NCBI GenBank assembly: GCA_019084245.1
Contig: JAHRFE010000044.1
Coordinates: 1-52,000, forward strand
Reading direction: 5' to 3'
Source: Hoeflea sp.
GTDB lineage: Bacteria > Pseudomonadota > Alphaproteobacteria > Rhizobiales > Rhizobiaceae
Length of the DNA: 52,000 nt
A model generated the notes under the pieces. It was given only the letters and a program-made list of their open reading frames with translations. It had not been told where the DNA came from and searched no databases. This document shows positions 1 through 52,000 of the stretch, one piece after another. A program made the position numbers and the translations under genes. How positions within the stretch are numbered: the first letter of the stretch is position 1; each line of letters begins with the position of its first letter.

Positions 1-22
1 AAGCCGAAGAACGACATCACCC

Positions 23-133
23 GCACTTGGCCTACCCTCTGCAACCCCGGCCAGCGCCGGGCAGGCCAAGTGCTGATCCGCAAAATGTGGGGGGTCAAAA
101 TTGGACGCCGACAAGGGGTCAATATTCAATGCC
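23..133. mobile_element. Probable end of an IS21-like insertion sequence (remnant)
   Basis: Two tandem imperfect 19-bp repeats lie at 91-109 and 115-133, both beginning GGGGTCAA. Internally repeated transposase-binding sites near the tips are typical of IS21-family elements. Upstream, GCACTTGGCCT (23-33) is inverted at 63-73. No istA or istB reading frame is visible inside the window, so either the element continues to the left or only its tip survives. The family assignment rests on the look of the terminal repeats only. Confidence 0.4.
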
Positions 134-209
134 GTTTGACAACGCTGATTGAGGTCAGTACGCCCGAGAGACTTTCGCGAGATCGTAGTTTTGTCGGATG
201 TGCAATTCG

Positions 210-311
210 GACGCTGCACTCTACCGAGCCAAACAACTCGGCCGAAATCGGGCGATCATCCATCAACTTGCCACATCAAGCCACGATGATATCGCGGAGC
301 GGAATCGGTAG
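210..311 (+). pseudogene. 3' fragment of a GGDEF diguanylate cyclase gene
   Basis: Read from base 210, this stretch encodes 33 residues and a stop that match the last 34 residues of the intact diguanylate cyclase at 10468-11778 almost residue for residue (DAALYRAKQ, then GRNR, then ATSSHDDIAERN). There is no start codon or catalytic domain, so it cannot make an enzyme. Nucleotide similarity continues past the stop to about 425, matching 11779-11885. This is therefore a duplicated gene tail plus downstream spacer, not convergent sequence. It lies directly beside an IS end, which may have removed the rest of the gene. Confidence 0.8.
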
Positions 312-816
312 TTGAGTGTGGCCGTAAAGCGATCGGCTTGGGGGCGCAAAACGGAAATGATTTCTGCTTCCGGGCCGGGAGAGGGCGAGCAGGTTTGCGA
401 ATGCTCGTCGGCAAATTGGACGTGCGGTGATATTACGGCCCTTTGCTGCCCTTCATCGAAAACACTATCGCGGGATAGCAATCCCAGACCAGACATTCTT
501 GGCCACTAGGTTCCTGGCTCTTTCGCTGTCGCAGAAGGTGCCGGATGCCAAATCGAGGTGCCCAAATTTCTGAAAGCGCCGCTACGCCAAAACACCGTGC
601 CCTTGTGTGCAGCTCCTTTTGGCTTTCGAGACGAAGCCATGAACAACCTGGGGGGAACAAACTTCTAATCCTCGATGAACAGCTTGGTGCCTGACCCCGA
701 GGAACGAACCACAGCATGACCGGGTTGTTGAGGAGTAGCAGCAATGCCCCGTAGCTGCGACCGACTGATCTGTTGGAGATGATCCGTGAGGATTGGTCGT
801 TAGTACCGTCTATCTG
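312..816. other. Non-coding stretch; first part repeats the spacer after the intact GGDEF gene
   Basis: Bases 312-425 are a diverged copy of 11779-11885: both have GGGGGCGCAAA, a shared TGATTTCTGCTTCC and CGAATGCTCGTCGGCAAA. From about 430 to 816 I see no convincing gene. Short open frames on both strands lack ribosome binding sites and any recognisable protein similarity. Confidence 0.6.
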
Positions 817-1362
817 TTACCTTTTCCAGGCGACGGCCTGGAACGCGTCGTCGAGCTTGGTGTCAGCTAGATGCGCGGTGTAATTCGATATTGTCTTTAG
901 ACCGATACCCAAAATCACTTCGAGAACCTGCTGCGGCCCGTAACCCACTTCGTAAAACTCCACAAGGGTCGCATTGTTTGGCCAGCCGCGGGTCGACGTG
1001 ATCGATGCCGCGAGGCTGCGGATTGCCTCGTATTTTCGGTTAGCGATCTTCTGACCGTCGCGAATAGCATTGACAATGTCGGAAGGAACCTTTTGCATTC
1101 CCGCGAGAGTCGTGTGTACGGCCATACAGTATTCGCAGCCGTTTTCGTAGCTTGAGGCTAGGAGCACGATTTGGCGCTCCGTGGCATTCAGCGTGCTGCT
1201 CTCCAGTATCTTGGCGAGTGTCGTGTATCCCTCCAGAACGGCGGGGGCATTTGACATCACGGCGAAAAGATTGGGCACAAAGCCCATGGCGGCCTTCGTG
1301 TTAGTCAGTATGGGCCTAGCCGCCAGCGGCGCAGTTTCAATGGTGTTGGCTGGGTATATCAT
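817..1362 (-). CDS. Carboxymuconolactone decarboxylase / AhpD-like protein
   Basis: The 181-residue protein has the AhpD-family active-site signature E-x2-C-x2-C-x3-H at about residues 73-82 (ENGCEYCMAVH). In alkylhydroperoxidases the two cysteines and the histidine form the peroxidase/disulfide-reducing centre. The rest is helical, as in the CMD fold, and there is no signal peptide. It lies 146 bases downstream of the isochorismatase-fold gene at 1509-2366 on the same strand and is probably co-transcribed with it. Such pairs are common in clusters for handling small electrophiles or peroxides, but no substrate can be named. The start is the ATG at 1362. Confidence 0.8.
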   Translation of the reverse strand: MIYPANTIETAPLAARPILTNTKAAMGFVPNLFAVMSNAPAVLEGYTTLAKILESSTLNATERQIVLLASSYENGCEYCMAVHTTLAGMQKVPSDIVNAIRDGQKIANRKYEAIRSLAASITSTRGWPNNATLVEFYEVGYGPQQVLEVILGIGLKTISNYTAHLADTKLDDAFQAVAWKR

Positions 1363-1508
1363 GATGTTTTCCGATATGGTTTGATTTCTAGCATGATTGC
1401 CGGCTTTTCTGACTTCGGGCTACTCAGCGTGTCAGCAGAAATTCCTTGATGTCGGCGCTTGGGGTCGCGGGGGAGGCTCAATGGGGGACCTGACCTCCCC
1501 CGTGCCCT

Positions 1509-2366
1509 TCACAGGGCGGCGGCGATGCGGCCCAGCGCGTCCTCGGTGGACCACACGGCATTTGCCATGTAGCGGAAGTTGGTAATCGCGGCGAGGTATC
1601 CATCGCCCTCTGGGAGGTTCGCTGCCGCTGTGGCGTCCTTCACGACCGCTACCTCGAAACCCTGTTCGAGAAGTTCGCGCATATGAGATTCGATGCAGAG
1701 ATTGGCCGACATGCCCGCCAAGATCACCTGGCTGACACTGCGTTTCCGCAGTTGAAGAACGAGGTCGTTCGTCTCGGGTCCGAATACCTTGTGCGGCGAG
1801 ACAATGACGGTCTTGTTGTCTTCGATATATTCTTTGTACTCGGGCATGAAGTCCGCTCCAGAGCCGCGGAAATCAGTCAGATCGAGAGCACCCTTTCGGT
1901 CGAACATGCCGATCGCATGCATGAGCTTCTCCAGAGCGCCTTCGAATTTCCAGCCATGATCGGTAGGGTAATAGTAGTGCGGCGACACCGCGACCGTGAG
2001 GCCAGTGGACTTGGCGGCAGCGAACAGTTTGCTGATGTTGCTGACAACGTTGTGCTCCGTCACACTCGCGCCGACAACGCCCCACGTTACCCCCTCAGGG
2101 CTGAGGAAGTCGATCTGCGGATCGACGACAACCAGCGCCGTCTCTCCCTTGCGAAGCTGCATAGTCGACGCGGGCAGTGCTGGCTCTTTGGGGTCGGCAT
2201 ACTTGTCGTTGATCTTGGCCGCAGCCTCCGCCGGGGGGGCGGTCAAGGTAACCGACAAGGCTGCAGTTGCCGCAATGCCCGCCGAGAGAATGGCCCTACG
2301 CCTGGTCAAACCCTCCGGTTCGATCTCTTCGTGGTGGCAGTGGCTATGATTATCGTGTCCGCACAT
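1509..2366 (-). CDS. Tat-exported isochorismatase-family hydrolase with a Cys/His-rich leader
   Basis: The 285-residue protein has a twin-arginine signal (TRRRAIL at about residues 21-27, then a hydrophobic stretch and an AEA cleavage region near 46-49), followed by a cysteine-hydrolase fold. The catalytic triad is visible: Asp in VVVDPQIDF, Lys in SPHKVFGP and Cys in MSANLCIESHM. The family hydrolyses amides, carbamates or isochorismate through the cysteine, and the substrate here is unknown. Export is unusual because most relatives are cytoplasmic. Oddly, the extreme N-terminus before the Tat motif is rich in His and Cys (residues 2-13). GGAG precedes the ATG at 2366. The gene is divergent from an AraC regulator 79 bases away. 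Confidence 0.82.
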   Translation of the reverse strand: MCGHDNHSHCHHEEIEPEGLTRRRAILSAGIAATAALSVTLTAPPAEAAAKINDKYADPKEPALPASTMQLRKGETALVVVDPQIDFLSPEGVTWGVVGASVTEHNVVSNISKLFAAAKSTGLTVAVSPHYYYPTDHGWKFEGALEKLMHAIGMFDRKGALDLTDFRGSGADFMPEYKEYIEDNKTVIVSPHKVFGPETNDLVLQLRKRSVSQVILAGMSANLCIESHMRELLEQGFEVAVVKDATAAANLPEGDGYLAAITNFRYMANAVWSTEDALGRIAAAL

Positions 2367-2445
2367 TTCTGTATACTCCAGTGGTTAGTGACGCTACTGC
2401 TGTAATCTTCGAAATGCTCTGTATCGTCTCATTTTGGTTTGAATC

Positions 2446-3372
2446 ATGGAAATCGAAGAAATCCTCAGCTCGATCGTGGTTGACACGAATCCCTTCTCAC
2501 TTTGCGAGCTCGCTCCCCGCAGCAGGCTCGACATGCCGAGATCACAGTGGGTGAGCCTGCACTACATTCTTGAGGGCGCGGGCACGTTGGAGATGTCGGG
2601 GCATCAACCTCTTCAATTGAGCAAAGGCGATCTGGCCCTTATTCCGGCGGCGCAGTATCACTGGCTTACCTCGTCCCAGGGTACCTACCTAAACCATGCG
2701 GTCTGCAAGCCAGCTGGTCTTGGTCTCGGTTCTGTCCGGCAGAGTTCTTCGGACCCTGATGGTTCCCAAAAGGTGGGCCTGGTGGTGCTATGCGCGCATC
2801 TGACGGTGGGCTTCCGGGGAGCGGGGGCAATCATTGACCTCCTGCAGGTCCCGATCGTCGAGCCCCTGTCTGAGGACGTGCTCTCCATGCGTGGATTGGA
2901 CCTCATCATGGTTGAATTGCAGGAGCCGCGATTGGGAAGCAGAGTGATGATAAGGACCCTGCTCCTTGAAATCGTACTGAACCTCTTGCGCTACAGAGTA
3001 GATGCCAACGATCCAACCACCTTTTGGCTTTCCGCTCTCGCAGATCAAAAGCTTTGGCCCGTTCTCAAGGTCATGCTGGCGAAGCCAGGGGCAGCACACA
3101 CTGTGGAAAGCTTGGCGGAACTAGCAGGGATGAGTCGCTCTCGCTTCGCACATCGGTTTTCCGAAAATTTTGGAGCCACTCCGATTGAATTGCTACGGCG
3201 ACTTCGCCTGCAGTATGCGGCGAGGCAGTTGATCGAGAGCGACGCGGGCCTTGCGCGGATCGCCGAACAGAGCGGATTTCTGAGCAGGAGCTATTTCAGC
3301 ACCCAGTTCGTGACGGCGTTTGGAATGACCCCTAGCAAATACAGAAAAACCGCTGGCCGCAAGGAAGGTTGA
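2446..3372 (+). CDS. AraC-family transcriptional regulator
   Basis: The 308-residue protein has an N-terminal cupin-like sensor (about 1-190; GAGTLEMSG and KGDLALIPAAQYH are typical of the cupin_6/AraC-binding domain) and a C-terminal pair of helix-turn-helix motifs (about 210-300). In the HTH half, SLAELAGMSRSRFAHRF and the ending IAEQSGFLSRSYFSTQF...FGMTPSKYR are classic AraC features. It is divergent from the isochorismatase/AhpD genes across 79 bases, so control of that pair is likely. The ligand is unknown. The ATG at 2446 has only a weak ribosome binding site. Confidence 0.88.
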   Translation: MEIEEILSSIVVDTNPFSLCELAPRSRLDMPRSQWVSLHYILEGAGTLEMSGHQPLQLSKGDLALIPAAQYHWLTSSQGTYLNHAVCKPAGLGLGSVRQSSSDPDGSQKVGLVVLCAHLTVGFRGAGAIIDLLQVPIVEPLSEDVLSMRGLDLIMVELQEPRLGSRVMIRTLLLEIVLNLLRYRVDANDPTTFWLSALADQKLWPVLKVMLAKPGAAHTVESLAELAGMSRSRFAHRFSENFGATPIELLRRLRLQYAARQLIESDAGLARIAEQSGFLSRSYFSTQFVTAFGMTPSKYRKTAGRKEG

Positions 3373-3649
3373 GAGGGCTCACCGCCCTCAACTCAGGTTA
3401 ATGGGGATTTCTGGAAGCGCACGAGTATGATTTTCAGGCCGTTGCGGCGAAAGAACAGGTATCGATCGTTTCTTCATTAATTTGTCAAAGGTACGGGAGC
3501 GTGTTGATCGCCGAATAGGCGGCTCGGAAAGCCGACATTCAACGAAGCCACCCCCATCGGCACTTTATGGTCGAAAGCCCGTCTCCGCCCAGAGTGCGGC
3601 GGATGGGCGATCGAGCCCCAGATTGCTGATCTTCTGCAACGCGGAAACC
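3373..3649. other. Intergenic region, no gene seen
   Basis: Just after the AraC stop, GAGGGC (3373-3378) can pair with GCCCTC (3384-3389). No T-tract follows, so this is a weak terminator at best. The remainder up to the convergent MarR gene shows no supported gene. Confidence 0.4.
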
Positions 3650-4093
3650 TCAGCTTTTCAGGCCCGTGATCTTTCTGAGAAGACGCGCCAATTCCGTAGC
3701 CTCGTCCTTTGTAACACGTTGCTCAACCAACCGTGTCAACGCCTCCGCGTAGACGGGCCACATCGTTTGCCTGATGCTCCGGCCCTTATGTGTGAGCCGG
3801 ACGACTTGCCCCCGGCCATCGTCCTCGACGTCTTGGCGATCGATAAATCCTGCTTTTTCCATCCTGTCCAGAAGCCTGGACATTCCATATTGCGGCAACA
3901 GCAGACGCTCTTTCAATTCAAAGGGACGGATGCCTTCTGCGTCTGCCTTGTCAATTTCCAGCAACGCATCATACCAGCTAAGCCTCGGAACTCCCGCATC
4001 TTTCAACGTGGCTTCGATATTATCGAGCAGCACCTGATGGGCGCTCACGAGAGACGTCCACGCGGCTATTGTATGAGGTTTGGGCTGTGTCAT
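3650..4093 (-). CDS. MarR-family transcriptional regulator
   Basis: The 147-residue protein is a MarR-type winged helix: RPFELKERLLLPQYGMSRLLDRMEKAGFIDRQDVEDDGRGQVVRLTHKGR holds the recognition helix and wing, followed by a C-terminal dimerisation helix. MarR proteins usually repress a neighbouring gene until a phenolic or oxidant ligand releases them. The chosen start is the ATG at 4093, preceded by GAGGGG. An upstream in-frame start would run through the operator region and add an atypical Cys-rich leader. It is divergent from the glutathione transferase at 4190, and the two palindromes between them are the likely binding sites. Confidence 0.88.
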   Translation of the reverse strand: MTQPKPHTIAAWTSLVSAHQVLLDNIEATLKDAGVPRLSWYDALLEIDKADAEGIRPFELKERLLLPQYGMSRLLDRMEKAGFIDRQDVEDDGRGQVVRLTHKGRSIRQTMWPVYAEALTRLVEQRVTKDEATELARLLRKITGLKS

Positions 4094-4112
4094 GCCCCTC
4101 AGTATACAGAAA

Positions 4113-4126
4113 GATGCACATGCATC
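4113..4126. promoter_or_regulatory. Palindromic MarR operator O1
   Basis: GATGCA-CA-TGCATC is a perfect 6-bp inverted repeat, 19 bases upstream of the marR start. Its core is identical to the second site at 4158-4175. Two copies of the same palindrome between a divergent marR and its probable target are strong evidence for an autoregulated operator pair. Confidence 0.75.
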
Positions 4127-4130
4127 AATG

Positions 4131-4161
4131 TTGACATGTCGCCATAACAAGTCGATATAGA
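4131..4161 (+). promoter_or_regulatory. Probable sigma70-type promoter for the GST gene
   Basis: TTGACA at 4131-4136 is a consensus -35 box. At 17-19 bases spacing it is followed by an AT-rich GATATAGA (4154-4161) usable as a -10. The -10 overlaps the second palindrome, so bound regulator would block it. Confidence 0.55.
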
Positions 4162-4175
4162 TGCAACTGCATCTA
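4158..4175. promoter_or_regulatory. Palindromic MarR operator O2
   Basis: TAGATGCA-AC-TGCATCTA has perfect 8-bp arms. It contains the GATGCA-N2-TGCATC core of the site at 4113-4126, with 47 bases between centres. It sits over the -10 region of the GST promoter and 14 bases before its ATG. Confidence 0.8.
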
Positions 4176-4189
4176 CAAAAGGTATCAAA

Positions 4190-4879
4190 ATGACTCTCCA
4201 TCTTATGAGCCACGCGCTCTGCCCATATGTTCAGCGTGCCGCGATTTCCCTAACTGAAAAGGGAGTGGCCTTTGAACGAACCACGATTGATCTTGCCAAT
4301 AAGCCTGAATGGTTTCTTGCAATCTCCCCGTTGGGAAAGACGCCCGTGCTATCTGTCAAAGATCAATCGATTTTCGAGTCAGCCGTAATCCTGGAATACC
4401 TTGAAGAAACCCAACCTACGCCACTGCATCCCGCCGACCCAATGACCCGCGCACAGCATCGCGGCTGGATCGAATTTGGATCTGCGATATTGAACGACAT
4501 AGCTGGTTTCTACGCAGCCAAGGACGCGACCGTGTTTGCCGAGAAAATAAGCTCCTTGAGCGCAAAATTTTCCCGGCTGGAAGAACAACTGGAGGACGGC
4601 CCATATTTTGCTGGAGATCGGTTTTCCCTCGTCGATGCCGTTTTCGGGCCAGTTTTTCGCTACTTTGACACATTCGACCAGATCGGCGATTTCGGAATTC
4701 TGCCCGTCAATGGAAAGGTCCAATCCTGGCGTTTGGCTTTGGCAAAGCGGCCATCTGTCAGGGATGCCGTTTCGCAAAGTTACCCGGAACTGCTGCAGAC
4801 ATTCCTGTTGAACCGCAAATCACATTTGTCCAGAATAATGGCCGGCGCAAATGATGCCATGAACACTTCACGAATGTGA
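4190..4879 (+). CDS. Glutathione S-transferase family protein
   Basis: The 229-residue protein has an N-terminal thioredoxin-fold domain (about 1-78) with HALCPYVQRAAISL. The Cys in CPYVQR occupies the catalytic position of omega/zeta-like GSTs, and SPLGKTPVL carries the cis-proline glutathione site. The C-terminal helical domain (about 90-205) has the conserved FSLVDAVFGP motif. It should conjugate glutathione to, or reduce, electrophilic compounds in the cytoplasm. Transcription is probably induced when the divergent MarR protein leaves its operators. The exact class and substrate cannot be read from sequence. Confidence 0.88.
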   Translation: MTLHLMSHALCPYVQRAAISLTEKGVAFERTTIDLANKPEWFLAISPLGKTPVLSVKDQSIFESAVILEYLEETQPTPLHPADPMTRAQHRGWIEFGSAILNDIAGFYAAKDATVFAEKISSLSAKFSRLEEQLEDGPYFAGDRFSLVDAVFGPVFRYFDTFDQIGDFGILPVNGKVQSWRLALAKRPSVRDAVSQSYPELLQTFLLNRKSHLSRIMAGANDAMNTSRM

Positions 4880-5016
4880 CCGGGCCTCGCAAAACGGCTG
4901 ATTATGCGAACCTCTGAACTTAGAACGGGTTTAGTCGGCAACGACAATTCAAACACACGCATTGAAGGGCCGCTTTATCCGCACTTCAGCCGTTGTCGGC
5001 AACTGCCCCCAATGCC

Positions 5017-5028
5017 CGCTTTCCGCCC
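5017..5028 (+). repeat. Dispersed repeat fragment, CGCTTTCCGCCC copy A
   Basis: This 12-base core is shared with copies at 5281, 7144, 12078 and 13719. This copy is short and lacks the TCGGCCCA tail seen in three of the others. Confidence 0.45.
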
Positions 5029-5040
5029 AAGTGGGCCGCG

Positions 5041-5150
5041 TTAGGCACGTTTGCGCGGAGCCACAAATGTCATGCCCACTTCCTCCGCGATGGCCAATAC
5101 TGATGCAATATCCGGCTCGCTAGGTTCCGGAAGTTCGGTTTGGCCCTCGG
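5041..5150 (-). pseudogene. Possible C-terminal remnant of a cupin-domain protein
   Basis: The last ~35 residues of this frame (PEPSEPDIASVLAIAEEVG, then MTFVAPRKRA) resemble the ends of small cupin-domain proteins, where a P-rich linker is followed by an AIAxxxG helix. The upstream part of the frame overlaps a dispersed repeat and is not protein-like, so the core cupin domain is absent. The match is from memory of family ends only. Confidence 0.25.
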
Positions 5151-5280
5151 GAAGTGGGTGTCCGATTCCGGGCTGCAAGCCGACTTGCGGCGGTGCAGAG
5201 GAAAGCCCCGAAATTGCGCCTATCGAATGGCGAATTCGACCACTACGCCAGGTTGGTTCGCGGCTCCTGCAGCCAATTTC

Positions 5281-5328
5281 CGCTTTCCCCCCGGAAGTCG
5301 CCAGGTCCTCATCGGCGCTCTCGGCCCA
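5281..5328 (+). repeat. Dispersed repeat copy B (CGCTTTCC...TCGGCCCA)
   Basis: A 48-base unit starting CGCTTTCC and ending TCGGCCCA. It aligns almost without gaps to 7144-7190, sharing the GAAGT, TCCTC and TCGC blocks. Confidence 0.6.
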
Positions 5329-5444
5329 TGGCTGCCGCTTGACTGCCAATCAATAGATGTCTTTTTTGCACTGGAACAAGCATCACGCCCGACAACACGG
5401 TGTCGGCAACAGGGGCAACGACACTCAGGTGAATGATGCAGGCC

Positions 5445-6509
5445 CTATTCCGATGCCTCATCACGACCATCCTCTATCATCTCTTCAGCCTTGTTGAGGT
5501 CGGATGGTTCAGGAACCGGTTGCTGCTGAACTTCGGCGGAGGCTGGATCATGACAAAGGGAGACGAACAATGGAAAATGGTCCGATCCGACATCTTCCAA
5601 GACGTCAATTTCGAGAAGTCGGAAGGATTGCTCGAAAAATACGTGATCGAGCGGCCACTTCAGTAGCGGCCAATCAGCGTTAAATGTCGTGTAAAGCCCG
5701 CGCCCGATCCGGGGATCGAGCAGGCCGCTCACTTCTTGAAACAGGCCATTAGTTTGAGACCAGGCAACGTCATTGAGATCGCCGGCAACAACTGAGGGGA
5801 TAGCCTCGCTCCGTATTTCCTTACCGACAATAAGCAGTTCGGCGTCCCGCTGGTCCGTGTCGTGCAAGGGCGGCGGCTTCGGATGTAATCCATAGAAGGT
5901 AGTCAGCGCACCCGACGGCAAACGAATGCCAGTCTTGATCGAGGGCACATAGTCGTCGATGAGGAAACGCACCTGCGGACTAATCAGTTCGAACCGGGAA
6001 AACAGGTGGAGGCCGTATGAGTCCTCCTGCGGATGGCTTATAATGTGGGGAAAGCTGTTTTTCAGCGGCTCCAGTTTTGCATCCCACCAATTGTTGGTTT
6101 CGACGAGCAGCACAAGGTCCGGACCCAACCGATCCACCAGGGCCAGCAACGGTGCGGCGTTTCTGTTTTCGACGAGGACGTTCGCGACCATCAATGATAG
6201 CCGCGACTCCGGCTCGCAGGCAGCCAGCGCCTTCGCTTGCGGCTCGTGCAGCGGTGTATAGGGCCAGATCGCATAGGCCTGCCAAACAAGCGCTCCAGTC
6301 AATGCGGAAACGTAGACCACGCTCGGTATCCTGCGCAGAGGCAAAAGATACATCGAAGCGCCAAGCGCGACGACGAGAACTGTGGCAACTTGAGTGCGCG
6401 GAAAATCCCATATACGAATGAAGGCCTCATCGCTCGGAATGATCGGCAGCACTGTCAAGAAGATGGCCAGTCCGCCAAGTCCGATCAGGAGTCGCTGTAG
6501 AATGTGCAT
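5445..6509 (-). CDS. Membrane-anchored endonuclease/exonuclease/phosphatase (EEP) family protein
   Basis: The 354-residue protein has an N-terminal membrane section of about three helices (roughly 5-20, 38-57 and 64-80) and then an EEP-fold domain (about 103-320). Family motifs visible are LVETNNWW, YGLHPKPP, the metal-binding GDLND and the terminal SDHFPL catalytic histidine. Members cleave phosphodiesters in nucleic acids, lipids or inositol phosphates. The membrane-anchored subgroup probably acts on the periplasmic face, but its substrate is unknown. The C-terminal ~30 residues are acidic and Pro/Gln rich. GGTGAAAG precedes the ATG at 6509. The small membrane-protein frame upstream ends 24 bases before this start. 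Confidence 0.85.
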   Translation of the reverse strand: MHILQRLLIGLGGLAIFLTVLPIIPSDEAFIRIWDFPRTQVATVLVVALGASMYLLPLRRIPSVVYVSALTGALVWQAYAIWPYTPLHEPQAKALAACEPESRLSLMVANVLVENRNAAPLLALVDRLGPDLVLLVETNNWWDAKLEPLKNSFPHIISHPQEDSYGLHLFSRFELISPQVRFLIDDYVPSIKTGIRLPSGALTTFYGLHPKPPPLHDTDQRDAELLIVGKEIRSEAIPSVVAGDLNDVAWSQTNGLFQEVSGLLDPRIGRGLYTTFNADWPLLKWPLDHVFFEQSFRLLEIDVLEDVGSDHFPLFVSLCHDPASAEVQQQPVPEPSDLNKAEEMIEDGRDEASE

Positions 6510-6533
6510 CTTACTTTCACCCAGGCCATCAGG

Positions 6534-6803
6534 CTAAGAGCACTGAGGCATAGTCTTCCCGCGCTTCGATTCGGAGGAACGATCGACATAGGCCTCCCGA
6601 ACCAGCGTCAGCCCCAGTGCCGATATCACCATGGCCAGCGCGAGGCCGCAAACGCCGAACAGCGTTCCCATTAGCAATTGCATCGAGATGATCAGAGCCG
6701 GCGGAAGCGACACCCTCTCATGCTGAATCAACCAATAAATGACATGCACTGCCGAAGGCACAATCGGAATCAAAAGTTGGACGTCGGAATTCGCTCCAGG
6801 CAA
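6534..6803 (-). CDS. Small hypothetical membrane protein
   Basis: The frame has two hydrophobic segments: about residues 9-25, and a strong one at about 35-70 (ALIISMQLLMGTLFG...LALAMVISALGLTLV). A charged tail ends SSESKRGKT. The longest version starts at a TTG at 6803 inside the end of the preceding gene. An internal ATG at 6683 would leave a 49-residue single-span protein. It lies between two same-strand genes and could be co-transcribed with the EEP gene. I do not recognise a family, and the start is uncertain. Confidence 0.4.
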   Translation of the reverse strand: MPGANSDVQLLIPIVPSAVHVIYWLIQHERVSLPPALIISMQLLMGTLFGVCGLALAMVISALGLTLVREAYVDRSSESKRGKTMPQCS

Positions 6804-7021
6804 CGAGCGGGAATATAGGGCCAGTTCGCATCATTGCAGCTAGTACTCTGCCTATCCGGCATCAGAATGCGGCGTATTGCGATGTGCGGGACGCCTGGCG
6901 TCACCACTGGACCCCGATCAACCGCCGTGGCGATGAGTGTTTCCGCCTTGACGTCCTCCGCAGCTACCGCGAAAGCGACTATTCCCGACAGTGAAAGTAT
7001 GAGCGTGACGAGCGGTTTCAT
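6770..7021 (-). CDS. Small exported protein of unknown function
   Basis: The 83-residue protein begins MKPLVTLILSLSGIVAFAVA, a Sec signal peptide likely cleaved near residue 20-26. The mature part carries two cysteines in SCNDANWPYIPARCLERI. This C-x4-WPxI-x3-C pattern is shared by short secreted rhizobial proteins of unknown role, and the cysteines are likely disulfide-bonded in the periplasm. GAGGAG lies 12 bases upstream of the ATG at 7021. The end overlaps the next frame by 34 bases. Confidence 0.6.
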   Translation of the reverse strand: MKPLVTLILSLSGIVAFAVAAEDVKAETLIATAVDRGPVVTPGVPHIAIRRILMPDRQSTSCNDANWPYIPARCLERIPTSNF

Positions 7022-7143
7022 TATTATCCAACTCCTCAGCCGCCGGCGGGTTCCAAAGAAAGTAATTATTTCACAGGCTTTCACGGCTGCTCTTGGCCCG
7101 TTTTCGGATAGGTCAATTTGACTGCAAAAAGGACGCGAAAGAC

Positions 7144-7190
7144 CGCTTTCCGCCCGAAGTTGCAAAATCCTCTATCGCACTTTCGGCCCA
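7144..7190 (+). repeat. Dispersed repeat copy C (CGCTTTCCGCCC...TCGGCCCA)
   Basis: A 47-base unit that appears to be the best-preserved copy. It aligns with 5281-5328 along its length, and at its ends with 12078-12135. Confidence 0.6.
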
Positions 7191-7240
7191 AAGCCGACCT
7201 TGGCGGGCCCGACTGCGTTGGGTAACAAAGGGAGTAACCC

Positions 7241-7608
7241 ATGGAAAATCAGGAATACGAGATCGAACAGCGCGACGGTGGCTGGGCCTATGTGATCGAT
7301 GGCTGCATTCCCCTGTCTATGCGAGCCGCGAGGCGGCGATCGACGCGGCCAAGGGTGACACCAAGCCCGAGCCGTTACCCAAGACCGACAAACCAGAGCT
7401 GACCGATTCTTCCGAGGAGGTTGACCGGCCTGGTTTCGATCTGGGCGGGTCAACTGGTGAAACCCATGCAGGTAAAGGTCTGGGGCTTGGCACCGATGCG
7501 GAGAAAAATCGAAAAGATGGGATTTCCAAGGTAGCGCCCCATCAGGCCGTAGGCCACATGCCGAACTCCCATCAACATCCTCACAAAGGCCCGCCCATTG
7601 AGATTTAG
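7241..7608 (+). pseudogene. Frameshifted DUF2188-like small protein gene
   Basis: From the ATG at 7241 (upstream GGGAG) the frame reads MENQEYEIEQRDGGWAYVIDG, which is the start of a DUF2188-type protein. It then runs into nonsense. The frame one base back continues with HSPVYASREAAIDAAKGD, the expected second half, and goes on through a hydrophilic Pro/Asp-rich tail to TAG at 7608. Joining the two restores a protein of about 122 residues. The switch is at about 7300-7312, consistent with loss of a single base. It could be a real inactivating deletion, a sequencing error, or much less likely a programmed shift. Confidence 0.65.
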
Positions 7609-7707
7609 TGTTTGTTTAAGCTTAAAATTCAGGTACACCACCTCTTGTTGAATGCGGGGCGCAATGAGATAGACCGCCTGTTTGATTGAGAATGTTAGGA
7701 CCAGACA

Positions 7708-8130
7708 ATGACTGAAACAACCAAAGACAACGGCGCTGATCTTCTCATCGAGTTGACGGCTGAAATTGTTGCGGCTTATGTAAGCAACAATTCTGTTGCG
7801 GCAAATGATCTGCCAAATGTGATCACCCAGGTACATGCCGCGCTTGGCGGCACAGCAATGCCCGTCGAAGAAGTTTTGGAGAAGCAGAAACCTGCCGTTA
7901 CGGTACGGCGTTCGATCCAGAACGACCACCTGATCTGTCTGGAGGACGGACAGCAATTCAAGTCACTCAAGCGCCACCTGATGACTCATCACGGACTGAC
8001 TCCTGAGCAATATCGTGAAAAATGGGAACTGGCCGCCGACTACCCGATGGTTGCGCCAGCCTATGCCGAGGCGCGCTCGCGGCTTGCAAAGGAAATGGGC
8101 CTTGGCCAGAAGCGCAAGAGGGGCAAGTAA
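7708..8130 (+). CDS. mucR: MucR/Ros-family zinc-finger transcriptional regulator
   Basis: The 140-residue protein has the full-family length. The N-terminal helical oligomerisation region (about 8-60) contains [15 protein letters not shown]. The alphaproteobacterial zinc finger follows: Cys in [21 protein letters not shown] with the two spaced histidines, then [22 protein letters not shown]. MucR proteins bind AT-rich targets and act as nucleoid-associated regulators of exopolysaccharide, motility and cell-cycle genes. It is separated from the frameshifted gene by 99 bases. A Lys/Arg-rich tail (KRKRGK) ends the protein. Rhizobial genomes usually carry several paralogs, and this may be an accessory copy. 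Confidence 0.9.
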
Positions 8131-8271
8131 TCCCGGGTCGGTTGCTGATTTCTTGACCAAGGTTTGGAGGTCAACCCTGAACCGAGCGAGATACCAGAAG
8201 CCGTCGCTGCGCTGGTGCTTTCATCCCGCTGTTGGACCGGATGCAGTTATAAGTGACTACTTTGGCAGTTT

Positions 8272-8583
8272 TCATCTAGGGTCTAAACGGCAGTAAATTT
8301 CACTGAGCGTCCGCAGCATTTTCAGCACGGCTTCGGATTTGATTGAATAGTAGATCGCCTGGGCATCGCGGCGGGTCTTGACAAGGTCGCGGGCCCTCAT
8401 TTTGGCAAGGTGCTGAGAAAGAGCCGACTGGCTCAGATCAACTTTCTCAGCAAGAACGCTGACCTGCATCTCGCCCCTGGCTAGATTGCAAAGAATCAAC
8501 ATCCGCTTCTGATTTCCCATCGTGGCCAAAAGGGTGGCGGCTTCCTCGGAGTGCGGTTCCAACCGTTGGGAATCAATCAACAT
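8272..8583 (-). CDS. ArsR/SmtB-family regulator, NolR-like
   Basis: The 103-residue winged-helix protein contains MGNQKRMLILCNLARGEMQVSVLAEKVDLSQSALSQHLAKMRARDLVKTRRDAQAIYYSI. This is very like rhizobial NolR across the recognition helix (SQSALSQHLAKLRA) and wing (RRDAQTIYY). The cysteine pairs that bind metals in ArsR proper are absent; only single, separated cysteines occur. A global repressor role like NolR is therefore more likely than metal sensing. It starts at the ATG at 8583 with a long AT-rich upstream region. Confidence 0.82.
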   Translation of the reverse strand: MLIDSQRLEPHSEEAATLLATMGNQKRMLILCNLARGEMQVSVLAEKVDLSQSALSQHLAKMRARDLVKTRRDAQAIYYSIKSEAVLKMLRTLSEIYCRLDPR

Positions 8584-8737
8584 AATTCTTTCGTCATTTT
8601 CCGGACACGGTATGGCTCGATAAGGCCAAGGTTGGTCCTCTTAAGCAGCTAAATCTATCGCTTCTTAACCCAAAAAGTCCTAATATTTTACGTTGCTAAT
8701 CTAAGCTCGCATACGCATAGGCAGATGTATGGAATAC

Positions 8738-8903
8738 GGGACTGATTTCGACGGGTTTCCGATGGCAGAAACGCGGTCCCCTCTACCGCTGGCGCAACCT
8801 ACTGCGAAGGTTACTTCCGCTTACGCGCGGCGGTGAAACAAACTTGAACCACACCAACGAGGCTGGCTATCGAACGGCAGCTAGCCGCCCATTTTCGAGG
8901 CGG
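8738..8903 (+). ncRNA. Structured RNA candidate, tmRNA-like at its 5' end
   Basis: This gene-free stretch folds on paper into several helices. GGGAC (8738-8742) pairs with GTCCC (8776-8780), enclosing GTTTC/GAAAC (8755-8759 with 8768-8772). AACCT/AGGTT pair at 8796/8808, GGCTGGC with GCTAGCC at 8861/8880, and CCGCC with GGCGG at 8885/8899. GATTTCGACGGG (8744-8755) recalls the conserved tmRNA 5' element, and GGGTTCAAG occurs at 8920. However, no clear acceptor stem, CCA end or in-frame tag stop is found, and alphaproteobacterial tmRNA is normally two-piece and permuted. It lies just upstream of a tyrosine recombinase. It may be a decayed tmRNA or attachment-site remnant, or another RNA. Confidence 0.35.
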
Positions 8904-9032
8904 CGGCCGCGAAAGTTGTGGGTTCAAGCATACCCGAAGCGGCAATTGCCAAAGCCACACAGGAAACCGTAGAATTTGCGGCCAGCATTCGGCTGGAGCT
9001 GCGGACGGTAGGGTAGGCTTGGAGGAATTGCC

Positions 9033-9665
9033 ATGTCTGCTTCGAACCTACCTATGGTCATACCCTCAAGGAGGGCTTGGAACAACGGGCGCATCATTGG
9101 CCAGAAACGCCCACTGCTGCCTAAGCATGTCTGGGCGATCCGCGTGCGCCTCGAACTGGCAAATTCTGTCCGCGACCTGGCGCTCTTCAATCTGGCCATC
9201 GACAGCAAACTCAGAGGTTGCGATCTTGTCAAATTGAAAGTGACGGATGTTTGTGCATCCGGGACCATCAAGGAACGAACGTCAATCCTGCAAAGCAAGA
9301 CCAGAACTCCGGTCCGGTTTGAGATTACCGAAGGGTCCAGAAAGGCCCTCGCAGACTGGATTAATGATCCGCAAATGCGTGGGCATGATCATCTTTGGCC
9401 TGGGCGAGTGCATGATCGGCTGCACATATCGACTCGTCAATATGCGCGTCTGCTCAAGAACTGGGTGTGTTCCATCGGTCTCGAACCAAGCGCCTACGGC
9501 ACACATTCAATGCGGCGGACGAAGGTCGCTCAGATACACAAGAAGACTGGCAACCTTCGTGCCGTTCAGCTCCTGCTGGGACATACGAAGATGGATAGCA
9601 CCGTTCGGTATCTCGGAGTCGACCTAGAGGATGCGCTGACGATCTCAGAAGCTGTTGAGATTTAG
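9033..9665 (+). CDS. Solitary tyrosine recombinase (phage-integrase family)
   Basis: The 210-residue protein consists almost entirely of the catalytic domain. Visible active-site residues are Arg in SKLRGCDLVKL, HxxR in HSMRRTK, His in LLGHTKMDSTVRYLGV and the nucleophile Tyr in the same motif. The usual N-terminal core-binding domain is nearly missing, which is normal for this compact group found singly in many Proteobacteria. GGAGGA precedes the ATG at 9033. There is no excisionase or cargo beside it. A hairpin follows 10 bases after the stop. The adjacent structured RNA upstream could be its attachment site, but this is inference. Confidence 0.9.
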   Translation: MSASNLPMVIPSRRAWNNGRIIGQKRPLLPKHVWAIRVRLELANSVRDLALFNLAIDSKLRGCDLVKLKVTDVCASGTIKERTSILQSKTRTPVRFEITEGSRKALADWINDPQMRGHDHLWPGRVHDRLHISTRQYARLLKNWVCSIGLEPSAYGTHSMRRTKVAQIHKKTGNLRAVQLLLGHTKMDSTVRYLGVDLEDALTISEAVEI

Positions 9666-9674
9666 ACGACCAAA

Positions 9675-9696
9675 GGGCCGACGCTATCGTCGGCCC
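9675..9696 (+). terminator. Hairpin after the recombinase gene
   Basis: GGGCCGAC (9675-9682) pairs perfectly with GTCGGCCC (9689-9696) 10 bases after the recombinase stop. No T-run follows, so termination would be weak or need Rho. Confidence 0.45.
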
Positions 9697-9826
9697 ATAC
9701 TACTCGCCGACATCCATTCCCGCTCTTGCGGCCCTTCGGAGGGGCTCGATACAAGCTTGTTCCGAAATTTGACTGTTCCGAAGAGGCGGCGCAAGTTGGT
9801 GCAAAACTGGGAATGGGAATGAATTA

Positions 9827-10240
9827 TTGCGATATGTTGGATTTTCTGTAGGCACCACGGCGGACACCGTCAACTTGTTAGCGCTACGCGTCCGAACTCA
9901 TCTCTGCCAAATTGTCGGGCAGGCGACTCCGATCACCTATCAAGCTCTTGCCACAGCCTTGGACCTATCGCCGCCGAATACGATTCACCAGCTCACAGTG
10001 GCACTGGAATACCTGATGGAGGAGGATGCCGTCGCCTCCCACCCGTTAATCGCCGCTCTTGTAGTAAGCAGGGCACGTGGAGGATTGCCCGCACTAGGCT
10101 TTTTTGACTGCGCGCGGCGCGTTGGGCGCTTTGACGGCGACCCTCTGGGACCCGACGCCACAGCGTTTTACGCGGCGGAGTTCAGTGCGGCTGTCGAGTT
10201 CTGGAGTTCGGCTGCCGAAGTCGTGACGGCGGATACTTAG
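9827..10240 (+). CDS. Conserved hypothetical protein
   Basis: The 137-residue frame contains TPITYQALATALDLSPPNTIHQLTVALEYLMEEDAVASHPLIAALVVSRARGGLPALGFF. It is a short helical protein with an HTH-like ITYxxLAxxL segment and a conserved VSRARGGLPxxGFF block that recurs in alphaproteobacterial hypothetical proteins. The ending (FYAAEFSAAVEFW) is amphipathic. The longest frame starts at a TTG at 9827. No strong ribosome binding site marks the start, and a start further in, before RVRTHLC, is possible. No function can be assigned. Confidence 0.55.
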   Translation: MRYVGFSVGTTADTVNLLALRVRTHLCQIVGQATPITYQALATALDLSPPNTIHQLTVALEYLMEEDAVASHPLIAALVVSRARGGLPALGFFDCARRVGRFDGDPLGPDATAFYAAEFSAAVEFWSSAAEVVTADT

Positions 10241-10467
10241 GTCAAGCATTCATCCTGAACATGTGGCTTGGAAACCGCATTTGACCTACCTGAAGGAGGC
10301 GCTCGGACCATAGCGACAAAAGCCCGGCCTATATCCCTCCTGCCTATAACGCGTGTCATTCGATATCAAACGATTGGGACATTACGAGTAAAAACGGCCC
10401 CTCCCCGAAAGCAAATCTTCAGAACTACGTGCAATGCTGGACCATTATCGGGAACTGGATAGCTTGA

Positions 10468-11778
10468 ATGGTTAAACGGACAACAGTGGCTGATAGTCCG
10501 TCCATTGCGGCAGATCGGGCCTATCTCGGCGTTCAAGACGATCCTGCCATCATAGCGGAAGTGGAGCGGCTTCTGTCCCGTCGTACGCGCGACATCCGCC
10601 TCAATGACGAGATCAACCGGCTGTTCAGGGAGCGCATTTGGCCCCAGACGGCCAAGATCATTCGCGCGTGGATGATCTGGGTGGCCATTCTGGGAGTGCT
10701 GACCTTGGCACTCAATATGCTGTTGCTTCCACCAGAAGTTTCGAAATCCATGGTACTGCCAAGTGCGATGCTTTCTCCCATCGCCCTTGCCGTGGCTGTG
10801 GTGTGGCGAAGGCCGCGCGCGCCCTGGGTGCAAGGAAGCCTGCTGATCGCGGGCGTTTTTGCCATTCTTCTATCGGTCGCAATGGTTGGCGTCAGTGCCG
10901 GTGGAGAATTCTACGAACGGCATTTGAACATTATGCTGTTCGTGGCGATAACCGCCATCATCATCTTTGGGATTCCATTGGCATGGACGGTGATCATCGC
11001 CGCCCTGGCACTCTGCCTCTATTTTGTCTTTCAGCTGACAAACCCGTCGCTCGAATTGGGGAGTGCATTGGCTTCGGCGCTGTTTTTCACCACGGGTGTC
11101 TTCGCCACCGTTGCGGCTCGGCGCAACATGACGATTCTGGCTCAGAAAACATTCCTCTTTGAGCTGCGGGATAGGCGCAGAGTTTCCGAACTGGCTGAAG
11201 TCAACGATCGGCTGGAGTACCTGGCAAGGACCGATCCGCTGACTGGTCTCGCCAACCGGCGATGGATGACAGAAACCATCGACCACCTCTGGGACAAGGG
11301 CAAAAAGACCCCCGAACGTGTCGCAATGCTGATGTGCGACATCGACGAGTTCAAAAAGCTAAACGATCATTTAGGGCATGCTGAAGGTGATCGATGTCTG
11401 GTCCAGGTCGCCGGCATTATCCAAAAACATGTAAGGCGCAGTCTTGATCATGTTGCGCGCTACGGCGGCGAAGAGTTTCTAGTGATCCTTCCAGGAATGA
11501 GCGAGAAGGAAGCCCTATGCGTGGCCGAGCGGGTCCGTGAAAATGTCGAAGCGGCAGCTTTGCCCAATCCGACGTCTCGCGTATCCCGATACGTCACCTT
11601 GAGCATTGGGATCGCAGTTCAAGGGCCAGATGGCGAAAACCACACATCGGAACAACTGCAGCGCAACGCGGACGCTGCACTCTACCGAGCCAAACAATCC
11701 GGACGAAATCGAGTGGTCATCCATTCACCGGCGACATCAAGCCACGATGATATCGCGGAGCGAAATACCATACGGTAG
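10468..11778 (+). CDS. Membrane diguanylate cyclase (GGDEF)
   Basis: The 436-residue protein has about six transmembrane helices between residues 55 and 225, a short coiled linker (RRRVSELAEVNDRLEYLA) and a complete GGDEF domain (about 250-425). The signature is GGEEF in ARYGGEEFLVI, with the metal-binding Asp in CDIDEFKKLND. An I-site RxxD (RSLD) lies five residues upstream of GGEEF, so product inhibition by c-di-GMP is expected. The enzyme makes c-di-GMP from two GTP. The membrane part may sense an unknown signal. The sequence after its stop, and its last 34 codons, are duplicated at 210-425. The start is the ATG at 10468 with a weak ribosome binding site. Confidence 0.92.
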   Translation: MVKRTTVADSPSIAADRAYLGVQDDPAIIAEVERLLSRRTRDIRLNDEINRLFRERIWPQTAKIIRAWMIWVAILGVLTLALNMLLLPPEVSKSMVLPSAMLSPIALAVAVVWRRPRAPWVQGSLLIAGVFAILLSVAMVGVSAGGEFYERHLNIMLFVAITAIIIFGIPLAWTVIIAALALCLYFVFQLTNPSLELGSALASALFFTTGVFATVAARRNMTILAQKTFLFELRDRRRVSELAEVNDRLEYLARTDPLTGLANRRWMTETIDHLWDKGKKTPERVAMLMCDIDEFKKLNDHLGHAEGDRCLVQVAGIIQKHVRRSLDHVARYGGEEFLVILPGMSEKEALCVAERVRENVEAAALPNPTSRVSRYVTLSIGIAVQGPDGENHTSEQLQRNADAALYRAKQSGRNRVVIHSPATSSHDDIAERNTIR

Positions 11779-12266
11779 TTGAGTGCAAACGACCGGATTG
11801 GGGGCGCAAAGCGAAAATGATTTCTGCTTCCCGGCAGGGAGGGGACAAGCAGGTTTACGAATGCTCGTCGGCAAACTGGACGTTGACCTACATCGCGTGC
11901 GGCGAAACTCTCGGCCCAAGCAGTCCTCGGAACAACTCCAAAACTTATTCACATTTCGAGTTCAAGATGCCCAGTCGTCAGAAACTTCGGACCCGAAGCC
12001 AGCGGTTGCATATGCTTGTCGACAGGATGTACCCCTTAGCAAATTGGAAGGACTTCTGCGCATCTGTCGCGAAAGTCCGTTTTCCGCCCGCTTGAGAACA
12101 CTGCTGGATTCAGTCGCGCAGGAGTTCTCGGCCCAAGGATGAAGCCGCTCGCGCGGCAGTGGAGCCCGTGGTGAGTGTCCTGCACTGATCTGAACTCCGT
12201 GCATTTGAGAATGGGGTGTTCTGCCTGGCGATTGGGGTCTTCTCAATCATCAGACAGGAGGTTGCC
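11779..12266. other. Gene-poor spacer with repeat fragments
   Basis: The first ~110 bases are the partner of the duplicated spacer at 312-425, and 12078-12135 is a dispersed-repeat copy. The stretch TGAGAATGGGGTGTTCT upstream of 12267 resembles the leader of integrase genes associated with IS91-type elements. Open frames here lack ribosome binding sites and recognisable similarity. Confidence 0.5.
12078..12135 (+). repeat. Dispersed repeat copy D (CGTTTTCCGCCC...TCGGCCCA)
   Basis: A 58-base unit with the same two end blocks as copies B and C but a longer, diverged middle. Confidence 0.5.
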
Positions 12267-12356
12267 ATGACGGAGGAGAGAACCACGCCGCAGCGCGAGC
12301 GGATGATCGAAGACATGCGCATTCGCGGGATGGGCGACAAATCAGATGATCGCTAA
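12267..12356 (+). pseudogene. Truncated N-terminus of a tyrosine-type integrase
   Basis: AGGAGG lies directly upstream of the ATG at 12267. The frame encodes 29 residues before TAA: RERMIEDMRIRGMGDKS matches the N-terminal start of the short XerC-like integrases that accompany IS91-type transposases (typically RRRMIEDMxxRNMSP). The remaining ~250 residues are missing. This is a relict of a mobile element, and its intact ribosome binding site suggests recent decay. Family recognition is from the short motif only. Confidence 0.6.
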
Positions 12357-12446
12357 TTAGATTTTTTCTAAGTTCCTTAAGCCGATAGTGACATTTCATG
12401 TTGTACTTGTTTGTTTGAGTTAATCCAACACAAACGAGGTCCCACA

Positions 12447-13541
12447 ATGACCAAGTTACCATTGTTGAAGAAAATTTCCGAACTGACCCGTAGCAAGGAC
12501 GGAAACTTCGCCATGATGGCCGGAATTTTGGTGCCCGTGCTTTTCATGGCCGGAAGCTTCGCTCTTGACACCACCAATACGCTGTCAATGAAGACGCGTT
12601 TGCAGAACGCTGTCGACAGCGCCGCGTTGGCGACTGCGACACGGCTCTACAAGGAAGACAATCTCAGCATCGCGGATGCTAAGGCCTTTGCCGCGGACTT
12701 CCTGCAGGGTCAGGTAGAAGAAGACAAGTCTGCATTTTCCGACTTTTCGATTTCGCCAGCGATCACCATCACCAAGGTCGTCGACAATGGCCGCACCATC
12801 TGGCAGGTGGCAATTGCCGTGACCGGAACGCACGAAGCAACGCAGATGGCTCGCCTGATGGGTCGGGACAAACTGAGCGTCAGCGTGGCGGGTAAATCTG
12901 AAAGCGGGTCTGCGTCGTCGCAAGGCTCCATCTCCATGGCATTGGTGCTTGACCAGTCAGGATCAATGGATTGGACGCTTGACGGACAAAAGAAGATTAA
13001 CGTGCTCAAGACCGCAGTTTTCGGCTTGGTCCAGCAGTTCAAAAAAGTTGACCCCAAAGGTGACTATATTCGACTCGGCTCGGTCAGTTACAACTCTGCC
13101 GTGACCGGAAAACAGAACATAACCTGGAATATTGACTCGGTACGCAGTTTCGTCGGTAATTTAGGTGCAACTGGTGGAACGGATTCAACGGATGCTTTCA
13201 AATGGGGGTACCATAAAATCAATTCCCCGACCGAAACAACCGAACACAACACAAGAACAGGTCAGGAACCAGAGCGGATAATTGTTTTCATGACCGATGG
13301 TGACAACAATCATTATTCCGCCGATACATCGACAAAATTGCTTTGTGATAAGGCAAAGGCAGACGGGCTCACTGTTTACACGGTTGCGTTCGCCGCACCT
13401 GATCGTGGCAAGAAACTTCTGTCCTATTGCGCCGACCAGCCTGAGCACTACTTCGACGCAAAGAACAGCCAAGAGCTAATAGACGCCTTCAAAAACATCG
13501 GTGAACAGACTTCAGAAGTCGTTTCGCGGATCACTCAGTAG
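12447..13541 (+). CDS. TadG-like pilus-assembly protein with vWA domain
   Basis: The 364-residue protein starts with a TadE/G-type membrane anchor: a basic tip, then FAMMAGILVPVLFMAGSFALDTTN, followed by RLQNAVDSAALATAT, the signature of Flp-pilus-associated proteins. A von Willebrand A domain occupies about 165-350, with the metal-ion site DQSGS (DxSxS), the TGGTDS threonine and the FMTDGDN aspartate. Such proteins localise to the inner membrane and periplasm and help assemble tight-adherence pili or bind surfaces. No other tad/cpa gene is near, so it is an orphan copy. The ATG at 12447 with upstream GAGGT is preferred over an in-frame ATG at 12411. Confidence 0.85.
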   Translation: MTKLPLLKKISELTRSKDGNFAMMAGILVPVLFMAGSFALDTTNTLSMKTRLQNAVDSAALATATRLYKEDNLSIADAKAFAADFLQGQVEEDKSAFSDFSISPAITITKVVDNGRTIWQVAIAVTGTHEATQMARLMGRDKLSVSVAGKSESGSASSQGSISMALVLDQSGSMDWTLDGQKKINVLKTAVFGLVQQFKKVDPKGDYIRLGSVSYNSAVTGKQNITWNIDSVRSFVGNLGATGGTDSTDAFKWGYHKINSPTETTEHNTRTGQEPERIIVFMTDGDNNHYSADTSTKLLCDKAKADGLTVYTVAFAAPDRGKKLLSYCADQPEHYFDAKNSQELIDAFKNIGEQTSEVVSRITQ

Positions 13542-13718
13542 AGTGAAAGGCGGCTGTGGCGAAAACCGCTACTCCAAGTGTCATTCCTAGCCGTTAGCCC
13601 GTTCGGACAGCGCCGTGAGATAGACAGCGATCGCATTCCGGTCGCGGCTTTTTATGGTGCCATGTTTTCCTGCACTAGCAATCATTGGCTGCCATTTGTG
13701 TTGATGTTCGCGAAGGGC

Positions 13719-13730
13719 CGCTTTCCGCCC
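13719..13730 (+). repeat. Dispersed repeat fragment, CGCTTTCCGCCC copy E
   Basis: Exact 12-base core of the family, preceded by CGCGAAGGGC. The preceding GCGAA is shared with copies C and D. The TCGGCCCA tail is missing. Confidence 0.45.
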
Positions 13731-13936
13731 TGTCAGGACCTTCGCACCGAGCGGGTGAATGGCTGCATGCGGGAATTGAGGTCAGAATCGTAACACACAT
13801 CGGGGCGCAAAGCTGCCGTTCAGTATGAGTTCAGCGAGCTGTCGGTTGCCCGAATGCTCGTTAATCGGGCGCGTCGCGCCCGTGTTTTGGAGCAACAAGC
13901 GAAAGGGCCTGATCCGGCCGCGAGAGACCTCTCACC

Positions 13937-14018
13937 AGCCCCTTCCCACAGGTGGGAGGGGCTTGAGCCGGCATCTGCCGCTCTCGACATATCGAAATTT
14001 CAACCTGTTGAAATGTCG
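13937..14018. repeat. Two intergenic hairpins (RIME-like element part)
   Basis: AGCCCCTTCCCAC (13937-13949) pairs with GTGGGAGGGGCT (13952-13963), apart from one bulged base. ATTTCAAC-CT-GTTGAAAT (13997-14014) is a perfect palindrome within a CGACAT/ATGTCG dyad (13985-14018). Composite hairpins like this occur between genes in rhizobial genomes as short non-autonomous repeats. Confidence 0.55.
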
Positions 14019-14047
14019 GCATTATCATCTTGAGGATGGCGGCCTTT

Positions 14048-14172
14048 GATCTCCCCCCTTGCGGGGGAGATGTCACGAAGTGACAGAGGGGGGTGAAGCC
14101 CCGCATTCCGTGATTGCCGCATTACCCCCCTCTGTCGGCTACGCCGACATCTCCCCCGCAAGGGGGGAGATC
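14048..14172. repeat. 125-bp inverted intergenic repeat (rhizobial palindromic element)
   Basis: The left arm at 14048-14094 and right arm at 14124-14172 are inverted near-copies: GATCTCCCCC...CAGAGGGGGGT against ACCCCCCTCTG...GGGGGGAGATC. Each arm holds its own small hairpins (CTCCCCC/GGGGGAG; GTCAC/GTGAC on the left and GTCGGC/GCCGAC on the right). The unpaired centre is about 29 bases. The layout fits the RIME/palindromic-element class of dispersed rhizobial repeats. It abuts the end of the gene at 14201 and could serve as its transcription terminator. Confidence 0.75.
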
Positions 14173-14200
14173 AGAGCGTGGCTGCATCGCCCTCAGCCCC

Positions 14201-15847
14201 TCACTGCGCCGGCTCGGCCCTTGCCCAGGCATCCAGCGCCTGGTTGAACACCTCGGTGCCGCTGGCGCCCTTTTCCAGCGTGATCAGGGCTTGCCTGCCA
14301 TTGGCGTAGACCACCGGGATGTCGATCCAGTTGCGCTGGCGCAGCAGGTCGGTGTTCGCGTCGCGGGCCTCCTGGAGGTCGTTGAGCGCCACCATGTAGA
14401 AATCCTGGGTGATCTTGGCCGGCACCGCGATCAGCGGATTGCCCTGGTCGGCCTCGGTCTGCTTCATGGCGATGCGCTGCAGCTGGTCGATCGAGCCGCC
14501 CTCGAAATCGGCAGGCAGGGCGAACACCACCTCGACGATGTGGCTGGCGGGCAGCGACGGATCGGTGTTGCGCTTGACGGTGATCAGCGCCGAGAGGCCC
14601 TTTTCGGGATTGTTGATCTCGCCGCGAATGACCTGCTCGTCGGGGCCGTCGCCCGACGGTTCGCTGGCCAGCGTCCAGACCACCGTGCCTTCCTTGACCT
14701 CGAGCGACTGCTGGCCGAGGCGTTCCTCGTAGAGGATCATCTTCTGGGCCACGCCGAGCGGCTGGGCGGCCGGTGTGGCGTCTTCGGACGCGGCCGGGGT
14801 CTCCGTGGGGGCTTGGGCCGCGGTTTCAGGGGCCGCGCCGTCATCGGTGAGTTCGGCGACCGAGCGGCCTTCGACGGTGTCGTCAGGCGCGGGACCGGGC
14901 GCCGGGCCGGGATCGACTTCGGTGCCGTCGGGATTGAGCCGCTGGGTGAACTTGGCGTCGTCCTCGGCGGCGGTTTCGGCAACAGCCAGCTCTGTCGGGG
15001 ACGGTTCCTCGGCAGCGGGCTCTTCGGCCGCGGGGTCCGGGGTGACCGCCGCGGTGTCCTGCGCAGGCGCGGTCTCCTCGTCGACCACCGGCGTGTCGAT
15101 GGCGCTGGGGCCGATCATGGCGGTCAGCGTGTCCTTGTAGACCCAGCCGCCATAGGCCACGGCGCCCAGCAGCAGAAGCAGCACGAGCACGACGAGACCC
15201 TTGCCGCGGCTTGCGCGATTGCCATTGGAACCCCTGCCCTTTTCCGTGGCCTTGCCGCGCGCCGGTTCGCTTGAACGCGACGCCCACTCCGACCGGCCGG
15301 GCGCCTGGCCCAGGCCGAAGGCCTCGTCATGGGCCTCGCCGACAAGATCGGACGGGCGGGACGCGGGCTCCGCCGGCGCCGAGACCCGAGGCGGGGCTGC
15401 GACCGGGGCTGCGGCTGGAGCGTCGATCCGCTCACGCTCGATATAGACCGGTTCGGGCGGGGCCTGCGGCGTGCGGGGCGGCGCGGGCGGGGACACTGGC
15501 TGCTGCGCGGGGGTCGGGGGCTGCGGCGCGGGGGACGGCGGCTGCGGCGCGGGCTCATCGAGCACCGGGCTCTTCTCGACCAGGGATTCGAGCTCGGCCA
15601 TCAGCGCGTCGGTCTCGTCCGCGTCCGCCGGAAGCGCCTCGGCATGCTCGCTCTCGACCTCGTCGATGGCAAGATCGAGCTTGTCGAGCTGCCGCGCGAT
15701 CACCTCGTCGGACGGCGGCGGATTGATCGCCTCGAGCTGGCGGCGGATGGCGGCGCGCGCCTTGCTGTAGACCTTGCTCCGGTTCTCCGGCGTGTTCTCG
15801 GGCAGATTGTCCACTGCCTTCCGGATGACTGCTACAAAATCCGCCAT
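14201..15847 (-). CDS. Membrane-anchored Pro/Ala-rich hypothetical protein
   Basis: The 548-residue protein has four regions. The N-terminal charged helical part (about 1-90; FVAVIRKAVDNLPEN, RAAIRRQLEAINPP) is cytoplasmic. A low-complexity Pro/Ala linker covers about 95-165. One transmembrane helix lies at about 217-237 (LVVLVLLLLLGAVAYGGWVY). After an acidic Ala/Pro spacer, a C-terminal periplasmic domain of about 170 residues begins near MILYEERLG and ends ALDAWARAEP. Proteins with this layout sit beside purA in Rhizobiaceae and have no known function; a link to envelope organisation is a guess. The start ATG at 15847 is 52 bases after the purA stop. Confidence 0.75.
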   Translation of the reverse strand: MADFVAVIRKAVDNLPENTPENRSKVYSKARAAIRRQLEAINPPPSDEVIARQLDKLDLAIDEVESEHAEALPADADETDALMAELESLVEKSPVLDEPAPQPPSPAPQPPTPAQQPVSPPAPPRTPQAPPEPVYIERERIDAPAAAPVAAPPRVSAPAEPASRPSDLVGEAHDEAFGLGQAPGRSEWASRSSEPARGKATEKGRGSNGNRASRGKGLVVLVLLLLLGAVAYGGWVYKDTLTAMIGPSAIDTPVVDEETAPAQDTAAVTPDPAAEEPAAEEPSPTELAVAETAAEDDAKFTQRLNPDGTEVDPGPAPGPAPDDTVEGRSVAELTDDGAAPETAAQAPTETPAASEDATPAAQPLGVAQKMILYEERLGQQSLEVKEGTVVWTLASEPSGDGPDEQVIRGEINNPEKGLSALITVKRNTDPSLPASHIVEVVFALPADFEGGSIDQLQRIAMKQTEADQGNPLIAVPAKITQDFYMVALNDLQEARDANTDLLRQRNWIDIPVVYANGRQALITLEKGASGTEVFNQALDAWARAEPAQ

Positions 15848-15899
15848 GATTTACCCTGGTTTGATTCGTCAAGCGCTGTAATCGCGCATTCGAGCTAAC

Positions 15900-17198
<1,299 letters not shown>

Positions 17199-17431
17199 GA
17201 CTTCCCCTTGGCTAGGGCCGCTCCCGGAGCGGCCCGCAAAACAAAACCCGCGCATGCATACAGAGTCGGGCCGGCGAAATCGACCCTCTGACACGCCGAT
17301 CAGGCTTTTTTACGTGACAATTCCCAATGTTCTGACCAAACAGGGGGCGCGGGGGCCGCGCGCCGCCGCGTCTTGACGCACCAGAGAGCCTCGACCGGCC
17401 ACATTGCACGCCAGAATCCGGACATCCCGCC

Positions 17432-18331
17432 TTGCCCCTTCGCGCCCCCGCCCTTCCCATCCGCGCCTATCTGTTCCTGACCATCACCGCGCTCTCCTGG
17501 GGCGCCAATGCGGTGGCCGGCAAGCTGGCGGTGGGCCACATCTCGCCGATGATGCTCACCTCGGTGCGCTGGGGGCTGGCGCTGATGATTCTCGTGAGCT
17601 TCACCCTGCCCCAGGTCCGCCGGGACATGAAAACCATCCGCGCGAACCTGCCGCTGCTCATCGGCTACGGCATGGTCGGCTTCGCCTTCTTCAACATCCT
17701 GCTCTACTCGGCGCTCGAATACACCACCGCCATCAATGTCGCCATCGAGCAGGCCGGCATGCCGATGCTGATATTCCTGGCCAATTTCCTGCTGTTCCGC
17801 ATCAAGGTGACCATCGCCCAGGTCGCGGGCTTCGTGCTGACGCTCGCGGGCGTGGCGATCACCGTGTCGGGCGGCAGCCTCGCCCGGCTGATCGCGCTCG
17901 AGCTCAACCGCGGCGACGCGCTGATGCTGCTGGCCGTCCTCTGCTACGGCGGCTACACCGTGGCGCTTCGCTACAAGCCGGTGCTGCACTGGCAGAGCAT
18001 GATCACGGTGATGGCGGCCTCGGCCTTCGTGACTTCCCTGCCCTTCACCGCTTCCGAGATCCTCCGCGACACCGTGATCTGGCCCGACACGCGCGGGTGG
18101 CTGGTGGCGGCGTTCACCGCCGTGTTCCCCTCGCTCATCTCCCAGGTGCTGTTCATCAAGGGCAACGAACTCATCGGCTCCAACCGCGCAGGCCTGTTCA
18201 TCAACCTGGTGCCGATCTTCGGCACGATCCTGAGCGTGCTGATCCTGGGCGAGATGCTGCAGCTCTATCACGTGGTGGCGCTGGCGCTGGTGCTGGGGGG
18301 GATTACGCTGGCGGAGCGGGGGAAGAGGTAG
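17432..18331 (+). CDS. DMT-superfamily (EamA) transporter
   Basis: The 299-residue protein has about ten predicted membrane helices in two EamA repeats (about 8-140 and 150-295). SWGANAVAGKLAVGHISPMMLTSVRWGLA and the paired ending LFINLVPIFGTILSVLILGEMLQLYHVVALALVLGGI are typical EamA signatures. It should export small metabolites such as amino acids from the inner membrane; the substrate is unknown. The first usable start is a TTG at 17432, as the first ATG would remove helix 1. It is divergent from purA. Confidence 0.85.
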   Translation: MPLRAPALPIRAYLFLTITALSWGANAVAGKLAVGHISPMMLTSVRWGLALMILVSFTLPQVRRDMKTIRANLPLLIGYGMVGFAFFNILLYSALEYTTAINVAIEQAGMPMLIFLANFLLFRIKVTIAQVAGFVLTLAGVAITVSGGSLARLIALELNRGDALMLLAVLCYGGYTVALRYKPVLHWQSMITVMAASAFVTSLPFTASEILRDTVIWPDTRGWLVAAFTAVFPSLISQVLFIKGNELIGSNRAGLFINLVPIFGTILSVLILGEMLQLYHVVALALVLGGITLAERGKR

Positions 18332-18483
18332 CAAGCTGGATCAATCGGACCTTCCTTGCTCCAGCTCCGATAGCAATTCGACCCTCGGCTTTGTCCTATC
18401 CATTCAAGCCCATCATATTTCTTTTTGAACCCTCGGTCACAAAACAGCCGAAAAAAGCTTCATTGCTCTCGCGGGATATTGTA

Positions 18484-18879
18484 ATGAAGCAGCCTATGAT
18501 GACGCATCTCGCCCTCAGCAGAGCACTCAGACTTTTCCTTGCGATCACGTTGACGCTTGGAATGTTCGTTTCTGCCGTGGGCATTTCCATGTCGCACTCG
18601 GCAGTGAAGGCCGAGGCCGCCGAGCAGTCGAGGCATGCCGAACTGGCATCCGCAACCGATCACGGTCACAGCCACGACGACGGAGAGCTCGAAGAGCAGC
18701 GTACCGGCCACGCCCACGGTCACAATCCCGCGGATCACTCGCATGAGACACCGCATCTGATCAGTCACCTTTATCTGGTGCACCGCGATACGAACCGCCT
18801 CCAATTCGTCTCCATTCCGGAAGCCGTTGAACTCGGTGCCTCCTTTCGGCTGGACCGCCCACCAAAGCCCGTTTCTTAG
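18484..18879 (+). CDS. His-rich exported protein, probably metal-binding
   Basis: The 131-residue protein begins with a signal peptide or anchor (LFLAITLTLGMFVSAVG at about residues 18-34). A soluble part follows with three His clusters: HGHSHDD, HAHGH and DHSHETPH. These are typical of periplasmic Ni/Co/Zn/Cu-binding proteins such as the CopL/NreA-adjacent types. It is the first gene of a four-gene run with the HupE-like, anchor and MFS genes. The ATG at 18484 is in frame with a long open frame that covers the DMT gene in another phase; the start was placed at the signal peptide. Exact metal and function are unknown. Confidence 0.7.
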   Translation: MKQPMMTHLALSRALRLFLAITLTLGMFVSAVGISMSHSAVKAEAAEQSRHAELASATDHGHSHDDGELEEQRTGHAHGHNPADHSHETPHLISHLYLVHRDTNRLQFVSIPEAVELGASFRLDRPPKPVS

Positions 18880-18936
18880 ATTTGATTTCGGCTGCCATTG
18901 CAGCCAGTAAAATCCATCAAGGAAATAGGATTCCAT

Positions 18937-19680
18937 ATGCAGAACTCACTCAGTGAGGGGTTGCCGCAACAGCGTCTGGCGTTGAGGCGGCTTCCTCTCA
19001 TCACATTGCTCACCCTTGCTTGTCTCCCGTTCATGGAGCAAGCGGCATGGGCGCACGCCGTCACCGAAGGTGACAAGGGCTATATCCAGGAAATCTCCGG
19101 CGTCCACTTCATCCCGTTCATGTATCTGGGAGCTAAGCACATGATCACCGGATACGATCACCTGCTGTTTCTGGCAGGCGTGATCTTCTTCCTGTACCGG
19201 ATGAAACACATCGGCATTTACGTGACCCTGTTTGCCATCGGGCACTCGACCACCATGATACTCGGCGTCTATTACAACATCACGATGAGCTCCTACATCA
19301 TTGATGCCATCATCGGCCTGTCGGTCGTCTACAAGGCGCTCGACAATATGGGGGCTTATCAGCGCTGGTTCGGCTTTCAGCCCAACACCAAGGCCGCGAC
19401 ACTGATCTTCGGTCTGTTTCACGGTTTTGGGCTGGCCACCAAGGTGCAGGAGTACGAGATTGCGCCCGATGGACTGCTCACCAATCTGATCGCCTTCAAC
19501 ATCGGCGTTGAAGTCGGCCAACTCTTAGCCCTCGCCGCAATCCTGATCGCCATGAGCTACTGGCGGCGCACGGACAGCTTCTGGCGTCACGCCTACACGG
19601 CCAATGTGGTGATGATGACCGCGGGATTTGTCCTGACCGGCATGCACCTGACCGGCTATTTCACAACTCTCAATTCCTGA
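18937..19680 (+). CDS. HupE/UreJ-family membrane protein
   Basis: The 247-residue protein has a cleavable signal (about 15-38, ending AWAHAV) and about six helices. The family core is HFIPFMYLGAKHMITGYDHLLFLAGVIFF (the GxDHLLF motif) with HSTTM and LFHGFGLAT. HupE/UreJ proteins are nickel or cobalt permeases accompanying hydrogenases and ureases, but many occur elsewhere and their metal must be tested. No urease or hydrogenase gene is near. The start is the ATG at 18937 (AAGGAAATAGGA upstream). The next gene begins 10 bases after the stop. Confidence 0.85.
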   Translation: MQNSLSEGLPQQRLALRRLPLITLLTLACLPFMEQAAWAHAVTEGDKGYIQEISGVHFIPFMYLGAKHMITGYDHLLFLAGVIFFLYRMKHIGIYVTLFAIGHSTTMILGVYYNITMSSYIIDAIIGLSVVYKALDNMGAYQRWFGFQPNTKAATLIFGLFHGFGLATKVQEYEIAPDGLLTNLIAFNIGVEVGQLLALAAILIAMSYWRRTDSFWRHAYTANVVMMTAGFVLTGMHLTGYFTTLNS

Positions 19681-19690
19681 AGGAAACCCC

Positions 19691-20329
19691 ATGTACAATT
19701 CCGACATCCCGTCCCGTGCCGAGCTGCCGACTACCCGCCAGCTCATCAAGTCCACGATCATTGCGATCATCTCGGCGATCGTCATCCTGGTGACGATCGT
19801 GCTGCCGTCAGAATATGCAATTGACCCGACGGGCGTGGGCAAGGTGCTCAATCTCACCGAAATGGGCGAGATCAAGCAGCAATTGCATGCAGAAGCGGAA
19901 GCCGATCGTCAGTTGGAACTGCAGAAGGGGGCGACCGATGACACGTCAAGCAGTCTGCTGGACGGTCTGCTTGGACTGTTCGTCGGCTCCGCTCATGCGC
20001 AATCGGCAAGCGCGACCTGGACGGATACCGTCAGCTACACGCTCACTCCCGGAGAGGGCATTGAAGTGAAGCTGGTGATGCAGGAAGGCGCAGAAGCCGA
20101 GTTCCTGTGGGCCGCCGAGGGTGGCAATCTGAACTACGATCTTCATGGCGACGGTTCAGGCAACGAGCTCAGCTATGAGAAGGGACGCGCAGTGCCAGGC
20201 CATGACGGTGTTCTCAAGGCCGCCTTCACCGGCAATCACGGCTGGTTCTGGCGCAATCGCGACAAGCAGGACGTCACGGTGACCTTGTCCGTTCGCGGGG
20301 CCTACAGCGAAGTTGTCCTGCCGAAGTGA
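19691..20329 (+). CDS. Transmembrane anchor protein of a metal-handling operon
   Basis: The 212-residue protein has one N-terminal membrane helix (IKSTIIAIISAIVILVTIVLP at about residues 19-39) and a periplasmic domain (about 100-212) that is beta-rich. That domain carries TLTPGEGIEVKLVMQEGAEAEFLWAAEGGNLNYDLHGD and GNHGWFWRNR. Such single-pass proteins regularly follow HupE-like genes in alphaproteobacteria and are annotated only as transmembrane anchor proteins. The direct 10-base spacing to the HupE-like gene points to a shared function. GGAAACCCC precedes the ATG. Confidence 0.75.
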   Translation: MYNSDIPSRAELPTTRQLIKSTIIAIISAIVILVTIVLPSEYAIDPTGVGKVLNLTEMGEIKQQLHAEAEADRQLELQKGATDDTSSSLLDGLLGLFVGSAHAQSASATWTDTVSYTLTPGEGIEVKLVMQEGAEAEFLWAAEGGNLNYDLHGDGSGNELSYEKGRAVPGHDGVLKAAFTGNHGWFWRNRDKQDVTVTLSVRGAYSEVVLPK

Positions 20330-20336
20330 CCAAGAC

Positions 20337-20368
20337 GGAGCGCCTCCAGGATATCCTGGAGACGCTCC
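20337..20368. terminator. Strong hairpin between anchor and MFS genes
   Basis: GGAGCG (20337-20342) pairs with CGCTCC (20363-20368), and CTCCAGG (20344-20350) with CCTGGAG (20355-20361), around an ATAT loop, with one mismatched pair. It lies 8 bases after the stop of the preceding gene and 44 before the MFS start. With no T-run it may be a processing or attenuation structure setting relative expression, or an operator dyad. Confidence 0.55.
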
Positions 20369-20411
20369 AATCCGATTGTCTCTGCTCGTTTGAGATTGGT
20401 GAAACACAGAC

Positions 20412-21749
20412 ATGATCGACGTTCTCAAGCATCCGGTCTATGCGCGCTTGTTCTCGGCACAGGTCATCGCCTTGCTGGGAACCGGTCTTCTGACCGTGGC
20501 GCTCGGCCTGCTGGCCTATGATCTCGCGGGCGACAAGGCGGGCGCGGTTCTGGGAACCGCTTTCGCAATCAAAATGATTGCCTATGTGGGCCTTTCGCCG
20601 GTGGCCAATGCCCTGTCCGAAAGGCTGCCGCGCAAGGCAGTGTTGATCGGAGCTGATCTGGTTCGGGCGGCGGTTGCCCTGTGCCTGCCGTTCATCGATG
20701 CCGTCTGGCAAATCTACGTTCTGATTTTTGTGCTCCAGGCCGCATCCGCGACATTCACGCCTTCGTTCCAGGCGATCATTCCCGATATTCTGGCTGATGA
20801 GAAGGACTACACCAAGGCCCTGTCGCTGTCGCGGCTGGCCTATGACATGGAAAACCTGATCAGTCCTGCGCTCGCAGGGCTGCTGCTGGCCTTCATGAGT
20901 TATCACTGGCTGTTTGGCGGTACGGTTGTCGGCTTTGTTGCTTCCGCAGCGCTGGTATCGATTGTCACCATTCCACCCAAGGCCGGCCAGGAAAAGACCA
21001 GGCCGTTCCTTGTGCGGCTGACCAGAGGCTCGCGGATCTATCTGGCGACGCCACGCCTGCGCGGGCTGCTCGCCTTGAACCTGGCAGCGGCAGCGGCAGG
21101 TGCCTTTGTCATCGTCAACACGGTGGTGATTGTCCAGGCGGGCTACGGTGCCGGCCAAAGCGATGTTGCCTACGCTCTCATGGCATTTGGCGGCGGCTCG
21201 ATGCTGACCGCCCTATTGCTTCCACGGCTTCTCGACTTGATTGATGATAGAACGCTGATGCTAGTGGCTGCATTTCTCCTGACCGCGCTCACTCTAGGCC
21301 ATGGCCTCGCCATGCTCGCCAGCGGACTGCTTCCCTGGGGGCTGTTCCTGGTTGCCTGGACGGCAAGCGGGACGCTGTATTCGGCAATCCTGACCCCCTC
21401 GGGCCGGTTGCTCAGAAAATCGACGCACGCTGAAGACAGGCCATCGATCTTTTCGGCGCAGTTTGCGCTTTCCCATGCCTGTTGGCTCTTGACCTATCCG
21501 GTAGCAGGCTGGACGGGCCAGGCCGTAGGACTGGCAGCAGCTATGCTCATCCTGGGGGTCATTGCTTTGATCGGGTCAGTCACCGCCCTTTTCGTCTGGC
21601 CGTCAGGGGATATGCAGGAACTGGCGCATGAGCACCCCGATCTTCCGGCCGATCATCCACACCTGCGTGAGTTCCAGACGGACGGCAAACGCCATCACCA
21701 CCACTTTGTCATCGACGACGAGCATCGCGCTTGGCCCACGCACGGCTGA
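20412..21749 (+). CDS. MFS transporter with His-rich tail, NreB-like metal efflux
   Basis: The 445-residue protein is a twelve-helix major facilitator (LFSAQVIALLGTGLLTVALGLLAYDLAG; SERLPRKAVLIGADLVRA). The C-terminal ~40 residues are cytoplasmic and His-rich (HEHPDLPADHPH, then HHHHF). A His-rich tail on this MFS subgroup is the mark of NreB-type nickel exporters. Together with the upstream His-rich periplasmic protein and HupE-like protein, this suggests Ni/Co homeostasis. The metal specificity is inference. Confidence 0.78.
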   Translation: MIDVLKHPVYARLFSAQVIALLGTGLLTVALGLLAYDLAGDKAGAVLGTAFAIKMIAYVGLSPVANALSERLPRKAVLIGADLVRAAVALCLPFIDAVWQIYVLIFVLQAASATFTPSFQAIIPDILADEKDYTKALSLSRLAYDMENLISPALAGLLLAFMSYHWLFGGTVVGFVASAALVSIVTIPPKAGQEKTRPFLVRLTRGSRIYLATPRLRGLLALNLAAAAAGAFVIVNTVVIVQAGYGAGQSDVAYALMAFGGGSMLTALLLPRLLDLIDDRTLMLVAAFLLTALTLGHGLAMLASGLLPWGLFLVAWTASGTLYSAILTPSGRLLRKSTHAEDRPSIFSAQFALSHACWLLTYPVAGWTGQAVGLAAAMLILGVIALIGSVTALFVWPSGDMQELAHEHPDLPADHPHLREFQTDGKRHHHHFVIDDEHRAWPTHG

Positions 21750-21952
21750 AAACTGCAACGAGACTGGTGCCGACGCTTTACCACATCAACACTCCCAAAC
21801 CGTATGCTCAGCGCTTGGCGTCACTTCGGTCTTTCACCTTACCGCTGTGAAGCACCTATCCCGCCACGAACCACAGCGCCCGCACCCGCACCCCCCCGAA
21901 GCCCTCAGGCTCCGGGAGGCAGCCAATTTCTTCCGGGCAAAACCCTCAACGC
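21750..21952. other. Intergenic region between convergent genes, no gene seen
   Basis: This separates the MFS gene from the convergent serA stop. It holds a CT-rich stretch (around 21850-21905) but no clear terminator and no supported gene. Confidence 0.4.
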
Positions 21953-23548
21953 TCAGTCCACATTAAACACCAGCGGCTTGGCCTGCTTGATCGCATGATG
22001 CGCGGTCAGCTTGCCGAGCACGTCCTGGCTGACGATTTCGTCGACATAGAGCAGCGCGATGGCGTTGCCGCTTTCCTTTTCGCGGCCCAACTGGAAGTTG
22101 GCGATGTTGACGCCGGCGTCGCCGAGCGTCGTGCCCATGAAGCCGATCATGCCGGGGACGTCGGTGTTGGCGATGTAGATCATGTGCTGGCCGACTTCGG
22201 CGTCCATGTTGATGCCCTTGATCTGGATGAAGCGCGGCTTGCCGTCGGAGAACACGGTGCCGGCGATCGAGCGGGTCTGGCGCTCGGTGGTGACGGAGAG
22301 CTTGATGTAGCCGTCATAGACGCCGGTCTTGTCGCGCTTGACCTCGCTGAGGATGATGCCCTTTTCCTTCACCATGATCGGCGCCGAGACCATGTTGACG
22401 TCGGACACCTGGTTGCGGATGAGGCCCGCGAGCAGCGCCGACGTCAGCGCCTTGGTGTTCATGCCGGCGGTGACGCCGTCATAGAGGATCTCGATCTCCT
22501 TGATCGGGCTTTCGGTGACCTGGCCGGCGAATGAGCCGAGCACGTCGGCGAGCCGGATGAAGGGCTTGAGGATCGGCGCTTCTTCCGCGGTGATCGAGGG
22601 CATGTTGATGGCGTTGGAGACCGCGCCCTTGATCAGGTAATCCGACATCTGCTCGGCCACCTGCAGCGCGACATTTTCCTGCGCTTCGGTGGTCGAGGCG
22701 CCTAAGTGCGGGGTGCAGACGACATTGGGCAGGCCGAACAGCGGGCTTTCGGTGGCGGGCTCGACCTCGAACACGTCGAAGCCGGCGCCGGCGACATGGC
22801 CGGACTTGATCGCCTCGGCGAGGGCTGCCTCATCGACCAGGCCACCGCGGGCGCAGTTGACGATGCGGACGCCCTTCTTGGTCTTGGCGATCGCCTCGGC
22901 GCCCAAAATGCCGCGGGTCTTGTCGGTCATCGGCACGTGCAGGGTGATGAAATCGGCCTTGGCCAGCAGCTCGTCGAGCTCGACCTTGGTGACGCCCATT
23001 TCCTCGGCGCGTTCCTTCGACAGGAACGGATCATAGGCCAGCACATGCATGCCGAGCCCGATCGCCTTCTTGCAGACGATGCCGCCGATATTGCCGGCGC
23101 CGATGACGCCGAGCGTCTTGCCGGTGATCTCGACGCCCATGAATTTCGACTTTTCCCACTTGCCGGCCTGGGTGGAGGCATCGGCTGCGGGCAGCTGGCG
23201 GGCGACGGCGAACATCAGCGCGATGGCGTGTTCGGCGGTGGTGATCGAATTGCCGAAGGGCGTGTTCATGACGATGATGCCGCGGCGCGAGGCGGCCGGG
23301 ATGTCGACATTGTCGACGCCGATGCCGGCGCGGCCGATGACCTTGAGATTGGTCGCCGCCGCGATTAGCTTTTCGGTCGCCTTTGTGGCCGAGCGGATGG
23401 CGAGGCCATCGTAACTGCCGATGATTTCGAGCAGCTTTTCCTTGTCCTTGCCGAGCTTGGGCTGGAAATCGACTTCGACGCCGCGATCGCGAAAAATCTG
23501 GACGGCGGTTTCCGAGAGTTCATCGGATACGAGTACGCGAGGTGCCAT
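21953..23548 (-). CDS. serA: D-3-phosphoglycerate dehydrogenase
   Basis: The 531-residue long-form SerA catalyses the NAD-dependent first step of serine synthesis. The catalytic and NAD domains (about 1-315) show GVIGAGNIGG, the Arg in NCARGGLVDE and the His in TPHLGAS. An intervening domain (about 320-450) and a C-terminal ACT domain (GMIGFMGTTLGDAGVNIANFQLGRE) follow, the latter usually giving serine feedback control. The start is the ATG at 23548, with GGAGG upstream; the in-frame extension before it is not family sequence. It follows serC by 84 bases in an operon. Confidence 0.95.
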   Translation of the reverse strand: MAPRVLVSDELSETAVQIFRDRGVEVDFQPKLGKDKEKLLEIIGSYDGLAIRSATKATEKLIAAATNLKVIGRAGIGVDNVDIPAASRRGIIVMNTPFGNSITTAEHAIALMFAVARQLPAADASTQAGKWEKSKFMGVEITGKTLGVIGAGNIGGIVCKKAIGLGMHVLAYDPFLSKERAEEMGVTKVELDELLAKADFITLHVPMTDKTRGILGAEAIAKTKKGVRIVNCARGGLVDEAALAEAIKSGHVAGAGFDVFEVEPATESPLFGLPNVVCTPHLGASTTEAQENVALQVAEQMSDYLIKGAVSNAINMPSITAEEAPILKPFIRLADVLGSFAGQVTESPIKEIEILYDGVTAGMNTKALTSALLAGLIRNQVSDVNMVSAPIMVKEKGIILSEVKRDKTGVYDGYIKLSVTTERQTRSIAGTVFSDGKPRFIQIKGINMDAEVGQHMIYIANTDVPGMIGFMGTTLGDAGVNIANFQLGREKESGNAIALLYVDEIVSQDVLGKLTAHHAIKQAKPLVFNVD

Positions 23549-23632
23549 GGGAGGCCTCCATTGGTGGGAATTCTGAAAAGGATGGATTGCTGGACCGCGC
23601 GGGATTTCCGCGCGCGGTCGCTGGGGCAAGTG

Positions 23633-24808
23633 TCAGGCGGCCTGCCTGAGAGCGGCCTTTTCCTGGGCGAAAGCCCATGACAGCCACGGCGTCAGCGCCT
23701 CGAGATCGGATGTCTCGACGGTGGCGCCGCACCAGATGCGGAGCCCCGCCGGCGCATCGCGATAGGCGCCGATGTCGAGCGCCACGCCTTCCTTGTCGAG
23801 CCGGGAGACAAGCGCCTTGGCAAACGCTGCCTGCTGATCGGGCGCGAGTGCTGCGATCTCCGGGTCGGCGATGACCAGGCAGACCGAGGTGTTCGACCGC
23901 GTCTCGTCGACCTTCGCCAGATTGGCGATCCAGGAATTCTCGGCCACGAAGCGGTGCAGCACGTCCGCATTGGCGTCGGCGCGGGCGATGAGGCCCTCGA
24001 GGCCGCCGACCGACTGTGCCCAGGCGAGCGCATCGAGATAGTCCTCGACGCAGAGCATCGACGGCGTGTTGATGGTCTCGCCGGTGAAGATCCCTTCGAT
24101 CAGCTTGCCACCCTTGGTCATGCGGAAGATCTTGGGCAGCGGCCAGGCCGGAACGTAGCTTTCGAGCCGCTCGACCGCGCGTGGGGAGAGGATCAGCATG
24201 CCGTGGGCCCCCTCGCCGCCCAGCACCTTCTGCCAGGAGAAGGTGACGACATCGAGCTTGGAAAAGTCGAGATCCTGCGCGAATGCCGCGGAGGTGGCGT
24301 CGCAGATGGTGAGCCCTTCGCGGTCGGCGGGGATGAAATCGGCATTGGGGACGCGCACGCCCGAGGTGGTGCCGTTCCAGGTGAAGACCACGTCGCGGTC
24401 GAAATCGATCTGGGCCAGGTCCGGCAGTTCGCCGTAAGCGGCAAGGATCTTGCGCGCGTCGGCAAGCTTCAATTGCTTGACCACATCGGTGACCCAGCCT
24501 TCGCCAAAACTTTCCCAGGCGACCATGTCGACGCCGCGGGCGCCGAGCATCGACCACATCGCCATCTCGACGGCGCCGGTGTCCGACGCCGGAACAATGC
24601 CGATGCGGTAATCGTCCGGCACGCCGAGAACCTCGCGCGTGAGATCAATGGCCTGCTTGAGCTTGGATTTGCCGATCTTGGCCCGGTGCGAGCGGCCGAG
24701 GGCCGCATCGGAGAGCGCTTCAGGCGTCCAGCCGGGACGCTTGGCGCAGGGACCAGAAGAAAAACGGGGGTTTGCCGGACGGATCTCCGGCCTGGTGTCA
24801 GTCGTCAT
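23633..24808 (-). CDS. serC: Phosphoserine aminotransferase
   Basis: The 391-residue PLP enzyme converts 3-phosphohydroxypyruvate to phosphoserine. [15 protein letters not shown] and [14 protein letters not shown] are the alphaproteobacterial SerC N-terminus, and [22 protein letters not shown] holds the PLP lysine. It is first in the serC-serA operon. Its leader carries a structured region matching the layout of the serC RNA motif (see 24813-24878), suggesting control at translation. Confidence 0.95.
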
Positions 24809-24812
24809 GATG

Positions 24813-24878
24813 CTATCCTTCCAGATAGTGGCCCCTCGTTGGGGAGGGGTGGCCCACTGACGGGGTTAGTCCCGGGCC
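24813..24878 (-). promoter_or_regulatory. serC-type leader RNA
   Basis: Read on the minus strand, GGCCC (24878-24874) pairs with GGGCC (24855-24851), CCCCTC with GAGGGG (24849-24844 with 24837-24832), and CTATC with GATAG (24828-24824 with 24817-24813). The last hairpin loop contains GGAAGG, the serC ribosome binding site, a few bases before the ATG. Consecutive hairpins ending at the serC start are the layout of the Rhizobiales serC RNA motif. The motif match was made by eye. Confidence 0.45.
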
Positions 24879-24913
24879 AATCGGAAGTCAAGCGGCGTCA
24901 TGCGCTGCAGCAT

Positions 24914-24940
24914 GAAAAAGGGGCGGTGAATTGCCGCCCC
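24914..24940 (-). terminator. Rho-independent terminator after the porin-like gene
   Basis: GGGGCGG (24920-24926) pairs with CCGCCCC (24934-24940). On the minus strand the hairpin is followed by TTTTTC. It lies 27 bases after the stop of the gene ending at 24968. Confidence 0.85.
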
Positions 24941-24967
24941 CTGATCAGATTTCGTTTCGTGATCGGC

Positions 24968-25801
24968 CTACCAGAGCGAGTAGCGCAGGCCGACGCGGAC
25001 CTCGTGCTTCTCGAACCCGTTGTCGGACACCTTTGTGCCGGTTGCGCCGGCTGCAGTGTCGAATGCGTTGTGGCCGTGTTGGGCGCCGTCGTTGATCTTG
25101 GAATACTTGTAGCCGAGATCCACCTTCATGTTCTTGGTCAGATCGTAGGACATGCCGGCCATCAGCGCGTAGGTGAAGCGCCAGTCTTCCTGGCCCGGAT
25201 TTGCGGTTGCAGCTGCCGGCGCGACACAGGCAACGCCGGTGCAATTGTTGGCGGTGTTCAAGGTGCCCCAGACCACCTTGGTCATGCCGGCGCCCGCGCC
25301 GAGATAGGGGGTGAACCCGGAAAATGTGCCGAGATCGACATAGGCATTGGCCATGATTCCGTATTGCTTGAAGCCTTGGCTGTCGGTGCTGGCGCAGCCG
25401 GTTCCGACTGGTCCTCCGGCAGGACACAGGCCAGCTGAGCTTCTTGCGCCCGAGAACGTGCCGTCGGTGTAATCAAACGTGAGATCGCCCCGGAGATAGT
25501 CGGTGAAATTGTAGCCGACGCCCAGCGAGCCCGACCAGTCGCTGTCGAGCGAGGATGAGTTGTACGCCGCGCCGGTGTAGGTCGGTCCGGGCGTGAAGAT
25601 CGAATAGTTGGTGGCGGCGCCACGGGTCTCAAGCGAGTATCCCAGATCGCCGCGCAGATACCAGCCCGAGCCGATTTCGACCGGCTGGGTCATCGGCAAT
25701 TCCGGTGCATAGATCACCTCGTCAAGATCCGCAGCCTGGGCGGACGCTGCGAGCCCTGCCAGGGCTGCAATGCAGGACGTCACAGCAATTCGCGTAAACA
25801 T
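24968..25801 (-). CDS. Omp25/Omp31-type outer membrane beta-barrel protein
   Basis: The 277-residue protein has a signal peptide (about 1-22, ending SAQA) and then an eight-strand barrel of the rhizobial Omp25/Omp31 family. GSGWYLRGDLGYSLET at the first strand and YALMAGMSYDLTKNMKVDLGYKYSKI near the end are family-typical, and the protein ends VGLRYSLW with a C-terminal aromatic for barrel assembly. It has a long extracellular-loop insertion with two cysteine pairs. The start is the ATG at 25801 (GGAAGGAAT upstream). A close paralog lies upstream at 26036-26893; a clear terminator hairpin separates them. Confidence 0.88.
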   Translation of the reverse strand: MFTRIAVTSCIAALAGLAASAQAADLDEVIYAPELPMTQPVEIGSGWYLRGDLGYSLETRGAATNYSIFTPGPTYTGAAYNSSSLDSDWSGSLGVGYNFTDYLRGDLTFDYTDGTFSGARSSAGLCPAGGPVGTGCASTDSQGFKQYGIMANAYVDLGTFSGFTPYLGAGAGMTKVVWGTLNTANNCTGVACVAPAAATANPGQEDWRFTYALMAGMSYDLTKNMKVDLGYKYSKINDGAQHGHNAFDTAAGATGTKVSDNGFEKHEVRVGLRYSLW

Positions 25802-25973
25802 AGCCGATATTCCTTCCATAGGCTCGGGTCCGATCCAAGGCGTCCCGAATGTGTGTGAAGGCAACTATGATCGCGACTGGTTAAGCCCCGGTTAAGCATG
25901 TCCATTAACCATGCTGTTTGCGAAAATTCGGCAAGATCTCGGATGCATCGGGGCAACGGCCCGGCAAAGGCAA

Positions 25974-26001
25974 AGCCGCCCGGAGGAGTGTCCGGGCGGC
26001 T
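25974..26001 (-). terminator. Hairpin terminator after the second porin-like gene
   Basis: AGCCGCCCGGA (25974-25984) pairs with TCCGGGCGGCT (25991-26001), an 11-bp perfect stem 34 bases after the stop at 26036. On the minus strand it is followed by TTGCCTTTGCC. Confidence 0.75.
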
Positions 26002-26035
26002 CAAGAGAGACTGTGATGTGTTTGGAGGCGGTCGC

Positions 26036-26893
26036 CTACTTGTAGACAGCCGGCATGATTGGCGCAGGCTCGATATAGACCGCTTCCTGGGCGCAACCGC
26101 CGAAGCTGTAGCGAAGACCGCCGCGAACGTCGTGGGCGTCAAAGCCCCGATCATAGCCCTGATAACCAGAGCTTGTGAGCGATTTGAACATGCCGCCGCC
26201 GCTCACATGCCTGTAGCGATAGCCGACATCGGCCTTGAGATTGCATGTCAGGTCAACCGATGCGCCAGCCATCAGGGCATAGGTGAAGCGCCAGCTGGCG
26301 CCACCGCCATGATAGTCTGTTGGGTCGCAGGGACCGCCAGCGTCCGGACAAGACGTATTGACAAGACCATCCCATTTCACCCGCGTCCCGCCGAGACCGG
26401 CGCCGCCATAAAGCGTGAAACGGCCATGCTTGTAGAAATCGACATAGGCATTTGCGAGCAGGCTGTAAGCGGTCATTGAGGCCAGATCCGTGGAGGTGCA
26501 GGGGCCGACACAGGCGCCGAATGCCGCACCGCCGCCTCTGGTCGAGCCGCGAAATTTAGCCTTGCCGAAGTAATCGAGGGTAACATCGGTGCGGAGATAA
26601 TTCGAGATCTGATAACCGGCGCCACCGCCGACTGAATAGGAGCCGCGCAGCTTGGAACTGGTGAAGGCAGAGTATGTACCGAGCCCCCCCTGGAAGAAGT
26701 CTGTGCCCTTGCTGCGGTTCCAGGAATAGCCGACGTCGCCGCGGATGTACCAGCCGGAGGCGGCCGGGACCGGGTGCGAAACAGGCGCCTCATAGATTGG
26801 CTCCGCATAGACCGGAGGCAGAGCGTCTGCGGCCAAGGCCGATCCTGCACCGGCAAACACCATGGCTGTGGCAGCCAGGAAGATCTTTCTCAT
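26036..26893 (-). CDS. Omp25/Omp31-type outer membrane protein, paralog
   Basis: The 285-residue protein has a signal peptide (about 1-21, ending SALA) and the GWYIRGDVGYSW first strand. FTYALMAGASVDLTCNLKADVGYRY lies near the end. The barrel closes at GGLRYSFGG and is followed by an 18-residue tail ending MPAVYK, present in some relatives and of unknown role. It is similar to the protein at 24968-25801 in design but not closely in the loops. Such porins stabilise the outer membrane. The start is the ATG at 26893. Confidence 0.87.
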   Translation of the reverse strand: MRKIFLAATAMVFAGAGSALAADALPPVYAEPIYEAPVSHPVPAASGWYIRGDVGYSWNRSKGTDFFQGGLGTYSAFTSSKLRGSYSVGGGAGYQISNYLRTDVTLDYFGKAKFRGSTRGGGAAFGACVGPCTSTDLASMTAYSLLANAYVDFYKHGRFTLYGGAGLGGTRVKWDGLVNTSCPDAGGPCDPTDYHGGGASWRFTYALMAGASVDLTCNLKADVGYRYRHVSGGGMFKSLTSSGYQGYDRGFDAHDVRGGLRYSFGGCAQEAVYIEPAPIMPAVYK

Positions 26894-27225
26894 GGTAGAC
26901 TCCATCGTCGGGACAGGCGCTGTCGCCGGGTTCGGGAGACAACACGCTTTGTGGTTCGACATGGAGAATGGACGATAAAAGTTAAAGCACGCTTAACCAC
27001 GTCTATTTACCAAGATTCGACAGCAACGTGCGAACGACGAGGGCTGCGGTCCCTGGTTTGGCCGTGCTATACTGTAGGTTCGGGAAGGCTGACAACAAGG
27101 CGGGAGCAGGATGGAGTTACCCCATCCCATCGGGATGGCCGGAACGGATTCCGAAACGATCGCTGCAAAGGTGAAGCGGATCAAGGCCCCTCCGCCGCAA
27201 CCGTGTCCTTTGTCCCCCTGAGGGT
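26894..27225. other. Intergenic region, no gene seen
   Basis: This holds the porin promoter region and the end of the glmM transcript. CCCATCCCATCGGGATGG near 27121-27139 is a weak dyad. No gene is supported. Confidence 0.4.
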
Positions 27226-28578
27226 TCAGGCCGCGTCGCGGGCGCCGGAAATCACATGGATCAATTCGTCGACAACGGTTTCGATCTGATGACGGTCGTC
27301 CCCTTCGGCCATGACCCGGATCAGCGGCTCGGTGCCCGAGGGACGAATGACCAGGCGGGCGGAATCGCCGAGGCTCGCCTCGGCATCGGCGATGGCCGCC
27401 TTGACCAGCCGGTCGTTCAATGGATGTCCGCCGGAATGCCGCACATTCTTGAGCACCTGCGGCACCGGCTCGAACCGGCGGCAGACCTCGGAGACCGGAC
27501 GCCCCATGCGCTGCACGCAGGCCATCACCTGCAGCGCCGCAACCAGGCCGTCGCCGGTGGTGGCGAAATCGGTCAGCACGATATGGCCCGACTGCTCGCC
27601 GCCGACATTGAAATCGTGCTTGCGCATGTGCTCGACCACATAGCGGTCGCCCACCTGGGTCCGCTCCAGCGACAGGTCGATGCCATTGAGGAAACGTTCG
27701 AGGCCCAAATTGGACATCACGGTCGCGACAATTCCGCCGCCGCGCAACAGGTTCTCGGCGGCCCAGGATTCGGCGATGAGCGCCATCAGCTGGTCGCCGT
27801 CGATCACCGCGCCGGTCTCGTCCACGATCAGGACGCGATCGGCATCGCCATCGAGCGCGATGCCGATGTCGGCCCGCACCTCGTGGACCTTGCGCGACAG
27901 GGCCACGGGATGAGTCGAGCCGCAATTGAGGTTGATGTTGGTGCCGTTCGGCTCCTCGCCGATCGCCACCACGTCGGCGCCCAGCTCCCAAAGAGCTGCG
28001 GGGGCGACCTTGTAGCCCGCGCCATTGGCGCAATCGATGACCACACGCATGCCCGACAGTGTGATGTCCTTCGGCAATGTCCGCTTGGCAAATTCGATGT
28101 AGCGGTCATGAACGCCGTCAACCCGCTTGGCCCGGCCGATCGCATCCGGACGCGCCAGCTGAAGGTGGATGTCCTCGTCCATCAGCTCCTCGATGCGGAG
28201 CTCGAGTTCGTCCGACAACTTGTAGCCATCCGGCCCGAACAGCTTGATGCCATTGTCCTGATAGGGATTGTGGGAGGCGGAGATCATGACGCCGATATCG
28301 GCGCGCAGAGACCGGGTGAGCATTGCAACGGCCGGCGTGGGGATCGGTCCGAGCAGAAACACGTCGACTCCAGCGGCAGTGAACCCGGCCACGAGGGCGT
28401 TTTCGATCATGTAACCCGACAGCCGCGTGTCCTTGCCGATGACCACCCTGTGCCGGTGATCGCCGTGGCGGAACAGATTGCCGACCGCGATCCCCACGCG
28501 CATCGCCAGGTCCGGCGTCATCGGCGCCTTGTTTGCCTGGCCGCGGATCCCGTCCGTGCCAAAATATCGCCTGCTCAT
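27226..28578 (-). CDS. glmM: Phosphoglucosamine mutase
   Basis: The 450-residue enzyme interconverts glucosamine-6-P and glucosamine-1-P for UDP-GlcNAc, a precursor of peptidoglycan and [11 protein letters not shown] opens the protein, the phosphoserine site is in [15 protein letters not shown], the metal loop is DGDADR in [10 protein letters not shown], and [15 protein letters not shown] closes it. It follows ftsH in the same direction after a terminator hairpin, as in many Rhizobiales. Confidence 0.96.
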
Positions 28579-28684
28579 GGAAGCCCCCGAAACATTACGC
28601 TTTATTGAGTCTGTTCACCCAATCTGATCCCCTGATTCTATTCCATAATAAAATCAGAATTTGTTACAAACCGTTGCATGAAAC

Positions 28685-28712
28685 GAAAAACAGCCGCCAA
28701 ACGGCGGCTGTT
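28685..28712 (-). terminator. Rho-independent terminator after ftsH
   Basis: AACAGCCGCC (28689-28698) pairs with GGCGGCTGTT (28703-28712). Read on the minus strand, TTTTTCG follows. It lies 36 bases after the ftsH stop. Confidence 0.88.
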
Positions 28713-28747
28713 GTATGGGGTTTCCCGCCGGTATGGTTGACACAAGC

Positions 28748-30685
<1,938 letters not shown>

Positions 30686-30797
30686 GCTCGTCCTCGGAGA
30701 TCAAGGCCTGCGGCCATCGGCGCAAAACCGTATTTCTATAGTCACTGTGTAACATAGGAGCCCTGCGCGGCGTTGCCAAGGCTGAAGGCGGTCTTTG

Positions 30798-32159
30798 TCA
30801 TCGAACCCTGACGGCGGAGAAGCTCGCATTGCCGGCAGAAACGTCCCACGGACACTCCGGAAACCGGAAATCGCCCGCCAAAGCCGACAGAGCCTGCGCC
30901 AGCGGCAGTTCATGCACCGGCAGGATGCGTGAGCTCCGTCCGGTTAACCGTTGGCACAAAAAACCTCCTACGACTCCGTCGCCAGCAGTCCAATGCAGCA
31001 TTCTTCCCTCCAAATGCCGGCTAAACGATGGCGAAATGCCATGTGGCTCTCCGGCGCTCACCTGCAGAACCGATTTTGTATCGAGATTGCGGATGCGGTA
31101 GCGGCCATCCCAGACGCCGGAGGCTGAAGGCCCAAGTTCGAGCTTGTCGATTCCGCGCCGCTCTCGTCTGATCAACAGGTCCCCTCCCCGGCACTGGATC
31201 AGCGTGCGTCCGAGCGTGATTGCGGGGATATTGCCGTTATGGGAGACCGTGCCTGCCCAGCCGCGCAACACCTCCCCCAGCGTCGCTTTGCCGCGCCTGT
31301 CGAGCGGTCGTTCGGCGCCGCCACACAGATCGATCAGGGCCTCGATCGCCGCTGAGATCACATCCGGATCTTCGTTCGGTCGGAGCCGCATCCGAACCAT
31401 GTCGTCCGCATCGTAAGAGCAGCTGGCTTCAAGACAGGCGGCAGCCTTCCCGGCAAGGCGAGACCGGACGGCAGCAATAGCTGAACCATCGGGTGCGGAA
31501 GAATCCGGAATGGTTTGCTTGAGAAGCCTGCGAACGCGCACCCGCTCGAAGCGAGCATCGCTGTTGGAGGGATCCTCGATCCAGTCAACCCGCGCCTCCC
31601 GGAGGAAGTCACGGATCTCGGCGCGCGTGAGCCCCAGCATCGGCCGCAAGACCCACATGCGGCCATCAAACAGCGTCGCGCGTGGAATGCCGGCGAGCCC
31701 TGCAGCGCTTTCGGAAGGGCTGCGGGCGCGGCGCATTTCCAGCGTCTCCTGCTGGTCGTCGCGCGTGTGGCCCGTCAGCACTGCGGCTAGACCAAGCCGA
31801 TACGCCGCCGCTCCGAGCAACCGGTAGCGCGCCGCGCGAGCTGCGGCCTGCAGCCCCGAGGCGGGCTGCTTGTGGTCCCACTTGAGTGTTTCATGGCACA
31901 CCCCAAGCCTGCGGCAATGGGCCTTGACCTGGCGCGCCTCATCGGCCGAACCCGCTCTCAGGCCATGGTCGACCGTCAGGACAAAAAGCTTGCCGGGAGC
32001 GACGTGGCCGGCGAGCCCGTAAAGCAATCCGAGCGAATCAGATCCACCCGACACTGCGACGCCGAGCGGGCGATGGTCCGTCAAACCGGATAGAAACTCT
32101 GAAAGACATTTGCTGATACCGAGTGGCGTCTGGTCGAGCGATCCCGGTGGTTCGAGCAT
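30798..32159 (-). CDS. tilS: tRNA(Ile)-lysidine synthetase
   Basis: The 453-residue protein converts C34 of tRNA-Ile(CAU) to lysidine so it reads AUA. The PP-loop motif SGGSDS sits at about residues 39-44, with TVDHGLR and GHTRDDQQET following. The N-terminal domain (to about 215) is clear and the C-terminal half is more diverged, as in other alphaproteobacteria. It overlaps none of its neighbours; the ATG at 32159 lies 17 bases after the cpoB stop, so it is probably in the tol-pal operon tail. Confidence 0.9.
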   Translation of the reverse strand: MLEPPGSLDQTPLGISKCLSEFLSGLTDHRPLGVAVSGGSDSLGLLYGLAGHVAPGKLFVLTVDHGLRAGSADEARQVKAHCRRLGVCHETLKWDHKQPASGLQAAARAARYRLLGAAAYRLGLAAVLTGHTRDDQQETLEMRRARSPSESAAGLAGIPRATLFDGRMWVLRPMLGLTRAEIRDFLREARVDWIEDPSNSDARFERVRVRRLLKQTIPDSSAPDGSAIAAVRSRLAGKAAACLEASCSYDADDMVRMRLRPNEDPDVISAAIEALIDLCGGAERPLDRRGKATLGEVLRGWAGTVSHNGNIPAITLGRTLIQCRGGDLLIRRERRGIDKLELGPSASGVWDGRYRIRNLDTKSVLQVSAGEPHGISPSFSRHLEGRMLHWTAGDGVVGGFLCQRLTGRSSRILPVHELPLAQALSALAGDFRFPECPWDVSAGNASFSAVRVR

Positions 32160-32176
32160 GAACGGCGCCCTTGGGC

Positions 32177-33076
32177 TCAGCAGCTTGCCTTGAGCTGCTC
32201 TTCACTGACCTTGGCGCGAACCGCCGCCGAAGCGCCAGGATACCGGATCAGCACTTCACGCAGCGTTGCGCAGGCCGTGTCGCGATTGTCGAGCTGGGCC
32301 AGCGACATGCCGAGTTTCAAAAGCGAATCAGCGCCCTTGTCTGCCTGCGGGTATTGCTTGTGGGCGTCGAGGAAAGTCTGGGCCGACGCCTGATAATTGC
32401 CCTGCGAAAACTGCGCCTCGCCCAGCCAGAACATCGCATCGGCAGCCCGCTCCCCCTCGGGGAAGCTGCCGACATATTGCTGGAAAACCTGCTCGGCCAG
32501 AGCATAATCTCCCGCAAGCATGTGATTGTAGCCGGCCTGGTAAATGTCCTCCGGCGCGGTCAGGGAAGCCGTCTGGTTGCCGGGTTCCGTCGGCTCGATA
32601 ATTCCGCCGATAAGGTCCCCATTGTCATTGAACCGGATCGTTCCAAGGTTCACTTCCGGTGCGCCTGTGCCCTGGCTATCCTGACCCGTCGATGCGGTGT
32701 TGGTCTCTTCAACGCCCGGCTGGATGACAGCGGGCCCCGCATCGCCGCGCTGGCCGCCGGTCTTTTCGAGTTCCTGGAAGCGGAATTCGTTGTCCTCCTG
32801 CATCTGGCGCATCTGTTCCTGCATTTGCAGCAGTTGGAACCCGAGTTCCTCCACCCGGCCAGTCAAGGCGCGGACCTGCTCCTCAAGCTGCCCGATACGG
32901 AAAACCGGATCACCCGACTGAACCAAAATGACCGGAGCCTTTTCAGAGGCCGTCGAACCGACCATGGCTGGGGGCGGCGCACCGTGCGAGAAGCCCGAAA
33001 ACAAAGGCGCCGCACTCACCGGATACGAAGCTGTGGCAAACGCCGCAACTGCAATCAATCTGTAAATAGGTTTCAT
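32177..33076 (-). CDS. cpoB: Tol-Pal system protein CpoB/YbgF
   Basis: The 299-residue periplasmic protein has a signal peptide (about 1-22), an N-terminal coiled coil (about 58-105; QLEEQVRALTGRVEELGFQLLQMQEQMRQ) and C-terminal TPR repeats (YNHMLAGDYALAEQVFQQYVGSFPEGE; AMFWLGEAQFSQGNY). CpoB links peptidoglycan synthesis to Tol-Pal-driven outer membrane constriction. Last of the tol genes, it is 193 bases after pal, with pal's terminator in between. Confidence 0.92.
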   Translation of the reverse strand: MKPIYRLIAVAAFATASYPVSAAPLFSGFSHGAPPPAMVGSTASEKAPVILVQSGDPVFRIGQLEEQVRALTGRVEELGFQLLQMQEQMRQMQEDNEFRFQELEKTGGQRGDAGPAVIQPGVEETNTASTGQDSQGTGAPEVNLGTIRFNDNGDLIGGIIEPTEPGNQTASLTAPEDIYQAGYNHMLAGDYALAEQVFQQYVGSFPEGERAADAMFWLGEAQFSQGNYQASAQTFLDAHKQYPQADKGADSLLKLGMSLAQLDNRDTACATLREVLIRYPGASAAVRAKVSEEQLKASC

Positions 33077-33212
33077 CAGCTGACCTCACTATGCGGGCAA
33101 TAACCCGGATAACCGCAACCCGGACATCCGAGACCCGGATATCTGGAATATCGCATGGCACGACATCAAATCAACGTACAAACGGGCCAAACTATGATCA
33201 TGACTTCAGATC

Positions 33213-33243
33213 AAAAAAAGAGGGCGGCCTGGATGCCGCCCTC
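33213..33243 (-). terminator. Rho-independent terminator after pal
   Basis: GAGGGCGGC (33220-33228) pairs with GCCGCCCTC (33235-33243). On the minus strand a run of seven T follows. It sits 27 bases downstream of the pal stop, so cpoB-tilS transcription needs readthrough or its own promoter. Confidence 0.9.
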
Positions 33244-33269
33244 CTGGTTCAGGAACGAAGATCCAGTCT

Positions 33270-33776
33270 TTAGCTGCCTGCGCCGGCAAGTGCGGTGACG
33301 GCGCGGCGGTTCTGCGACCAGCAGGAAATATCGTCGCAAACCGCAACAGGACGTTCCTTGCCGAACGAAATGGTCCGGATCCGGGATGCCGGGATACCGC
33401 GGGAAGCCAGGTAATCCCTGGTCGCCGAGGCCCGCCGAGCGCCAAGCGCGAGGTTGTATTCGCGAGTGCCGCGTTCGTCGGCATGACCTTCAATCGTGAT
33501 CTGATAGCTCGGGTACTGGTTGAGCCATTGCGCCTGACGATCGAGCGTCGAGGCGGCATCGGCGCGGACCACCGAGGAATCGGTGTCAAAGAAGATCCGG
33601 TCGCCGACATTGACGGTGAAATCCTGCTGGGACCCCGGCGTCGCATTGCCGGCAAGACCGAGATCGGCGGCATTGTTGGGCAGATTGTTTTTCTTGGATG
33701 CACAGCCGGTCAGTATCAACGCCATGAAAAGCGCGATCATCGCCGGGTTGCGGGCAAGTTCTTGCATGCGGCCCAT
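33270..33776 (-). CDS. pal: Peptidoglycan-associated lipoprotein Pal
   Basis: The 168-residue lipoprotein has the lipobox LTGC at about residues 22-25. The OmpA-like domain (about 60-165) shows FFDTDSSVVRADA, ITIEGHADERGTREYNLALGARRA and ISFGKERPV. Pal binds diaminopimelate in peptidoglycan, anchors the outer membrane and partners with TolB. It is preceded by tolB (165-base gap) and followed by a strong terminator. Confidence 0.96.
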   Translation of the reverse strand: MGRMQELARNPAMIALFMALILTGCASKKNNLPNNAADLGLAGNATPGSQQDFTVNVGDRIFFDTDSSVVRADAASTLDRQAQWLNQYPSYQITIEGHADERGTREYNLALGARRASATRDYLASRGIPASRIRTISFGKERPVAVCDDISCWSQNRRAVTALAGAGS

Positions 33777-33941
33777 GGCCGGTCTCCTTAGTAGTTCTGG
33801 TTGACCGTTTGTAACCCGTCGCGGTTAATCCGCATTGAAGAAAGACGGTTAACAAATCCTCAGTTTACGTTGCGTTAGCCGCGTTTGGACGCAAAATGCG
33901 GCGCAAAGACGGCATAATTCAGTCGTTTCAGGGGCATTGCG

Positions 33942-35252
33942 CTACTCCAGCAGCGGCGACCATGCCGGGTCCGAGGCAAAGGTCGGCGTCGGCACCAGCT
34001 GTTCATTGTAGCCGGTCAGGTCGATCGAATGGATCTGCGGGCCTCCAGCGCCGGCCGGCTGGCGGAAGAACATCAGCACCCGGCCATTCGGCGCCCAGGT
34101 CGGACCCTCATTGTGATAACCCGTCGTCAGGATTCGCTCGCCCGAGCCGTCGGTGCGCATCACGCCGATGGAGAACTTGCCGCCCGATTGTTTGGTGAAG
34201 GCGATCAGATCGCCGCGCGGCGACCAGACCGGCGTGGAATAGGAGCCGTCACCGAAGGAGACGCGGCGCTGGTTGGAGCCGTCCGCGCCCATGATGTAGA
34301 GCTGCTGACGCCCGCCACGGTCGCTTTCAAACACGATCTGGCCCCCATCCGGCGAATAGGAAGGAGACGTGTCGATCGCGGTCGTGCTGGTCAGCCGGGT
34401 GGTCGCGCGCGAGCGCAGGTCCATGGTGTAGATATTGGCGTTGCCTTCCTGCTGAAGGCTCATGATCACCTTCTGGCCATCCGGCGAGAACCGCGGCGAG
34501 AAGGTCATGCCCGGGAAATTGCCGACCAGTTCGCGCTGGCCGGTCTCGAGCTGCAGCAGATAGACCCGCGGCTGGCCGCCTTCAAACGACATGTAGGTGA
34601 TTTCCTGGCGCGAGGGCGAGAAACGCGGCGTCAGCACGATGTCGTTGGCATTGGTCAGCATGCGCAGATTGGCGCCGTCCTGGTCCATGATGGCGAGCTG
34701 CTTCTTGCGGTCGGTCTTGGGTCCGCTTTCGGAGACGAAGACGACGCGGCTGTCGAAGTAGCCCTTCTCGCCGGTGAGTCGCTCATAGATCGCATCGGCG
34801 ATGATGTGGGCCACCCGGCGCCAGTTCTCGGGACGGGTGAAGAATTGCTCGCCGGACAGCTGCTGGCTGGCGAAAGTGTCCCACAGCCGGAACTCGGCCC
34901 TGAGCCGGCCATCGGCTTCGCGCACCACGCGCCCGGTCACCAGGGCTTGCGCATTGATCACTGTCCAGTCCTGGAACCGTGGAGAGGCGTCCGGATTGGT
35001 GATGTTCTCGATGAAGGCAGCCTTGCCGATCGGCGCGAACAGGCCAGACCGCTTGAGATCCGCCGCCACCACCTCGGCAATCTGCGCGCCAATGCCATCG
35101 GTGGAGAGGAAATCGGTGATGGCAATCGGCAGGGGCTCGACATTGGCGCGGTTGATATCGATCTCGACCACGGCGCGGGCCGGACCCGCCGCCAGCAAGG
35201 CAAACGCGACCATCATCAATGGCAGGGCAAGAATGCGGTTGAACAGTTTCAT
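33942..35252 (-). CDS. tolB: Tol-Pal system beta-propeller protein TolB
   Basis: The 436-residue periplasmic protein has a signal peptide (about 1-27), an N-terminal alpha/beta domain and a six-blade propeller. Repeated blade motifs occur: [53 protein letters not shown] and [12 protein letters not shown]. It binds Pal and TolA. It lies 18 bases after tolA. Confidence 0.96.
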
Positions 35253-35270
35253 AATGCAGCCTTTCAGCGC

Positions 35271-36362
35271 TTAGAACATCTGGCTGGGATCGAAATTCAC
35301 GATCACATCAGCCCATGAATCATACTTCTCTTTAGGCAACTGGTAGGGCTGGGCCCTCAGGACTGCGCGCTTTGCGCTGGCCGACAATGTGCCACGGGTG
35401 GCTGCCGAGCCGCCAGTGGCCGTAACGTCGGGCTGCCCGACAATGTTCCCTGCCAGATCCAGCCTCATCTTGACGATCACCCGGACATCGCCGCCATCGG
35501 CCATACCGGGAATGATGTTCCAGTATCTCTGGATCTGGCCGCGCAACGCATCCATCTCGCTCTGGGTCAGCGTGTTTCCGCGGGTGGTGGTTTGTCCACC
35601 CAGAGACGCTGTTTCCGTCGACCGCTTGGCGCCGCCGCCCTGGGCGTCCTGCTTGTTGAGCAGCGCCGCCACCTGATCGGCGTTGAAATCGCTTTCCTTG
35701 GAAGAGGCGGTTTCGGCCGCGGCGGGCTTGGCGGCGGGTTTCGCCTCGGCCTTTGGCGGCTCGGGCCGCGCCTGGGGCACGGGACCGCTCGCAGGCAGGG
35801 CCGCGAATTCGGGCTCCGCGGGCGCCGCCTCGGTGATCGCCTCGGCGACCGGGTCAGGCTGGGTTTCTGCGGGCAAGGCCGCCACTTCCGCAGGTTCCGG
35901 CGTGGGTGCAGGCGCTTCCGGCACAGGCGCGGGCGCCGGCTCCACCGGCTTCGGTTCCGCCACTTCCGCCGGTGTCGGCTCAGCCGGCTTGGGTTCGGGC
36001 TGCGGCGCCGGCTTCTCGGCCGGTTTCGGCGGCGCTTCCGACACCACTTCCCTGGGGCTTGGCTTGGCGGCTTCGGCCGGCTTCAGGTCGACGTCGTTGT
36101 CGCCGACATTCTGGGCGTCGGGCACCGGATCGGGCCGCGCGGTGGGAATGGGCGCGGAGATCTCGGCGATCGCCGCGGTCCTGTCGCCCTGCTGGATCTG
36201 GGTGATCTCGTCAATCGGCACGATGCTGACCGGAAAGGATTCCACATCCATCACCTCAAGCGTCTTCGGCGCGCCAAAAGACGCCAGTGCGAATCCCAGC
36301 ACCAGAGCATGCATAATCGTCGATGTCGCCAGACTTGCCTTCATCGATGCGCCGTCAACCAT
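35271..36362 (-). CDS. tolA: Tol-Pal system protein TolA
   Basis: The 363-residue protein has one N-terminal membrane helix (about 12-30), a long Pro/Ala/Glu-rich periplasmic stalk (about 75-225) and a C-terminal TonB-like domain (about 255-363; LRGQIQRYWNIIP, VIVKMRLDLAGNI). It connects TolQR to TolB-Pal. The start overlaps the tolR stop (36355-36362), with AGGA well placed upstream, which indicates translational coupling; an inner ATG at 36344 lacks a ribosome binding site. Confidence 0.9.
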   Translation of the reverse strand: MVDGASMKASLATSTIMHALVLGFALASFGAPKTLEVMDVESFPVSIVPIDEITQIQQGDRTAAIAEISAPIPTARPDPVPDAQNVGDNDVDLKPAEAAKPSPREVVSEAPPKPAEKPAPQPEPKPAEPTPAEVAEPKPVEPAPAPVPEAPAPTPEPAEVAALPAETQPDPVAEAITEAAPAEPEFAALPASGPVPQARPEPPKAEAKPAAKPAAAETASSKESDFNADQVAALLNKQDAQGGGAKRSTETASLGGQTTTRGNTLTQSEMDALRGQIQRYWNIIPGMADGGDVRVIVKMRLDLAGNIVGQPDVTATGGSAATRGTLSASAKRAVLRAQPYQLPKEKYDSWADVIVNFDPSQMF

Positions 36363-36807
36363 CCTGTTCCTGAAGCGTGACCAGACCGAGATTGGTGAAT
36401 CCGGCCGCGGAGATGCGCGCCATGACCTTCATGACAGTCCCGTAATCCGCATTGGTGTCGCCGCGCACAAAGATGCGCTCACTATAGCCGGTGGTGGCGA
36501 TCGCCTCGAGCTTGGCCACGACTTCGTCGATCGCGATCTCGGTTTCCTGCAGGAAGACCTGCCCGTTGGAATTGACCGAAACGGTGATCGGCTGGGTTTC
36601 CGCATTCATCGATCTTGCCTGGGTTTCAGGCAGATCGATCGGAACGCCGACCGTCAGCAGCGGCGCCGCCACCATGAAGATGATCAGAAGCACCAGCATC
36701 ACGTCGACAAATGGCGTGACGTTGATTTCGCTCACGAGCTGCTTGCGGCCACCGCGGCGTCCACGGCGCGATCCGCCGCCTCGGCCACCTGGTACGGACA
36801 TGCCCAT
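36355..36807 (-). CDS. tolR: Tol-Pal system protein TolR (ExbD family)
   Basis: The 150-residue protein has a Gly/Arg-rich cytoplasmic tip, EINVTPFVDVMLVLLIIFMVAAPLL with the proton-channel Asp in the single membrane helix, and a periplasmic domain. With TolQ it forms the proton-driven motor. It overlaps tolA by 8 bases and lies 9 bases after tolQ. Confidence 0.96.
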   Translation of the reverse strand: MGMSVPGGRGGGSRRGRRGGRKQLVSEINVTPFVDVMLVLLIIFMVAAPLLTVGVPIDLPETQARSMNAETQPITVSVNSNGQVFLQETEIAIDEVVAKLEAIATTGYSERIFVRGDTNADYGTVMKVMARISAAGFTNLGLVTLQEQDG

Positions 36808-36816
36808 CGACGCCTC

Positions 36817-37533
36817 CTATTCCGCGGCCTGACGAGCGTTCTGACGCTCGTCGATCTGGCGTGACAAGATACCGGAGAACTCGTCGGTGAAGCCTTCCAT
36901 GCGGGCGGTCAGCTTGCCGGCATCGGACGAGAACTTGTTGTAGGCGATCACGGCCGGAATGGCGGCAAGAAGCCCGATGGCGGTTGCCAGCAGCGCCTCG
37001 GCGATGCCAGGCGCCACCACGGCAAGGTTGGTCGATTTCGATCCGGCAATCGCCTGGAATGAGGTCATGATGCCGATCACCGTGCCGAACAGCCCGATGA
37101 AAGGAGCGGCCGATCCGATGGTCGCAAGCGAGGTGAGCTTGGATTCGAGCGCATCGGCCTCGCGCGCCAGCGTGACATCCATGGCCTTGTCGATTCGCAT
37201 TTGCAGCCCGATCGGCGATTTGGCGCCGCGCTCGAAGGACTTTTTCCATTCGCGCATCGCCGAGACGAAAATGGCGCTCATGCCCGAGGATTTGCGATCC
37301 GACAATGTCCGGTACAATTCCTCAAGCGACTGACCTGACCAGAATACCTGTTCGAACTGGTCGAGCTGGCGCCGGAATTTGCCGAAGGCGATCCATTTGT
37401 CCGCGACGATGGCCCATGTCCAGATCGAAGCGCCGACGAGGCCAAGCATGACGAGTTTGACAACAAACCCGGCTTCCAAGAAAAGCGCCCAGAGCGTCAC
37501 CTCACTGGTTGCTGCAAGTCCAACTTGTTCCAT
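36817..37533 (-). CDS. tolQ: Tol-Pal system protein TolQ (ExbB/MotA family)
   Basis: The 238-residue inner-membrane protein has three helices (about 22-42, 140-165 and 180-200). Family residues include ATIGSAAPFIGLFGTVIGIMTSF and GIAEALLATAIGLLAAIPAVIAYN, which line the ion channel. It is the first tol gene; the 246-base gap to ybgC upstream makes a separate tol promoter likely. Confidence 0.96.
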   Translation of the reverse strand: MEQVGLAATSEVTLWALFLEAGFVVKLVMLGLVGASIWTWAIVADKWIAFGKFRRQLDQFEQVFWSGQSLEELYRTLSDRKSSGMSAIFVSAMREWKKSFERGAKSPIGLQMRIDKAMDVTLAREADALESKLTSLATIGSAAPFIGLFGTVIGIMTSFQAIAGSKSTNLAVVAPGIAEALLATAIGLLAAIPAVIAYNKFSSDAGKLTARMEGFTDEFSGILSRQIDERQNARQAAE

Positions 37534-37779
37534 TCCAATACCCTCAAATCCAAACGCCCGGTTTCATTGCCGGGCGGCCCAAGACGTCACTTTTGCCGGG
37601 AGTCCAGAAGTGAGCGATCGCCGCCTGTTCACTTGCCAGTCTTCTCGCGGCCAAATTTGGTCAAAGGATGGCGCACATGATCCGCGCAATCCTAACGACT
37701 TCATTCATAAATAATTATGGTTAAGGCTTGGTTAGGATCAAGCTCAAAGCCATTGACTGACTGGCTCGACGCGTAAGGA

Positions 37780-38229
37780 TCAATCGCCGGACGTGGGCGC
37801 GAATTTTGCCGCAAGCGCCTCGGGCAGCCGCCGCGCCCGGCCCAATCCGTTGACAACAGCGACCGTCACCGATGCGGTCGCCAGCAGGTTACCGTCGCGG
37901 CTGATGGTCTGGTCAAGCTGCATCCGGGCGCCGCGCACCTCGACCGGCCGGGTGGAAATCGTCAGCACATCGTCCATGCGCGCCGGAGACTTGAAATCGA
38001 TCTCCATACGCCGGACCACGAAGGCGACCGCCTCGGCGGGGTCGCCTTGCGCATGCAGCACACCTTGCGAGACCCCGAGCAGGCGGATGTAATCGGTGCG
38101 GCCGCGTTCGAAAAAATGCAGATAACGCGCATGGTAGACGAAACCTGAGAAATCCGTGTCCTCATAGTAGACGCGCTGTCTGAGGAGATGCCCGCCTTCA
38201 CTCAAATGTCCCGACAGCGATGCATCCAT
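37780..38229 (-). CDS. ybgC: YbgC-type acyl-CoA thioesterase of the Tol-Pal cluster
   Basis: The 149-residue hotdog-fold protein has VYYEDTDFSGFVYHARYLHFFERGRTDYI, where the Asp of YEDTD is the catalytic residue of 4HBT-type thioesterases. It hydrolyses short or medium acyl-CoA and accompanies tol-pal in many Proteobacteria, probably in phospholipid metabolism. It is divergent from sqdB, 128 bases away. Confidence 0.92.
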   Translation of the reverse strand: MDASLSGHLSEGGHLLRQRVYYEDTDFSGFVYHARYLHFFERGRTDYIRLLGVSQGVLHAQGDPAEAVAFVVRRMEIDFKSPARMDDVLTISTRPVEVRGARMQLDQTISRDGNLLATASVTVAVVNGLGRARRLPEALAAKFAPTSGD

Positions 38230-38357
38230 GAGCCTTGGCCTCGTTCAGCTGTTCGTCTCGTTTGTCCACAGTGCGTCGAAGGAATTGAGACAATCGTCTT
38301 TCTGTCATAAAACCGATCTATCAGAATGCAAACAGCGCCTGCACAGGAGAATCATCG

Positions 38358-39578
38358 ATGAAGATTGCAATCATGGGCGGCGACGGGTTCGTCGGATGGC
38401 CGACCTCGCTGCACCTGTCCAATGCCGGACATGAAGTCCACATCATCGACAATCTGTCGCGCCGCTGGATCGACACCGAACTTGGCGTGCAATCGCTCAC
38501 GCCGATGGATTCGATCCAGGAACGCACCCGGATCTGGCATGCCGAGACCGGCCGCAAGATCCATTTTCATCTGATCGACCTGGCAAAGGACTATCAGCTT
38601 TTAAAGAACTGGCTGGCCGAGGAGCGTCCGGACGCCATCATTCATTTCGCCGAACAGCGCGCCGCGCCCTATTCGATGAAGAGCGACCGGCACAAGAACT
38701 ACACCGTCAACAACAATGTCAGCGCCACCCACAACCTGCTCAACGCCATGGTGGAAATCGATCTCGATGCGCATCTGGTGCATTTGGGCACGATGGGCGT
38801 CTACGGCTATTCCACGGTGGGGGCTGCGATCCCCGAGGGCTACCTTCCGGTTGGCATCGAGACCATGGACGGCAAGACGGTCAGCCAGGACATTCTCTAC
38901 CCGTCCAATCCCGGCTCGATCTACCACATGACCAAGTGTCTCGATCAGCTGATCTTCCAGTTCTACGCCAAGAACGACTCTTTGCGGATCACCGACCTGC
39001 ACCAGGGGATTGTCTGGGGCACGCACACCGACCAGACCCGGCGTCACGATCAGCTGGTCAACCGCTTCGACTATGACGGCGACTATGGAACCGTGCTCAA
39101 CCGCTTTCTCATCCAGGCAGCGATCGGCTATCCGCTGACGGTGCACGGCACCGGCGGCCAGACCCGGGCCTTCATCCACATCCAGGATTCGGTGCGCTGC
39201 ATCGAGATCGCGCTCAACAATCCGCCCTCGCGCGGCGCCAAGGTCGAGATCTTCAACCAGATGACCGAGACCCACCGGGTGCGCGACCTGGCCCAGATGA
39301 TCGCCGGCCTGACCGGCGCCGAGATCGCCTGGCTGCCCAACCCGCGCAAGGAAGCAGCTGAAAACGACCTCGTTGTCCGCAACGAGAAGTTCCTCGGTCT
39401 CGGGCTCGAGCCGACGACGCTGAAGGACGGCCTGCTTGCCGAGGTTGTCGATGTGGCGAAGAAATTCTCCTACCGGGTTGACCGATCGCGCGTGCCTGCG
39501 GTCTCGGCCTGGACCAAGGACATCGCCACCAAGATCAACCGCGACCCGGAAGGCAAGAAGCTGCGGGAGGTGTCTTGA
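38358..39578 (+). CDS. sqdB: UDP-sulfoquinovose synthase
   Basis: The 406-residue SDR enzyme makes UDP-sulfoquinovose from UDP-glucose and sulfite. It has GGDGFVGWPTSLHL for NAD, then RAAPYSMKSDRHKNYTVNNNVSATHN, TMGVYGYS and the catalytic YHMTK. This is the committed step for sulfolipid SQDG of the membrane. AGGAG precedes the ATG. It overlaps sqdD by 4 bases (TTGA) as the first gene of the sqdBDC operon. Confidence 0.95.
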   Translation: MKIAIMGGDGFVGWPTSLHLSNAGHEVHIIDNLSRRWIDTELGVQSLTPMDSIQERTRIWHAETGRKIHFHLIDLAKDYQLLKNWLAEERPDAIIHFAEQRAAPYSMKSDRHKNYTVNNNVSATHNLLNAMVEIDLDAHLVHLGTMGVYGYSTVGAAIPEGYLPVGIETMDGKTVSQDILYPSNPGSIYHMTKCLDQLIFQFYAKNDSLRITDLHQGIVWGTHTDQTRRHDQLVNRFDYDGDYGTVLNRFLIQAAIGYPLTVHGTGGQTRAFIHIQDSVRCIEIALNNPPSRGAKVEIFNQMTETHRVRDLAQMIAGLTGAEIAWLPNPRKEAAENDLVVRNEKFLGLGLEPTTLKDGLLAEVVDVAKKFSYRVDRSRVPAVSAWTKDIATKINRDPEGKKLREVS

Positions 39579-40459
39579 CAGAGACCGGCACTCCGGACGG
39601 CATTCGGCCAAAGACTATCGCCCGGTCCGCGCATGCCTTCGTCACGCTTGTCACCAACCTTGATTACGCCATGGGGGCTTTGGCGCTGGCGCGGTCGATC
39701 GGACTGACGGGCAGCGCCGCCGATATTGTCGTGCTCCACACCGGCGGCGTCGATGCCGCCGATCTGGCGCCGCTAGAAAACCTCGGCTGCCGGCTGGTCG
39801 AGGTCGACCACCTCAATCTGTCGGACGGTTTCAATGAGCGCCATGCCCGCGGCAATCTGCATGCGGCCGCCCCCTTCGCCAAGGGACGGAAACCGGCCTT
39901 CCACTCGCCGCTCGACAATTTCTGCAAGCTGCGGCTGTGGCAGCTCGTGGAGTACGAGGCTTGCGTCTTCATCGATGCCGACGCGCTGGTGCTACGCAAC
40001 ATCGATCGGCTGTTTGCCTATCCCGAGTTTTCCGCCGCTCCCAATGTCTATGAAAGCCTTGAGGATTTCAAACGGCTGAATTCCGGCGTCTTCGTCGCCC
40101 GGCCCTCGGCCGAGACCTTCGCCGCCATGCTCGAGAAGCTGGACCAGCCCGACATCTTCTGGCGGCGCACCGACCAGACCTTTCTCGAGACGTTCTTTCC
40201 CGACTGGCACGGCCTGCCGGTCACCATGAACATGCTGCAATATGTCTGGTTCAACCTGCCGGAGCTGTGGGACTGGAAGCAGATCGGCGTGCTGCATTAC
40301 CAGTACGAGAAGCCCTGGGAAGCAAACCATCCGAAGGCCGACCGGCTCGAGCCGCTGATCGCGCTGTGGCATGCCTATCATGACGGCGCGGCAATCCCCG
40401 ACATTGCAACGCTGGCCGGTCCTCCCGGGGAAAAACCTGCCGGGTCCGAAGTGGCATGA
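39575..40459 (+). CDS. sqdD: Sulfolipid glycosyltransferase SqdD (GT8, glycogenin-like)
   Basis: The 294-residue protein has a glycosyltransferase family 8 fold with the metal-binding DxD motif in FIDADALVLRNID and the FNSGVF-like block RLNSGVFVARPS. In Rhodobacter and rhizobia SqdD transfers sulfoquinovose from the UDP-sugar. The start is a TTG that overlaps the sqdB stop (TTGA), and the end overlaps sqdC (ATGA), so all three genes are translationally coupled. Confidence 0.85.
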   Translation: MTETGTPDGIRPKTIARSAHAFVTLVTNLDYAMGALALARSIGLTGSAADIVVLHTGGVDAADLAPLENLGCRLVEVDHLNLSDGFNERHARGNLHAAAPFAKGRKPAFHSPLDNFCKLRLWQLVEYEACVFIDADALVLRNIDRLFAYPEFSAAPNVYESLEDFKRLNSGVFVARPSAETFAAMLEKLDQPDIFWRRTDQTFLETFFPDWHGLPVTMNMLQYVWFNLPELWDWKQIGVLHYQYEKPWEANHPKADRLEPLIALWHAYHDGAAIPDIATLAGPPGEKPAGSEVA

Positions 40460-41343
40460 CGACGCTCGTCACCGGCGGCAGCGGGCTTGTCGGGCGCTAC
40501 ATCGTCGAAGCCTTGCTTGGGGCGGGTTACGACGTTGCGGTCGCCGGCCGGACGCCTCCGCAGCGCGACCTGTTTTCCGCCCCCGTCGGCTTCCGCGCCT
40601 TCACGCTGGATGCGGGCGACCATCCCGATACTCTTTTTGAGGGCGCGAGCAGCCTTGTCCACGCCGCCTTCGATCACCTTCCCGGACGTTATCGCGGCGG
40701 CGAGGGCGACGACCCGGACGCGTTTCGCAGGCGCAATCTTGAGGGATCAGTCCGGCTGTTCGAGGCCGCAAAGCAAGCTGGCATCCGCCGCGCCGTGTTT
40801 CTGTCGAGCCGCGCGGTTTATGACGGCCTTGCGTCGGGCATCCCCCTCACCGAAGCGGCGGCTCTGGCGCCGGCGAGCCTCTATGGCGCGGTCAAGCTTG
40901 GCTGCGAACAGGCGCTCGCGGCGCTGAACGGCCCGAATTTCTGCACTGCCAGCCTGCGGCTGACCGGCGTCTACGGGGATTTGCGCCCCAACAAATGGGA
41001 CCAGATGATCGCGGACTATCTCGCAGGCAAGCCGGTCCCCGTCCGCGCCGGGTCCGAGGTCCATGGCCGCGATGTGGGGCGGGCGGTGCGGCTGATGCTG
41101 GAGGCGGACGCCGCGCGGGTGGGCGGCGCGGCGTTCAATGTCTCCGACCTGGTCGTCGACACCCGCGACATCCTGTCCGGGGTCAGGGAGGCGAGCGGGT
41201 CTCCCCATCCCCTGCCCGGTCGCGGCGATACGGCGGCGGTGGCTGAAATGGAGTGCGGCAAGATCCGCGGGCTCGGCTGGGAGCCGGGCGGCCGGGACCT
41301 GTTTGACGCGACCCTGGCGGACCTGGCGAAACCCGGGCCCTGA
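40456..41343 (+). CDS. sqdC: NAD(P)-dependent reductase/epimerase SqdC-like
   Basis: The 295-residue SDR protein has GGSGLVGRYIVEALL for the cofactor and YGAVK for the catalytic Tyr-Lys. Loss of the Rhodobacter homolog in the same operon leads to accumulation of a sulfoquinovosyl-dihydroxyacetone, implying a reductive last step. The 4-base overlap with sqdD and position in the cluster support SqdC, though the family is broad. It ends 5 bases before the convergent Nudix gene. Confidence 0.75.
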   Translation: MTTLVTGGSGLVGRYIVEALLGAGYDVAVAGRTPPQRDLFSAPVGFRAFTLDAGDHPDTLFEGASSLVHAAFDHLPGRYRGGEGDDPDAFRRRNLEGSVRLFEAAKQAGIRRAVFLSSRAVYDGLASGIPLTEAAALAPASLYGAVKLGCEQALAALNGPNFCTASLRLTGVYGDLRPNKWDQMIADYLAGKPVPVRAGSEVHGRDVGRAVRLMLEADAARVGGAAFNVSDLVVDTRDILSGVREASGSPHPLPGRGDTAAVAEMECGKIRGLGWEPGGRDLFDATLADLAKPGP

Positions 41344-41347
41344 GGGG

Positions 41348-41857
41348 TCAGAGTTTGCCGTCGTCCCAGATGACATGTTCGGTCGTGCCGGGCAGGTTCT
41401 CGATGCGATCGGCAAGAAACACCGGCGGCAGCGGCAGCGCCTCAAGGCAGGCGCGGGTGGCCGGAACCCATTTGAACTCCAGATGGTTCTTGCCGTCCGC
41501 GATCTCGTGCACGATCCGGCCGTCGCGCGCGAAGGGAAAGTCCGGCGGGATGTCCATGCGGTAGTACCAGCCGATCTCGTGCCAGTCCCGGCCTTCGAAA
41601 TGGAAGAAATTCTCGACCAGGAACACCAGCTGTCCGACGGTCACCGTGACGCCGAGTTCCTCCTCCATCTCGCGCACAAGGGTCGTGCGGCTGTCCTCGC
41701 CCAGTTCCGCGGTGCCGCCGGGAATGGTCCAGAACGGCTCATGCACCGCCCGGTGGATCAGAAGATGGCCGTCGCGCAGCGCCAGTCCGGCGACCCGGGC
41801 ATTGAAGCGGCGGCCCTGATCGTTGAAGCGGATGGTCTTGCGGCTCTTGTGGCTCAT
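41348..41857 (-). CDS. Nudix hydrolase
   Basis: The 169-residue protein has the Nudix box GX5EX7REXXEE-G, seen as [22 protein letters not shown] at about 48-69. It cleaves nucleoside diphosphates linked to another moiety; the substrate is unknown. It overlaps ruvB by 4 bases (ATGA), so it is the last gene of the ruv unit. Confidence 0.88.
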
Positions 41858-42891
41858 TCGTCTTCAAACAGGCTCGCCTGGGTGGCGGCGAGATCCTTTG
41901 GCGGATTGAGCCCCATGTGCCCCCAGGCCCGCGCCGTCAGCACCCGGCCGCGCGGCGTGCGCTGCAGGAACCCCTGCTGGATCAGGTAGGGCTCGATGAT
42001 GTCCTCGATGGCGTCGCGCGGCTCCGACAGGCCGGCGGCGATGGTTTCGATCCCCACCGGCCCGCCGCCGAAATTGCGCACGATCATGTCGAGATAGCGC
42101 CGGTCGAGCTGGTCGAGCCCGATACTGTCGACCAGGAGCCGGGTCAGCGCCTCGTCGGCTATGGTCTTGGTGACGGCCTCGACCTTGGCCACTTCGGCGA
42201 AATCGCGCACCCGCCTCAGGAGCCGTCCGGCGATGCGCGGCGTGCCGCGTGCGCGGCGGGCGATCTCGAGCGCGCCGTCATCGGTCATGGCGAGCCCCAT
42301 GATGCGCGCGCCGCGGCGCACGATCAGCTCGAGCTCGGCGACGGTGTAGAATTGCAGCCGCACCGGGATGCCGAACCGGTCCCGGAGCGGCGTGGTCAGC
42401 AGCCCGAGCCGCGTGGTGGCGGCAACCAGCGTGAACCGCGACAGGTCGATTTTGACCGAACGCGCAGCGGGGCCCTCGCCGATGATCAGGTCGAGCTGGA
42501 AATCCTCCATCGCCGGATAGAGGATTTCCTCGACCGCCGGGCTCAGCCGGTGGATCTCGTCGATGAACAGCACGTCACGGTCTTCGAGATTGGTCAAAAG
42601 CGCCGCGAGATCGCCGGCCTTGGCGATCACCGGGCCGGAGGTGGAGCGGAAATTGACGCCGAGCTCCTTGGCCATGATCTGCGCCAGCGTGGTCTTGCCG
42701 AGGCCCGGCGGGCCGACGAACAGCACGTGGTCGAGCGCCTCGCCGCGCCCCTTGGCGGCTTCGATGAACACTTTCAGATTGGCCCGCGCCTCGGCCTGGC
42801 CGGTGAACTCGTCGAGCGTTTGCGGGCGAAGCGTGGTGTCGAAATCCTCGCCGCGCTTGTCGGGGGTGATCAGGCGATCGGCATCGCTCAT
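41854..42891 (-). CDS. ruvB: Holliday junction branch-migration helicase RuvB
   Basis: The 345-residue AAA+ motor has Walker [10 protein letters not shown], Walker [10 protein letters not shown], sensor [19 protein letters not shown], and a C-terminal winged helix ([18 protein letters not shown]). It drives branch migration with RuvA. Its ATG overlaps the stop of the upstream PIN toxin gene (42888-42891), so its translation is coupled to a toxin gene, and it overlaps the Nudix gene downstream. Confidence 0.96.
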
Positions 42892-43292
42892 GCGAGGAAC
42901 TCCATGCCGGATATCCTGGCAGCTGCCCTCTGGTCGAGCGTCACCACATGGGTGCAGTCTGCATCCAGGCAGAGATGGGCGATCAGCATGTCGGCGAAAT
43001 CCCCCACGCCAGTCTCGACGCCACCGATGGCTTTGACAACGGCATCTGCCGACTGGACTTCGACACCGCGCAGCTGCGTGATTTTCCTCAAAGCGGAGGC
43101 ACTTTCCGGCTTGCTGAAGCCATATTGCTTGCGAAGCGCCCAGTCGATCTCAACCAGGCTGATCAGGGTGACGAAGCCAGCGTAGCTGTGCCCCAAACCC
43201 TGGCCGAAGGCCAGCACCGCTTTGCGCTGTTCGGGGTCATCGTCCACCAGCAATCTGAGCAAGACGTTTGTATCGATGCCGACTTTGTTCAC
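42888..43292 (-). CDS. PIN-domain toxin, VapC type (module 1)
   Basis: The 134-residue PIN ribonuclease has the acidic residues GIDTN (Asp 7), SLVEID (Glu), GDFADMLIA (Asp) and VTLDQRAA (Asp). VapC toxins cleave tRNA or rRNA to stop translation. It overlaps its antitoxin gene by 4 bases (43289-43292) and overlaps ruvB by 4 bases. Confidence 0.88.
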
Positions 43293-43570
43293 GCGGCCTG
43301 CCCCTTGGATGTCTTCCGGGGCTTTAATGCTGTCTCGCTGGCAGCGGAAGCGATCGTCTCTTCGATTTCATCCAGAGTGGCGGGCCCGTTTGGCGGCGAC
43401 CCGAGAAAGCCAGCAAGGTCGGAAAAGCTCAAAGTCTTGGGCGTAAGAATAAGCCGGCCGTCATCAACCGTGAACATCACCTTATCGTTGGGCTTCAGCC
43501 CCACCGCATCCCTGATGTCCTTTGGCAAGGTGATCTGCCCTTTTTCCGACAGAACGATTTCTTTCCGCAT
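43289..43570 (-). CDS. AbrB/MazE-type antitoxin (module 1)
   Basis: The 93-residue protein has an N-terminal SpoVT/AbrB swapped-hairpin DNA-binding domain (VLSEKGQITLPKDIRDAVGLKPNDKVMFTVDDGRLIL). The C-terminal helical tail should bind the toxin. Upstream at 43593-43601 is the small dyad CTAGACTAG, a possible operator. It lies 85 bases after the end of the second module. Confidence 0.85.
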   Translation of the reverse strand: MRKEIVLSEKGQITLPKDIRDAVGLKPNDKVMFTVDDGRLILTPKTLSFSDLAGFLGSPPNGPATLDEIEETIASAASETALKPRKTSKGQAA

Positions 43571-43655
43571 TCTTCTGTCCTTTCCTACTTTTCTAGACTA
43601 GTCGGACGTTGAACAGAAAACAAGAAAACACCCGCCCACCGCACCGGATCGGAAC

Positions 43656-44054
43656 TCAAGACAGCAGTTCCATGCCAGGAACCGACGCCGCGGCCCTGCG
43701 ATCGAAGGTTACGGTTTTCTCGCATCCATTCGCACGGTTGAGATCCGCAATGACAACATCCGAGAAACCCGGATGCGCCGAGTTCAGCCACGAAGTCCAG
43801 TTCTCCATGCGCAGCATCTCCGGCACCCTGATTTCGACCGTATCGAGCAGACCCGCGAGCTGTTTGCGAGCTGTCACCCGGTCCACCTTGTAAACCCGCT
43901 CCAATACCCAAATCGTTTCCAAGATCACCACCGGATTGACAAACAATGGAGCGCTAGCGCTGCTGGCACTGACAAGGGAAACGGCCGCATCAAACTGCTC
44001 CGGGTCGTCACGGGTCAGAAGCCGAACCACGATGTTGGTGTCAATTCCGATCAC
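43656..44054 (-). CDS. PIN-domain toxin, VapC type (module 2)
   Basis: The 132-residue PIN protein contains GIDTNIVVRLLTRDDPEQ, the Glu in ILETIW, the Asp in FSDVVIAD and the Asp in VTFDRRAA. The start is placed at the GTG at 44054, which overlaps the antitoxin stop by 14 bases (44041-44054). An ATG at 44099 would add 15 non-family residues and overlap by 59. It is diverged from the module-1 toxin, so the modules are separate acquisitions or old duplicates. Confidence 0.85.
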   Translation of the reverse strand: MIGIDTNIVVRLLTRDDPEQFDAAVSLVSASSASAPLFVNPVVILETIWVLERVYKVDRVTARKQLAGLLDTVEIRVPEMLRMENWTSWLNSAHPGFSDVVIADLNRANGCEKTVTFDRRAAASVPGMELLS

Positions 44055-44307
44055 GGGACCGCTCGTACCGGTCGGAAATGGCTTCGCCGATCGACTCATT
44101 CATGGCCTCGATGGAAACCGGTGCCCGGTCCGGGTCGAACAGCACGCCGGCGAACTCAAGAGCACTCCGGTTCTTCGGCACCAGCACCACTTTGCCGTCA
44201 ACGAATTCGTAGCCGATGCGGTCGCCAGCGCCGAGCTTGAGATACTCCCGAACCTCGATCGGAATGGTTGTCTGACCTTTTGTGGTGATCTTTGATTCGA
44301 TGCCCAT
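44041..44307 (-). CDS. AbrB/MazE-type antitoxin (module 2)
   Basis: The 88-residue protein has the AbrB domain KITTKGQTTIPIEVREYLKLGAGDRIGYEFVDGKVVLVPK and a toxin-binding tail ending DRYERSRDRN. An inverted repeat at 44328-44352 upstream is its likely operator. It lies 69 bases after ruvA. Confidence 0.86.
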   Translation of the reverse strand: MGIESKITTKGQTTIPIEVREYLKLGAGDRIGYEFVDGKVVLVPKNRSALEFAGVLFDPDRAPVSIEAMNESIGEAISDRYERSRDRN

Positions 44308-44327
44308 TTCCTTGCCTCAAGCAAATT

Positions 44328-44352
44328 TCCTTACTTAGCAATCTAGTAAGGA
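44328..44352. promoter_or_regulatory. Inverted repeat operator of TA module 2
   Basis: TCCTTACT (44328-44335) and AGTAAGGA (44345-44352) are perfect 8-bp arms with a 9-base centre, 21 bases upstream of the antitoxin ATG. This fits an autoregulatory AbrB/VapBC site. Confidence 0.65.
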
Positions 44353-44376
44353 ATTGTCCCTTTCACAAGGAGCAAC

Positions 44377-44997
44377 TTACCGTGCCAGTTCCTTCAACCC
44401 CAGCCGGATCAGCTTCGCCGAATCGGGGTTCTCGCCGGCATTTTTCAGCGCGGCGGCCACCGCGGTGGCTGCCTGGTCGCGGGAATAGCCGAGATTGCTG
44501 AGCGCCGAGACCGCATCCGCCACCGGCGCGGGCGCGACGCCCTCGCCCAGTTCCTGCCTGAGGCCCATGGCGCCGCCGGTCGTCTCGCCCGAATAGGCTG
44601 GCGCCTTGGTCTTGAGCTCGGTTACGATGCGCTGCGCCACCTTGGGCCCGATGCCCGGGGCACGGGCGATCATCGCCTTGTCCTGCAGCGCGATGGCGTT
44701 GGCGAGATCGGAGGCCGTCAGCGTCGACAGCACCGCCAGCGCCACCTTGGCGCCCACCCCCTGGACGCTCTGCAGGAGCCGGAACCATTCGCGTTCCAGC
44801 GCCGTGGCGAAGCCGAACAGGCGGAACTGGTCCTCGCGCACATAGGTCTCGATGTGGAGCACCGCCGCCTCGCCCACCGATCCGAGCCGCGACAGCGTGC
44901 GGGTCGAGCAATAGGCCACGTAGCAGACGCCGTGCACGTCGATCAGCACGTGATCTTCGGCGATTTCCTCGATGCTGCCCTTGAGTTTGCCGATCAT
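44377..44997 (-). CDS. ruvA: Holliday junction DNA-binding protein RuvA
   Basis: The 206-residue protein has an N-terminal OB domain ([28 protein letters not shown]), two helix-hairpin-helix motifs ([16 protein letters not shown] and [17 protein letters not shown]) and the C-terminal RuvB-binding three-helix domain after a flexible linker. The ATG at 44997 overlaps the stop of the upstream PIN gene (44994-44997). Confidence 0.96.
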
Positions 44998-45407
44998 GGG
45001 TGCGTATCCGGGGCAATGATGTCGAGCGTCGGGAAATAGCTGCGGTAGCCGGCGGGATCGCGCGTCAGCAGCCGGTGACCCCGGACCACCGCATGTGCGC
45101 CGATCAGGAAATCGGGCAAAGTGCGCTCGCGGCTGCCTCCATTGTTGCGGTAGATCCGGAAGGCCCTCCCCGCCGCGAAAGCCGAACCCCATGGAAGGTG
45201 CTCACGCTGGAACTCGGAAGGGTCGAGCAGCGCATCAACTTCTTCCAAGGACTCGTAGCGGTAGGAAAACTCACTGAAGATCACCGGATTGATGACCAGA
45301 GCGCCCATCTTGAGCGCCTCCGCCATCCGGCCACGTGACCAGTCCCGCCAATCCGGATCGCGAAAGGCGACATCGATCAGGACATTTGTATCGACCAGAG
45401 TCGCCAT
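44994..45407 (-). CDS. PIN-domain toxin, VapC type (module 3)
   Basis: The 137-residue PIN protein has [23 protein letters not shown] and [14 protein letters not shown]. The last segment is typical of another VapC subgroup than modules 1 and 2. It follows its antitoxin by 3 bases and overlaps ruvA by 4 bases (ATGA), so its translation is tied to ruvA. Confidence 0.88.
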
Positions 45408-45410
45408 GTC

Positions 45411-45662
45411 CTAGCGATCCCGCGTTTCGCGCATCACGTCGTCCGCGCTGAGCGTCGGGTCGCCGGTGCCCTCGAGCCGGTCGAGCGCGGCAAGAAACCG
45501 CGCAAGACGCTGCCTGTCGGCCTTCCGTTCGCCGCCATCCTTGGCTTCGAGGAAAATCCGCCCGCCTTCCACAGAGAAGACAACCTCGCTGTTGGCCTCG
45601 ATTCCTGCCAGATCGCGAAGGTTCTTCGGGATCGTCACCTGACCTTTTTCCGAAACGCGCAC
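45411..45662 (-). CDS. AbrB/MazE-type antitoxin (module 3)
   Basis: The 83-residue protein has SEKGQVTIPKNLRDLAGIEANSEVVFSVEGGRIFLEAK (AbrB domain) and a charged tail RLARFLAALDRLEGTGDPTLSADDVMRETR that should wrap the toxin. It lies 71 bases after ruvC with a dyad at 45680-45698. Confidence 0.87.
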   Translation of the reverse strand: MRVSEKGQVTIPKNLRDLAGIEANSEVVFSVEGGRIFLEAKDGGERKADRQRLARFLAALDRLEGTGDPTLSADDVMRETRDR

Positions 45663-45679
45663 CTTGTCACTCCAAGTCT

Positions 45680-45698
45680 GAATAATTCCAACTTATTC
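45680..45698. promoter_or_regulatory. Inverted repeat operator of TA module 3
   Basis: GAATAA (45680-45685) and TTATTC (45693-45698) with a 7-base centre, 18 bases upstream of the antitoxin start. It is unlike the module-2 dyad, so each module probably has its own autorepressor site. Confidence 0.55.
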
Positions 45699-45733
45699 CG
45701 ACCCGCAGAACACGTCAAGAACAAAGAGGCACG

Positions 45734-46240
45734 TCACTCCGCCGCCATGCGCCAGGCAAGCGATGTGCGGTGATGCGCGTGGCAGATGGCGATGGCCAGC
45801 GCGTCGGCGGCGTGATCGCTGTCGAACGTCGCCTTGGGCATCAGCACCCTGACCATCATGTGGATCTGCTTCTTGTCGCCGTGGCCGACGCCGATGACCG
45901 CCTTCTTGACGGCGTTGGGTGCATATTCCGCGACGCGCAAGCCGGCCCGCGCCGGCACCACCATGGCGATGCCGCGGGCCTGGCCGAGCTTCAGGGTCGC
46001 GGTGGCGTCCTTGTTGACGAAGGTGTTTTCAACCGCTGCCTCGAACGGCTGGTAGAAGTGCAACACGCTTTCCAGCCCGTCATAAAGCTGCTTCAGTCGG
46101 GAGGCGAGATCGAGCTTTGCATCGGACTTGACCGTCCCCGACGCGACGAAGCGCAGCGAATTGCCAAGCGTTTCGACAACGCCCCAGCCGCTGTTCCTGA
46201 GCCCGGGATCAATCCCGATAATCCGAATCGCTTCTGCCAT
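45734..46240 (-). CDS. ruvC: Holliday junction resolvase RuvC
   Basis: The 168-residue RNase-H-fold nuclease has the acidic site [13 protein letters not shown], the Glu in AVENTF and [11 protein letters not shown]. It resolves four-way junctions with RuvAB. The start is the ATG at 46240 with AGGA upstream; a TTG two codons earlier is possible. It is the first gene of the split ruv cluster. Confidence 0.95.
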
Positions 46241-46400
46241 GCTCAAATCCTATCCGTGACGGACTGAGCTTTCCATCACAAAGGTGAACAAACCAAAAAC
46301 ATATACGATCGCGCAGACTTGCGTTTTGCATTCCCATGATCGGTACCTACATGAAAGCAATCAAAGCTGCTCCCATGCCAGCCCCCATGAAAGTTTTCCC

Positions 46401-47387
46401 ATGACCGCTTTTTCAATTCTCGATCTCTGCCCCGTCGTCGAGGGCGGCACCGTGGGCGAAGCCCTCGCCAACACGCGCCTGATGGCCAAGCAGGCGGAGG
46501 AATCGGGGTTCACCCGCTTCTGGCTGGCCGAACATCACGGCATGAAAGGCATCGCGAGCGCAGCCACTTCATTGGTCATTGCCGAGGCGGGGCATGCGAC
46601 CAGCACCATCCGCATCGGCTCCGGCGGCATCATGCTGCCCAATCATTCACCTCTGGTCATCGCCGAGCAGTTCGGAACGCTAGAAGCGTTGTTTCCTGGA
46701 CGCGTCGATCTTGGCCTCGGCCGCGCGCCGGGGACCGACATGAACACTGCCCGCGCGCTCCGGCGAAATCTAGAATCGGGCGCCAACAGCTTTCCCGATG
46801 ACATTCTCGAACTGCAGCACTGGCTGGGCGACCCCGATGACGGCAAGCTGATCGCGATCCCGGGCGCCGGATCCCATGTGCCGCTTTGGATCCTCGGATC
46901 GAGCCTCTACAGCGCCCATCTGGCGGCAGCACTCGGGCTGCCCTATGCCTTTGCCTCGCATTTCGCTCCCGACATGCTGTTTGAGGCGCTCGACATCTAC
47001 CGGGACAAGTTTACCCCGTCCGCGCAACTCGCAGCGCCTTACGTGATGGCCGCCGCCATGGGCGTGATGGCCGATACCGACGAGGAAGCCGCCTATCTGT
47101 TCACAACCCTGCAGCAGACCTTCGTCAACATGCGCCGCAACGCCCGCGGCAAGATGCCGAGGCCGATTGACACGATGGATGGATTCTGGACCGACGTGGA
47201 GAAGATCGCCGTCGATCACATGTTGCGCTATTCGGTGGTGGGCGGCCCGGACACGGCGATCCGCCAGATGCGTAGCTTCATCGACGCCACAAACGCCGAT
47301 GAGATCATGATTTCGATGCCGATCCACTCCTCGAAAGCACGGCTCCGATCGGTCGAACTCTTCGGCGAGATGCGCAAGGCGCTCTGA
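46401..47387 (+). CDS. Luciferase-like (LLM class) flavin-dependent monooxygenase
   Basis: The 328-residue protein is a TIM-barrel LLM flavoprotein. It has [42 protein letters not shown], the [34 protein letters not shown] segment typical of YhbW-like members, and [10 protein letters not shown] near the end. Substrate is unknown; it needs FMNH2. The start is the ATG at 46401, because the earlier in-frame ATG (46284) adds a non-homologous leader. Confidence 0.88.
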
Positions 47388-47390
47388 CGT

Positions 47391-47423
47391 GAAAAGACCG
47401 CCAGCCCGGTGGACCGGCGGTCT
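47391..47423 (-). terminator. Hairpin terminator between yebC and the LLM gene
   Basis: AGACCGCC (47395-47402) pairs with GGCGGTCT (47416-47423). On the minus strand TTTTC follows, serving yebC; the hairpin may also stop the convergent LLM transcript. Confidence 0.75.
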
Positions 47424-47446
47424 GAAAACATCAGGACTTGCCAGGG

Positions 47447-48193
47447 TCAGGCGGACAGTTTCGCCATGACCTCGTCGGAAACTTCGAAATTGGCGTAGAC
47501 GTTCTGCACGTCGTCGTCATCGTCAAGCGTGGCGATCAGCTTGAGCACCGACTGCGCCTTGTCCTCATCGACCGGCGCGGTGGTCTGCGGCTTCCACACG
47601 GCCTTGATCGATTGCGCCTCGCCCAGCACTTCTTCGAGCGCGCCTGAGACTTCGCCGATATCTTCAAAGGCGCAGATAATGGCGTGTTCCTCGTCGCTGC
47701 TGGTCACATCCTCGGCGCCGGCCATGATGGCGGCTTCCATGATCGCATCGACGTCGCCGGCATCCACTGGGTAGACGATTTCGCCGACACGCGAAAACAT
47801 GAACCCGACAGAACCGGTTTCACCGAGCGCTCCGCCGGACTTGGTGAAGGCCGCGCGCACATTCGAGGCGGTGCGGTTGCGGTTGTCGGTCAGCGCCTCG
47901 ACGATGACGGCGACGCCGCCCGGGCCATAGCCCTCGTAGCGCACTTCCTCGTAGTTCTCGCTGTCGGCGCCCGTCGCCTTGTTGATGGCGCGCTGGATAT
48001 TGTCCTTGGGCATCGATTGCGCCTTGGCATTCTGCACCACGAGCCTCAGACGCGCGTTCATAGAAGGATCCGGCGCGCCCATCTTGGCGGCCACCGTGAT
48101 TTCGCGCGCGAGCTTGGAGAACATCTTGGAGCGGACGGCATCCTGCCGCCCCTTGCGGTGCATGATGTTTTTGAATTGTGAATGGCCGGCCAT
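47447..48193 (-). CDS. yebC: YebC/PmpR-family protein
   Basis: The 248-residue protein begins [19 protein letters not shown] and has [11 protein letters not shown], the YEGYGPGG motif and ENRNRTAS-like [12 protein letters not shown]. YebC proteins act as DNA-binding regulators and have been implicated in translation through polyproline stalls. Its position next to ruvC is conserved in many bacteria; here the LLM gene lies between them. Confidence 0.95.
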
Positions 48194-48410
48194 GACGCCC
48201 CTGTGTTGTGCTCTGAGGTTTTTGCTCTTGTTTCGGAATGGCCGCCTTATAAATCCGTTCCCGGTTTTCGTCCAGAAGCTTCGCGGTTTTGGATCTCGCG
48301 GAGAACCGCCGGGTTTGAATTCAGCGCCACCTTTGTCCCCGGAGGCCTTTACCTCGCTTCACCGCGCCCTAAACTAGATCTCATTGTGAAAGCGCATCAC
48401 GGAGCCGCAC

Positions 48411-49244
48411 ATGCCCCGGACAAAGGTCTTTCTGCTCGCCCTCTCCCTGTTCGCCCTGTCTGCTCCCGCAAAGGCGCAGGAGCCCAGCCGCCCCTTCAGC
48501 CAGTGCATGGCGGTCGCGCAATCGATGCCCGGAGCCACCTACGCCAATCTGACACCTGACGAACTGCGCCCCGGATCAACCCAGGTTCAGGCCGGGTCCG
48601 GCGAGGTCGAGTTCATGTTTGCCGGGCATTCGACCTATGTGATCACCACACCCGGCGGCACCACCATCGCTACCGATTTCAACGGCTGGTCGGGACGCGT
48701 GGCAATCCCCACCGTGGTCACCATGAACAAGGCGCATTCCTCGCATTTCACCCTGTCGCCCGACGAACGCATCGACCATGTGCTGCGCGGCTGGAATTTT
48801 GACGGAACGCCGGCAGATCATGATGTCGTGGTCGACGACGTCTATGTCCGCAACGTCACCACCGATATCCGCAATTTCGGCGCCATGGAGCCCGATGGCA
48901 ATTCGATCTTCATTTTCGAGGTCGCGGACCTGTGCATCGGCCATCTCGGGCATCTTCACCACCCGCTTGAAGACCGGCACTACGCTCAGATCGGCAGGCT
49001 CGACATCGTCATGGTGCCGGTTGATGGTGGTCTGACGCTCAGTCACGACGCCATGACAGGCATCGCCAGACGCCTGCAGTCCTCGATCCTGTTGCCCATG
49101 CACCGGCGCGGTGCGCCGATCTCGAGCTTCATCGAGATGATGGGCGACCGGTTTCAGGTCGACTTTGTCAACAATGACAGCTTCAGCGTCTCGGCCAGAA
49201 CCCTGCCGCGTCAACCGACCATCGTCATCCTGAACGGGGTCTGA
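48411..49244 (+). CDS. Exported metallo-beta-lactamase-fold hydrolase
   Basis: The 277-residue protein has a signal peptide (about 1-22, ending AKAQ) and an UlaG-like MBL domain. FAGHSTYVITTPGGTTIATDFNGW, MNKAHSSHFT and GHLHHPLE supply metal ligands, and LLPMHRRGAPI ends the fold. The canonical HxHxDH is altered to an AHSSH form, so activity is uncertain. It is followed 2 bases later by a TPR protein. Confidence 0.78.
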   Translation: MPRTKVFLLALSLFALSAPAKAQEPSRPFSQCMAVAQSMPGATYANLTPDELRPGSTQVQAGSGEVEFMFAGHSTYVITTPGGTTIATDFNGWSGRVAIPTVVTMNKAHSSHFTLSPDERIDHVLRGWNFDGTPADHDVVVDDVYVRNVTTDIRNFGAMEPDGNSIFIFEVADLCIGHLGHLHHPLEDRHYAQIGRLDIVMVPVDGGLTLSHDAMTGIARRLQSSILLPMHRRGAPISSFIEMMGDRFQVDFVNNDSFSVSARTLPRQPTIVILNGV

Positions 49245-49246
49245 GC

Positions 49247-49825
49247 ATGCAACGCCGCCAGTTTCTGATCCGGACTGCGGCACTTGGCATTCTTGCCGGC
49301 CATCCGACGGCGCTTCTGGCGGATACCGCCAGCCAGCGCGAGAGACTTTTCGCGACCCTGAAGAACGCCAGGACCGAGCGCGACGGACGCATTGCCGAGA
49401 ATGCGATATGGGAATGGTGGGTGAGCCAGGCGCCGACGCCTGGTGTGCGCGACGCCATCGATCACGGCATGAAGCGGCGCGAAAGCCATGATTTCGAGGC
49501 GGCGGAGACAGCCTTCGACATTGCAGTGCGCGAGGCGCCCTCCTATGCCGAGGGCTGGAACCAGCGCGCCTTTGCCCGCTTCCTGCGCGAAAATATCGGC
49601 GGCGCGCTGTCGGATCTGGAAAAGGCGGTCGAGCTTGAGCCCAAGCATTTCGGCGCCTGGTCGGGCATGTATCACCTGCTGATGCGCATGGGGCGGCCCG
49701 AAGCGGCGACCGCGGCGCTGACACGCGCGGTGGAGATTCATCCCTGGCTCAAGGAGCGCGGCATGCTGCCGCCCGATCCTGACGCCAAGCGGCCCCTGGT
49801 CGAGGGCAAGCAGCAGGAATTGTAG
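49247..49825 (+). CDS. TPR-repeat protein with an N-terminal signal
   Basis: The 192-residue protein begins MQRRQFLIRTAALGILAG, a twin-arginine-like signal. It has two to three TPR units (HGMKRRESHDFEAAETAFDIAVREAPSYAEGWNQRAFARFLRENIGGALSDLEKAVELEPKHFGAW). It starts 2 bases after the upstream gene and is probably its periplasmic partner. Function is unknown. Confidence 0.78.
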   Translation: MQRRQFLIRTAALGILAGHPTALLADTASQRERLFATLKNARTERDGRIAENAIWEWWVSQAPTPGVRDAIDHGMKRRESHDFEAAETAFDIAVREAPSYAEGWNQRAFARFLRENIGGALSDLEKAVELEPKHFGAWSGMYHLLMRMGRPEAATAALTRAVEIHPWLKERGMLPPDPDAKRPLVEGKQQEL

Positions 49826-49841
49826 CGCAAGGTATTCGGGT

Positions 49842-50666
49842 TCAGTTCCAGAAGTCGGGCATCGTCTCGCTCAGCCTCGGACCGATGCGCAAGGGGGCAA
49901 TCTTCTCGGCCAGTCCGGTGCGGTCGGAAATCTCCACGGCGACGCCGCAGATCGTCGCCGGTCCCGAAGCCGCCTCGAATCGGCCCTTGGGGATGCGCGA
50001 CAAAAACCGGTTGATTGGTTCTTCCTTGTCCATGCCGATGGAGGAATCGTAATCGCCGCACATGCCCGCATCCGAAAGATAGGCCGTGCCGCCGTTGAGG
50101 ATCTGCGCGTCGGCGGTCGGCACATGGGTGTGCGTGCCCACCACGAAGCTCGCCCGACCATCGACAAAATGAGCAAAACACAGCTTCTCGCTGGTAGCTT
50201 CCGCATGGAAATCGAAAATCACCGCATCGGCCTGCTCGCCCAGCGGACAAGCATTGAGGATCGCCTCGCCCGCCGAGAAAGGATCATCGAGATCGGGATG
50301 CATGAACACCCGCCCCATCACATTGGCGACCAGGACGCGCGCACCATTGCGGGCGATGAAAAGATTGGACCCGCGTCCGGGAGTGCCGGGAGGGTAATTG
50401 GCTGGACGCAGGAAGCGGTCCTGCCGGTCGGCGTAGATCAATGTCTCGCGCTGGTCCCAGACATGATTGCCGGTTGTCACCACATCGGCGCCGGCTTCAA
50501 GCGTTTCGAGAAAGATCTCTTCGGTGATCCCGAACCCGCCAGCGGCGTTCTCGCCGTTTACGATGACGAAATCCAGCTTGAAATCGCGGATCAGGCCGGG
50601 AAGGCGGTTCCAGACCGCGGTGCGGCCGGACCTGCCGACCATGTCTCCAAGAAATAACAGGCGCAT
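49842..50666 (-). CDS. YmdB-family metallophosphoesterase
   Basis: The 274-residue protein has the TIGR00282-type phosphodiesterase set: LFLGDMVG, NGENAAGGFG, TTGNHVWDQRE, DFHAEATSEK and GTHTHVPTAD. The Bacillus relative YmdB degrades cAMP-type cyclic nucleotides and affects multicellular behaviour. Here it follows the folate cyclo-ligase gene by 7 bases, so they form an operon. Substrate in this organism is unknown. Confidence 0.9.
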   Translation of the reverse strand: MRLLFLGDMVGRSGRTAVWNRLPGLIRDFKLDFVIVNGENAAGGFGITEEIFLETLEAGADVVTTGNHVWDQRETLIYADRQDRFLRPANYPPGTPGRGSNLFIARNGARVLVANVMGRVFMHPDLDDPFSAGEAILNACPLGEQADAVIFDFHAEATSEKLCFAHFVDGRASFVVGTHTHVPTADAQILNGGTAYLSDAGMCGDYDSSIGMDKEEPINRFLSRIPKGRFEAASGPATICGVAVEISDRTGLAEKIAPLRIGPRLSETMPDFWN

Positions 50667-50673
50667 CGGCTCT

Positions 50674-51246
50674 CTATAAGGCTTGCGAAAACGAGCGCAA
50701 GCCTTGTTCCGTCAGGATCATCTCAAGGGCGACGTCATGCGCTTCACAGGGCAGGCTGTCGGTTTCCTGCACCGAAAACGCGGTTCCGATCAGCCGCGGC
50801 GATAGCCCCTTGCCATGCAGCCGGGCGATGGCACGATCGTAATGGCCCGCACCATATCCCAGCCGATTGCCCCCGGCATCGAAGGCCGAGAGCGGCATCA
50901 GCAGGATCTGCGGGTCCACAACGGCAGCATCCGGGCCCGGACCCGATGTTCCAAAGCCGGTGCTGACCAGTTCAGCGCCCCGGACAAGTTCGCGAAACAC
51001 GATGGTCTGGCGATCCAGCACCACCGGCAGGCAAAGCCGCGCCCCACGCTCACCGAACCGCGCCAGCAAGGGCCGCAGATCCGGTTCGGAACGGATCGGC
51101 AGATAGCCGGCGATCACCGTTCCAGGATCGAAATCAATCGCCTCCGCCGCCTCGGCCATAGCAAGGCTCATGTCAATGCGGAGATCCGGCGCCAGCGCAT
51201 CTCTGCGCGCCAGCATGGCCGAGCGAATGTCTGCCTTGGTGTTCAT
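50674..51246 (-). CDS. fau: 5-formyltetrahydrofolate cyclo-ligase
   Basis: The 190-residue enzyme returns 5-formyl-THF to the folate pool with ATP. GYGAGHYDRAIARL is the family signature near residue 135, with GYLPIRSEPDLRPL for substrate binding. The 6S RNA candidate ends 9 bases upstream of its start, the gene order known for this gene across Proteobacteria. Confidence 0.93.
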   Translation of the reverse strand: MNTKADIRSAMLARRDALAPDLRIDMSLAMAEAAEAIDFDPGTVIAGYLPIRSEPDLRPLLARFGERGARLCLPVVLDRQTIVFRELVRGAELVSTGFGTSGPGPDAAVVDPQILLMPLSAFDAGGNRLGYGAGHYDRAIARLHGKGLSPRLIGTAFSVQETDSLPCEAHDVALEMILTEQGLRSFSQAL

Positions 51247-51254
51247 TCAACCCT

Positions 51255-51404
51255 CCGGGCTTTTGGCAAAGGGGTAATGCTGAACAGGACCTCGCGTCAA
51301 CGCCGCCCGAGCGCCGCGTGACGCTTTCACCAATTCAGGACACGTTGGATCGGCCGGTTACCATTTGTACACGGTGACGCCGAAGACAGGTTGCCGCAGC
51401 CCGG
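51255..51404 (-). ncRNA. ssrS: 6S RNA (ssrS) candidate
   Basis: Read on the minus strand, CCGGGCT (51404-51398) pairs with AGCCCGG (51261-51255), and the inner GGCAA (51396-51392) with TTGCC (51268-51264). This gives a closing stem and a span of 150 bases, close to the 6S length. It lies between an upstream gene position and the cyclo-ligase, the conserved location of 6S in Proteobacteria. The central bubble was not folded, so the assignment needs a covariance search. Confidence 0.6.
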
Positions 51405-51468
51405 TGCGTGCCCTTAAAAACGCCCCGTAAGAAGTAATATGTGTCATTGATTGAAATGTTGGATTCTC

Positions 51469-51675
51469 ATGAATTTAGGCTCCGAACGATTGACCGACGT
51501 GGAACGCACCTGCCTTCAATTGGTTGCACGGGGCGAGACGTTTGAGGCTCTCCCCAGCCAGTTCGGGAACGATATGGCAGTCAACGAACTGCTCGCCTCA
51601 GCACGCAGAAAACTGATGGCAAACACAACCATGGAAGCGGTGGCGCGTGCATTGAACCTGGGCTTGATTGAATAG
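51469..51675 (+). CDS. Small LuxR/GerE-type helix-turn-helix protein
   Basis: The 68-residue protein is nearly all a LuxR-type DNA-binding domain: LTDVERTCLQLVARGETFEALPSQF..VNELLASARRKLMANTTMEAVARALNLGLI, matching the LxxxErxvLxlvA...RKL...EAVA pattern. It has no receiver or ligand domain, so it would act alone or as a partner. The ATG at 51469 is preferred over an upstream TTG. A 12-bp inverted repeat follows at 51765-51803. Confidence 0.7.
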   Translation: MNLGSERLTDVERTCLQLVARGETFEALPSQFGNDMAVNELLASARRKLMANTTMEAVARALNLGLIE

Positions 51676-51764
51676 TCCGCCGTGACCACGCCGACAGAAT
51701 TGGACCAATGAAATCTGTAAAACGAAATCGGAGCACAGTTCACTGTGTGACAGTTTTCGATTCA

Positions 51765-51803
51765 CACTATCGCCGCACGTTGAATAAACGCGCGGCGATA
51801 GTG
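51765..51803. terminator. Perfect 12-bp inverted repeat
   Basis: CACTATCGCCGC (51765-51776) and GCGGCGATAGTG (51792-51803) are perfect inverted arms with a 15-base loop. No T-run follows. It may terminate the small HTH gene or be a binding dyad beside the IS. Confidence 0.5.
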
Positions 51804-51863
51804 TCCATTCTGAATCATTCCAAATTATCGACCCAATTCATGCCCGAATTTTTGGAAGATTTA

Positions 51864-52000
51864 GGGCCTGTTGACGTTTATCTAAGTTGAATGACGGCTG
51901 CGGCTAGCGAGACAAAGGCGGCGAAGCTCTGGTCGGTTTTGCACGAACGCATGGCGATGCCTCTGTTTTCCTTGAGTTTTCCGAAGTAGTTTTCGATCAG
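51864..52000 (-). mobile_element. IS5-like element, end at 51864, cut by the window
   Basis: The tip GGGCCTGTTGAC (51864-51875) follows a TTA direct repeat candidate and lies 3 bases outside the transposase stop region. The rest of the element lies to the right of the window. Confidence 0.65.
51878..52000 (-). CDS. C-terminus of an IS5-family transposase (partial)
   Basis: The minus-strand frame ends IENYFGKLKENRGIAMRSC and SFAAFVSLAAAVIQLR before TAA at 51880. This is the typical DDE-transposase ending of IS5-family elements (IENxFGRLKxxRRIA pattern). Only 40 residues are inside the window. Confidence 0.75.
   Translation of the reverse strand: MIENYFGKLKENRGIAMRSCKTDQSFAAFVSLAAAVIQLR

What the first reader, a model, noticed from the sequence alone, without database searches (positions are those of the whole stretch)
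41348..46240. Three toxin-antitoxin modules embedded in the ruvCAB operon
The minus strand reads ruvC, vapBC-3, ruvA, vapBC-2, vapBC-1, ruvB, Nudix. Three AbrB/PIN pairs sit between genes that are normally adjacent in this order. Modules 2 and 3 have clear dyads and module 1 a weak one. The toxins differ from one another in their motif context, which argues against a single recent tandem duplication. Toxin 3 overlaps ruvA and toxin 1 overlaps ruvB by ATGA, so making the resolvase-complex proteins is coupled to making RNase toxins. It may be a preferred, selectively protected landing site: any deletion of the modules would hit an essential-type repair operon. It could also tie DNA-repair output to toxin dosage.
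Basis: partly seen in the sequence, partly recalled or inferred. Interest (0 to 1): 0.85.

Follow-up and report, generated by a model that had tools for sequence, protein, structure and literature searches.

The report
SOS-linked toxin–antitoxin cassettes inside ruvCAB
In this bacterium and many of its relatives, small toxin–antitoxin gene pairs sit inside the genes for a key DNA-repair machine, and one of the pairs carries what looks like its own DNA-damage switch, so toxin and repair genes seem wired to the same alarm.

Summary
The layout is real: ruvC–vapBC3–ruvA–vapBC2–vapBC1–ruvB–Nudix, one strand, with ATGA overlaps vapC3/ruvA and vapC1/ruvB. It is not a one-off. VapC genes recur in the ruvC|ruvA gap (slot 1: 12 of 18 congeners, 22 of 68 readable other genera) and the ruvA|ruvB gap (slot 2: 18 of 18; 21 of 66). 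In a tree of 126 slot toxins the two slots never mix; modules 1 and 2 are both of the slot-2 kind. Active-site acids are kept and selection is purifying.

The new point: the slot-1 cassette carries a LexA box (window 45708–45722) over a candidate −35, beside the antitoxin-type dyad. The box is in 60 of 63 slot-1 VapC loci against 8 of 103 others, in each module of three tandem loci, and in none of 15 off-ruv relatives, 18 other PIN loci of this genome or 70 slot-2 spaces. So vapBC3–ruvA(–ruvB) looks like a doubly repressed, SOS-induced unit. Expression, binding and toxicity are untested. My searches of an open-access library found no paper describing this; one reports a vapBC–ruvAB run in R. 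leguminosarum.

The parts
46286..46300 (-). LexA-like box GTTTTTGGTTTGTTC (7 of 8 key bases) upstream of ruvC
   Evidence: GTTY-N7-GTTC within 150 nt upstream of ruvC in 118 of 166 loci
45734..46240 (-). ruvC, Holliday-junction resolvase
   Evidence: PF02075, TIGR00228
45708..45722 (-). LexA (SOS) box GTTCTTGACGTGTTC, starting 12 nt beyond the last base of ruvC; TTGACG inside it is a candidate −35
   Evidence: −35 reading is inference
45676..45702 (-). inverted repeat, candidate VapBC3 operator, overlapping the candidate −10
   Evidence: its place relative to a promoter is inference (one search found no promoter at its threshold)
45411..45662 (-). vapB3 antitoxin (AbrB/MazE fold)
44994..45407 (-). 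vapC3 toxin, slot-1 PIN family; ATGA overlap with ruvA
44377..44997 (-). ruvA
   Evidence: (TIGR00084)
44309..44371 (-). imperfect inverted repeat, candidate VapBC2 operator
44041..44307 (-). vapB2 antitoxin
43656..44054 (-). vapC2 toxin, slot-2 PIN family (GTG start; ATG at 44099 possible)
43583..43606 (-). weak palindrome, candidate VapBC1 operator
43289..43570 (-). vapB1 antitoxin
42888..43292 (-). vapC1 toxin, slot-2 PIN family; ATGA overlap with ruvB
41854..42891 (-). ruvB
   Evidence: NF000868
41348..41857 (-). Nudix hydrolase, start overlaps ruvB stop by 4 nt

Best explanation
The ruvCAB operon of this family and some near relatives has two recurrent resident sites for type II VapBC modules. 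The slot-1 module is an SOS cassette: a promoter with a LexA box over its −35 and an antitoxin-type dyad next to it drives vapB–vapC–ruvA and, by read-through, the rest of the operon. Without damage, LexA and the VapBC complex would both hold it down; on DNA damage LexA is removed, so VapBC and RuvA(B) rise together, and loss of the unstable antitoxin would free VapC RNase while RuvAB is made. Slot-2 modules lack a LexA box but mostly end in a 4-nt overlap with ruvB, so ruvB translation would be coupled to vapC translation. Modules are gained, lost and swapped as cassettes at these two points, probably by recombination through the conserved ruv genes. SHOWN by sequence: layout, recurrence, slot-specific toxin families, LexA box and its association with the cassette, overlaps, purifying selection. 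INFERRED: LexA binding, co-transcription, coupling, toxicity, exchange by recombination, a benefit of pausing growth during repair.
For: Recurrence and orientation: (0 of 128 PIN and 0 of 127 AbrB ORFs found in slots of at least 380 bp are on the opposite strand). Slot-specific toxin families: (65 slot-1 and 61 slot-2 rows; one change between labels). In G026, G037 and G044, where ruvAB has parted from ruvC, vapBC is still between ruvA and ruvB. LexA box: 60 of 63 slot-1 VapC loci against 8 of 103 others; 19 independent pairs on supported branches, on average 16.6 agree and 0.0 disagree (one disagrees in a few of the 200 pairings), median p 1.5e-5. Each module of the tandem slot-1 loci L089, L109 and L147 has its own box. 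Controls: 0 of 18 other PIN loci of this genome and 0 of 15 off-ruv relatives of toxin 3, 0 of 70 slot-2 spaces. The same motif class stands before lexA and, 270 nt off, uvrA of this genome and, with one key-base mismatch, before recA; GTTC-N7-GTTC is the published α-proteobacterial LexA motif (PMC3323433, passages). Function kept: dN/dS 0.07–0.20, acidic positions intact in 119 of 128 rows. Exchange: slot-1 dS is below ruvC+ruvA dS in 28 of 28 (non-independent) pairs; identity rises at the cassette borders; G004, with ruvC DNA 93% alike, has an unlike slot-2 module. In R. leguminosarum 3841, vapB, vapC, ruvA and ruvB are one gene run and all four are classed as needed for root attachment (PMC11406972, passages).
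Against: No expression, binding or toxicity data for these genes. The consensus promoter scan found no site at its threshold, so the −35/−10 reading is weak. Bare GTTC-N7-GTTC is hardly enriched genome-wide (138 against 118 for the reversed control); of 12 hand-picked other matches I fetched, only 2 lie before known SOS genes. ruvC has its own LexA-like box, so SOS induction of ruvAB need not depend on the cassette. 95 of 166 loci have neither slot-1 VapC nor the internal box, so the cassette is dispensable; L058 and L177 have VapC without the box. Only 21 of 66 slot-1 toxins overlap ruvA; the rest end 7–27 nt before it. Lower slot-1 dS could partly reflect codon make-up (GC3 0.70–0.80 against 0.74–0.91 in ruvC/ruvA) rather than transfer.
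Confidence: 0.6

Rival explanations
1. Selfish haven: the cassettes persist because insertion inside a conserved, always-expressed operon is tolerated if transcription and the ribosome hand-over downstream are kept. The LexA box is there only to keep ruvAB SOS-inducible past the insertion; the toxin has no role in DNA damage.
For: Orientation and the stop/start overlaps look like constraints for keeping ruv expression. Presence is patchy, fewest changes 33 and 31. Eight loci have the same LexA box before ruvA with no vapBC and no detectable remnant, as expected if SOS control of ruvA itself is what selection sees. In Vibrionaceae, LexA sites at ruvAB are reported alongside genes inserted after ruvC (PMC3323433, passage).
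Against: The box stands before each module in tandem loci, including an upstream module that does not need it to serve ruvA. Toxins are kept under purifying selection with intact active-site positions. Two slot-faithful families over many genera are more than random insertion would give.
Confidence: 0.3
2. General core-operon embedding: VapBC modules in this order lodge in several essential operons as addiction modules, and ruv is just one address.
For: A vapBC lies between ilvB and ilvN in the same genome and in G009, G028, G026, G069, G050, G040 and G109.
Against: Among the loci checked in this genome only ruv slot 1 has the LexA box; the ilv module has none. A relative of the ilv-type toxin is found at E 1e-15 in 14 of 151 genomes, fewer than the ruv slots are filled; in three of those 14 the place I looked at had no ilv flanks (L214, L216, L220).
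Confidence: 0.25
3. Three independent chance landings in one genome, without lasting association.
For: Patchy presence among close relatives; some broken copies.
Against: Slot-specific families shared across many genera and retention when the operon is split.
Confidence: 0.02

Closest known systems
Caulobacter crescentus higBA–higX (PMC13384398, passages)
   Same: α-proteobacterial type II TA pair with LexA and antitoxin on one promoter; the LexA site lies in the extra stretch that comes with higBA and puts a conserved downstream gene under it.
   Different: HigBA, not VapBC; the downstream gene is a LytTR regulator, not ruvAB; higBA there is restricted to one lineage.
E. coli dinB–yafNO (PMC2814082, passages)
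   Same: TA pair in an SOS repair operon, autoregulated and damage-induced.
   Different: RelE-type toxin after the repair gene; mitomycin induction came from the dinB promoter, not the TA's own.
R. leguminosarum 3841 RL3987–RL3990 vapBC–ruvAB (PMC11406972, passages)
   Same: Evidently a slot-1 case: vapB, vapC, ruvA, ruvB in a row.
   Different: One strain; the passages I saw name no LexA box, slot 2 or recurrence, and 'ruvC' occurs 0 times in the main text.
ruvCAB with LexA sites and inserted genes in Vibrionaceae (PMC3323433, passages)
   Same: Operon disrupted by inserted genes with LexA control kept at ruvAB; putative LexA sites also reported for the α-proteobacterial ruvCAB promoter.
   Different: The passages I saw do not call the inserted genes toxin–antitoxin pairs ('vapC' and 'PIN domain' occur 0 times in the main text).

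Membership tests
Type II VapBC toxin–antitoxin | Toxin with PIN domain | tested here: met
   PF01850 above cut-off for all three
Type II VapBC toxin–antitoxin | Conserved acidic active-site residues | tested here: met
   D-E-D-D positions in the three window toxins and in 119 of 128 slot rows; which residues are catalytic is recalled
Type II VapBC toxin–antitoxin | Small DNA-binding antitoxin directly upstream | tested here: met
   PF04014/TIGR01439 hits; 3-nt gap (module 3) or overlap (modules 1, 2) with the toxin gene
Type II VapBC toxin–antitoxin | RNase toxicity neutralised by the antitoxin | not testable with these tools
   needs expression assays
SOS (LexA) regulon | LexA-type site at the promoter | tested here: met
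   45708–45722, GTTC-N7-GTTC, 8 of 8 key bases; motif from PMC3323433 (passages)
SOS (LexA) regulon | Site conserved across relatives with the cassette | tested here: met
   60 of 63 against 8 of 103
SOS (LexA) regulon | LexA binding and induction by DNA damage | not testable with these tools
   no transcript or binding data
Mobile element cargo or integron-like cassette | Integrase, transposase or attachment repeats at the borders | tested here: not met
   none of the ten genes called from ruvC to Nudix is one; borders are the ruv stop and start codons. Attachment repeats were looked for only by eye

The most novel reading that the evidence does not exclude
The slot-1 VapBC is an exchangeable SOS cassette that makes Holliday-junction repair and a growth brake one damage-induced unit: LexA release fires vapBC–ruvAB, VapC cuts RNA to pause growth while RuvAB repairs, and these bacteria trade alternative VapBC alleles at this fixed address while the LexA box stays constant.
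Probability: 0.3. Interest if true: 0.87.

Novelty: new variant of a known kind. Interest (0 to 1): 0.76.

Why it matters
Chromosomal VapBC pairs rarely have a signal that can be named (recalled). Here a VapBC lineage with a fixed address, a constant LexA box and a fixed partner operon offers a direct test of what a chromosomal toxin–antitoxin pair is for. It also bears on how conserved repair operons tolerate and use inserted genes, and adds a likely SOS target in genera such as Rhizobium and Mesorhizobium.

Tried and rejected
Recent triple tandem duplication: rejected, as toxin 3 is in another family and toxins 1 and 2 share only 31%. Inert relics: rejected, though broken copies exist. LexA box as a general VapBC feature: rejected by 0 of 18 and 0 of 15 controls. 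LexA box as a feature of every ruvC–ruvA gap: rejected, 95 of 103 loci without slot-1 VapC lack it. Link between filling of slot 1 and slot 2: no support from independent pairs (median p 0.29). A relic of vapBC in the eight box-only spacers: none found. Strict σ70 promoter scan: no hits. Solved relatives by sequence: none for toxin 3; one weak hit for toxin 2 (8wmm, E 5.2e-5); for toxin 1 only a protein-A fusion entry (5h7b, E 0.0011).

Limits of the counts. Of 60 order-level genomes, I fetched ruv regions of 11, mostly those with the most similar RuvC; ruv regions of G095 and G135 were fetched later for other reasons. Slot 1 could not be read in 4 and slot 2 in 6 of the 72 other genera. The toxin tree is a quick one of 139 columns with 38 of 162 inner branches starred; 18 off-ruv rows fall inside the slot-2 part, so slot 2 is not shown to be one clade. 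The off-ruv rows are top hits of three searches and VapC loci of this genome that a slot-trained profile finds, not all VapC genes. The ruv tree is FastTree on RuvC+RuvA+RuvB, whose genes may themselves recombine. In the 60-site table eight of 15 positions are fixed by the search pattern. The control windows are up to 600 nt (18 loci; one shorter) and 370 nt (15 loci; one of 244). The 12 further motif places were picked by hand from the first 100 listed. Papers: apart from the five whose passages I cite, and Makarova-type survey PMC2701414 and PMC10945364 (passages), listed papers were seen as listings only; for instance PMC7790460, PMC7536270 and PMC13432907 hold both kinds of term and were not opened.
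Full report
1. Observation. The minus strand reads ruvC, vapB3–vapC3, ruvA, vapB2–vapC2, vapB1–vapC1, ruvB, Nudix. Pfam supports every toxin and antitoxin. ATGA overlaps join vapC3 to ruvA and vapC1 to ruvB. The terminator scan of 41800–46500 gives one minus-strand site, inside vapB1, and none between genes.

2. How common. In 151 genomes (the window's and 150 relatives), RuvC was found in 150. I read the ruv region of the 18 genomes of the genus (window included), of 72 other genera of the family, of 11 genomes of the order, and 80 named loci found by RuvB. A VapC gene lies in the ruvC|ruvA gap (slot 1) in 12 of 18 congeners and 22 of 68 readable other genera, and in the ruvA|ruvB gap (slot 2) in 18 of 18 and 21 of 66; in the order sample it is 1 of 10 and 0 of 10. 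Three further genera (G026, G037, G044), where ruvC and ruvAB lie apart, still have vapBC between ruvA and ruvB, as does G095 of another family. Among named loci it is 31 of 74 and 17 of 79, for example in Rhizobium tropici, Shinella yambaruensis, Mesorhizobium neociceri and Agrobacterium bohemicum records. All detected modules run with ruv, antitoxin first. Of the spaces of at least 380 bp, 8 of 74 in slot 1 and 14 of 70 in slot 2 hold no VapC; many of these hold another open frame.

3. Two slot families. In a tree of 165 VapC domains, the 65 slot-1 and 61 slot-2 rows need a single change between labels. Of 21 rows from elsewhere on the slot-1 side, 15 form one separate supported group. The 18 rows from elsewhere on the slot-2 side fall inside it, so slot 2 is not shown to be a single clade. 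Slot 1 holds two main subtypes; L089 and L109 carry one of each in tandem. Window toxins 1 and 2 are distant members of the slot-2 family: toxin 2 belongs to a group of 14 rows, all from the genus; the nearest copies of toxin 1 are in L087 and L093. L087 has the same double slot 2, and L093 has module 1 plus an antitoxin-2-like remnant without toxin 2.

4. The SOS box. GTTCTTGACGTGTTC (45708–45722) starts 12 nt beyond ruvC. GTTC-N7-GTTC is the published LexA motif of α-proteobacteria (PMC3323433, passages). In this genome the motif also lies before lexA and, 270 nt off, before uvrA (2 of 12 hand-picked places), and with one mismatch before recA. Bare matches are frequent (138 in the genome against 118 for the reversed control), so the case rests on position and conservation. 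Over 166 loci with all three ruv genes, the exact motif is near the start of slot 1 in 60 of 63 with a slot-1 VapC and in 8 of 103 without; in L064, one of the three exceptions, it stands directly before the antitoxin further into the slot, and L058 and L177 have none. Nineteen independent pairs on the ruv tree agree in 16.6 on average and disagree in 0.0 on average (one in a few pairings), median p 1.5e-5. Of the seven spacer positions that the search pattern leaves free, five are invariant in 60 sites, one is 59 of 60 and one varies. In L089, L109 and L147 each module, including an antitoxin without toxin, has its own box. None of 15 off-ruv relatives of toxin 3, none of 18 other PIN loci of this genome and none of 70 slot-2 spaces has it. 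ruvC has a second, weaker LexA-like box upstream (46286–46300).

5. Are the toxins kept? Between the window and congeners, dN/dS is about 0.07–0.18 for toxin 3 among like alleles, 0.09–0.18 for the two nearest toxin 2 copies and 0.13–0.19 for the two nearest toxin 1 copies (computed); slot-1 toxin plus antitoxin give 0.07–0.20 over 28 pairs. The four acidic positions are intact in 66 of 69 slot-1 and 53 of 59 slot-2 rows. Broken or reduced copies: L091 (toxin 3 in two frames), L096 (short antitoxin, toxin with a stretch missing), L093, L147, L153, L157.

6. Coupling. Slot-2 toxins overlap the ruvB start by 4 nt (ATGA or GTGA) in 50 of 56 loci; slot-1 toxins overlap ruvA in 21 of 66 and otherwise end 7–27 nt before it.

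7. Exchange. Among eight congeners with the same slot-1 allele, synonymous divergence of the cassette (median 0.28) is below that of ruvC+ruvA (median 0.69) in 28 of 28 pairs, which are not independent. For L081, L088, L092 and L087 identity rises at the cassette's 5' border and falls near the start of ruvA. In slot 2, G004 has ruv genes 92–94% identical to the window but an unlike module. I read this as cassette exchange through flanking ruv genes; different codon make-up is a partial alternative.

8. Mechanism. Shown: anatomy, recurrence, box, overlaps, selection. Inferred: LexA and VapBC both repress the slot-1 promoter; damage induces vapBC3 and ruvA(B) together; vapC1 translation feeds ruvB. 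In R. leguminosarum 3841, insertion data class vapB, vapC, ruvA and ruvB alike as needed for root attachment at all three pH values (PMC11406972, passages). That fits one transcription unit, but vapB has fewer than six insertion sites there and the data do not separate polarity from a toxin effect. The authors describe the pair as a VapBC system next to ruvAB.

9. Known relatives. The closest working analogue is Caulobacter higBA, repressed by LexA and HigA, whose own LexA site puts a downstream conserved gene under SOS (PMC13384398, passages). E. coli dinB–yafNO is a TA pair in a repair operon (PMC2814082, passages). Eight searches of the open-access library listed no paper that by title, abstract start or the passages I opened describes VapBC in ruvCAB across genera or its LexA box. 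Most subscription papers and preprints are not held; I saw 20 of 32 and 12 of 51 papers, and most listed papers were not opened.

10. Verdict. The new element is the SOS cassette. I call it a new variant of a known kind (a LexA-controlled TA pair), at an unexpected and recurrent place.

Noticed in passing
L236:1803-4990 (window's own genome, G000:C27 about 378300-381490): A further vapBC sits between ilvB and ilvN (acetolactate synthase large and small subunits); the same layout is in G009, G028, G026, G069, G050, G040 and G109. No LexA box before the one in this genome.
   Followed up: partly
L242:1-1680: A DarT/DarG pair with a GTTC-N7-GTTC match (GTTCTATTTTTGTTC) about 200 nt inside the darT frame as called.
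   Followed up: no
L063, L108, L136 slot 1: In these loci slot 1 holds another gene of about 295 aa instead of vapBC (L063 and L136 look like one genome); its family was not established (one search used a wrong frame).
   Followed up: no
L044, L071, L115, L132, L145, L159, L169, L171 slot 1: The same LexA box lies before ruvA without any vapBC; whether this is a forerunner or a leftover is open.
   Followed up: partly
window 13255-13269 (-): Another GTTC-N7-GTTC match, GTTCCTGACCTGTTC, with a TGAC centre; context not examined.
   Followed up: no
L147 slot 1: An antitoxin without a toxin that still has its own LexA box, upstream of a complete module.
   Followed up: no
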